From: Acholeplasmatales bacterium
Lineage (GTDB): Bacteria > Bacillota_I > Bacilli_A > Acholeplasmatales > Anaeroplasmataceae
Length of the DNA: 41,178 nucleotides
Assembly (NCBI GenBank): GCA_017462645.1
Contig: JAFTQR010000041.1
Span: forward strand, 1-41,178
Direction of reading: 5' to 3'
The notes below the pieces were generated by a model. The model worked only from the letters and a program-made list of their open reading frames with translations. It was not told the DNA's origin and searched no databases. Position numbers and translations under genes: made by a program. Positions 1 to 41,178 of the stretch are shown here, piece after piece; within the stretch, counting starts at the first letter, position 1, and every line of letters begins with the position of its first letter.

Positions 1-571
1 ACAGTTTTGTGGCTTATCTATAGCTAGATAACATAGTATTTCTGGATCATTCATAGGAGCCATACCTAAAAAAGATAAAATATAATGCCCAGATTCATAT
101 CCTCCAGTACTACTAATCACCTCTGCCGTACCGGTTTTGCCACCAACCCTATATCCTTCTATAAATGCATTTCTACCAGTACCTAATGCACATACACATT
201 CTAATGCGTATTTCATTAGATTTGAGGTTTTATCACTTATAGTTTCCTTTTTAACTGTTCTTTCATTTTGATATTTTATTTCCCCAGTATAATCCTGTAA
301 TTGCTTTAGGATATATGGCTTTAAAAGGTCTCCACCATTTATAGCTGATATTGCAGCCATAGATAGCTGAATTGGGGTAAATGCATTAGCCTGACCAAAG
401 CTTTGAGTCGCAAGCTCTACAGGACCGCATATGTCCTTATTTACAATAATAGATGAGCCCTCTCCTTGTAGATCTATTCCTGTTTTTTCAGTCATGCCAA
501 ACCTTTCTAAATATTGATAGAATTTATCTTCTCCAAGTCTTTCTCCTAATTCCATAAAGCAAACATTACAT
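1..571 (-). pseudogene. C-terminal half of split class B penicillin-binding protein (transpeptidase)
   Basis: This open frame runs off the left edge and carries the second half of a penicillin-binding transpeptidase domain, which cross-links cell-wall peptides outside the membrane. Reading leftward it begins N-S-C-N-V-C-F-M-E-L-G-E-R-L-G, where S-C-N fits the SxN catalytic motif. About 130 residues later comes V-G-G-K-T-G-T-A-E, the KTG motif. It has no start codon or ribosome site of its own. The N-terminal half of the same domain lies at 11660-12706 on the same strand, so the two pieces are one gene split by an 11-kb insertion. The family is FtsI / SpoVD / PBP2B; I cannot choose between the division and sporulation paralogues because the extreme C-terminus (PASTA domains or not) is outside the window. 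Confidence 0.88.
565..571. repeat. left element junction, 7-bp direct repeat ATTACAT
   Basis: ATTACAT occurs here and again at 11660-11666, exactly where penicillin-binding-protein coding sequence gives way to unrelated sequence at each side. This is what a recombinase core, or a short target duplication, looks like after integration. A second shared dinucleotide (AA on the minus strand, four bases before the 7-mer in reading direction) is also in register, so the exact crossover point is uncertain. Confidence 0.6.
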
Positions 572-587
572 GAGTTACTATGTTATT

Positions 588-598
588 TAAGTGGATTA
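588..598. repeat. left copy of 11-bp terminal inverted repeat TAAGTGGATTA
   Basis: The reverse complement TAATCCACTTA is found at 11611-11621 near the other end of the element. The copies lie 16 and 38 bases from the ATTACAT junction repeats, so they are not symmetrical. In the circular form both would flank the attachment core and could be recombinase or directionality-factor binding sites. Confidence 0.5.
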
Positions 599-644
599 AA
601 GATAATAAAAAACAGTAAAGTTCCAAATTAGGGGGACAAGATAT

Positions 645-703
645 AGCTATACCAAAACAGGGGGAAACAATTATGTAAACCACCCACCGAATTTGGTATA
701 GCT
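645..703. repeat. 12-bp perfect inverted repeat with 35-nt loop in element left end
   Basis: AGCTATACCAAA (645-656) is matched by TTTGGTATAGCT (692-703), followed on the plus strand by TTTTTATAAT. The loop holds a G-rich run (GGGGG) and ACCACCCACCG. It may be a transcription terminator or end sequences of the insertion-sequence remnant immediately to the right. No gene longer than about 20 codons is visible in 572-770. Confidence 0.4.
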
Positions 704-721
704 TTTTATAATAAAAAAAGA

Positions 722-848
722 TGACCTCATGTTATGATTATATTAGTTAGGTATAATCAACAGGAGGTCACATGTATAATGATAACACAGAACTATTAAA
801 ATTAGTACACTTATCTCAATTTGACATAGATAATAATAACACTAGCGT
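722..848 (+). mobile_element. probable 5' end fragment of an insertion sequence with RBS-sequestering hairpin
   Basis: A near-perfect hairpin has arms at 722-742 and 752-770, TGACCTC at one foot and GAGGTCA at the other. It buries the ribosome site AGGAGG (762-767), which is followed after four bases by ATG at 772. The frame reads M-Y-N-D-N-T-E-L-L-K-L-V for about 27 codons and then becomes the antisense of the AAA ATPase fragment at 811-1233. Hairpins that mask the transposase start are a known device in insertion sequences to prevent expression from outside transcription. I cannot name the IS family. The fragment appears to have replaced the 3' part of the ATPase gene. Confidence 0.4.
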
Positions 849-1233
849 ATTTAGGTTTAATTGCAAATCTATTTTTACCATTAGGAGTTTTAGAATTATG
901 TTTTCTAAAATTCAAAGAAAATCCATTTTCATATACAGTAGTATAAATTGTCCCTTTTAAATCAGCATTATCATCTACCACTTTAGAATCTTTAGTTAAA
1001 CTTTCCATTTTTAAATTCCAATTATCCGTAACTGAACTTAAAATTTTTATACAATTTTTATCATTCAAATTATTATTACTTGATAAGCATTTACTAAAAG
1101 AATTACTTATCAAATATAGTAATGATGATTTACATGTTCCATTACCGCCAGATATTAAATTAATTCCACTTGAAAAATCAAAATTAATATTCGATAATTT
1201 TCTATATTTAATAACTTGTAATTCTTTTATCAT
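811..1233 (-). pseudogene. truncated, degenerate AAA-type ATPase fragment
   Basis: The 140 residues start M-I-K-E-L-Q-V-I-K-Y-R-K-L, the usual opening of RecF/SMC-like AAA ATPases found in defence and repair islands, followed by a Walker A region G-G-N-G-T-C-K-S-S. The glycine before the lysine has become cysteine (TGT for GGT), which should damage nucleotide binding. The family is normally 350-600 residues with Walker B and signature motifs, all missing here. The last ten or so residues are antisense to the insertion-sequence fragment on the left, which explains the truncation. ATG 1233 is preferred because GAGGTG lies eight bases upstream; an in-frame ATG at 1251 has no ribosome site. Confidence 0.6.
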
Positions 1234-1405
1234 ATAATCAACACCTCTCATCTTAATAATTATAACATAAAACTCAATTATTCGACAAGCAATTATAATA
1301 TCTAATCGATATTAGTCATAATTATTTTTAATGGATTTTGAAAGTGTTTTACAAATTATATTTCTACTGCTTTTAATAGTGTTTTTACAAACTTTACATA
1401 AAGTT

Positions 1406-1455
1406 GCGAGGAATACTGCGAGATTACCGCGAGAATCATGCGAGAATACTGCGAA
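1406..1455. repeat. five GCGA(G) direct repeats at 11-12 bp spacing
   Basis: GCGAG begins at 1406, 1418, 1429 and 1440, and GCGAA at 1451, giving spacings of 12, 11, 11 and 11 bases. The intervening bases are similar (AATACT, ATTACC, AATCAT, AATACT). This places all copies on one face of the DNA helix, as in iterons or cooperative operator arrays. They lie just downstream of the AlbA_2-type regulator gene (stop at 1458). The rest of the 1234-1457 gap is AT-rich with no gene I can support. Confidence 0.6.
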
Positions 1456-1457
1456 CA

Positions 1458-2798
1458 TCATTTTCCTATCAATATATACTTAATAATTCTTCCTTCTCGT
1501 TTTGATTTAATTATATTTTTATTAACCATACTTTTTAGCAATTCGTTTGCCCTTCTATCCTTGATATTTAACAATTCTTCTACTTTAGAACGAATAATAA
1601 AACCATTTTCAACTATATATTTAAATATGATTAATTCCTTTTCAGGTAACGAATCTACGTTTATAGATATATCACCAGATAATTCAAACGTACAATTCAC
1701 TTTAAACTTATAATTTAAATTAGGCAATACTATCTTGAACATAGCCAATGAAGTTTCAATGCATGGTTTATTAACGCCATTAGCGTACTCTTTAAAAATT
1801 CGATTTAATCCTGAAGAATAGTTTTCTATGTAACCAAGCTTATGAAGCAGTTTTACTAGATATTTATTTCTAAAACTTTGCATACCACTCAAAGCATCAT
1901 CTAGTGTTAGTCCATTATAAAAACCGCCTGGAGATATTATCTCGCACCTATCATCAAAAAACTCTATTTTAATATTAGATCTTATATTATAATCTCTATG
2001 ACAATAACAATTTAAAATAGCTTCCCTTGCTGCCTTATCTGGATAAGAAACAAACTCCTTACGCATAGGTGACCCATCTATAATTATTCTAGTTTCATTA
2101 CATAAATTATAATATTCTAACGTTCTATCTATTTGACTTATTATAGATCCACTAAATTCTTTTTTTGACTTAAATACAGATCTATCTAAACCTTGATAAA
2201 CTCCTATTTTGGTCTCAACATCAAACTGATCGCTAAAAATATAAGCCAAATTAGTATATTTATCATCCTTCATGAATCCCGAAGTGATCATTTTAAACTC
2301 ACTAAAGTCCATCTTCTTCTCTTCAAATTTCAAACGTAAAATATTGAATGTTAAATCTTGGTTACTTGAAATCAATTCCTCATAAAAAATATTACTAGAT
2401 TCCATAATCATTCTAGTTATTTCTTCTTGTGAAGCTTGACTTTTATTTCTACCATATCTAATATATACACCTGATGGTTTTGGTCCTTTATCTTTTAAAT
2501 AATATGGCTTATTTTTGCCTGGAATAATAGAAACAACTAAAACATTATCCTCATTAAATTTTAAACTGATGTATTCAGAACAATTTGGATAAATAGATTC
2601 ATCTCTAATCCAATTAATTATCTTAGATTCATACAATTCCTTTTGTTCTTTAGTTAATTTTGAAACAGTTCCATCATCTGCAACACCTACATAAATAGTA
2701 CCACCTAAGTAACTATTTAAAAATGCTATTACTTCAGTTTTTGTTTCATCTGTTAAGATTGATTTTAATTCAACAGTTTCTGACTCGATATATTGCAT
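1458..2798 (-). CDS. AlbA_2 domain ATP-binding transcriptional regulator
   Basis: This 446-residue protein has the layout of the widespread 'ATP-dependent helicase RecG-related' regulators, which are not helicases. Residues 5-125 form an AlbA_2 (Schlafen-related) domain with E-x-V-E-L-K followed by A-F-L-N-S-Y-L-G-G-T-I-Y-V-G-V-A-D-D-G. Residues about 240-350 match the HATPase_c_4 region (C-H-R-D-Y-N-I then F-D-D-R-C-E-I-I-S-P-G-G). The last 60 residues look like a winged helix (K-E-L-I-I-F-K-Y-I-V-E-N-G, then R-R-A-N-E-L-L-K-S-M). Such genes are common cargo on mobile islands, and their DNA targets are mostly unknown. GGTGA lies eight bases upstream of ATG 2798. The phased GCGAG repeats directly downstream are a candidate target. 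Confidence 0.75.
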   Translation of the reverse strand: MQYIESETVELKSILTDETKTEVIAFLNSYLGGTIYVGVADDGTVSKLTKEQKELYESKIINWIRDESIYPNCSEYISLKFNEDNVLVVSIIPGKNKPYYLKDKGPKPSGVYIRYGRNKSQASQEEITRMIMESSNIFYEELISSNQDLTFNILRLKFEEKKMDFSEFKMITSGFMKDDKYTNLAYIFSDQFDVETKIGVYQGLDRSVFKSKKEFSGSIISQIDRTLEYYNLCNETRIIIDGSPMRKEFVSYPDKAAREAILNCYCHRDYNIRSNIKIEFFDDRCEIISPGGFYNGLTLDDALSGMQSFRNKYLVKLLHKLGYIENYSSGLNRIFKEYANGVNKPCIETSLAMFKIVLPNLNYKFKVNCTFELSGDISINVDSLPEKELIIFKYIVENGFIIRSKVEELLNIKDRRANELLKSMVNKNIIKSKREGRIIKYILIGK

Positions 2799-2866
2799 GC
2801 CTAGTCACCATCTTTCTTCTTTTTATTTTAACATAAAAAATTATATATTTACATAAAAATCAGAAA

Positions 2867-4336
2867 TCAATTTGATGTAAATATATAATTAATATCAACA
2901 ATTGGATTTTCTTCACTACAATCCACATAAACCTTATTTATGGTCGAATATATAATATTATCTTCATTTTTGACTTCTTTGTTAATATTTTTAACATACT
3001 CATAATATTTATATTGTAGCAGTTCTACATTAATAGGTTTAGGTAATTGATTAAGTCCATTTTCAATAGATTCATATTCTTGATTTAGGTCTTTTAATTT
3101 AGATAAATATTGATTATCTGTAAGAAGTCCTTTAAATTTATCTTCAAATAACAATTGAATATTTTTTTCTACTCTCTTTAAATTGTTTTCTAATTCACTT
3201 CTTTGATTTAATTTAGAATATTTTTTCATATATTCTTTAATGAATTCTTTTGGTGAATATATAGAAGATTGAATTACATCTAATGCATCCTTATACAGAA
3301 CCTCTCTTAATAGATTACCTTCAATTTTAATATGGCAATTTGAACAGTAATAATAACTTGTTGTTAATCTTTTATTTTCTGTATAAAACATTAGTTTGCC
3401 ACATGTCTTACAATATATTAGCTTCTTTAGGTATCTATTGTTTTGTGGTTTAATTTTTTTAAATCTTTTAGGAGCTTTAGTAAAAGTATCTTCATCAATT
3501 ATTATTGGTCTTTTATTATTAATAGATATATTTTTAGAATCAAATACTTTAATCTTTTTAGCTACTAAATTAACTGCGTGTCCACAATATTCATAATCAT
3601 TTAATATTCCTCTAATTGTAGATGAATCCCATTTATATTTTTTCTCATCATTAGGTTCATGATTAGGTTTTATTTTTAAGATATATTTTTTATATGAAGA
3701 TGGATTATATATTTTATCTTGTTCTAATCCTCTTGCAATATCTATAGGCATTTTACCATCTATTGCTTCTTTAAATATTCTTCTTACAATATTAGCTGCA
3801 TATTCATCTATTATAAGCTTACCATCTTTATCCTTTTTAAATCCGTATTTAACTACTGATGTTATATCATCATTCACTACTCTTCTTTTTAGTGATTTTC
3901 TTATTTTTTTCTTAATGTCTTTCGAATACATAGAATTTAAGAAGTTTCTTAAAACTATCGATTCATCTTCGTTATTTATAGAACTATCATAATTATCTAA
4001 AACTGATATAAATCTAATATTAAAAGCAGGAAATATGCTTTCAATATATGATCCTGCTTCAATATAGTTTCTAGAAAATCTTGATAAATCTTTAACAATT
4101 ATAATATTAAATAAACCCTTTTTCATATCAGCAAACATTTCTTGTAATCCAGGTCTATTCATATTAGTACCAGTTTTACCTATATCAGTATATATCTTAA
4201 CAATATTTAAATTATTTTTATTTGCATATTTAGATAATAGATCTATTTGGTTTTCTATTGATCGTGCTCCACCATTATCTTCATTATCATCAGCAGAGAA
4301 TCTAGCATATATTACCGCTAGGTTGTTCGTCTTCAT
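2867..4336 (-). CDS. large serine recombinase, second of an overlapping pair
   Basis: This 489-residue site-specific recombinase has an N-terminal resolvase catalytic domain (Y-A-R-F-S-A-D-D, with the Ser as nucleophile, and K-D-L-S-R-F-S-R-N-Y). A recombinase domain follows (Y-G-F-K-K-D, then W-D-S-S-T-I-R-G-I-L-N-D-Y-E-Y-C-G), then a zinc ribbon (C-K-T-C-G ... C-S-N-C-H) and a coiled-coil-like tail. ATG 4336 is the likely start because AGGAG (4351-4347) lies ten bases upstream; TTG codons at 4345 and 4342 are in frame but badly spaced. It overlaps the end of the preceding recombinase by 35 bases, so the two should be translationally coupled. Paired large serine recombinases of this kind (for example CcrA and CcrB) act together to integrate and excise an island. 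Confidence 0.88.
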   Translation of the reverse strand: MKTNNLAVIYARFSADDNEDNGGARSIENQIDLLSKYANKNNLNIVKIYTDIGKTGTNMNRPGLQEMFADMKKGLFNIIIVKDLSRFSRNYIEAGSYIESIFPAFNIRFISVLDNYDSSINNEDESIVLRNFLNSMYSKDIKKKIRKSLKRRVVNDDITSVVKYGFKKDKDGKLIIDEYAANIVRRIFKEAIDGKMPIDIARGLEQDKIYNPSSYKKYILKIKPNHEPNDEKKYKWDSSTIRGILNDYEYCGHAVNLVAKKIKVFDSKNISINNKRPIIIDEDTFTKAPKRFKKIKPQNNRYLKKLIYCKTCGKLMFYTENKRLTTSYYYCSNCHIKIEGNLLREVLYKDALDVIQSSIYSPKEFIKEYMKKYSKLNQRSELENNLKRVEKNIQLLFEDKFKGLLTDNQYLSKLKDLNQEYESIENGLNQLPKPINVELLQYKYYEYVKNINKEVKNEDNIIYSTINKVYVDCSEENPIVDINYIFTSN

Positions 4337-5990
4337 AAGCAACAAACTCCTTTATTAATTCATCAACATTATTGTATTCAATTATTATTTCTTTAGTTGT
4401 ATATCGATTATTAACTCTTTTACCATAAGCTTTTATATATATTTTAGATATTAAGAAATTAAGTGTTTCTGGCGTTAATATATCATCTTCACTTAAGCCT
4501 TCTAGGTATTCTATAAGTATTTTGGCAGATGGAGTATAATCCTTTATTGCGTTATTTTTCTTATCAGCCTCTAAATATTTATTTAGCTGTGATATAACTA
4601 ATTCAAGTTCATCCTTATAGTTTTTTATCATACCCTCATATATCTTTTTAGGTAATTCACCTTTAGCATACGATTCAAACGCAAGTCTTATATAGTTATC
4701 TAATTCCAATTCTCTTTTCTTAAGCTTTTCTAAGTTGACAGTATCTATGTTAACCTTTTTCTTTCGTTTATTATTTTTAGTATATATTTCAGCAAATTCA
4801 ATGAATCTATCTTTTTTTGATAGTAATAAATCTCTTAAAGCTTTTATTTCAGAAACTAATATAAATTCAAGCTCAAGATTATTTATAGTTGCGACACCTT
4901 CTTCATGCTTAAATCGGCATGAAAATCTATATGAGCCTGAGTCTTGGTTTAATAATTCACTTCTTTTATTGAATCGTAATTTTTTACCACAATAACCACA
5001 ATAAAGTAATCCTTTATAGGCAAACTCAAATGTTAATGTGGAAGTTCTTTGATTACTTTTTCTTAATCTTTTAACAAGTTCAAATTGCTCTTTTGAAACA
5101 ATTGGTTCAAATCTATCTTCAAATATATACCAATCCTCTTGGTTTTTGAATTTTGCACCTTTACGTTTAAATTTGGTTTCTCTTTTACCTCTTACTAAAA
5201 AGCCTTGATATTCTATTTTTTCTAATATCTTAGTTACCATAATAGGCTTCCATGTGTATTTATCTTCTTCAGCTTTCGCTTCAAACAAAACATTGTATCC
5301 ATATTTTTGATGATTATAATAGTTTGGAGTATATATCTTTTTTTCTGTTAGACTTTGGCAAATTTGTTTTGTGGGTATTCCTTTGGAATATTCATCAAAA
5401 ATATATTTAACTATTGGTGCAGTTTCTGGATTAATTATTCTTCCATTTACTCCTTCTTCATAGCCATATAACGGAACTACACTTCTAACATATTCTCCGT
5501 TTTTCATTTTATTTGATACAGTAAATCTTATTTTTTTAGAAATGTCTTTTGCATACCATTCATTAATTAGATTTTTAAAAGGTATTATTTCATTACCATC
5601 TTCATTAACTGTATCAAAGTTATCGTTTAGTGCTATATATCTAATCTTTTTAAGTGGAAAATATTCCTCAGTATAATATCCTGTTTGTAGGTAATTTCTA
5701 CCAAGTCTTGATAAATCTTTTGTTATTACTATTTGGATATAACCATTTTCTATATCTCTTAATAGTCTCTGAAACGATGGTCTATCAAAGTTAGTTCCTG
5801 AGAAGCCATCGTCAATATAATAATCATATATATGCCATCCATTATCAATAGCATATTCTGTTAAAACATCCTTTTGATTCTGAATTGAAATTGAATCATT
5901 TGATGTTCCATCATCTTTTGATAAACGACAATAGATAGCTACATTATTAAGTTTGTTCTGTAAGCTCCCTATCTCTATCATCGTTATCAT
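4302..5990 (-). CDS. large serine recombinase, first of an overlapping pair
   Basis: This 562-residue site-specific recombinase contains the catalytic motif Y-C-R-L-S-K-D-D near residue 20, D-G-F-S-G-T-N-F-D-R-P, and K-D-L-S-R-L-G-R-N-Y. The recombinase domain includes W-x-P-x-x-V-T-K-I-L-E-K-I-E-Y-Q-G. A zinc ribbon begins C-G-Y-C-G-K-K and continues with S-C-R-F-K-H. A long helical coiled-coil segment (about 400-480) is typical of large serine integrases. GGAGG at 5998-5994 is three bases from ATG 5990 and twelve from ATG 5979-5981, so either could serve. It overlaps the 58-aa ORF upstream (by about 44 bases) and the second recombinase downstream, forming a tightly coupled four-frame operon. 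Confidence 0.9.
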   Translation of the reverse strand: MITMIEIGSLQNKLNNVAIYCRLSKDDGTSNDSISIQNQKDVLTEYAIDNGWHIYDYYIDDGFSGTNFDRPSFQRLLRDIENGYIQIVITKDLSRLGRNYLQTGYYTEEYFPLKKIRYIALNDNFDTVNEDGNEIIPFKNLINEWYAKDISKKIRFTVSNKMKNGEYVRSVVPLYGYEEGVNGRIINPETAPIVKYIFDEYSKGIPTKQICQSLTEKKIYTPNYYNHQKYGYNVLFEAKAEEDKYTWKPIMVTKILEKIEYQGFLVRGKRETKFKRKGAKFKNQEDWYIFEDRFEPIVSKEQFELVKRLRKSNQRTSTLTFEFAYKGLLYCGYCGKKLRFNKRSELLNQDSGSYRFSCRFKHEEGVATINNLELEFILVSEIKALRDLLLSKKDRFIEFAEIYTKNNKRKKKVNIDTVNLEKLKKRELELDNYIRLAFESYAKGELPKKIYEGMIKNYKDELELVISQLNKYLEADKKNNAIKDYTPSAKILIEYLEGLSEDDILTPETLNFLISKIYIKAYGKRVNNRYTTKEIIIEYNNVDELIKEFVAYEDEQPSGNIC

Positions 5991-6123
5991 TTTCCTCCAA
6001 TTGTTCTAAAGCTTTATTCATAAAATGTTCAAAAATTCCATTTTTAATTTCTTCAATCCTTTTATAGTTTATCGTCCTACGAACTATAAGAGTTCCCCCA
6101 TTAATTTCATAAACAATCTCCAT
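5947..6123 (-). CDS. 58-residue protein upstream of the serine recombinases
   Basis: This small frame runs from ATG 6123 to TAA 5947 and reads M-E-I-V-Y-E-I-N-G-G-T-L-I-V-R-R-T-I-N-Y-K-R-I-E-E-I, ending in an acidic E-E-N-D-N-D-D-R-D-R-E-L-T. GGGAGGG stands five to ten bases upstream of the ATG. Its end overlaps the start of the first recombinase in another frame, which suggests translational coupling. I do not recognise the family. Its place directly ahead of the recombinase pair makes a recombination directionality factor or accessory protein a reasonable guess, but no motif supports that. Confidence 0.6.
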   Translation of the reverse strand: MEIVYEINGGTLIVRRTINYKRIEEIKNGIFEHFMNKALEQLEENDNDDRDRELTEQT

Positions 6124-6187
6124 ATTTACCCTCCCTCATAATTGTATGAGGAAAGATATCATTTTTATGTTGTATGTATTTTGTCAC
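6107..6187 (-). CDS. 26-residue leader ORF ahead of the recombinase operon
   Basis: A GTG start at 6187 has AGGAG seven bases upstream. The frame reads M-T-K-Y-I-Q-H-K-N-D-I-F-P-H-T-I-M-R-E-G-K-Y-G-D-C-L and stops at TGA 6107, 17 bases inside the next ORF. A hairpin (CCTCATA at 6134-6140, TATGAGG at 6145-6151) sits inside it, next to the ribosome site of the 58-aa ORF. Ribosomes translating this leader would open that hairpin, so it may control expression of the downstream operon by coupling. It is too short to judge by composition and could be chance. Confidence 0.4.
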   Translation of the reverse strand: MTKYIQHKNDIFPHTIMREGKYGDCL

Positions 6188-6201
6188 TTTATCACTCCTC
6201 A

Positions 6202-6223
6202 TATACTTCACGATGTAAGTATA
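6202..6223. promoter_or_regulatory. inverted repeat upstream of recombinase operon
   Basis: TATACTT (6202-6208) and AAGTATA (6217-6223) form a 7-bp inverted repeat with an 8-bp spacer, 15-36 bases upstream of the leader start. It is well placed for an operator or the promoter region of the recombinase operon, but I see no convincing -35/-10 pair. Confidence 0.35.
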
Positions 6224-6275
6224 CATAGGGACATCAAATACACAGTTGACAAAAATACCGAAATCAAGGGCAAAA

Positions 6276-6797
6276 TTAATTATAAAAATATTTTTCTATA
6301 TAAAAATCTATAATCGTATCATATTCTATTATCGGATGATGATTATCTAAACCATAATATTCTTTTATAATATATTTTTGAAATGCGAATGCATCTAATT
6401 CAATCAAAGATGAATCATATTTAACAATATCATCAACAAGATTTGGATTTATATTTATTGTTTTTGATAAATCCTTTTTCCATTCATCCTTAAATCTATG
6501 TTCAATGTTGTTCTTTATGATATACCATTGATAATGATGTCGCATTTCATGTGCAATACATTTTGCAGCTTCTATTTCATCATTAATTAACTTCTTAGAT
6601 ATAACTATATACGCCTCTTTTAAATAGTATCTAGAATCTTCAACTATGTCTTCAACTATTACTGGTATAACATCTACGCCTAAATAATTCGCAACATAAA
6701 TTTGAAATTTTAAAAGCTTTGTTAATTGTTCCTCTTCATTCCATTTTTCTTCTCCAAAATATGAAATGAATTTTTCTTTTAATTCTTTTTCATTCAT
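6276..6797 (-). CDS. ImmA/IrrE-family metallopeptidase
   Basis: This 173-residue protein carries A-K-C-I-A-H-E-M-R-H-H-Y-Q-W at about residues 80-93. The HExxH zinc motif of ImmA/IrrE peptidases is present as H-E-M-R-H. In ICEBs1-type elements ImmA cleaves the neighbouring ImmR repressor after DNA damage or cell-cell signals and so triggers excision. Here it stands back-to-back with an XRE repressor gene with 147 bases between them, the same pairing in divergent orientation. A promoter reading TTGACA (6865-6860), 17 bases, TAAAAT (6842-6837) lies in the operator region. AAGGAGAATTCAC precedes ATG 6797. The role is inferred from family and context. Confidence 0.75.
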   Translation of the reverse strand: MNEKELKEKFISYFGEEKWNEEEQLTKLLKFQIYVANYLGVDVIPVIVEDIVEDSRYYLKEAYIVISKKLINDEIEAAKCIAHEMRHHYQWYIIKNNIEHRFKDEWKKDLSKTININPNLVDDIVKYDSSLIELDAFAFQKYIIKEYYGLDNHHPIIEYDTIIDFYIEKYFYN

Positions 6798-6811
6798 GTG
6801 AATTCTCCTTT

Positions 6812-6898
6812 TTGTTCCAATTTTGGGAACAATTATATTTTACACTGTCGTTCCCGTTATGTCAACGGTTTAGTTCCAATTTTGTCAACATTTTGTTG
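6812..6898. promoter_or_regulatory. operator array between immA-like and repressor genes (three 17-mers)
   Basis: Three 17-base sites share GTTCC-N6-G(T/G)(C/G)AAC: 6814-6830 (GTTCC...GGGAAC, the most symmetrical, within a 7-bp inverted repeat spanning 6812-6832), 6850-6866 (GTTCC...GTCAAC) and 6873-6889 (GTTCC...GTCAAC). A further palindrome, CAACA-TTT-TGTTG, spans 6886-6898. The sites overlap the -35 of the leftward promoter (TTGACA, 6865-6860) and lie just upstream of the rightward one. They are the expected operators for the XRE repressor encoded at 6945, which would control both directions. Confidence 0.7.
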
Positions 6899-6924
6899 AT
6901 TTTAAAAATTTATTATAATATAAT
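6896..6924 (+). promoter_or_regulatory. promoter of the XRE repressor gene
   Basis: TTGATT (6896-6901), a 17-base spacer and TATAAT (6919-6924) lie 20 bases before the start codon. AGGTGA at 6935-6940 is the ribosome site for ATG 6945. The -35 abuts the CAACA/TGTTG palindrome, which suggests autoregulation. Confidence 0.55.
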
Positions 6925-6944
6925 AAAAATGAGCAGGTGAGAAT

Positions 6945-7454
6945 ATGAATAATTTGAAAATATTGCGTGAAGAACGAAAACTGAGTATGCGTGGCATGGA
7001 AATAAAAACAGGAATTAAATATAATACTTACTCTAGATATGAATCTGGGGAAAGAGATTTAAATACAGAAGTTCTTAAAAAGCTTGCTGCATTTTTTGAA
7101 GTAAGTACTGATTATTTATTAGACTATAATGGCTTTTGTTTGTATTTAACTTATGAAGCCAATAATGTAGTTTATAGAATTGAGGATAAAGATTATAAGC
7201 AATTACAAGAATATATATATTTTAATAAAGAAGAAAAAAGATGTATTGATTTAAATAAGTACATCGGTATTAATAAAGATTCTAATATTGGTGATTTGTT
7301 AAAAGAAATTAACACTCGCAACAAACTTGACAAATTATTTGACAAGGGGCATATAAGTAATAAGTTGTTTGAATCTATTATTGCTGATAGTGAAAGAGTA
7401 ATTATAACAGTAGAATTATTAGACTACATGAAGGCATTATTAAAGGGAGCTTGA
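6945..7454 (+). CDS. XRE-family repressor (ImmR-like)
   Basis: This 169-residue protein opens with an XRE/Cro helix-turn-helix: L-K-I-L-R-E-E-R-K-L-S-M-R-G-M-E, then T-Y-S-R-Y-E-S-G-E-R-D-L as the recognition part, then L-A-A-F-F-E-V-S-T-D-Y-L-L-D. The C-terminal 100 residues have no recognised domain and may carry the dimerisation surface and cleavage site. It is divergent from the ImmA-like peptidase gene across an array of operator-like 17-mers, so it is the probable lysogeny-type repressor that holds the element silent. A bidirectional terminator directly overlaps its end. Confidence 0.8.
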   Translation: MNNLKILREERKLSMRGMEIKTGIKYNTYSRYESGERDLNTEVLKKLAAFFEVSTDYLLDYNGFCLYLTYEANNVVYRIEDKDYKQLQEYIYFNKEEKRCIDLNKYIGINKDSNIGDLLKEINTRNKLDKLFDKGHISNKLFESIIADSERVIITVELLDYMKALLKGA

Positions 7455-7469
7455 TTTTAAGCTCCCTTT
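7442..7469. terminator. bidirectional terminator between repressor and NTPase genes
   Basis: AAAGGGAGCTT (7442-7452) pairs with AAGCTCCCTTT (7459-7469) around a 6-base loop, with T runs on both strands. It serves the convergent genes on both sides. Confidence 0.85.
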
Positions 7470-9407
7470 TCAGCTATTTAATTCTTTCAACACTATATCG
7501 TAATACCCATTTTTCTTGCCTTTTACTATCTTACAATTTAATGATTCTGATATTATCAGTCTCATTTCTCGATATGTTTCTCTAGAAACTGAAGTTCCAA
7601 ATATTTTACTTATAGCATTTAGATCAAGTTTTATTTTATTCATTAGTAACAAAAAAATAATTTCTAAAGAGCAAAACGCGCTTAAATTATTATGGAATTT
7701 ATATATTTCATTAGATGACATACACTCTTTTATAACATCTTCAAAATTTGGAACGATATTATAATTATGTCCATTTAAGATTTTGTTATATTTTTCTGTT
7801 ATCGCTAATAGATATAAAATGTCTAAATCCCCATTGGATTTATAAATTTCAAAGCATTTCTTGTAATATTTTTTTGCTTCTCTGTTGTTGTTTAAAATTC
7901 TAAAAAATTCAGCTTTTATAAATAAACAGTTTGTTAAATATCTACGTTCATTTTTATCATAGAAAGTAATGGCTTCTTCCTCAATTTTAATTAGCTGATT
8001 TATTTTGGCTTTAGTGAATTTATTATCATAAAATTCAATAATCGGATAAAAAGCCTCATAAAAATAGTAATCACTATTTTTGTTATTAGATCTATTATTT
8101 CTAAAATAAATCATCATTTTTTTAGTATCTTCCAAAATTTGCTCCCAGTCCGGAGAGTTTGGTTTTAATTCATTCATTCTGAAAATATTAACTGAAAAGT
8201 GAGAACGTACCCATAAAAGATTATCACTAAAAATAGGTGCAGAATCAGCTAAAGTATTTATAGATTTTTTAAAATCGCCCATATGTTTTTGGACATGTGA
8301 TTTTAACAAAACACTATCAAAATATAACTTTTTTACTAGATGTTGTTGTGTTAAATTTTCATATTTAGATAATTCATCAATTAAACCATCAATAATTTCT
8401 AAGGATAAAGAATATTTGCATTGAAAATGCAACAAATTAGAATGCTCGTACCTACACTTGTAATCATATATTTTATTTCTGTTTGTTAAAATACGAATGT
8501 TATTGAATTTTTCCTCTGCTAAAGGATAGTTTGCGTCTCTAATTGCTTTATAAAATTCAATAAATTTATATTCTGTTTCTAACAAAATATCAAATTCATC
8601 GGATAAAATAATGGTTATAATGTTTCCTATATTATTATTTGAGAGCACGCTTAATTTATTAGATAAACTATTTAAATCATCACCATTTGAAGGTATTTTG
8701 TGTCTGAATTTTGGATTTTGTTTGAGTTCATTAAGTAATATAAAAATCTTGTCTTTATCAAAGTCCAGAGAATTTTTTGATTCATTAGTGAAATTCATAA
8801 AAATAAAAAATACGTTTTTATCTTTAAAGGTATCATCTAAAAATTGAAAATCTGAATTATTAGCATTGTGTACAACAATAATGTTTTTTTTATTATTGAT
8901 TAATAGAATATTTTGTCTTAAATAATCTTTTAAATCTTCTGAGTAATTCACAAAGAATACATTCCCTATTTTTTTATTTTTTTTATCATTTCTTAATTTT
9001 ATTAGTTCTTTACACACTTTATATGAAAGAGATTTTTTTCCATTACTATTTCCAAATTTAAAATCAAAAGAAACATAAAATTCATCTTTTTTATCAAGTA
9101 ATGGCAATGTAGTAGACATTATTTTATCTATAATTTCAACTCTATCTACAAATGGGACTTCCCTCTCTTTATATTCAAATATTTGATAGGACTCTGTTTT
9201 AAGGACATTAATTATATCTTGAATAATAAAATAAGCCATTCCAACAATATCTAAAAATAAAGCAATAATAACGCTTGGAATAATAATTTTTTCATCATCC
9301 GAAAAAGGGAATATTGCTAAGATTATATTAGTTATAATTATTACAATTAGTATTGCTATATAAACGATTATTTTATTACTTTTACTAAAATCTTTTTTAT
9401 ATTTCAT
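7470..9407 (-). CDS. membrane-anchored STAND-like NTPase with helical repeats (candidate defence protein)
   Basis: This 645-residue protein has two transmembrane segments near the N-terminus (about 13-33 and 41-63). Next comes F-V-D-R-V-E-I-I-D-K-I at about 86-96, the lead-in typical of STAND NTPases. A P-loop-like G-N-S-N-G-K-K-S (119-126) follows that is imperfect: the canonical first Gly is Phe and Thr/Ser after GK is Lys. I-I-V-V-H-N-A-N-N looks like a Walker-B strand with Asp lost, and V-F-F-I-F-M-N-F-T resembles the next core strand. Residues about 270-590 are helical and TPR-like (Y-x-C-R-Y-E-H-S-N, then A-K-K-Y-Y-K-K-C-F-E-I-Y), and a winged-helix-like end follows. ATG 9407 has GGAAGGAAG upstream; TTG 9449 is less likely. 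Sensor repeats, an NTPase and a membrane effector on a mobile element fit anti-phage proteins, but the exact family is unknown to me. Confidence 0.55.
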   Translation of the reverse strand: MKYKKDFSKSNKIIVYIAILIVIIITNIILAIFPFSDDEKIIIPSVIIALFLDIVGMAYFIIQDIINVLKTESYQIFEYKEREVPFVDRVEIIDKIMSTTLPLLDKKDEFYVSFDFKFGNSNGKKSLSYKVCKELIKLRNDKKNKKIGNVFFVNYSEDLKDYLRQNILLINNKKNIIVVHNANNSDFQFLDDTFKDKNVFFIFMNFTNESKNSLDFDKDKIFILLNELKQNPKFRHKIPSNGDDLNSLSNKLSVLSNNNIGNIITIILSDEFDILLETEYKFIEFYKAIRDANYPLAEEKFNNIRILTNRNKIYDYKCRYEHSNLLHFQCKYSLSLEIIDGLIDELSKYENLTQQHLVKKLYFDSVLLKSHVQKHMGDFKKSINTLADSAPIFSDNLLWVRSHFSVNIFRMNELKPNSPDWEQILEDTKKMMIYFRNNRSNNKNSDYYFYEAFYPIIEFYDNKFTKAKINQLIKIEEEAITFYDKNERRYLTNCLFIKAEFFRILNNNREAKKYYKKCFEIYKSNGDLDILYLLAITEKYNKILNGHNYNIVPNFEDVIKECMSSNEIYKFHNNLSAFCSLEIIFLLLMNKIKLDLNAISKIFGTSVSRETYREMRLIISESLNCKIVKGKKNGYYDIVLKELNS

Positions 9408-9505
9408 GGTTTCTACTTCCTTCCAATAATCGTATATTATTTTATCCAAATTTTACCATAATTTGTTATAATTTACAACAAAACAGATAAACTAGGAGAA
9501 ATATA

Positions 9506-10420
9506 ATGAAAAAAATTTTTTATGTCAACAACTTTTTAACACTAATTAAAACCACAAAAAACTTATCTCAAAGAACTATAAAAGCATACGAATATGATAT
9601 AAATGCTTTCTTAAAATATCTTGATAATTCAAAAATAACAAAGGTATCATCTAAAACCATAATGGATTATATAGAATTTCTAAGTTCTAACGCAAAAGAC
9701 ACAACTATATCAAGAAAAATTATTACTTTAAAACAATATTTTAACTATCTGGAAGATAATAAAATGTGTGATAATCCTTTTTATAAATTAAAATTTAAAT
9801 TTAAAAAAGAAAGAAGATTACCTAAAACATTAACAATAAACGAAGTAAAAAAATTATTAACTTACATTACTGAAAAATATAATAATTCTTCTACTGTTTT
9901 CGGTAAATTTGAAGCTGCTAGGGATCTCGCTATTATTGATTTATTAGTTTCTACAGGTATTAGAATTGGCGAAGCATCAAACATTGAAATAGAAGATATT
10001 ATCAACCAAGAAAAAATAATATTAATACATGGAAAAGGTAGAAAACAAAGATTAGTTTATATTACTTGTATTGAAACTTGGAATAACATTAAGAATTGGA
10101 TTAAAATAAGGAAGTCTTACACAAAGAATAGTGATTATTTATTTATTAATAGATATGGTGATAAAATAAGTATTCATTCAATTGATGCCTTATTTAATAA
10201 ATATAAAAAAGAAGCAAATATAAATCCTAATGCAACACCGCATTATATTAGACATACATTTGCTACTAATTTATTATCTAATGGGGCAGATTTAAGATCT
10301 GTCCAAGAAATTTTAGGTCATTCAAACATTTCAACTACAGAGATTTATACTGAAGTATCAAATAATAGAAAAAAACAAGTTTTAAAAAAATATAATATGA
10401 GAAATAAAATTAATTATTAA
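9506..10420 (+). CDS. tyrosine recombinase (XerC/XerD-like integrase)
   Basis: This 304-residue phage-integrase-family recombinase has a SAM-like N-terminal core-binding domain (about 1-85, L-S-Q-R-T-I-K-A-Y-E-Y-D-I). The catalytic domain has all expected residues: Arg in S-T-G-I-R-I-G-E, Lys in G-K-G-R-K-Q-R, H-Y-I-R-H-T-F-A-T-N-L-L, L-G-H-S-N-I-S-T-T and the nucleophile Tyr in E-I-Y-T-E-V. AGGAG lies just before ATG 9506. It is not at an element boundary, and the serine recombinase pair is the better candidate for integration into the penicillin-binding protein gene. It may therefore resolve multimers, invert DNA or be the integrase of a nested element. A 14-bp perfect inverted repeat lies 33 bases downstream. 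Confidence 0.9.
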   Translation: MKKIFYVNNFLTLIKTTKNLSQRTIKAYEYDINAFLKYLDNSKITKVSSKTIMDYIEFLSSNAKDTTISRKIITLKQYFNYLEDNKMCDNPFYKLKFKFKKERRLPKTLTINEVKKLLTYITEKYNNSSTVFGKFEAARDLAIIDLLVSTGIRIGEASNIEIEDIINQEKIILIHGKGRKQRLVYITCIETWNNIKNWIKIRKSYTKNSDYLFINRYGDKISIHSIDALFNKYKKEANINPNATPHYIRHTFATNLLSNGADLRSVQEILGHSNISTTEIYTEVSNNRKKQVLKKYNMRNKINY

Positions 10421-10440
10421 AAGATATTATATATTACATT

Positions 10441-10490
10441 TTAATAAAAAAATGGTGTATATACATGTATTGTCGTATATACACCATTGG
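10441..10490 (-). terminator. 14-bp hairpin, terminator for the 78-aa gene or recombinase site
   Basis: AATGGTGTATATAC (10453-10466) and GTATATACACCATT (10477-10490) are perfect inverted repeats around ATGTATTGTC. On the minus strand the stem is followed by TTTTTTTATT, so it should terminate transcripts of the 78-aa gene. On the plus strand there is no U-tract. The unusually long perfect arms next to a tyrosine recombinase also allow a recombination-site reading. Confidence 0.6.
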
Positions 10491-10566
10491 ATTATAACAC
10501 AACTTACAGTTTAAAGTGCCATAGAATCAACTTATTTATTCTATATAGTATTGAATAAACTAATTA

Positions 10567-10803
10567 TTATTTTTTTAGTTGAAATTTATTTATTAAGTCT
10601 ATAGCTTGTTGTTCAGAAATTACAGTTCCTTCGCCAGACATTTTATATTTCATTGTACTAACTCTTCTAACCCATTCTTCATTCTTATTGTCATAAACTT
10701 CACCAATAATATGATATGTTTGATTATCTGGTCCTAGAGGATAACGACAAACTATATTATCACTTAATTTTAAATATTCAAACGCAATTAATTCATTTTT
10801 CAT
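10567..10803 (-). CDS. 78-residue hypothetical protein
   Basis: I do not recognise this small soluble protein. It reads M-K-N-E-L-I-A-F-E-Y-L-K-L-S-D-N, has a central Y-P-L-G-P-D-N-Q-T-Y-H-I-I-G-E-V-Y-D-N and ends with S-E-Q-Q-A-I-D-L-I-N-K-F-Q. The composition suggests a small beta-sheet domain with a C-terminal helix. AAGGAGG lies seven bases before ATG. An extended -10 (TGATATAAT, 10846-10838) gives it its own promoter, 85 bases downstream of the RelA/SpoT-like gene. It could be that protein's partner or antitoxin; only proximity supports this. Confidence 0.6.
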   Translation of the reverse strand: MKNELIAFEYLKLSDNIVCRYPLGPDNQTYHIIGEVYDNKNEEWVRRVSTMKYKMSGEGTVISEQQAIDLINKFQLKK

Positions 10804-10837
10804 TATTATTCCTCCTTAAACTATTTTCTCCACTATT

Positions 10838-10846
10838 ATTATATCA
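10838..10846 (-). promoter_or_regulatory. extended -10 promoter of the 78-aa gene
   Basis: TGATATAAT on the minus strand fits the TGnTATAAT extended -10 consensus and lies 35 bases upstream of the start codon. No clear -35 is seen, as is common for extended -10 promoters. Confidence 0.45.
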
Positions 10847-10887
10847 TATAATCCAATAAAAATTAATGTTTTTAATTATTTTAATTT

Positions 10888-11514
10888 TCAAATTTCATCA
10901 ATATCTTTAGGAATTGGAATTTCATTATATAATTTTCTAATAGCTTCATATATATTTTTTACAATAGATTCATTCAATTCTCTTAAATCCGATTCAAACT
11001 CTCTAACTATTTCATATAAATGATGAGTAATGTTCTTCGCTTTTAATGTATATTTTGTATGAAACTGAAGTTCAAAAACAAAACGAATCTTAATGATATC
11101 ATCATTAAAATAATGTGAGCTAATGTCTTTGTAAAAGGGATCATTAAAACGATTTTTTAAATCAGTCAACTCATAATTATTTTCTTTTAATGCATTTAAA
11201 ATACAATTTACATTATCAGTAAAATTTTCTTCTTTTAAAACAATAGTATATCTCAAATAATCTTTTAATTCCGTTACTTTTCTATTTAAATATTCTTTGT
11301 CATCCTTATTTTCTTGCATATCATCTTCTATATGCGATAAAATTTTTCTTAAAGCAGATTTTTCGGTTTTAAACCTATTATCTAAACCATACAATTCACC
11401 ATTATACTTTTCAGCTAATTTACTTAAAAATGGTGTTACCGATTGTTCTACTTTTTCAGCAAGTTGCAATTGAGTTCTAATTTTCTCCTTTATATAAGTT
11501 GTACTCTCGCACAT
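10888..11514 (-). CDS. RelA/SpoT-fold nucleotidyltransferase-like protein (candidate toxin)
   Basis: This 208-residue protein has the layout of a lone RelA/SpoT synthetase domain with no hydrolase, TGS or ACT part. Visible pieces are K-T-E-K-S-A-L-R-K-I (about 49-58, like the K-x-x-x-S substrate loop), L-K-D-Y-L-R-Y-T-I-V-L (83-93) and Y-K-D-I-S-S-H-Y (128-135, the Y-K-G-I-N strand). F-E-L-Q-F-H-T (147-153, the E-V-Q-I-R-T core) follows, then K-x-x-T-H-H-L-Y-E-I-V-R-E-F. The R-Y-T ... E-x-Q-F-H-T ... T-H-x-L-Y-E combination resembles small RSH proteins found on phages, islands and in toxin systems rather than housekeeping ppGpp synthetases. ATG 11514 is chosen because AAGGAAG lies eight bases upstream (GTG 11523 is alternative). 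Product nucleotide or target is unknown. Confidence 0.6.
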   Translation of the reverse strand: MCESTTYIKEKIRTQLQLAEKVEQSVTPFLSKLAEKYNGELYGLDNRFKTEKSALRKILSHIEDDMQENKDDKEYLNRKVTELKDYLRYTIVLKEENFTDNVNCILNALKENNYELTDLKNRFNDPFYKDISSHYFNDDIIKIRFVFELQFHTKYTLKAKNITHHLYEIVREFESDLRELNESIVKNIYEAIRKLYNEIPIPKDIDEI

Positions 11515-11610
11515 TGTTAACACTTCCTTCCAACGGTAGAATGATTATATCAAAAATATACAAATTATTCAATGGATAAAACAAATTTTGTCAATTAAAA
11601 GGATAATTAC

Positions 11611-11621
11611 TAATCCACTTA
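11611..11621. repeat. right copy of 11-bp terminal inverted repeat TAATCCACTTA
   Basis: This is the exact reverse complement of TAAGTGGATTA at 588-598. It lies in the non-coding 11515-11623 stretch between the RelA/SpoT-like gene and the split penicillin-binding protein gene, 38 bases from the right ATTACAT repeat. Confidence 0.5.
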
Positions 11622-11623
11622 TA

Positions 11624-12706
11624 TTAATATTTAATTTTTATTTTCATAAAACCACTAGAATTACATTCATTTTGAATACCCTCTAGCATAGTTTGACTGC
11701 CATGACCTCCAGCCTTCCAGCATTTTATCTTTCTATCTCCTACTACCCTACTACCACCACAATATATATATTCATTAAAATCAAATTCATTTTCCTCTAA
11801 GGCAGCTGCATAAGTTATAATTTTAAATGTAGATCCTAATTCAAATTGATTAAATATAGGTAGGTTTCTATTATATATACTACTATCGTATGCTTGATAA
11901 TTTGAGGGATCATAATATGGATATGATGTCATAGCTAAAATCTCCCCCGTTTTTGCTGAAACCATTAGCCCCATAACCTGCCTAGGCTCATATAAGGAAA
12001 TTGCCTTATTTATAACACCATCCATTATTTTTTGAAGCTCAAGATCTATAGTTAAATACACATTCATACCTGGTGTAGGCTCTTTAAATAATGTTTTTGT
12101 ATTATGCATTAAATTACCCTTGGCATCAGTATATATGTATAATGATCCCTTTTGATTTTTCAAATATTCATCATACATATATTCAATACCTGCAAGACCT
12201 TGATAATCTTTTCCACAAAAGCCTACAACAGATGCCAGCATTTCTCCATATGGGTAGCTTCTTTTACTATCACAGGTAATATATATACCTGACAAATTTA
12301 ATCCTATAATTTTATCAGCGATTTCTTTATTTACTTGTCTTCCTTCAGGCTTTATTATTTCAATAGAATTAGATTTATTTAAATGCTTATAAATATCATC
12401 ATAATTAGCTTCTAATATATTTGCTAATAATCTAGCTGTTTTCTCCTTATCCTTAACTTGCTTATTAATTGAACAAACAGTATAGCACAATTCATTACCA
12501 ACTATAACTTTTCCGTTTCTATCTAATATTAGTCCTCTTGATGTAGAAACAGGAATTTCTCTACTCCATAAATCATATGCTAATGGATTTATATATTTAG
12601 ACTCAGCAAATGTTATCACTCCAAGCTTAATAGCTAATGATGAAAATAATAAAACAAAAATTAAAAAAACTATAAATATTCTTTTATTCATTATATGTCT
12701 ATTCAA
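11624..12706 (-). pseudogene. N-terminal half of split class B penicillin-binding protein
   Basis: This is the membrane anchor, dimerisation domain and first part of the transpeptidase domain of a class B penicillin-binding protein. An N-terminal transmembrane helix (about 9-27) is followed by R-G-L-I-L-D-R-N-G-K-V and the dimerisation region. The acylation motif S-T-F-K sits in F-E-L-G-S-T-F-K-I-I-T, very like SpoVD/FtsI proteins. Host sequence ends at G-G-H-G-S-Q-T-M-L-E-G-I-Q-N; the last dozen residues to TAA 11624 come from the inserted element. The SxN and KTG parts are at 1-571. As it stands the product lacks half the active site and should be inactive. A TTG start at 12706 is supported by GGGTGA six bases upstream; ATG 12691 lacks a ribosome site. 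Confidence 0.9.
11660..11666. repeat. right element junction, 7-bp direct repeat ATTACAT
   Basis: This is identical to 565-571. To its right the sequence reads (on the minus strand) as uninterrupted transpeptidase up to G-I-Q-N; to its left is element DNA. Confidence 0.6.
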
Positions 12707-12713
12707 TTAAAAT

Positions 12714-12738
12714 CACCCATACATTATATGCATGGGTG
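12714..12738 (-). promoter_or_regulatory. hairpin between hydrolase and penicillin-binding protein genes, overlapping its RBS
   Basis: CACCCAT (12714-12720) and ATGGGTG (12732-12738) are inverted repeats. In minus-strand RNA the 3' arm contains the GGGTGA ribosome site of the TTG start at 12706, so the hairpin could hide it in read-through transcripts. The arm is followed by ATTTTAATT, a weak terminator tail. The loop contains TATAAT on the minus strand, which could be a -10. Confidence 0.45.
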
Positions 12739-12778
12739 TTTAATTATATTTAATATAAAATTTTAAAATATTCTTTTG

Positions 12779-13759
12779 TTATTCAATTATCATTTCAACA
12801 ATCTTATCCATAATATTACTATCTAATTCACCAAGCTTGTGAAAATCAACATTCTTCTTATACTCTATTTGTTGCTCCTCAGTTAAACTGTAAAGTTTTT
12901 TATTATATTCTCTAAATGCATTTACAGCATCATATGAATAATGTGGAAAATGATATTTACCATCAACTATTAAATAATTAAAATTATTAAACTCTTTCTT
13001 TAATAGCTTAGTATTAGCTGTATAGCTTACTGTATTATCATCCCTAGAATGAATAATCAATACCTTGCCATTATAATATTTTAACGATTTAATCGCATTG
13101 CAATATGAATAGCCACCACAATATATTGAGTCAACCATTGTTAATGCTAAGCCTGTAAAGCCATTAAGCTTATAATTCATACCGCTTATTAATTTTTTTA
13201 TTGATAAAAATGGAGATATAGCGACTATTCCAGCAATATCCTTATGATATTTAATAGAATTCACAGTCGCAAATCCACCCCATGAGTGACCTACAACATA
13301 TATTTTCTTATCCTTATAATTTTCTTTTACATATTTAATGCATGCATCAACACATTTAACACTTTGACCAAAGCCCTTTAAATTCTTGCCATCTGATGAA
13401 TCAGTTCCTGTATAATCAAATGAAATTACCTTAAGTCCATTTCTACATAAATATTCTACATCCTGAATATATGACTTTAAGCATGACCACATTCCGTGAC
13501 AATGAATAACAATTCTATCCTCTATTAAAGGGATATTATCATAATAATGAACATATCCTCTTAATATATCATTATCACATTTAAATTCTATAGCCTCTTT
13601 ATATAATCCAAATTCTTCAGAGGTATAATATTTTACAAGCTTATCAGGTACAAATCTCTGACTAAATAACTTTCTATTAGCTTTATATCCAATGATTAGC
13701 ATTATCATTAAAACAATAAAAATAAGCCCAAAAATAATACTTATAGCAATTATTTCCAT
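12779..13759 (-). CDS. membrane-anchored alpha/beta hydrolase
   Basis: This 326-residue serine hydrolase has one N-terminal transmembrane helix (about 2-25) that anchors it in the membrane. The alpha/beta hydrolase core shows the oxyanion region H-C-H-G-M-W, the nucleophile elbow G-H-S-W-G-G, the acid in I-H-S-R-D-D-N-T-V and the catalytic His in G-K-Y-H-F-P-H-Y. Proteins of this shape (YqkD/bem46-like) are esterases or acyl hydrolases of unknown substrate. ATG 13759 is chosen because GGGG lies eight bases upstream; the longer TTG frame at 13777 has no ribosome site. It follows coaX by about 30 bases and may be cotranscribed with it. Confidence 0.75.
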   Translation of the reverse strand: MEIIAISIIFGLIFIVLMIMLIIGYKANRKLFSQRFVPDKLVKYYTSEEFGLYKEAIEFKCDNDILRGYVHYYDNIPLIEDRIVIHCHGMWSCLKSYIQDVEYLCRNGLKVISFDYTGTDSSDGKNLKGFGQSVKCVDACIKYVKENYKDKKIYVVGHSWGGFATVNSIKYHKDIAGIVAISPFLSIKKLISGMNYKLNGFTGLALTMVDSIYCGGYSYCNAIKSLKYYNGKVLIIHSRDDNTVSYTANTKLLKKEFNNFNYLIVDGKYHFPHYSYDAVNAFREYNKKLYSLTEEQQIEYKKNVDFHKLGELDSNIMDKIVEMIIE

Positions 13760-13788
13760 AATTCTTACCCCAAACAAAATGGTAGCAA

Positions 13789-14541
13789 TTAAGCTACCAT
13801 ATTTTTCTTATAAATCTCTAATAATCCTTGTAATGTAAGATTATCAATTCTATCAATCTTATTACTACATAATGGAACTATTAATGATGATAATCCACCT
13901 GTTGCAATAACAGGAATACTATCATTATTTAATTCCTTTTTTATTCTATAAATCATACCATCAACCTGAGATGCAGCACCAAATATAACACCTGATTGCA
14001 TACAAGTAATTGTATTTGTTGCGATTACCTTCTTAGGGCAAACAAGCTCGATATTAGGTAATAAAGCTGCATTAGATACTAATGCCTTCATACTAATAGC
14101 TACACCTGGAGCAATACTACAGCCATAAAAAATACCATTTTTAACATAAATATATTTTGTGGCAGTACCTAAATCAATAATAATTGATTCATCATATAAT
14201 GCACTAGCTCCTGCAGCATCACAAATAATATCAGCACCTACAGTCTTAGGGTCATCAACCTTTAATTGAATACCTGTTTTTATACCAGGACCTAAGATTT
14301 TTGAATCAATGCCATAATATTTATAAAATACCTTTTTTAAAGAACTAGTAATAATAGGAACAACAGATGCAATAAATACATCCTCTATTTTATAAGAATC
14401 AAGCATAGTTTTAATTAAAATATAATATTCATCCGCCGTTTTATCTGTAAATGCTCTTAAACGAAATGATTGAATAATATGATTATTCTCTGCAATTCCA
14501 AATACAATATTTGAATTACCAACATCAACTAATAAAACCAT
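13789..14541 (-). CDS. coaX: type III pantothenate kinase
   Basis: This enzyme phosphorylates pantothenate, the first step of coenzyme A synthesis, in the cytoplasm. The 250-residue protein has the ASKHA-fold phosphate motif D-V-G-N-S-N near the N-terminus. Pantothenate/ATP-site motifs follow: G-A-D-I-I-C-D-A, I-I-D-L-G-T-A-T-K and A-P-G-V-A-I-S. Type III kinases need a monovalent cation and are not feedback-inhibited by CoA. AGGAGG precedes ATG. An ECF transporter substrate-binding subunit lies 14 bases upstream in the same direction; together they form a likely pantothenate uptake and activation pair. Confidence 0.95.
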   Translation of the reverse strand: MVLLVDVGNSNIVFGIAENNHIIQSFRLRAFTDKTADEYYILIKTMLDSYKIEDVFIASVVPIITSSLKKVFYKYYGIDSKILGPGIKTGIQLKVDDPKTVGADIICDAAGASALYDESIIIDLGTATKYIYVKNGIFYGCSIAPGVAISMKALVSNAALLPNIELVCPKKVIATNTITCMQSGVIFGAASQVDGMIYRIKKELNNDSIPVIATGGLSSLIVPLCSNKIDRIDNLTLQGLLEIYKKNMVA

Positions 14542-14555
14542 ACTATACCTCCTTA

Positions 14556-15176
14556 TTATTCCTCTATATCTAAATCCTCATCATCTTCTAAATCAAATGT
14601 AGTACCTAAATTAAAATTCTTTAATGCTATTTTAGATACCTGAGTCACAGCTGGTGACAGGATAGAATTCACTAAAAATTCTATAATAAAATTAATACCA
14701 ATCATTGTTAAGAATAAATATCCTAACACATCAGATCCACCTGCCCAAGTTTTCAATGTATCAAAGAAGAATACAATACATCCTAACGCAAATATACCTG
14801 TATTAACAATTGGAGCTAATATAGATGCTAGCACAACTGCAACCACAAAATTCTTCTTATAAAGCAACTTGAATGCAAGCGCAGAAACAATACCAGCTGC
14901 TGTAGATTTAACTAAACACAAAATAATGGTCGCGACCGGATTAATAACATAAAATGCCTCAGCATTTGTAACAAGAACTATAAATCCCATAACAAATCCT
15001 AAAATTGCACCTCCAGATACGCCATATAAAATAGCACCTACAACTAAAGGTATTAATGCAAGAGTTATACTAAATTCACCAAATTTAATGAATAAAGATA
15101 AAACCTGCAATACAGCAACTACTGCTGCTAGGCTGGCAATACCAACCATTCGTTTAATTCTTAAACTGTTTTTCAT
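14556..15176 (-). CDS. ECF transporter S component, probably pantothenate (PanT-like)
   Basis: This 206-residue integral membrane protein has about six hydrophobic segments and the layout of energy-coupling-factor S components: an early M-V-G-I-A-S-L-A-A-V-V-A-V-L helix, I-P-L-V-V-G-A-I-L-Y-G-V-S-G-G-A-I-L-G-F, and an acidic tail E-D-D-E-D-L-D-I-E-E. S components bind a vitamin and work with a shared EcfAA'T module, which is not in this window. Pantothenate is inferred because coaX follows directly. Sequence alone does not exclude riboflavin or another vitamin. GAAAGGAAAAG is the ribosome site. Confidence 0.75.
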   Translation of the reverse strand: MKNSLRIKRMVGIASLAAVVAVLQVLSLFIKFGEFSITLALIPLVVGAILYGVSGGAILGFVMGFIVLVTNAEAFYVINPVATIILCLVKSTAAGIVSALAFKLLYKKNFVVAVVLASILAPIVNTGIFALGCIVFFFDTLKTWAGGSDVLGYLFLTMIGINFIIEFLVNSILSPAVTQVSKIALKNFNLGTTFDLEDDEDLDIEE

Positions 15177-15264
15177 ATTCTCTTTTCCTTTCTTTTTAGG
15201 CCCTTAAGGGTCCCATAAGCAATTTCAATTATAATACTAAGAGCAAAGAAAAACAAGAAAAAAG
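15177..15264. other. leader with CCCTTAAGGG palindrome upstream of the ECF gene
   Basis: GGCCCTTAAGGGTCC (15199-15213) contains the perfect 10-bp palindrome CCCTTAAGGG about 25 bases upstream of the ECF start. The same core occurs at 41110-41119. It could be a hairpin in the leader or an operator. No known riboswitch fold is evident. Confidence 0.35.
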
Positions 15265-15573
15265 TTACTTAATCTCTATCAAAGTATTTTCAATAATAAA
15301 TAAATAATTATTCATTTCTATAATAAGCTTATCATTAGAAAAATCATATCTAGTTACATTATATGGTTTTTTTATTATAACATCCTGATGGTCAATATTG
15401 AAAATAAAAACCTTGCTACTTTCTACATCTAATTCTGGTCTATATCCATTAGCAATCAGCTCTAAATAAATTTGCATATTTAATGATATATATAATTTAT
15501 TATTCCTTACATATACACTAGATATATCTAAATCATTTAATTTATAATTCTCATAGAAAAATTTTAAAGTCAT
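15265..15573 (-). CDS. hypothetical protein, 102 residues
   Basis: This small protein begins M-T-L-K-F-F-Y-E-N-Y-K-L and is rich in beta-strand-like segments (L-Y-I-S-L-N-M-Q-I-Y-L-E-L, K-V-F-I-F-N-I). It has no signal peptide or membrane segment and I recognise no family. GAGGAGC lies just upstream of ATG. It stands alone between the ECF gene and the SGNH hydrolase, separated from the latter by a terminator. Confidence 0.7.
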   Translation of the reverse strand: MTLKFFYENYKLNDLDISSVYVRNNKLYISLNMQIYLELIANGYRPELDVESSKVFIFNIDHQDVIIKKPYNVTRYDFSNDKLIIEMNNYLFIIENTLIEIK

Positions 15574-15586
15574 AATAGCTCCTCAT

Positions 15587-15611
15587 AAAAAAAGGTCTAA
15601 TAAATAGACCT
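15587..15611 (-). terminator. terminator of the SGNH hydrolase gene
   Basis: AGGTCTA (15593-15599) and TAGACCT (15605-15611) form a stem followed on the minus strand by TTTTTTT. Confidence 0.85.
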
Positions 15612-16323
15612 AATCCTTTAACATCTTATAATCAATTTCAAATTTTTCTTCTAAATCTAAGAAGCATTCCTTTATTGGATCATTAGTTTTAAATATTGCT
15701 TTTACAAATATTTCACAAATTTTTAAAGCACCTTCAAAAACTAAATGAGAATGATCGTTCTTACCTTCCATATATGTTTTATACATATTAGGTCCAAATA
15801 TCATATGGAATTTCTTAGATTCCTCTTCTCCTAATTCATTGTATAAATCAATAGTTAATTTATTTAAATCAATACATGTATAATTATTCTCGTTACAAAA
15901 ATCAATCATTGCTTGTGGATAATCACCATGTGAATTAACGCATACACCATTTTCAAATTTATGTCTTGTTATTGGCGTTGCAAAAACAATTCTACAACCC
16001 TTTTGCTTTACCATATCAGCAAAATATTTTAAATTCTTTTGATATTCTCCATATGGTGCTGTATATCTTGATGAGTCTTGAATTTTTTCATCATTATGAC
16101 CAAATGCACAAATAACAAAATCACCTTCATTTAATCTATTTAAAATAACATCAAATCTTCCTTCTGATATAAAACTTTTTGTACTTCTACCATTTTCAGC
16201 GTGATCTTCAATTAAGCATTCATTTTTTGCAAATAAATGTAATAATTGTCCATATCCCATTTGTGGATATGTATAAATATTGTTATATTTCATTGTTGAG
16301 TCACCCATCATAAATATTTTCAT
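15610..16323 (-). CDS. SGNH/GDSL hydrolase, rhamnogalacturonan acetylesterase-like
   Basis: This 237-residue esterase of the SGNH superfamily begins M-K-I-F-M-M-G-D-S-T-M (block I, with Ser nucleophile). It continues with N-G-R-S-T-K-S-F (block II Gly), C-A-F-G-H-N-D (block III Asn) and G-K-N-D-H-S-H-L-V-F-E-G (block V Asp/His). The G-D-S-T and D-H-S-H-L spelling is typical of rhamnogalacturonan acetylesterases, which deacetylate pectin fragments. It has no signal peptide, so it probably acts in the cytoplasm. ATG 16323 is chosen for GGAGG eight bases upstream; ATG 16338 contains that ribosome site in its own codons. Confidence 0.85.
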   Translation of the reverse strand: MKIFMMGDSTMKYNNIYTYPQMGYGQLLHLFAKNECLIEDHAENGRSTKSFISEGRFDVILNRLNEGDFVICAFGHNDEKIQDSSRYTAPYGEYQKNLKYFADMVKQKGCRIVFATPITRHKFENGVCVNSHGDYPQAMIDFCNENNYTCIDLNKLTIDLYNELGEEESKKFHMIFGPNMYKTYMEGKNDHSHLVFEGALKICEIFVKAIFKTNDPIKECFLDLEEKFEIDYKMLKD

Positions 16324-16375
16324 AGCCTTATCCTCCATACAGTATTGATTTTACCACGAAACAACTGAAAATGAA

Positions 16376-16400
16376 AATAAAAAAAGGGATTTAATCCCTT
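16376..16400 (-). terminator. terminator of rpsU
   Basis: AAGGGAT (16384-16390) and ATCCCTT (16394-16400) form the stem; the minus strand continues TTTTTATTTTC. Confidence 0.85.
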
Positions 16401-16404
16401 AATT

Positions 16405-16578
16405 TTACTTAAATTTTTTTCTAGCCTCTTGGCGTTTTTGTTTACGCACATCGCTAGGCTTTAAATAATATTGACGTTTTTTCGCCTCTTGAAGGTTACC
16501 AGATCTTGAAACATCGCGTTTAAATCTACGTAATGCATCTTCGATGCTTTCTTTTTCACGTACAACAATTTTTGGCAT
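16405..16578 (-). CDS. rpsU: 30S ribosomal protein S21
   Basis: This 57-residue basic ribosomal protein reads [27 protein letters not shown], the classic S21 opening, and has a lysine/arginine-rich end. It sits near the 3' end of 16S rRNA and helps initiation. ATG 16578 is preceded by AAGGAGG at seven bases, so the upstream in-frame TTG is not used. It is monocistronic with its own terminator. Confidence 0.97.
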
Positions 16579-16661
16579 AACTAAGCCTCCTTCCAAGGAC
16601 GAATTCCTATAATATTATACATAAACGAGTTGAACTTGTAAAGCACTTTTTTTTATTTTTT

Positions 16662-17957
16662 TCAAAATTCGATAATTTTTCCATAAACCTTACCGTCTTT
16701 AACGCTTTCTATTCTAGCTTTTACCATTTTAGTAAGGTATTTTGTATCTTTTTGTAGGGTAATAGTAAGGAAATTAGAGGTATGGCCTACCATTTCTTTA
16801 CTATTTACTTCCTGTTCAACAATTAAATCTAATTCCTTATTTATAAACTCTTTTGCATATTTTTCTTCTAATTCCTTAGATAAAGCTATTAATCTAGTAG
16901 CTCTATCCTTTTTTATAGAATCCTGTACCTGAGGCATTTCACATGCCTTAGTACCCTTTCTCATAGAGTAAGGGAATACATGGATTTTCGAAAAGCCTAC
17001 AAGCTTAGATACCTCTATAGTTTTTTGGAATTCCTCCTCTGTTTCATAAGGGAATCCAACAATAATATCAGTAGTAATTGAGATATTAGGTCTTACAGCC
17101 TTTATCTTATTAACCTTATCAATAAAATATGCTACATCATATTTTCTATCCATTTTAGATAAAACTAAATCACTACCTGCTTGTAGTGGTAGATGTAGAT
17201 GATCTGCAAGAATGTCATTTTCCTTCATTAAATTAATAAAATCATCATCTACCTCATTTATTTCTATAGATGATAATCTTAATCTTTTTAATTTAGGAAC
17301 ATTATCTAAGATCATTTTAATTAATTTTGATAAATTAATATCATTATCCTTATATCTACCTGTATGAATACCAGCAAGCACTATTTCTAAATAACCCTGT
17401 TCTGTTATTCTTTTTAATTCCTCTATTACTAGATTAGCAGACTTACATCTAACTGGTCCTCTAGCATATGGAATAATGCAATAGGTACAGAAGTTTTCGC
17501 AACCGTCCTCTATTTTAACGAACGCTCTAGTATGATCATAGGTTGTTACATCTAGTCTTTCATATTCATGCATTTCTAATATATCAAGGATATTAATATA
17601 TTTTTCCTTAACACCATTATTAACCATATAATCAATTTGCTCTACTATTTCCTTTTTATTACCATTACCAACTAAAATATCAACACCATCTAGCTCTAAT
17701 ACCTCTTTATTAGTTTGTGAATAGCAGCCCATTACACAAACTACTGCGCTTGGGTTCATTTTAACACATTTTCTAATCATCTTACGACTTTTAGCATCAG
17801 CCATATTTGTTACAGAGCATGTATTAATAATAAATACATTACATTCCTCATCAGGCTCTGTAATTAAATAGCCTCTTGCTATAAGCTCATTCTTAATAGC
17901 ATTAGATTCGTAAATATTAACTTTACATCCTAGTGTTAAAAATCCAACCTTTTTCAC
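16662..17957 (-). CDS. mtaB: tRNA t6A37 methylthiotransferase MtaB
   Basis: This 431-residue radical-SAM enzyme adds a methylthio group to t6A at position 37 of ANN-decoding tRNAs. The MTTase domain holds the cluster cysteines at C11 (L-G-C-K-V-N), C47 (N-T-C-S-V-T) and C78 (G-C-Y-S-Q). The radical-SAM motif C-E-N-F-C-T-Y-C is at 153-160, and the C-terminus is a TRAM-like domain. The G-C-K-V-N spelling is that of MtaB rather than MiaB. The start is GTG 17957, overlapping the TAG stop of rsmE by one base, so it is coupled to rsmE. Confidence 0.93.
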   Translation of the reverse strand: MKKVGFLTLGCKVNIYESNAIKNELIARGYLITEPDEECNVFIINTCSVTNMADAKSRKMIRKCVKMNPSAVVCVMGCYSQTNKEVLELDGVDILVGNGNKKEIVEQIDYMVNNGVKEKYINILDILEMHEYERLDVTTYDHTRAFVKIEDGCENFCTYCIIPYARGPVRCKSANLVIEELKRITEQGYLEIVLAGIHTGRYKDNDINLSKLIKMILDNVPKLKRLRLSSIEINEVDDDFINLMKENDILADHLHLPLQAGSDLVLSKMDRKYDVAYFIDKVNKIKAVRPNISITTDIIVGFPYETEEEFQKTIEVSKLVGFSKIHVFPYSMRKGTKACEMPQVQDSIKKDRATRLIALSKELEEKYAKEFINKELDLIVEQEVNSKEMVGHTSNFLTITLQKDTKYLTKMVKARIESVKDGKVYGKIIEF

Positions 17958-18694
17958 TATTTCTTCAACTCCATCTCATAGCTTATAGTGCTTAACGCAT
18001 AAAAAACAACTGATTCAGTTCTTAATATTCTAGGTCCTAAGGCACATCTAACAAAGCCCTTAGACTCTAAATATTCTACTTCCTTATCATCAATGCCACC
18101 CTCAGGTCCTACTAATACTGCAACCTTATCATTTGGCTTTAAATTACTAACTATAGTTTTAAAATTAGTTAATTCACCATTTTTAGCACTTTCCTCATAG
18201 CATAATATTTTAGCATCAAATTTAGAAAAATCAATTTCCTTTAAATAGCAAATATCTACTACATTAGGAATAATATCTCTATAGGATTGCTCGGCAGCCT
18301 CTTTTGCAATCTTATTAAATCTAATAAGCTTAGAATCCTTTTTCTTTGGATCTAGCTTAAATACACTTCTTTTCATCAAGGTAGGTATAAATTCATAAGC
18401 ACCCATTTCAGTACCATGCTTAATTATATCCTCTAGCTTATCACCCTTTGGATAGCCTTGAAATATAGATACAAAAACCGGCAATTCAGTATTGCCGATT
18501 TTTTCTTCAATTATTTCATAGCTAACTTCCTTATCGGTGATGCTTGTAATCTTAACTAAACATGTTTTATTTTGGTCACTTACTAGTATTTCATCATTTA
18601 CTCTATTACGAATAACATTTTTAATATGAAATACATCACTACCTGTTAACACTTTATTATTTAGGTCATCACTTGTAATGAAGTATTTTTGCAT
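17957..18694 (-). CDS. rsmE: 16S rRNA m3U1498 methyltransferase RsmE
   Basis: This 245-residue SPOUT-class methyltransferase methylates U1498 of 16S rRNA. The N-terminal PUA-like region contains H-I-K-N-V-I-R-N-R-V-N-D. The knotted C-terminal domain has A-V-L-V-G-P-E-G-G-I-D-D-K-E-V and L-G-P-R-I-L-R-T-E-S-V, the SAM-binding signature. It starts two bases after the preceding membrane protein gene ends and is followed immediately by mtaB, so the three are one operon. Confidence 0.95.
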   Translation of the reverse strand: MQKYFITSDDLNNKVLTGSDVFHIKNVIRNRVNDEILVSDQNKTCLVKITSITDKEVSYEIIEEKIGNTELPVFVSIFQGYPKGDKLEDIIKHGTEMGAYEFIPTLMKRSVFKLDPKKKDSKLIRFNKIAKEAAEQSYRDIIPNVVDICYLKEIDFSKFDAKILCYEESAKNGELTNFKTIVSNLKPNDKVAVLVGPEGGIDDKEVEYLESKGFVRCALGPRILRTESVVFYALSTISYEMELKK

Positions 18695-18696
18695 AA

Positions 18697-19374
18697 TTAC
18701 TTTTGTTCCTTGTCCTTATTATACATAATTCTTGCAATTACAACTAGTGGAGTTGTAAATATAACACCAACTAAATAAATGCCAATTAAATCCATAGCAA
18801 CTAATACAATATAATCCCATGAATAATCATATTGCTTGCTGTTCTTCATGTCAATCGCATAAATAGTTACACAAATTAACGCAAGTACTGCTAATACAAG
18901 CATTACAATCCAACCAATTACGCTTGCCTTGTAAATTACTCCTGTCTTAGTACGTAGGTTATTCTTTGCTGCCTTACATACCATTTGATATGTTTCGTTA
19001 TCCATTACCTCTAAATAAATAACATCATATGCATAAGGAGTTAAATCAGTTCTTTCATCCTTATCACCCTTATTATCTTCAACTAATGGACATACTAGCA
19101 TTAATTGCATATTATCTAAATTACGATATAAGCTATATAAGCCCTTATATTTCTTTTCAGTCTTAATTAATTCTAAATTAGAAAAATCTAATGTAGTTTC
19201 TTCCTTTTGTTCAAAACAACCAAATTTAACTAAATTAATAGCCTTTTCATAATCCTCACGAGCTGCCTCAGCGATTAATAACTTTTCATATTCAGCTAGC
19301 GGTTTTGTCTTAGATTCAACAACCTCTAAATCCTTTTCAACCTCATCTAGCATTTCAACCTTATTTTCTTCCAT
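18697..19374 (-). CDS. hypothetical membrane protein with two C-terminal TM helices
   Basis: This 225-residue protein has an acidic N-terminus (E-E-N-K-V-E-M-L-D-E-V-E-K-D-L), a soluble middle and two transmembrane segments at about 150-170 and 183-207. I recognise no family. CGGAGG precedes the ATG by eight bases. It lies between dnaJ and rsmE where many Firmicutes carry prmA; it is clearly not a methyltransferase. Confidence 0.75.
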   Translation of the reverse strand: MEENKVEMLDEVEKDLEVVESKTKPLAEYEKLLIAEAAREDYEKAINLVKFGCFEQKEETTLDFSNLELIKTEKKYKGLYSLYRNLDNMQLMLVCPLVEDNKGDKDERTDLTPYAYDVIYLEVMDNETYQMVCKAAKNNLRTKTGVIYKASVIGWIVMLVLAVLALICVTIYAIDMKNSKQYDYSWDYIVLVAMDLIGIYLVGVIFTTPLVVIARIMYNKDKEQK

Positions 19375-19440
19375 AATTTAACCTCCGATTAAAATCAATA
19401 ATAATTATAACAATTATAATTATAAATTTCAATAACAATA

Positions 19441-19476
19441 CAAAAAATACTCATAAGCATAACGCCTATGAGTATT
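19441..19476 (-). terminator. terminator of the hrcA-grpE-dnaK-dnaJ operon
   Basis: AATACTCATA (19446-19455) and TATGAGTATT (19467-19476) form a long stem, followed on the minus strand by TTTTTTG. Confidence 0.85.
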
Positions 19477-19480
19477 ACTA

Positions 19481-20599
19481 TTATTTAAATAAGCTCTTAA
19501 ATTTTTCCCATGGAGATTTCTTTTCCTTAGTTTCTAAGGTACGTAGCTGCTCCATAAGCTTCTTTTCATCGTTTGATAAGCTATTAGGTATTTCAACATT
19601 AATAATAACATATTGATCACCACGTGATGAGCCACCCTTAGGGTTTCTTGTACCTCTACCACGTAATCTTAGCTTTGTTCCTGGCTGAGTACCTGATGGA
19701 ATTCTCATTGATACAGGTCCATCAATTGTAGGCACCTCAATTGTATCACCTAAGGCAGCCTGTGTATAGCTAATAGGAATAGTTAGGATTATATCTTGAC
19801 CATCACGCTTGAAGTTTTGATGCTCACCACAAACAAATGAGATATATAAGTCACCACTAGGTCCACCATTAATACCTGATTCACCATAGCCCTCCATACG
19901 TAATGTCATACCTGTTTGAATACCTGCAGGTACTGTAACCTCTACATCCTTAACTCTTCTTACACGGCCTTGGCCCTTACATTCTGGACACTTCTTAGTA
20001 ATAATCTTACCCTTACCCTTACAATCAGGACATGTAGTTTGAACTGTAGATGAGCCAAAAATTGTTTGTTGACGCATATATACGCGGCCTTGACCCTTAC
20101 ATTTTGGACACTCAGCAACATCACTCTTACTTTCAGCACCACTACCACCACAATGGATACATTCCTCATCTACAGATAGACGAACACGCTTCTTACAGCC
20201 AAATACAGCCTCCTCAAATGTAATAGTCATTTGCTTTTCTAAATCAGCACCCTGTCTTGGTGCATGAGGATTTGATTGTTGACGTCTACCACCTCCAAAG
20301 AATGAATTAAGAATATCATCAAAGCCTCCACCAAAACCACCAAAGCCGCCAAAGCCTTGACCACCACCAAAGCCTTGTGTAGGATCCTCATGACCAAATT
20401 GGTCATATCTAGCCTTTTTTTGCTCATCACCTAATGTATCATAGGCTTCATTAATTTCTTTAAACTTTTCTTCAGCGCCTGGCTCTTTATTAATATCTGG
20501 ATGATATTTCTTAGCTAATTGACGATATGCTCTTTTAATTTCATCAGCAGATGCACCCTTTTGTAGTCCTAGCACCTCATAATAATCTCTTTTTGCCAT
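19481..20599 (-). CDS. dnaJ: chaperone DnaJ
   Basis: This 372-residue Hsp40 co-chaperone delivers unfolded clients to DnaK and stimulates its ATPase. It has a J domain with K-Y-H-P-D-I-N (HPD intact), a Gly/Phe-rich linker (G-F-G-G repeats, about 73-95), four C-x-x-C-x-G-x-G zinc repeats (about 145-215) and two C-terminal client-binding domains. It is the last gene of the heat-shock operon, 57 bases after dnaK, with its own ribosome site GAGGTG. Confidence 0.98.
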
Positions 20600-20620
20600 T
20601 TATTTCACCTCACATAGTGA

Positions 20621-20643
20621 TAAGGGCCTTTTTATGGCCCTTA
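20621..20643. other. hairpin between dnaK and dnaJ
   Basis: TAAGGGCC (20621-20628) and GGCCCTTA (20636-20643) make an 8-bp perfect stem with a 7-base loop. On the minus strand no U-tract follows, so it probably acts as an mRNA stability or processing element, or lowers dnaJ expression relative to dnaK. On the plus strand it is followed by AATATTTTTAT. Confidence 0.55.
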
Positions 20644-20656
20644 AATATTTTTATAA

Positions 20657-23039
<2,383 letters not shown>

Positions 23040-23048
23040 AATAAACAC

Positions 23049-24065
23049 CTACCTATTATATAATTTTGCCATACTTTTAGCAACATATTCTAAAAGTGGT
23101 ATAACTCCTCTATAATTCATACGCTTAGGTCCAATTAATATGATAGTACCATACTCATTATCTCCCATATAATATGGAATAGTAATAATTGAGCATGTTT
23201 CTAAGCCAGCAAGATTTTCAGTTCCAATATGAACCTTTAATCCACCATTATGAGCATTTCTAGTAAAATCCTTCATAACCTCACTATCAATTGTTTTAAG
23301 TATATTTTGAATTATATGATGATCTTGAAATTCTGGCTGATTAAATAATCTTGATAATCCAGAGCTATAAGATTCTGTATTAGAAAATCTTGTAAAGCCC
23401 TTTATCATGAAATTAAGAATATCATCTCTAAAATCAACCATTGCTCTAATTCTAGGCTTTGCAGCCTCCTTAGATAAAATATCTCTTATTTCATAAACTG
23501 AATGATCATACATTGCATTATCAAACATTTGAATTATACGCAGTAAATCATCCATTTTATAACCATGTGGTATAACAATCTTTTGAGATTGTACCGCACC
23601 GGATGATGTAACAATTAATAAAATTGCTTCATTATCACTAAGCGGAACGATTTCCATTTTTAATACCTTAGCAAAATCACTTGATGAACCAACTACAGCT
23701 GCATAATATCCTGTTAATTCACTTAAGAAATCTGCAAGCTTTTTAATCGCATCCTCTTTTGCTAATCTTTTATCATCTAGTATTTGATCCACATATTGAA
23801 AATATTCTGTAACATTACCATCTCTAATAATTAAATGGTCTACATAATATCTATATCCATCCTGAGAGGGAACTCTACCAGATGAGGTATGAGTTTTTTC
23901 TAAATAACCATCCTCTTCAAGCTTTTGCATATCATATCTAATAGTAGCAGATGAAAAATCCAAATAAGGCTTATTAGTTAAAACCTTAGACCCTACTGGC
24001 TCATTATTTACTACATACTCTTCAATAATAGCTTTTAAAATTAACTTCTGACGATCTGTTAACAC
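23049..24065 (-). CDS. hrcA: heat-inducible transcription repressor HrcA
   Basis: This 338-residue repressor binds CIRCE operators and is released when GroEL is occupied during heat stress. The N-terminal winged helix reads M-L-T-D-R-Q-K-L-I-L-K-A-I-I-E-E-Y and S-S-A-T-I-R-Y-D-M-Q-K-L-E-E. The G-Y-L-E-K-T-H-T-S-S-G-R-V-P-S motif follows, then a GAF-like domain. The start is GTG 24065 with GAGGTGA upstream. Two CIRCE-like operators flank and overlap its promoter, so the operon is autoregulated. Confidence 0.97.
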   Translation of the reverse strand: MLTDRQKLILKAIIEEYVVNNEPVGSKVLTNKPYLDFSSATIRYDMQKLEEDGYLEKTHTSSGRVPSQDGYRYYVDHLIIRDGNVTEYFQYVDQILDDKRLAKEDAIKKLADFLSELTGYYAAVVGSSSDFAKVLKMEIVPLSDNEAILLIVTSSGAVQSQKIVIPHGYKMDDLLRIIQMFDNAMYDHSVYEIRDILSKEAAKPRIRAMVDFRDDILNFMIKGFTRFSNTESYSSGLSRLFNQPEFQDHHIIQNILKTIDSEVMKDFTRNAHNGGLKVHIGTENLAGLETCSIITIPYYMGDNEYGTIILIGPKRMNYRGVIPLLEYVAKSMAKLYNR

Positions 24066-24082
24066 TTAACTCACCTCACATT

Positions 24083-24109
24083 TTAGCACTTAACACTCTC
24101 AAGTGCAAT
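24083..24109. promoter_or_regulatory. CIRCE operator 1 (hrcA-proximal)
   Basis: TTAGCACTT-N9-AAGTGCAAT resembles the CIRCE consensus TTAGCACTC-N9-GAGTGCTAA with inner C/G changed to T/A as a compensating pair and the 3' arm end altered. It lies between the -10 and the hrcA start. Confidence 0.8.
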
Positions 24110-24112
24110 TAC

Positions 24113-24141
24113 ATTATAAAACATTATTTTGGCACTGTCAA
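24113..24141 (-). promoter_or_regulatory. sigma-A promoter of the heat-shock operon
   Basis: TTGACA (24141-24136), an exact 17-base spacer and TATAAT (24118-24113) on the minus strand are a perfect vegetative promoter. CIRCE 2 covers the -35 and CIRCE 1 covers the transcription start. Confidence 0.9.
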
Positions 24142-24155
24142 CCTAAAAGTGCTAA
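24129..24155. promoter_or_regulatory. CIRCE operator 2 (promoter-distal)
   Basis: TTGGCACTG-N9-AAGTGCTAA is a second HrcA site covering the -35 hexamer, 46 bases from the first. The left arm is degenerate (TTGG, final G). Confidence 0.7.
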
Positions 24156-24163
24156 AAATATTA

Positions 24164-24186
24164 AAAAGCCCATAATGTGGGCTTTT
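24164..24186 (-). terminator. terminator of the 146-aa membrane protein gene
   Basis: AAAAGCCC (24164-24171) and GGGCTTTT (24179-24186) form the stem; the minus strand continues TTTAATATTTTT. It insulates the heat-shock promoter from upstream transcription. Confidence 0.8.
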
Positions 24187-24625
24187 AATTTGAGAATTCG
24201 TTTGGATCGATTTTAAATTTATCCTCTTCTATTTCGAATTCATTACTATCTTTATTTTGATTTCCTTTAACTCCATTATCGAAGTCTTCAATTGTTTTCT
24301 TATACTTCTTTTTATTCTTTATTAATCTAATTGCGAATACTATACAAAATACTCCCATACCTACAAAAAAGATAAGCATCATAAATACACCCACTAATAT
24401 AGGTGCATCAAATGTATCATTCTTTATTGATGAAGCTATCATAGTTATAATAGCATATAAACCTACTAATGAGAAAAATACACCACAGATTATTAAAACC
24501 ATAGGGCTTCCCTTTATACTAACACGTGTACAATCCCCATCCTCATTCTTATATACAAAGGTTTCACATCTTCCATGTTTAGTATGAGCAAGCAATTCCT
24601 TTTCATTCTTTTCTTTATCATTCAT
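24185..24625 (-). CDS. hypothetical membrane protein, two TM helices
   Basis: This 146-residue protein has a charged N-terminus containing C-E-T-F-V-Y-K-N-E-D-G-D, two transmembrane helices (about 41-64 and 75-100) and a charged, asparagine-rich tail. I recognise no family. AAAGGA lies eight bases upstream of ATG. It sits alone between asnA and the heat-shock operon with hairpins on both sides. Confidence 0.7.
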   Translation of the reverse strand: MNDKEKNEKELLAHTKHGRCETFVYKNEDGDCTRVSIKGSPMVLIICGVFFSLVGLYAIITMIASSIKNDTFDAPILVGVFMMLIFFVGMGVFCIVFAIRLIKNKKKYKKTIEDFDNGVKGNQNKDSNEFEIEEDKFKIDPNEFSN

Positions 24626-24644
24626 ATTATTTCCTTTTTTATAA

Positions 24645-24669
24645 TAATAAGCACTAATGGTGCTTATTA
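24645..24669 (-). terminator. hairpin after asnA
   Basis: TAATAAGCAC (24645-24654) and GTGCTTATTA (24660-24669) are perfect 10-bp arms with a 5-base loop. The downstream tail on the minus strand (TTATAAAAAAGG) is poor in U, so this is a weak terminator or an mRNA end-protecting stem. Confidence 0.55.
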
Positions 24670-25677
24670 CTATAATAAATAAATATTATTTTCCTTTAAA
24701 TACTCAATATCCTCAGGACTCCAAACAGAAGCCTGAACCTCACCGATATGAGCCTTCTTTAGCATATACATACATAGTCTAGATTGGCCAATACCTCCAC
24801 CAATAGTTAAAGGTAATCTCTTATTAACTACATCCTGTACATATTTATTATTCATCTTATCTAATTCGTTTTTTTCCTTTAATTGCTTAACAATTGTTTC
24901 CTCATCTACTCTAATACCCATAGATGAAAGTTCAAATGCTAAATCTAATTCCTCATAATAAACGATAATATCACCATTTAAGCTCCAATCATCATAATCG
25001 GCAGCTCTACCATCATGAGGTAAACCATTCTTAAGCTTTCCGCCAATTTGCATAATAAAGATAGCCCCATACTTCTTAGAAGCAGCAAGCTCTCTTTCCT
25101 TTGGTAGCATATTAGGGTACATAGCCTCTAATTGTCTAGTTGTAATAAATGTAATATTTTTAGGTAATTTGTTTTCAATCATAGGATATCTCTTAGATAC
25201 CTTCTCTTGTACATTTCTAATAACCCTATAAATAGCCTTAACAGTCTTCTTTAAATAGCTAATATTTCTTTCCTCACGAGAAATAATTCTTTCCCAGTCC
25301 CATTGATCAACATAAGCAGAATGGATTGTATCTAAATCCTCATCTCTTCTTATGGCATTCATATCTGTATAAAGGCCTGTATCACATTTAAAGCCGTATA
25401 AAGCTAAAGCATTTCTTTTCCATTTAGCTAAGCTTTGTACAACCTCTACCTCTTCATATATATCCTTTATATCAAAGGTAACTCTTCTTTCATGACCATT
25501 TAAATTATCATTTAAGCCAGTAGATGGAAAAATAAATAATGGTGCTGAAACTCTTGTTAAATTTAATGCCTTTGCAAGCTCTCTTTCAAAGGTATCCTTA
25601 ACAAATTTAATCGCAATTTCCGTTTCTAATAAATCAAGCTTTGATTTATATCCCTTTGGTATAATTAAATCCTTCAT
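24670..25677 (-). CDS. asnA: aspartate-ammonia ligase (asparagine synthetase A)
   Basis: This 335-residue enzyme makes asparagine from aspartate, ammonia and ATP in the cytoplasm. It is built like a class II aminoacyl-tRNA synthetase core. Visible motifs are L-T-R-V-S-A-P-L-F, G-H-E-R-R-V-T-F-D, S-A-Y-V-D-Q-W-D-W-E and the C-terminal T-I-G-G-G-I-G-Q-S-R-L-C-M. ATG 25677 is chosen because GAGGG lies seven bases upstream; the in-frame TTG 25683 is spaced too closely. It stands alone. Confidence 0.97.
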   Translation of the reverse strand: MKDLIIPKGYKSKLDLLETEIAIKFVKDTFERELAKALNLTRVSAPLFIFPSTGLNDNLNGHERRVTFDIKDIYEEVEVVQSLAKWKRNALALYGFKCDTGLYTDMNAIRRDEDLDTIHSAYVDQWDWERIISREERNISYLKKTVKAIYRVIRNVQEKVSKRYPMIENKLPKNITFITTRQLEAMYPNMLPKERELAASKKYGAIFIMQIGGKLKNGLPHDGRAADYDDWSLNGDIIVYYEELDLAFELSSMGIRVDEETIVKQLKEKNELDKMNNKYVQDVVNKRLPLTIGGGIGQSRLCMYMLKKAHIGEVQASVWSPEDIEYLKENNIYLL

Positions 25678-25743
25678 AAACAATCCCTCTTTTACAAAAA
25701 ATTTAAAATGATTATATCATAAATAATCGTACAATTAAAGTCG

Positions 25744-25777
25744 AAAAAAGCATTTCCTACAAAGAAATGCATTTTTT
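25744..25777 (-). terminator. terminator of the metallo-beta-lactamase-fold gene
   Basis: GCATTTC (25750-25756) and GAAATGC (25764-25770) form the stem, with A and T tracts on both sides; the minus strand continues TTTTTTC. Confidence 0.85.
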
Positions 25778-26389
25778 CTATCTAATATACGGATTATTTT
25801 GTTCCTTTTTAATTGTAGTCTTAGAATCATGTCCTGGATAAACATCATAATTACTAGGATATTCATCTATAATTCTTTTTAAGCTTTTAGACATATCTAC
25901 ACCACTACCTGTTGGAAAATCAGTTCTTCCACAGCTATTATTAAATAGGGTATCTCCACTTAACACCTTATTCTTATAGCTATAGCATACACTACCTCTA
26001 GTATGTCCTGGTGTATGCATTACCTTAAAGTCGTAGCCAATTAAGGAAATAACATCTCCATCCTTAACTGTATTAACATTTAAGCTACCCTTCTTAAAGG
26101 GTGTTCTCATTCCCATCATAATATATAATGATAATGATGAATCATATAAAAATGCTTCATCAGCCTCATGTATATATACAGGAACATCAAAATATTTAAT
26201 ACCATCAATATGGTCTACATGTCCATGTGTTATTAATATAGCCTTAACCTTATACTTTTCCTTAATTAGATTAGCCGCCTTCTCATAGGATAAGCCTGGA
26301 TCAACTAAAACACATTCATTATCATTATTACTAATAATATAGCTATTAGTATATAAGCTACCTGTAACTACTACCTCTATCATAGTCAT
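25778..26389 (-). CDS. metallo-beta-lactamase-fold hydrolase (glyoxalase II-like)
   Basis: This 203-residue cytoplasmic hydrolase carries the zinc motif T-H-G-H-V-D-H-I-D-G, a later His in H-T-P-G-H-T-R-G-S-V, the bridging Asp in L-S-G-D-T-L-F and Y-P-G-H-D at the end. This is the YcbL/glyoxalase II-like subgroup that hydrolyses thioesters such as S-lactoylglutathione analogues; the substrate here is unknown. It starts at ATG 26389 without a clear strong ribosome site, just below the rpmG terminator. Confidence 0.85.
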   Translation of the reverse strand: MTMIEVVVTGSLYTNSYIISNNDNECVLVDPGLSYEKAANLIKEKYKVKAILITHGHVDHIDGIKYFDVPVYIHEADEAFLYDSSLSLYIMMGMRTPFKKGSLNVNTVKDGDVISLIGYDFKVMHTPGHTRGSVCYSYKNKVLSGDTLFNNSCGRTDFPTGSGVDMSKSLKRIIDEYPSNYDVYPGHDSKTTIKKEQNNPYIR

Positions 26390-26393
26390 TATA

Positions 26394-26420
26394 AAATAAA
26401 AAAAGCTTTTTTAAAGCTTT
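26394..26420 (-). terminator. terminator of rpmG
   Basis: AAAGCTTT (26402-26409) and AAAGCTTT (26413-26420) pair; the minus strand continues TTTTATTTTA. Confidence 0.75.
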
Positions 26421-26422
26421 TA

Positions 26423-26572
26423 TTATTTCTTTTCCTTATGTACAGTATGCTTGCGGCAATGAGGACAATATTTCTTAATCTCCATTCTTTCAGGAGTTGT
26501 CTTCTTGTTCTTGTCTGTATAATAATTTTCGTTCTTGCAATCAGAACAAATTAACTTAACTAAGTCACGCAT
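26423..26572 (-). CDS. rpmG: 50S ribosomal protein L33
   Basis: This 49-residue ribosomal protein reads [24 protein letters not shown] and continues with [10 protein letters not shown]. Both C-x-x-C pairs are present, so it is the zinc-binding (C+) form. GGAGGG stands eight to nine bases before ATG 26572. The usual neighbours secE and nusG are not adjacent. Confidence 0.95.
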
Positions 26573-26657
26573 GTCTTTTTCCCTCCAGACCTAAAGATTA
26601 CTTCCTTTGGTATTATATCAAAAGACATTATTTATTTCAACCTTATTTTTAAAAAAA

Positions 26658-26687
26658 TTGAAAATTATTGGTTTTTTGTAGTATAAT
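26658..26687 (+). promoter_or_regulatory. promoter of ispG
   Basis: TTGAAA (26658-26663), an 18-base spacer and TATAAT (26682-26687) place transcription start near 26693, so translation must start at ATG 26704 rather than at upstream in-frame codons. Confidence 0.7.
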
Positions 26688-26703
26688 CAATTTGGTGATA
26701 ATT

Positions 26704-27741
26704 ATGACTAAAAGAAACAAAACTAGGGTAGTTAAGGTTGGTAATATTTATTTAGGTGGAGATAATCCAATCTATATCCAAAGCATGACTAATACCAAAA
26801 CAAAGGATATTAAAGCCACAATCAAGCAAATTAATGAGCTTGAGGCACTTGGCTGTGATATTATCCGTGTTGCAGTATTAGACTCTGAGGATGCTTATTC
26901 TATTTCTGAAATTAAAAAAGGGATTAATATTCCTTTAGTTGCAGATATACATTTTGACCCAGAGCTTGCGATTATAGCTATTAATCAGGGTGTAGATAAA
27001 ATAAGATTAAATCCAGGTAATATAAATAATAAGAATAAAATAAAGGAAATAGTAAATCTATGTAAGGATAAAAAAATACCAATTAGAATTGGTGTTAATG
27101 GCGGAAGCCTTCCAAAACTAATGGCTTTAAATGCTGAAAACATGATATTAGCAGCCAAATCACATATTGAAATATTAGAGAATTTAGAATTCTATGATAT
27201 CGTATTATCACTTAAGGCGTCTAATATTGATTTAGCATATGAAGCATATAAGCTTGCAAGCGAGGAATTTAATTATCCATTACATGTAGGGATAACTGAG
27301 GCCGGCACAAGCTTTAAAGGCTTAATTACCTCTTCTATTGGATTAACTAAAATATTAGAGGATGGTATAGGTAACACTATTAGAGTATCATTAACGGATG
27401 ATCCAAAATATGAAATTATGGCAGCTAAGGAAATATTAAAGGAGCTACATTTAAAAAATAATGTACCTACCATTACCTCTTGTCCTACCTGTGGTAGAAC
27501 GCGTATTAATCTAATTCCTATAGCACATGAAATTGAGGAATACCTACAAACAATCAATAAGGATATTCATGTTGCCGTTATGGGCTGTGCAGTAAATGGA
27601 CCTGGTGAGGCTCGTGAGGCAGATTTAGGTATTGCTGGTGGTGTTGGCGAGGCATTAATCTTTAAAAAGGGTGTAGTTTTAAGAAAGATTGACGAAAAGG
27701 ATATTATCAAGGAATTAAAAAAAGAAATAGATAATTTTTAA
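26704..27741 (+). CDS. ispG: (E)-4-hydroxy-3-methylbut-2-enyl-diphosphate synthase
   Basis: This 345-residue iron-sulphur enzyme of the MEP isoprenoid pathway converts MEcPP to HMBPP. It has the TIM-barrel opening V-K-V-G-N-I-Y-L-G-G-D-N-P-I-Y-I-Q-S-M-T-N-T, then K-I-R-L-N-P-G-N-I. The 4Fe-4S cysteines are in S-C-P-T-C-G-R-T-R and M-G-C-A-V-N-G-P-G-E. ATG 26704 follows GGTGAT and fits the promoter. It is the only plus-strand housekeeping gene in the window. Its presence shows the cell makes isoprenoids by the MEP route. Confidence 0.97.
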   Translation: MTKRNKTRVVKVGNIYLGGDNPIYIQSMTNTKTKDIKATIKQINELEALGCDIIRVAVLDSEDAYSISEIKKGINIPLVADIHFDPELAIIAINQGVDKIRLNPGNINNKNKIKEIVNLCKDKKIPIRIGVNGGSLPKLMALNAENMILAAKSHIEILENLEFYDIVLSLKASNIDLAYEAYKLASEEFNYPLHVGITEAGTSFKGLITSSIGLTKILEDGIGNTIRVSLTDDPKYEIMAAKEILKELHLKNNVPTITSCPTCGRTRINLIPIAHEIEEYLQTINKDIHVAVMGCAVNGPGEAREADLGIAGGVGEALIFKKGVVLRKIDEKDIIKELKKEIDNF

Positions 27742-27766
27742 AGGGGCGAATTTTATCACCCCTTTT
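27740..27766. terminator. bidirectional terminator between ispG and the GGDEF gene
   Basis: AAAGGGG (27740-27746) and CCCCTTT (27759-27765) form the stem; T-rich sequence follows on both strands. Confidence 0.8.
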
Positions 27767-27770
27767 ACTC

Positions 27771-28850
27771 TTATAATTCCTCTAATGTTGTATTAGCATT
27801 ATGTAATAATATTCCAATTAATCTAGCTGATGTAATAAATAAATCCATTTCAGAAGATTGCCATACCCTCTTTGATGTCATATCAGCTCTTAATACACCA
27901 TATACCTTACCATAAGCCTCAATACTACAGCTTAATGCTGAGCTAATGTTTTGTTCTACAAATGCATCAAATAATTTATTTTGTCTTATTTGTGACAATA
28001 TATGTCTTACATTAACATAGAATAAACCAATATTATTAGCTATATTTTCATAAAGCTCATTAGGAATATATTCAAATTCCTTATTTTTTGATAATGAATG
28101 AATAGCTGATACCTCTATTCTTTCTGATGATTGAACACATACATGATCAATCATAAAATGTGATGATAAATATTGTAATAATGATCTAATAGAATATTTT
28201 AATGATTTATCATGAGTTAATAACTCAAATACCTTCGCATGCATATCCATTGATTTGAATGAAGCCTCGCCTTCTTTCTTTAAAACAATATTTGCATGCT
28301 TTTCTGCAAGATAAATAATAAAGCAATTTCTACCCTTATATTTACCTCTATATAAGGCCTTATCAGCTGTATCAACTAATGAATTATAATTCTTTCCATC
28401 GATAGGATATCTAGATACACCTGTAGTTAATGATATAGATGATCCACCCATAGCTCTTAGCTTATCCTTCATCATTGCACTCATATTCTTATTTAAATTA
28501 TGACAAATTTCCCAAACCTCTTTATATTCATTAATATTTGGTAAAACAATCATAAACTCATCGCCGCCATAACGACCAACTACACCATTTTCACCAATAG
28601 ATTCTTGAATTGTTTGAGCAACCTCATATAAAACATGATCACCCATCATATGGCCATATGTATCATTTACATATTTAAAATTATCTACATCACTTAATAA
28701 GACACTAAAAGGTATCTTTTGATCAATTAGATAATCAACATAGGATGTAATCATTTCCCTATTTAAAACCTTTGTTAATCCATCATAAGAATATTGTATT
28801 TCTTGCTCGTTAAAGAATGGTAAGTCCTTTAATAATTTGTTATCCACCAT
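27771..28850 (-). CDS. diguanylate cyclase (GGDEF) with C-terminal GAF-like domain
   Basis: This 359-residue soluble signalling protein has a GGDEF domain at about 20-175, with D-V-D-N-F-K-Y-V-N-D-T-Y-G-H and the intact active loop R-Y-G-G-D-E-F at 93-99. It should make cyclic di-GMP from two GTP. The inhibitory RxxD site just upstream of the loop is absent (G-E-N-G), so product inhibition through it is not expected. Residues about 210-355 look like a GAF sensor, so the order is reversed relative to most GAF-GGDEF proteins. AAGGGAGG precedes ATG. The effectors of the signal are not in the window. Confidence 0.88.
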   Translation of the reverse strand: MVDNKLLKDLPFFNEQEIQYSYDGLTKVLNREMITSYVDYLIDQKIPFSVLLSDVDNFKYVNDTYGHMMGDHVLYEVAQTIQESIGENGVVGRYGGDEFMIVLPNINEYKEVWEICHNLNKNMSAMMKDKLRAMGGSSISLTTGVSRYPIDGKNYNSLVDTADKALYRGKYKGRNCFIIYLAEKHANIVLKKEGEASFKSMDMHAKVFELLTHDKSLKYSIRSLLQYLSSHFMIDHVCVQSSERIEVSAIHSLSKNKEFEYIPNELYENIANNIGLFYVNVRHILSQIRQNKLFDAFVEQNISSALSCSIEAYGKVYGVLRADMTSKRVWQSSEMDLFITSARLIGILLHNANTTLEEL

Positions 28851-28932
28851 TTTAACTACCTCCCTTTATTTAATTAATCGAATTTCCTTATCTTTATTTT
28901 ATAGGAAAATATAATAAAAGTCAATTAAATAG

Positions 28933-28966
28933 GAAAAAAAGACTATCTCTCAGAAGATAGTCTTTT
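28933..28966 (-). terminator. terminator of the aquaporin gene
   Basis: AGACTATCT (28940-28948) pairs with AGATAGTCT (28955-28963); the minus strand continues TTTTTTTCC. Confidence 0.9.
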
Positions 28967-28974
28967 GATCATTA

Positions 28975-29676
28975 TTATTCCTCGTCCTTATCGATAGCAT
29001 TATGAACTAATGCAGCTAATGCTCCACCAGCTAATGGTGCTAAGATAAATACCCATACTTGCTTTAATGCTTCAGTTTCTCCACCGATTGCTTGAACGAT
29101 TGCAGGACCAATAGAACGAGCAGGGTTAACTGATGTACCAGTGAATCCTAAGCCTAATAAGTGAGCTAATACTAATGCACCACCGATAACTAAACCAGCA
29201 ACTGCAGCATTATTCTTCTTAGAAGTAACACCTAAAATAGCTAATACGAATACAAATGTTAATACGATTTCAACGATCATTGCACCAACATAATCAACGA
29301 ATTCAATTTCGCCATAAATAGCTTGTAATTGGTTAGCACCAACAGTTTCAAAGCCTAAGCCTGGAACATCTAGCATATTAAGTACAAGACCTAATAATAA
29401 AGCACCAAATAAAGCACCTAAAACTTGGCTTACTACATAACCAATAAATTCTTGAACAGAAATCTTCTTCTTGATTAGCATAGCAATAGATACAGCTGGA
29501 TTAATATGGCAGCCAGAAACATTACCAATTGAATATGCCATAGCAACGATAACTAAACCGAATGCTAAAGATGTAGCAACAGTATCAACACCAGTCGCAA
29601 CAGCTACACCACATCCAAAAATAACTAATACTGCAGTACCAATGAATTCAGCTATATACTTCTTCATATTTTCCAT
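28975..29676 (-). CDS. aquaporin / MIP-family channel
   Basis: This 233-residue inner-membrane channel has six transmembrane helices and two half-helices. Both NPA boxes are intact: G-C-H-I-N-P-A-V-S and G-T-S-V-N-P-A-R-S-I-G-P-A. The second box with A-R-S and the compact length favour a water-type (AqpZ-like) channel over a glycerol facilitator, though the call is not firm. No glycerol kinase is nearby. AAGGAGG lies nine bases upstream of ATG. Confidence 0.92.
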   Translation of the reverse strand: MENMKKYIAEFIGTAVLVIFGCGVAVATGVDTVATSLAFGLVIVAMAYSIGNVSGCHINPAVSIAMLIKKKISVQEFIGYVVSQVLGALFGALLLGLVLNMLDVPGLGFETVGANQLQAIYGEIEFVDYVGAMIVEIVLTFVFVLAILGVTSKKNNAAVAGLVIGGALVLAHLLGLGFTGTSVNPARSIGPAIVQAIGGETEALKQVWVFILAPLAGGALAALVHNAIDKDEE

Positions 29677-29724
29677 TACACTATTCCTCCTTGTTATATT
29701 AATTATAACATAATATTACTTAAA

Positions 29725-29760
29725 AATAAAAATACTTTAGCGTGTTTTTGCTAAAGTATT
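29725..29760 (-). terminator. terminator of the GtrA-family gene
   Basis: AATACTTTAGC (29731-29741) and GCTAAAGTATT (29750-29760) form an 11-bp stem; the minus strand continues TTTATTTTTAAG. Confidence 0.85.
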
Positions 29761-29770
29761 ACACATTTTC

Positions 29771-30223
29771 CTATTTTTTAAACACAAATAGCTTTCTACA
29801 TACATAATTAAACACTAATACAATACATGTCATTAAGCACTTCATAAATAGCTTCCAAAAATCAAATGTAATAATTATAGTCCAATAATATGTATTATAA
29901 ATAGGCTCCGCTAGTAATATACCTAGCTGAGTAATTCCTAAGCCTATTACACTCACAACAACAAACTTCATGAAAACCTTCTTAGATTTAGTTTGGCTTT
30001 CATCGATATATTTATAAACAAACTTTTGTAAAAACCAATTAACTAAAAGGCCAGCTAAAAAGCCTAGGGTTGTTGATATAAATAGATTTAAAGTTATATC
30101 AACATTTTTTAAAATAACAAGATTAAATGTATAAAAAACAATATAATCAACTATTGTGGCAATACCACCAACAATTAAAAATCTTATTATTTCGCGAATA
30201 ATCTCACTTTTACTTTGCTTCAT
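29771..30223 (-). CDS. GtrA-family membrane protein
   Basis: This 150-residue protein has four transmembrane helices and the GtrA-like pattern R-F-L-I-V-G-G-I-A-T-I-V-D-Y-I-V-F-Y near the start. GtrA-like proteins are proposed to flip undecaprenyl-linked sugars or assist glycosylation of surface polymers. No glycosyltransferase neighbours are present. It is monocistronic with its own terminator; the start is ATG 30223 behind AGGAG. Confidence 0.85.
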   Translation of the reverse strand: MKQSKSEIIREIIRFLIVGGIATIVDYIVFYTFNLVILKNVDITLNLFISTTLGFLAGLLVNWFLQKFVYKYIDESQTKSKKVFMKFVVVSVIGLGITQLGILLAEPIYNTYYWTIIITFDFWKLFMKCLMTCIVLVFNYVCRKLFVFKK

Positions 30224-30291
30224 AATAATACTCCTACAATAACTAAGTCATATTATATTACTTTTTATCATTTTTTTCAATTAAAAAGAAT

Positions 30292-30311
30292 AAAAGGGCT
30301 TATACCCTTTA
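30292..30311 (-). terminator. terminator of holA
   Basis: AAAGGG (30293-30298) and CCCTTT (30305-30310) pair; the minus strand continues TATTCTTTTT. Confidence 0.65.
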
Positions 30312-30314
30312 ATA

Positions 30315-31247
30315 TTATCTTAAGAAATATAATTCCAACCCAAGCGATTGATCAATTTTACCAGATTTTATTTCTAAATCAAGCTGATTTAAATATTCAA
30401 GATTTTCTTTAATTATATCAAGGCTATATGCCTTTGCGTTTTTAAGCATATAATACGCTCTACCAGGTGATACATTAAAGGTAGTGGCAATATCTGCTTG
30501 AGATGCATTACTCTTATATAAAATGTAAACATTATATAGCTCTTGAAATTTATTAATTAATAATGATACTAAAAATGATGGTTGAACAGAATTAAGCTTC
30601 AAATCATTATAACAGCTAAACATTCTTTTTTTATCATTATTTAATACAGCCTCTACTAGCTGATAAACATTATCATCTAATGGAGCTGAAATCATTAATC
30701 TAACATCATTATCAGTAATAATTTTATTGTTAGACTTATATAGCATTAATACATCTAATGACTGTATAAGCATTGAAAATGATGTAGCGTAGCTTGCTAA
30801 AAGAGAAATTGCCTTTGAATCCATTTTATAGCCATTTTCATTTAATGTCCTTTCAATATATTTATCAAATGGCATATTCTTTATATTAACATTTATATAA
30901 ATAGAAAACTTCTTAATCTTTTGATATTTTTCATTATTACCATCAAATGAGCTAGTAAATAAATAAATTAAAACATTTTGGCTATTTACATCATTCATAA
31001 TAGAAACAAGCTCATTAATAGCCTTATCAGACATTGTTAATAACGCATATGCTTGCTTAACAACAATAAATTTCGGATTATCAAATAGTGATATTGTTGT
31101 CAAATCATCAATTAAGGAATAAATACCATCCTCCTCTAAATCATAGGTGGTATATTCAAATTCCTCATTAAAGCTATTTTTGATCTCATCTATCTTCTTC
31201 ATCGCAGATGAATAATCGTCAGTAGTGATTATATAATTATGTGCCAC
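30315..31247 (-). CDS. holA: DNA polymerase III delta subunit
   Basis: This 310-residue clamp-loader subunit opens the beta sliding clamp. It has the HolA pattern: an N-terminal domain with E-E-D-G-I-Y-S-L-I-D-D-L-T-T-I-S-L-F and K-F-I-V-V-K-Q-A, then Y-I-E-R-T-L-N-E-N-G-Y, and the C-terminal collar helices with G-R-A-Y-Y-M-L-K-N-A-K. The P-loop is absent, as normal for delta. The start is GTG 31247 preceded by GGGGTGA. It is followed by its own terminator. Confidence 0.93.
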   Translation of the reverse strand: MAHNYIITTDDYSSAMKKIDEIKNSFNEEFEYTTYDLEEDGIYSLIDDLTTISLFDNPKFIVVKQAYALLTMSDKAINELVSIMNDVNSQNVLIYLFTSSFDGNNEKYQKIKKFSIYINVNIKNMPFDKYIERTLNENGYKMDSKAISLLASYATSFSMLIQSLDVLMLYKSNNKIITDNDVRLMISAPLDDNVYQLVEAVLNNDKKRMFSCYNDLKLNSVQPSFLVSLLINKFQELYNVYILYKSNASQADIATTFNVSPGRAYYMLKNAKAYSLDIIKENLEYLNQLDLEIKSGKIDQSLGLELYFLR

Positions 31248-31268
31248 AATATCACCCCTTCGGTGATA

Positions 31269-31997
31269 TTATAACATATCTACGCTAGAAAACACATAAC
31301 CTTCTTCATTTAATTTATCTATTATTTTTCTTAAATCAACCATATTATCCTTAGATACCGTATGCATTAAAATAATAGCTCCATTATGAATTTTATTCAT
31401 AACCTTATTATAGCTATAATCATTTCCATTAAACTTATCCTTATACCAATCAACATAGGCTAATGACCAAAATACAGATGTATAGCCATTTTCCGCTAAT
31501 ACCCTCTGAGATTCAGAATTATATTCTCCTCTAGGAGGTCTAACAAATTTAGACATATTAGTTCCAAATTCATTATAAAATGCTTCCTCTAGCTTTTTAA
31601 CATCATTTAATATTTCATCCTTAGTTGATACAGTAAAATCCTTATGAAAATAGGTATGATTACCTATTAAATGACCATCATCAATCATTCTTTTTACTAA
31701 ATCTCTACTACTAGTAAGGTAATGTCCTGTAATAAAGAAAATAGCCTTTGTATTTGTTTCCTTTAATACATCAAGCATTGCCTCTGTATAACCATTCTCA
31801 TATCCACAATCAAACGTTAAATAAATATTTTTATTATCAGGACCTATTGTATATCCATTATTATCAATAATAGCTGAATCATATACATTAGGCCTTTCTC
31901 CTTTTTTATTAGGACCTACTCCATAACCTTGAGCATGTACACTAATATTTAATGACATCATTAAAAATAATACAAATAATATTTTAAATATTTTCAT
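31269..31997 (-). CDS. pdaA: PdaA-type polysaccharide deacetylase
   Basis: This 242-residue secreted NodB-fold deacetylase has a signal peptide (about 1-22, ending V-H-A-Q). It has the PdaA-specific T-F-D-x-G-Y-E-N-G-Y-T, then F-F-I-T-G-H-Y, G-N-H-T-Y-F-H (metal His), R-P-P-R-G-E-Y and F-W-S-L-A-Y-V-D-W. In Bacillus, PdaA makes muramic delta-lactam in spore cortex, where the first motif reads T-F-D-N-G; here it is T-F-D-C-G. The close overall match suggests a spore-forming ancestor or a vegetative wall-modifying role. GGAGG precedes ATG 31997. It is adjacent to a YihY-like gene in the same direction. Confidence 0.85.
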   Translation of the reverse strand: MKIFKILFVLFLMMSLNISVHAQGYGVGPNKKGERPNVYDSAIIDNNGYTIGPDNKNIYLTFDCGYENGYTEAMLDVLKETNTKAIFFITGHYLTSSRDLVKRMIDDGHLIGNHTYFHKDFTVSTKDEILNDVKKLEEAFYNEFGTNMSKFVRPPRGEYNSESQRVLAENGYTSVFWSLAYVDWYKDKFNGNDYSYNKVMNKIHNGAIILMHTVSKDNMVDLRKIIDKLNEEGYVFSSVDML

Positions 31998-32028
31998 TAT
32001 AAAGCCTCCAGCATTATTATTGATATAA

Positions 32029-32766
32029 TTAAATATTAAATACTTCTATATTCTTCCAATTAATGAAAGCTCCTATTAATAACCCAATCACGATATTATA
32101 AATATAAAACAAAAATATTATAAAGAATGATAATATACCATATACTATTTTAAAATTAGAAAATATTGATAAATAGGCTACAAATAACAAGGTAAATACT
32201 ATTATATATAAAAGGCTAAATATAAATCCCTTTATCATTCTTTTAATCCTATATTCTCTTAAAACCATTATATTAAAGGCTATTATCATTAATATTAATA
32301 ATATAAATATTAAGACAATAGTAACAAGCTTAAATAAAGTATATAAAAGGGATAACGCTAATAATATAATGTATAAAATTATTAAAATAATAGGCACTAA
32401 TATTAATGATATTATTCTTTTACTAAGCCTAATACTAATGGGCTTTTTAGTAATAAGCTCTGAAACATTTAATATATGATAATATAATGTTGATGAGGAA
32501 TATATACTAGTAATGATTAAAAATAAGGAGTATGGTAGATTAGCATTATGTTCAATAAGATAAATAAGTAGATCTCTAATCATATCATTACTAGTATTTT
32601 CAATTATTACTGATTTAATATCATTTAGATAATAGCTAAATAGATTTACAAATAAAAAGAAAAAGGCTCCACCGTTAATTAAAATAAAAAAGCATAATGC
32701 TCCTGATAGGGTAGGTAATTTATTATCTACAACTAAATGATAAAAATTTTTAATTATTTTCATCAT
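32029..32766 (-). CDS. YihY/BrkB-family membrane protein
   Basis: This 245-residue protein has about six transmembrane helices. The opening P-T-L-S-G-A-L-C-F-F-I-L-I-N-G-G-A-F-F-F-L resembles the conserved A-A-A-L-x-F-Y-x-L-x-S-x-x-P core of YihY/UPF0761 proteins. The function of the family is unproven (an export or envelope role has been proposed). It lacks the longer C-terminal tail of many relatives. It sits between malQ and pdaA. Confidence 0.65.
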   Translation of the reverse strand: MMKIIKNFYHLVVDNKLPTLSGALCFFILINGGAFFFLFVNLFSYYLNDIKSVIIENTSNDMIRDLLIYLIEHNANLPYSLFLIITSIYSSSTLYYHILNVSELITKKPISIRLSKRIISLILVPIILIILYIILLALSLLYTLFKLVTIVLIFILLILMIIAFNIMVLREYRIKRMIKGFIFSLLYIIVFTLLFVAYLSIFSNFKIVYGILSFFIIFLFYIYNIVIGLLIGAFINWKNIEVFNI

Positions 32767-32800
32767 ATCACCAGTAATATTATGCTTAATTTATTCAATT

Positions 32801-34258
32801 TTAATCTAACTTAGATACTTCCAGCATAAAGGCAGAAAGGCCTTCACTAAAATCACTCTTTCTAGTTCTATATGTCCAATTACCCATACTAGTAGATGGA
32901 ATATTCATTCTACCTAAATCATCAGTTAAGCCTAAATAATCCTGTAATGGAATAATAGTATATTTGCATGCCTGCTTCATACAAAATTCTATTATTTTTA
33001 AATTAGGTCTATCTGTAAATTTAATATCACAAAGCTTATCAATAAGCTTTTTATTATTTTCATCTAACTCATTATAGAATGACATAATCGTTTGATTATC
33101 GTGTGTACCAGAATAGAAAATATTATTCTCCTTAAAGCCCTTCTTAAGTGGCACTCTATTTTTACCATCACCAAGCTCAAATTGGAAAATATTCATTCCT
33201 GGATACTCACATTTATCTAAAAGCTCAAAAACATCTTTAGTTAAGAATCCTAAATTCTCTGCCACAATATTGGCATTAGGACATTCATTTTTAATGGCCT
33301 TAAATAAACGATATTTAGGTCCCTTCTCCCAATGACCATTCTTGGCAGTCTTATCACCATAAGGAATGGCATAATAGCCTGCAAAGCCTCTAAAATGATC
33401 TATTCTTAAAATATCGAATAGCTTTAATGAATGCTTAACTCTTTTAACCCACCAAAAATAATTATTCTTTTTCATTAAATCATAATTATATAACGGATTA
33501 CCCCAAAGCTGACCATCTGGTGAAAAGCCATCTGGTGGACAGCCTGCCACAAATGTTGGCTTAAGCTCATTATCTAATCTAAAGTAATGAGGTGTAGCCC
33601 ATACATCTGAAGAATCATATGCACAATAAATAGGCATATCACCCATTATAGAAATACCCTTTTTATTAGCGTATTTCTTTAAATTATTCCATTGTCTAAA
33701 GGCTAAGAATTGATAGAATTTATATTCATTTATCTCGTCACTATAATTAAATGTAAAGCTTCTAATTGCATCACATCTTTTATATTTTAAACCATCTGGC
33801 CACTCATTCCAGGCCTTATTATCATTATGCTTCTTTATAACCATAAATAAAGCATAATCATTTAGCCAATAGGCTTCTTCTTTAATAAATAATTCAAATT
33901 CATCCTTAACAAGATATCTATTTTGATAAGCCTTATTTAAAATTTTATATCTTGTATTAAATAAATTCTCATAATTTACTCTACCTGAATTTACTTTAAC
34001 TGGTAAATCATCAGCATTAATTAAATTTTCTTTTACTAATAAATCTAAGTCAATAAAATACGGATTAAACGCAAATGCTGATAATGCTGAATATGGTGAA
34101 TCACCATATGATGTAGGTCCTATAGGTAATATTTGCCATATAGCTTGACCTGATTTAGCTAAAAAATCAACAAAATTATATGCCTCTACACCTAATGTAC
34201 CAATTCCATATGGGCTTGGTAGGCTTGATATATGTAATAATACTCCTCTATTCTTCAT
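32801..34258 (-). CDS. malQ: 4-alpha-glucanotransferase (amylomaltase)
   Basis: This 485-residue GH77 enzyme transfers maltodextrin segments between glucans in the cytoplasm. It has L-H-I-S-S-L-P-S-P-Y-G-I-G-T-L-G at the start and G-P-T-S-Y-G-D-S-P-Y. The catalytic nucleophile Asp is in L-R-I-D-H-F-R-G-F, the acid/base Glu in I-V-A-E-N-L-G and the third Asp in G-T-H-D-N-Q-T. The start codon overlaps the end of trmD by 11 bases, so it is coupled to the rimM-trmD operon, an unusual partner. No other glycogen genes are nearby. Confidence 0.96.
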   Translation of the reverse strand: MKNRGVLLHISSLPSPYGIGTLGVEAYNFVDFLAKSGQAIWQILPIGPTSYGDSPYSALSAFAFNPYFIDLDLLVKENLINADDLPVKVNSGRVNYENLFNTRYKILNKAYQNRYLVKDEFELFIKEEAYWLNDYALFMVIKKHNDNKAWNEWPDGLKYKRCDAIRSFTFNYSDEINEYKFYQFLAFRQWNNLKKYANKKGISIMGDMPIYCAYDSSDVWATPHYFRLDNELKPTFVAGCPPDGFSPDGQLWGNPLYNYDLMKKNNYFWWVKRVKHSLKLFDILRIDHFRGFAGYYAIPYGDKTAKNGHWEKGPKYRLFKAIKNECPNANIVAENLGFLTKDVFELLDKCEYPGMNIFQFELGDGKNRVPLKKGFKENNIFYSGTHDNQTIMSFYNELDENNKKLIDKLCDIKFTDRPNLKIIEFCMKQACKYTIIPLQDYLGLTDDLGRMNIPSTSMGNWTYRTRKSDFSEGLSAFMLEVSKLD

Positions 34259-34979
34259 TAGCTAGCTCCTCCTTTACTTCCTTAAGAAGCTTTTCCTCTT
34301 CCTTAGATAACTCATATTTTTCTAATAAATCAGGTCTTCTTAAATAGGTCTTCCTTAGACTTTCCTTCTTACGATATTGATTTATTAGCTTATGGTTACC
34401 ATTTAATAAAACCTCAGGCACACTCATACCATCATATTCTATTGGTCTTGTATATTGTGGGTATTCTAATAAGCCTGTTGAAAAGGAATCATCCTCATGT
34501 GATTCCTTTTTTATTGCGTTATCTAGTAATCTAATAACACTATCTGAAATAGCCATCGCTGGTATTTCACCACCAGTTAACACAAAATCACCTATAGAAA
34601 CCTCTATATCAACATAGCTTCTAATTCTTTCATCAAAGCCCTCATAATGACCGCATAATAAAATTATTTCCTCATGCTTAGTAAAATCTAAGGCCATTTG
34701 ATGATTAAATGTTTTACCCTGTGGTGTCATCATAACAACATATGAATTATCACCCTTATTAGCCTTGATTGCTCTATCAACAACATCAACAGCTAATACC
34801 ATACCGGCACCACCACCACATGGTGTATCATCAACATGACGATGCTTATTATTAGAATAATCTCTAATATCGATAGCCTCTACACTACAAACACCCTTTT
34901 CGATGCTTCTTTTAATAATTGATTCCTGTATAAATCCATCAAACATTGAAGGAAACAGGGTTAATATCTTTATTCTCAA
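34248..34979 (-). CDS. trmD: tRNA (guanine-N1)-methyltransferase TrmD
   Basis: This 243-residue SPOUT-class enzyme makes m1G37 in tRNA, which prevents frameshifting. It has the opening K-I-L-T-L-F-P-S-M-F, D-D-T-P-C-G-G-G-A-G-M-V, L-C-G-H-Y-E-G-F-D-E-R and the knot S-I-G-D-F-V-L-T-G-G-E-I-P-A-M-A. The start is TTG 34979, overlapping the TGA of rimM by four bases. rplS, the common next gene, is missing here and replaced by malQ. Confidence 0.97.
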   Translation of the reverse strand: MRIKILTLFPSMFDGFIQESIIKRSIEKGVCSVEAIDIRDYSNNKHRHVDDTPCGGGAGMVLAVDVVDRAIKANKGDNSYVVMMTPQGKTFNHQMALDFTKHEEIILLCGHYEGFDERIRSYVDIEVSIGDFVLTGGEIPAMAISDSVIRLLDNAIKKESHEDDSFSTGLLEYPQYTRPIEYDGMSVPEVLLNGNHKLINQYRKKESLRKTYLRRPDLLEKYELSKEEEKLLKEVKEELANEE

Positions 34980-35467
34980 AACAATCCCTCAATTTCCTTA
35001 ACAATAATTTTATCACTAACCTCTATTATAAATTCATTAATAAAGGGAACTAATACATTCTTCTCATTATATTTAATAACTAAATATTCAGCCTGAGGTA
35101 GCTCTCTAATTTCAATAACTACACCTCTAGCCTCATTATTTTGATTAACAACATTAAGTCCAATTAAATCACTATAATAATACTCACCCTCATTAAGCTC
35201 ATTACCTCTATCTAGCTCTGAAACATAAATATCATTACTATGGTATTTTAAAACCTTATTAATGTCATCATAACCCTCAAATGTAACTAAATAATGATCT
35301 CCCTGGATAGAAACCTTAGAAACCTTTACCTCCTCATAATTGCCATTATGAAGAATATAAAGCCTACTACCAACAAAAAATCTATTAAAATCAGAAAAGC
35401 TTCTAACCTTTAGGGCTCCCTTAATTCCATGAGTTGTCATAACAAAACCACATTTAAAAAATTTCAT
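34976..35467 (-). CDS. rimM: ribosome maturation factor RimM
   Basis: This 163-residue factor assists 30S head assembly by binding S19. The N-terminal domain shows T-T-H-G-I-K-G-A-L-K-V-R-S-F-S-D. The C-terminal PRC barrel has Y-Y-S-D-L-I-G-L-N-V and V-P-F-I-N-E-F-I. It is coupled to trmD by a four-base overlap. Confidence 0.95.
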   Translation of the reverse strand: MKFFKCGFVMTTHGIKGALKVRSFSDFNRFFVGSRLYILHNGNYEEVKVSKVSIQGDHYLVTFEGYDDINKVLKYHSNDIYVSELDRGNELNEGEYYYSDLIGLNVVNQNNEARGVVIEIRELPQAEYLVIKYNEKNVLVPFINEFIIEVSDKIIVKEIEGLF

Positions 35468-35514
35468 AATACCACTCCATTCTAGTTAATTATAATCTAT
35501 TTAATAATTAAAAT

Positions 35515-38500
35515 CTAGATATCTAGCTCTTTAATTTCTGCCTTTAATATTGATAATAAATAAACATTAATTCTTTTATTACTAATACTAGCTACATATT
35601 CCTTATATATAGCTAATTGCTTAATATAATCCTCACTATCAGTATTAGAAAGCTTATAATCAATAATATCAATATGATCATCATATTCTACTAATATATC
35701 AATAATACCATGATAGCTATTATTACCACTATTAAAATAGAATTCATGCTCATGATATGTTTTAGCTAACGCAATATTTTCTAATATTGGGTGAGCTAAT
35801 ATTTTATTTATTGTATTTTTCATAAATTGATTAATAGGAAGGCTATCAACATTAGGATTCTTAAAATCTAATGCCTCTAATGCGCTATGGAATTCTAAGC
35901 CTAATTTAATATTCCTCTTTAATTCCTTAGATGGTAATTCCTTTAATACCTTAGAAATACGCTTACTCTCTATTAAGGAAGGCATTTCTAATTCCTTATA
36001 TTCAAGTACCTTTTTACCACTAATGCCCATATTACCCTTCTTTAGCTTATAGTTTAGGGTAATATTATAATCATTTAAATCAATTTGCTTAAAATCAAAT
36101 ACATTAGCATAATTAATCATTTTATTAAAGCTATTAAGCTTATCAAGCCTTAAATCATCATATTCACTATTTTCTAATATAATAATCATTTTCTCTCTTG
36201 CGCGAGTCAAGGCTACATAAAATAATCTAGCCTTTTCTGAAATATCATCCCTAGTGATACTATCTGTAATTAATTTCTTTACTATAGTATCACTCTTACC
36301 CATATCGGCAAAAGGAACATAAATACCATATTTCTTATGATATCCTACTGATTTAACTGCATCTTTATTGTTAAATTTAGATGACAGCATTGGGAAAATA
36401 CAATAAGGGAACTCTAAGCCCTTAGACTTATGAATAGTCATAATTCTAACACTATCACCTGATGAATTCGATAATGAATACTTAATATCAACACTACTAT
36501 CTAATAGCTTAAATAATGATTCAGCAAACTCATTCATACTCATATTTGCATCATTAAACATTTTAAATAATCCATGAATACGTTCTAGTACTACCACTAA
36601 ATTATCAACATCTCCTATTAAGGAAATATTTTGATAAATCTTAAATACATCACATATTTCATAAAATAAATTACTATATGAAATATCATTTAAGCTTGCT
36701 AAATATTTTAAATCATTATCAATAGGATATTCATAATCTAATCTAGTCATTAAATAAATATCTTCATCACTATAGCTATATAAAAAGCTTCTAGCTATTG
36801 AAGCACGGGCATGCTTATATTTTTTATTATTAATATCATTATTTTTAATACTATTAATACATAAAACAATATTACCAAATAGCTTTGGTAAGGCAGATTC
36901 CTTTAAATCTAAATCAGCCTCTATAGACATAGGTATATTAAAATATTCAAATACCTCCTTAAACAATACAAATTGAGCACTCTTATCAATTAATATCGCA
37001 AAATCACTATATGATACCCTTTTATATTCATTCTTCCTTAATACCTTATTACCGCTATCCATTATTCTTTTAACCTCTACTGCGGCAATAAAGGCCTCCT
37101 TAACCTCTTTAGGAATATTCTTAAGCTCCTCATTATTATAGGATAATATATCTAGATTAAAGGAATAATCCTGACTAATCATTTCATAATCCTTTTGACC
37201 ATATTTCATTTGATGGTCCTTAACATAATCAGCATCTCCACATTCCTCTGTCATTAAGGCATTGAATAATTTATTAATATCATCTAATACCTCTTTTCTA
37301 GATCTAAAGTTATATGATAAATCTATCTTAATACCACCATCATTTTTACTATATTTATCATATTTATTTTTAAATATATATGGATTAGCATTTCTAAAGC
37401 GATAAATGCTTTGCTTAATATCGCCAACCATATATAAATTATTATTTTCGATCAGATTGATAAATGCCTCTTGAATATCAGATGTATCCTGATATTCATC
37501 TATTAATATTTCCTTATAATAATACTTTAGCTCTTCCTTAACATCACTATTTTCCTTAACTAGCTTAATAGCTAGCTTAGCAATATCATTAAAATTAAAT
37601 TGCATTAATGATTTCTTATAATCATAAAGCCTACTCATAGCCTTATATGAAAGCTCTAATAGGAAGCTAATCGCATCCTTAGTGCTAATGATTTCATTTC
37701 TCATGTTTTCTTTATAAGGATAAGGTACAAGCTTCTTAAATTCCTTTAATAGCTCATTAGCCCTTGTCTTTACTTCCTTTACTACTGGTGATGCCTTAGG
37801 ACTAGTATTAGGAAGCTTTATATCTAAAAGCTTATAATAGTCCTCATAGCTTTTAATAGTATTCATTATACCTAATACCTCCTCTATAAAGCTAGAAAGC
37901 TTTTTAGATGGAGTATCATTTGAAGAGTGATATAATAGCTCATTAAATGAATCATTTAATATATTAAATTCCTTATTTAAGAAATCACAATATTCTGATA
38001 CAATAGAATCTATTTTAGCATCACTTAAATAATTGTCATTATAGTTAACAATAAAATCATCTAAATCAATAATTAAATCTAATTGATTACATAAATCATC
38101 AATTATATTTACTATTCTTTTATCATCCTGCTTAGAATAGTTAGAAAGAAATGATAGGAACCTTTCATTTTCTTCTAAATATAATTCATTAAATAAATCC
38201 TCTATTATTTCTGATTTTTTTAATGAAATAAGAGAAGCATCCATTATCCCAATATTAGGAGTTAATCCTAGCTTATAATAATATTTCTTTACTAAGGAAA
38301 GGCTGTATGCATCAAATGTTGTAATAAAGGCAGCATCGATTAGGCTAGCTTGTTCTAATAGATTATTATCAATTAGCTTTTGTCTAATTCTTTCCTTCAT
38401 TTCAGCCGCAGCCGCATTAGTAAATGTTAATACTAATACATTTCTAATATCATTACCACTCTTACAATACTCTAAAATTCTTTCTGATAATACGGCTGTT

Positions 38501-38583
38501 TTACCACTACCTGCACCTGCAGAAACAATAATATTACTACCTCTTTCAAAAATAGCTCTTTTTTGTTCATCAGTCCATGCCAT
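35515..38583 (-). CDS. addA: helicase-nuclease subunit AddA
   Basis: This is the helicase and nuclease subunit of the AddAB complex (Gram-positive counterpart of RecBCD), which resects DNA ends for RecA. It is 1022 residues, somewhat shorter than the usual ~1200. It has Walker A in V-S-A-G-A-G-S-G-K-T-A-V-L, helicase motif II D-E-Y-Q-D-T-S, motif III V-G-D-I-K-Q-S-I-Y-R-F-R, and T-I-H-K-S-K-G-L-E-F and L-F-Y-V-A-L-T-R-A-R. The C-terminal nuclease reads G-I-I-D-I-L ... I-I-D-Y-K. ATG 38583 is preferred (M-A-W-T-D-E-Q) with GGTGAG upstream; ATG 38595 is too close to a ribosome site. It starts one base after the addB stop. Confidence 0.95.
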   Translation of the reverse strand: MAWTDEQKRAIFERGSNIIVSAGAGSGKTAVLSERILEYCKSGNDIRNVLVLTFTNAAAAEMKERIRQKLIDNNLLEQASLIDAAFITTFDAYSLSLVKKYYYKLGLTPNIGIMDASLISLKKSEIIEDLFNELYLEENERFLSFLSNYSKQDDKRIVNIIDDLCNQLDLIIDLDDFIVNYNDNYLSDAKIDSIVSEYCDFLNKEFNILNDSFNELLYHSSNDTPSKKLSSFIEEVLGIMNTIKSYEDYYKLLDIKLPNTSPKASPVVKEVKTRANELLKEFKKLVPYPYKENMRNEIISTKDAISFLLELSYKAMSRLYDYKKSLMQFNFNDIAKLAIKLVKENSDVKEELKYYYKEILIDEYQDTSDIQEAFINLIENNNLYMVGDIKQSIYRFRNANPYIFKNKYDKYSKNDGGIKIDLSYNFRSRKEVLDDINKLFNALMTEECGDADYVKDHQMKYGQKDYEMISQDYSFNLDILSYNNEELKNIPKEVKEAFIAAVEVKRIMDSGNKVLRKNEYKRVSYSDFAILIDKSAQFVLFKEVFEYFNIPMSIEADLDLKESALPKLFGNIVLCINSIKNNDINNKKYKHARASIARSFLYSYSDEDIYLMTRLDYEYPIDNDLKYLASLNDISYSNLFYEICDVFKIYQNISLIGDVDNLVVVLERIHGLFKMFNDANMSMNEFAESLFKLLDSSVDIKYSLSNSSGDSVRIMTIHKSKGLEFPYCIFPMLSSKFNNKDAVKSVGYHKKYGIYVPFADMGKSDTIVKKLITDSITRDDISEKARLFYVALTRAREKMIIILENSEYDDLRLDKLNSFNKMINYANVFDFKQIDLNDYNITLNYKLKKGNMGISGKKVLEYKELEMPSLIESKRISKVLKELPSKELKRNIKLGLEFHSALEALDFKNPNVDSLPINQFMKNTINKILAHPILENIALAKTYHEHEFYFNSGNNSYHGIIDILVEYDDHIDIIDYKLSNTDSEDYIKQLAIYKEYVASISNKRINVYLLSILKAEIKELDI

Positions 38584-38584
38584 A

Positions 38585-40903
38585 TTACTCACCATCCTTC
38601 TCTAAAAATGGTTTTACCACTAGCATTTCAAAATCATCATATGCTACATTACATAAATCCTTATATTTACAATAAGTACATGAGCTTGTTTTGTTTAATA
38701 TTTTAGGCTTTATATCAAATTTAGCATTGTGAATATCATCACTTGCCTGATGGATAAGGCTATCTACTAAGCTAATAAGCTTATTTTGATCATCTATAGA
38801 AATAACCTTAGACTTTTTACTAAGCTCTCCACTCTTAAGAAATGCCATACCCTTAATATAATCACTATTTTCATATAAAGGATCAATATAAGGAATTAAA
38901 TTGCGCTCTGATATTGTATAACCCTCTAATCTAAAGCTTTTTTCTAATTGTTCTTTTATATCTAATCTATTATCTAAATCGATAATATTTACCTTTTGTA
39001 AATATATACCGATTATATTTATCTTCTTATTCTTAAAGCCATCATATTTACTTAATAAATACATATATGATGGAAGCTGTAGATTATAGCCATCCTCTAC
39101 ATTATTTAAGGATGCTATATCACTACCAGTTTTATAATCAATTATAGCACAATAAATTTCACCATTTACTTCTGTATATAAAACCTTATCTACAAAGCCT
39201 TCAAATTTAAAATCTGATTCCTCATATACAATATTAGGCTCTCTTAATACTAAATCAAATTTAGATAGACTTTCCTTAGATTTATTATATTTAACTAAAT
39301 AAGCTAATACCTTTTTCATTTGACTAAAATAAAACTTATCCTTATCATTTTCTGCCATATCCATATGAATATTAGTAGATTCATTAAAATCAAAATCACT
39401 ATTATAGCTATCCTCTAATACCGCATGTGCATATGCACCCATTCTAGTCGCTATTGATGACTCATATTCATTTAATCCTAATATTCTATTAGCATAGAAT
39501 TGAAATGGACATGCAAAGAAGGTTTTAATACTTGAATATGAAAATGATAGCTTTCTATCATTAAATAAATCATCTAATAATTCTTTATTAATGGGCTTAT
39601 ATTTATTATCATAGCTTCCATATTTCAAATGAGAAATATCATATTCCTCTAAAGCATTATCTGATATCTTATATTTTAGATATTTAGAATAGGCAATACC
39701 CATTCTAATATTATCCTCTAAAGCTGAATAGCCATATTCAGCTTCTCTTTTTTCTACCTTAATGCCTAGCTCATTAATTAAATTAGATGGTAATAGCTTA
39801 CCACTACTATCACTTAGGCTATATGATACATAAATATTTTTAGTTTTTAATAATAGATTAATTAAATCATTTTTAGCTATTAAATTCTTATCTATAGATG
39901 TATCTAAATTAATAATAGAAAGCTCATAATCATTTAGATATTCAATATCCTTATAAATAGCTGGTGAAACACCTAAATTAAAGCCAATATAAAATACATA
40001 TTCATCATCAAAATATTTATTTCCATTAGATACATTAATCATATCCTCATAAACATTATTTTGATATGTCATATTCTTCATTTTTCTTTTAATAAATGGT
40101 AAATATTCTAAAGGGATAGAATCATTTAAATCATAATCATTTATTAAATTAAATATTTGATTATAAATATTAGATCCATCATTTATTTTATCAAATATTT
40201 CATTAAAATTATCTAGCTCATTACATAAGCTAATAAAATCATTAGCTATTTTAGTAGATAGAATATTAGTATCTTTATTAAATTTAATTGGAATATTATA
40301 GCTTTTAGCTAATCTTTTAAATATAAACTCATATGAAGCATTCATATTAGCAATATGTATCTTACTACCCTTTACTCCACTATTAATTAATTCATATATT
40401 TTATTACATACATATAATTCTTCATCATAGCTATTATTAAATTCATATACAATAGGTAATGAATCCTTATTAGCTTCATCTACTACGTATACCTCTGTAT
40501 ATTTAGCTATTTCATTTTTTAAATATTCAAATACATGTGATTTACTAGAATCAATAAAGGTAACAGGAAATTGAGACAATCTATATTTAAAGAAATAATC
40601 ATATTTATATAGATTCATCTTAATTAAATACTTCTTACAGCTTAATATGCTATCAAGCTTTTCATTACTATAGTATTTATCCTCAATAAAAGGCATATAT
40701 TTAATATATTCATTTGCCATATCATAAGTAATTTCATATTTACTCATAATCTCGAAAATAGAGGATTTTACAGCATAGCCTAATAATTTATCCTTTAAAT
40801 CATTTAAAGTTAAAAATATAAGGTTTTTGAAGCCATTTTGACTCTTTAATATAGATTCCTTTGTTTTAGAATCACATATAATAAATCCTTCTTTTAATTC
40901 CAT
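38585..40903 (-). CDS. addB: AddB-like helicase-nuclease subunit, short form
   Basis: This 772-residue partner of AddA is much shorter than Bacillus AddB (about 1166). I see no N-terminal Walker A motif (G-x-x-x-x-G-K-T) where AddB usually has one. The C-terminal nuclease is present: Y-S-S-I-K-T-F-F-A-C-P-F-Q-F-Y-A-N-R-I-L-G, then F-E-G-F-V-D-K-V-L and A-I-I-D-Y-K-T-G. Q-L-P-S-Y-M-Y-L and an iron-sulphur cluster C-T-Y-C-K-Y-K-D-L-C (with the earlier Cys) follow. ATG 40903 is chosen with AGGTGG upstream; the longer TTG frame from 40930 lacks a site. It is the first gene of addBA. Confidence 0.88.
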   Translation of the reverse strand: MELKEGFIICDSKTKESILKSQNGFKNLIFLTLNDLKDKLLGYAVKSSIFEIMSKYEITYDMANEYIKYMPFIEDKYYSNEKLDSILSCKKYLIKMNLYKYDYFFKYRLSQFPVTFIDSSKSHVFEYLKNEIAKYTEVYVVDEANKDSLPIVYEFNNSYDEELYVCNKIYELINSGVKGSKIHIANMNASYEFIFKRLAKSYNIPIKFNKDTNILSTKIANDFISLCNELDNFNEIFDKINDGSNIYNQIFNLINDYDLNDSIPLEYLPFIKRKMKNMTYQNNVYEDMINVSNGNKYFDDEYVFYIGFNLGVSPAIYKDIEYLNDYELSIINLDTSIDKNLIAKNDLINLLLKTKNIYVSYSLSDSSGKLLPSNLINELGIKVEKREAEYGYSALEDNIRMGIAYSKYLKYKISDNALEEYDISHLKYGSYDNKYKPINKELLDDLFNDRKLSFSYSSIKTFFACPFQFYANRILGLNEYESSIATRMGAYAHAVLEDSYNSDFDFNESTNIHMDMAENDKDKFYFSQMKKVLAYLVKYNKSKESLSKFDLVLREPNIVYEESDFKFEGFVDKVLYTEVNGEIYCAIIDYKTGSDIASLNNVEDGYNLQLPSYMYLLSKYDGFKNKKINIIGIYLQKVNIIDLDNRLDIKEQLEKSFRLEGYTISERNLIPYIDPLYENSDYIKGMAFLKSGELSKKSKVISIDDQNKLISLVDSLIHQASDDIHNAKFDIKPKILNKTSSCTYCKYKDLCNVAYDDFEMLVVKPFLEKDGE

Positions 40904-41034
40904 AGTAACCACCCACCTATAATTATACAATAATTATAACTACAATAAAAAGCAATTTTAAACAAATTATTATAGCTACTAGCTATATAATAAGGTATAT
41001 ATTGACAATATGCGTGTCACTTTTAAAAATATTT

Positions 41035-41178
41035 TTAAAAAATAACAATCCGCACGTCAAACGTGCGGTTTTTACGCTCCCCTATAAGGGCTTTAACCAC
41101 ACGACGACCCTTAAGGGTCATCAAAAGCGGCTGACAACCGCGATATTCACTCTGGCTTATCCCTTGAAGGGATTTTTG
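41035..41178 (-). ncRNA. 3' part of a probable structured RNA with terminator
   Basis: The last 140 bases are clearly richer in G+C than anything else in the window and, on the minus strand, form successive short hairpins: ATCCC/GGGAT, GCGG/CCGC, GACCC-TTAA-GGGTC (41108-41121), CCC-TTATA-GGG, and finally CCGCACG-TTTGA-CGTGCGG (41050-41068) followed by ATTGTTATTTTTT, a good Rho-independent terminator. An open frame of 47 codons also crosses it and ends at TAA 41035, so a protein tail is the alternative, but the stacked hairpins and codon use unlike the neighbours favour RNA. I cannot assign it to a known family. Confidence 0.45.

Follow-up and report, generated by a model that had tools for sequence, protein, structure and literature searches.

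An ordinary IS200-group right end at the edge of an Acholeplasmatales contig, and an apparently undescribed long-range helix in its transposon group

The stretch of DNA analysed here (the window, 41,178 nucleotides of an Acholeplasmatales contig) ends in a compact row of hairpins, which raises the question of whether these hairpins form an RNA gene of their own or belong to a larger genetic element. The initial annotation described an abrupt change from strongly AT-rich sequence to about half G+C, and measurement bears this out: G+C is 0.458 over positions 41035-41178 and 0.504 over 41050-41178, against 0.281 in the remaining window, and none of the 2046 stretches of 129 nt elsewhere in the window reaches 0.504. 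The row of hairpins also holds as a structured element, as the proposed hairpins are present and the minus strand of 41035-41178 folds at -52.5 kcal/mol, compared with -34.6 +/- 3.6 for shuffled sequences (z -4.9; 0/200). The plus strand of the island folds with similar strength (z -4.8), as palindromes would be expected to do.

The genome has three copies of the island, each at a contig end or close to one: on C25, which is the window, at C6:1-147 and at C10:122-265. It is a repeat, which probably broke the assembly, and the 5′ part of the island does lie outside the window, as had been supposed, since the contig stops there at sequence that is repeated in the genome. The C10 copy extends 121 nt further upstream and encodes the C-terminal portion of a Y1 transposase, ...FWAKGYFVSTVG...NPFKG* (Pfam PF01797), and the window sequence starts within this same Y1_Tnp frame, at KNPFKG*. 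Relatives from the genus and family carry full elements composed of a left end (LE), tnpA and a right end (RE), and in the full copies tnpA stands alone, without tnpB. An intact TnpA from a relative, with its HIH and tyrosine regions present, matches the NCBIfam transpos_IS200 model (NF033573) at 158 bits; the window genome's own TnpA is represented by its C-terminus only, through PF01797. Hairpins lie near both ends of the element, the RE hairpin in the window (hairpin 4 below) and the LE hairpin in relatives and in one left end of the window genome. The upstream Y1_Tnp frame, the full elements of relatives and the transpos_IS200 match together identify the island as belonging to an IS200-group insertion sequence, of which it forms the RE and 3′ UTR. 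On this sequence evidence the feature is almost certainly an IS200-group RE on the minus strand, and the element is an ordinary member of its group. Elements of the IS200 group are expected to transpose through single-stranded DNA and to insert on the 3′ side of a short fixed target that is not duplicated; the RE copies compared here have the RE tip ATTGTTATT in common, and several left flanks end in TTATT. The parts of the RE in the window are as follows.

41041-41178, minus strand: IS200-group RE with the last tnpA codons, truncated by the contig end (three genome copies; upstream Y1_Tnp frame in the C10 copy; 142 bits with covariance model R1, which has this copy in its own training set)
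41157-41177, minus strand: 3′ end of tnpA, ...KNPFKG and the TAA stop at 41157-41159 (translation; same frame as the Pfam Y1_Tnp fragment in L003; ...DPFKG* tails in relatives)
41159-41173, minus strand: hairpin 1, ATCCCTTCAAGGGAT, mostly within the TnpA codons for PFKG
41131-41141, minus strand: RE core, GCGGTTGTCAG, flanked by hairpins 1 and 2; its complement is in the apical loop of the tnpA leader (covariation with the leader)
41103-41122, minus strand: hairpin 2, GATGACCCTTAAGGGTCGTC (10-pair helix in an 18-sequence alignment)
41076-41092, minus strand: hairpin 3, AGCCCTTATAGGGGAGC (18-sequence alignment)
41050-41068, minus strand: hairpin 4, CCGCACGTTTGACGTGCGG (CCGCACG-TTT-GACGTGCGG), subterminal RE hairpin and terminator-like stem (18-sequence alignment)
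41041-41049, minus strand: RE tip, the limit past which copies diverge (common to all copies, with differing sequence beyond)

An independent non-coding RNA, the main suggestion, gives way to a 3′ UTR and transposon end, because relatives show the island directly after tnpA. A free-standing RNA gene is rejected on the same ground: copies with enough upstream sequence mostly adjoin tnpA or a tnpA remnant, the exception being L014, an RE without tnpA. A continuous protein frame had been named as one observation that would speak against a structured RNA, and a frame is indeed present, though it covers only the first 21 nt (the TnpA C-terminus). The three CCCTT...AGGG palindromes are real and correspond to hairpins 1, 2 and 3. 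The last hairpin had been called a strong minus-strand terminator; its stem is terminator-like on both strands, and the interrupted minus-strand T run (ATTGTTATTTTTT) makes hairpin 4 fall short of a textbook terminator.

Compensatory changes in relatives, which had been suggested as a check, are present in the RE hairpins. Across 18 RE sequences, hairpins 2, 3 and 4 together form 95.3% of possible pairs; shuffling gives 84.9%, and sliding no more than 50%. Double-changed cells number 41, against 15.6 shuffled. In the same alignment 96.1% of hairpin 2 cells are paired, with both-side changes at 4 pairs; hairpin 3 has an inner helix that is 100% paired with one compensated pair, and an outer helix that is 79% paired; and hairpin 4 is 100% paired with both-side changes at 3 pairs. 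Hairpin 4 is presumed to be the recognition hairpin for TnpA, a Y1/HUH transposase. Relatives also have a hairpin at or just past the stop codon, with other sequences (for example GCCGCT..AGCGGC in L010 and L011). Two further pairings were considered. The minimum-energy fold joins hairpin 1 to hairpin 3, an arrangement that is not favoured because hairpin 1 has changed while hairpin 3 has not in L012, L021 and L028; and pairing of the RE core with sequence 3′ of hairpin 2 is present in some Firmicutes but, judged by eye, unconserved. In the window copy the core could also form a weak local hairpin (GCGGTTGTCAGCCGC). As a separate observation, the codons for the conserved TnpA tail DPFTG/DPFKG form a hairpin, for example ACCCGTTTACGGGT (L052, L055, L044 and others), such that coding sequence is also structure.

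The covariance model R1, built from the window copy and near relatives, locates REs 3′ of tnpA in Firmicutes (Clostridia and Bacilli), in Pasteurellaceae and in E. coli IS200C, whose RE scores 43.9 bits; in genome G060 four REs adjoin four tnpA copies one to one. The proposal that the island belongs to no assigned RNA family stands, with no Rfam match to the window RE at gathering thresholds, and the REs of relatives had no relevant match at relaxed thresholds. The leader at the LE of relatives is matched by an Rfam family, the Hfq-binding RNA STnc490 (RF01405; 63.7 bits in L064, cut-off 56); this match is confined to the LE, and over the window RE STnc490 gave none above its gathering cut-off. 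A plasmid collection held no match to the feature, and an exact-pattern scan of viral contigs returned nothing. Among the Pasteurellaceae elements, L035, L037, L038, L041 and L042 encode TnpA proteins 78-86% identical to that of L032 from Bacilli, and the occurrence of Bacilli-type IS200 sequences in Pasteurellaceae suggests transfer between phyla.

The RE core is complementary to a sequence at the other end of the element. In full elements the tnpA leader in the LE carries the complement of the core, in the loop of a hairpin that covers the ribosome-binding site, with the two strands roughly 550-600 nt apart. Leader loop and RE core read, for example, GGTCTGTCAACCGC and GCGGTTGGCAGACC in L064, GTTCCTACGC and GCGTAGGAAT in L058, and ATTGTTCAAGTCTATTGCA and TGCAATAGGCTTGAACGAT in L096. 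When the best leader complement in the 3′ region was scored across 76 elements, cognate partners gave 22.9, non-cognate partners 16.3 and shuffled sequences 15.0. When LE and RE were aligned separately, so that the alignment could not favour the helix, cognate pairing was 81.5%, compared with a maximum of 73.0% in 2000 permutations. Among the 34 sequences that are ungapped in the helix columns (pairing being no criterion of choice), 86.9% of cells are paired against 77.0% shuffled and at most 42% slid; double-changed cells number 48 against 15.6, both-side changes occur at 10 of 13 pairs, and the covariation score is 0.393 against 0.200. A TnpA tree of 49 sequences, with a null in which REs were swapped among near relatives only, gave 27 inferred both-side changes (7.9 expected, maximum 16 in 200) and 44 helix breaks (77.2 expected, minimum 58). 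The covariation makes a conserved LE-RE helix very probable, and the helix is well supported as a shared, apparently undescribed, feature of the IS200 group. The literature searched, a scope that left most subscription papers and the central IS200 papers outside, yielded no description of a leader-to-RE helix.

For the window genome itself, a left end on contig C13 has CTGGCAACCGT opposite the core, with 11 of 11 pairs including wobbles; its complement score of 20 is not significant alone, as 99 of 1000 shuffles reach it, and this left end, being on another contig, may belong to another copy than the window's RE. The leader loop of the window element would be expected to be complementary to CGGTTGTCAG. 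The complement is partly eroded in E. coli IS200C, and two internally deleted copies in one Enterococcus genome keep both leader loop and RE core.

The position of the helix relative to the promoter suggests how it might act. In most relatives the leader hairpin contains a -10 box that is conserved and often of the extended type. Of the 67 elements that combine a TANNNT-like box with a good helix, 57 have the first helix position 4-8 nt past the box; TG stands at the extended -10 position in 40 of 67 box-bearing elements. As the usual -10 spacing would put the start there, the native tnpA transcript is predicted, from the -10 consensus alone, to begin with the helix or no more than a few nucleotides away from it. 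In Salmonella IS200 the tnpA start has been mapped to bp 40, which lies upstream of the leader hairpin (PMC12594629), so probably not every IS200 uses an internal start. The internal -10 box of E. coli IS200C looks degenerate.

Predicted native mRNAs, when folded, form the 5′-3′ helix with P > 0.5 in 26 of 30 cases. Mean predicted SD accessibility is 0.60 in the native form, against an unpaired probability of 0.22 in the read-through form, where the leader hairpin covers the ribosome-binding site. Pseudoknots between loop and RE are beyond the folding program, so low helix values for read-through transcripts do not count against a helix in them. Started at the element's own promoter, a transcript would lack the left arm that sequesters the SD, leaving the SD freer, and its 5′ end would be locked to the 3′ UTR in a closed loop that could stabilise the tnpA mRNA or tune its translation. 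Transcripts entering from outside would form the full leader hairpin and hide the SD, with the helix still possible as a pseudoknot. The tnpA transcript would then be expected to start at GGTCTGCC....

A closed-loop mRNA is favoured because the native fold forms the helix, the SD is freer and the helix starts near the -10 box. That the helix acts mainly at the RNA level nevertheless has only about an even chance of being right, and that its effect is closed-loop stabilisation or control of translation is a tentative proposal, somewhat more apt to be wrong than right. The reading as a whole, with the RE as the 3′ UTR of an IS200 tnpA mRNA and the helix closing that mRNA from 5′ to 3′, is finely balanced. 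Much the same, as one joint judgement, may be said of the broader view that IS200-group transposons in general possess an undescribed long-range helix from the tnpA mRNA 5′ end (or the left end of the single-stranded DNA) to the RE, and that this helix is either a switch treating the element's own full-length transcripts and outside transcripts differently or a device for synapsis of single-stranded DNA.

The main rival to a closed-loop mRNA is a helix that works in single-stranded DNA, tethering left and right ends on the excised or lagging top strand and so allowing a TnpA dimer to synapse the terminal hairpins. Since the same top strand carries both helix strands, this role predicts identical covariation, and IS200/IS605 elements do transpose via single-stranded DNA with hairpins at both ends (PMC6006769). 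By itself it leaves the fixed spacing of 4-8 nt between helix and box unexplained, and the well-studied IS608 is described with terminal hairpins and short guide sequences only (PMC7290912, PMC6006769). Deletion derivatives do little to separate RNA and DNA roles: L123 and L129 share one flank and are uninformative, and the Enterococcus pair, two internally deleted copies at different sites with most of TnpA gone, keeps everything, leader loop and RE core as well as the complete RE. This retention mildly favours a DNA role, but the copies are young and it is weak evidence for that reason. A DNA tether is on balance doubtful, though it deserves serious consideration. It is improbable that the RE transcript is instead an antisense-like small RNA, derived from the tnpA 3′ UTR and acting in trans on the leaders of all copies to limit transposition. 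In its favour, core and leader loop are complementary, a terminator-like hairpin closes the RE, and Salmonella IS200 already makes an antisense RNA to tnpA, art200 (PMC12594629), yet a separate RE transcript or promoter lacks support and folding predicts stable pairing in cis within one mRNA.

Two other explanations would dispense with the helix or give the RE a different partner. If the hairpins were merely a transposase recognition site and terminator, with the LE-RE complement a by-product of shared ancestry, hairpin 4 would be just the terminator-like RE hairpin expected; the compensatory changes, however, lie far above the tree-aware and permutation controls, and helices with entirely different sequence exist (for example in L096, L058 and L072), which makes this view very improbable. 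Scarcely credible is a TnpB guide (omega) RNA or its remnant. The RE does occupy the right end, the place in which IS200/IS605-family elements that have tnpB carry their omega RNA, and resembles the omega (reRNA) RNAs of IS605 and IS607 in being a structured RNA at a transposon right end; but the full elements of relatives hold tnpA and no tnpB, the RE here follows tnpA and ends in a terminator-like hairpin, Rfam gives no match, and the one TnpB gene of the window genome is without such an RE. That gene, L144 (G000:C1:14706-14915), stands alone as a 459-aa frame with a Cas12f1-like_TNB match of 41 bits.

With regard to known systems, the element resembles other members of the IS200 group (E. 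coli IS200C, Salmonella IS200) in its single Y1 tnpA, the leader hairpin covering the ribosome-binding site and the subterminal end hairpins. A leader hairpin and the antisense RNA art200 are already known for IS200, and in Salmonella the leader hairpin hides the SD (PMC12594629). E. coli IS200C, with its partly eroded helix, differs from most Firmicutes relatives, which combine a -10 box within the leader hairpin with an intact helix. Closed-loop closing of the tnpA mRNA would also have a counterpart outside transposons. Bacterial mRNAs with pairing between 3′ and 5′ UTRs exist, such as staphylococcal icaR, and conserved 3′-5′ UTR complementarity was found for the IS200 element, on the predicted transcript and by the covariation tests. 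The likeness lies in long-range 5′-3′ pairing within one mRNA, whereas here the mRNA encodes a transposase, the helix lies at the predicted 5′ terminus and its effect is inferred. IS200, one of the oldest insertion sequences known, has a reputation for moving very little. To this group a conserved leader-RE helix would add a regulatory or mechanical part, and it would assign a function to a structured RE that is absent from Rfam. It would also provide a testable difference between the many Firmicutes elements in which it is intact and E. coli IS200C, and the RE covariance model could help to annotate IS200 ends. The locus thus presents an ordinary transposon end together with a well-supported, apparently undescribed long-range helix whose proposed function is inferred.

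Several observations concern the surroundings and fate of individual elements. IS200-group elements often lie directly 3′ of rho-independent terminators: a terminator-like hairpin is present in 46 of 64 5′ flanks (L036-L114, 95-235 nt upstream of tnpA), compared with 1 of 128 regions lying further upstream and with 4 of 53 3′ flanks, and since the upstream control is probably mostly genic, part of this signal may come from a preference for the ends of genes. A terminator precedes E. coli IS200C as well. At positions 1145-1218 of L010, the 3′ end of a group II intron (RF00029, 66.2 bits) adjoins early tnpA codons, apparently through insertion of an intron into this relative's (G022) IS200 transposase gene. 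The Enterococcus phoeniculicola elements L177 and L179 have an identical internal tnpA deletion at two sites with differing flanks, both ends and the LE-RE helix being intact, and seem to be a non-autonomous IS200 derivative that moved in trans. Downstream of the RE in the window, two genes oriented like tnpA occupy positions 35515-40930, one for a PD-(D/E)XK protein and the other for a UvrD-type helicase, an arrangement resembling addB-addA.
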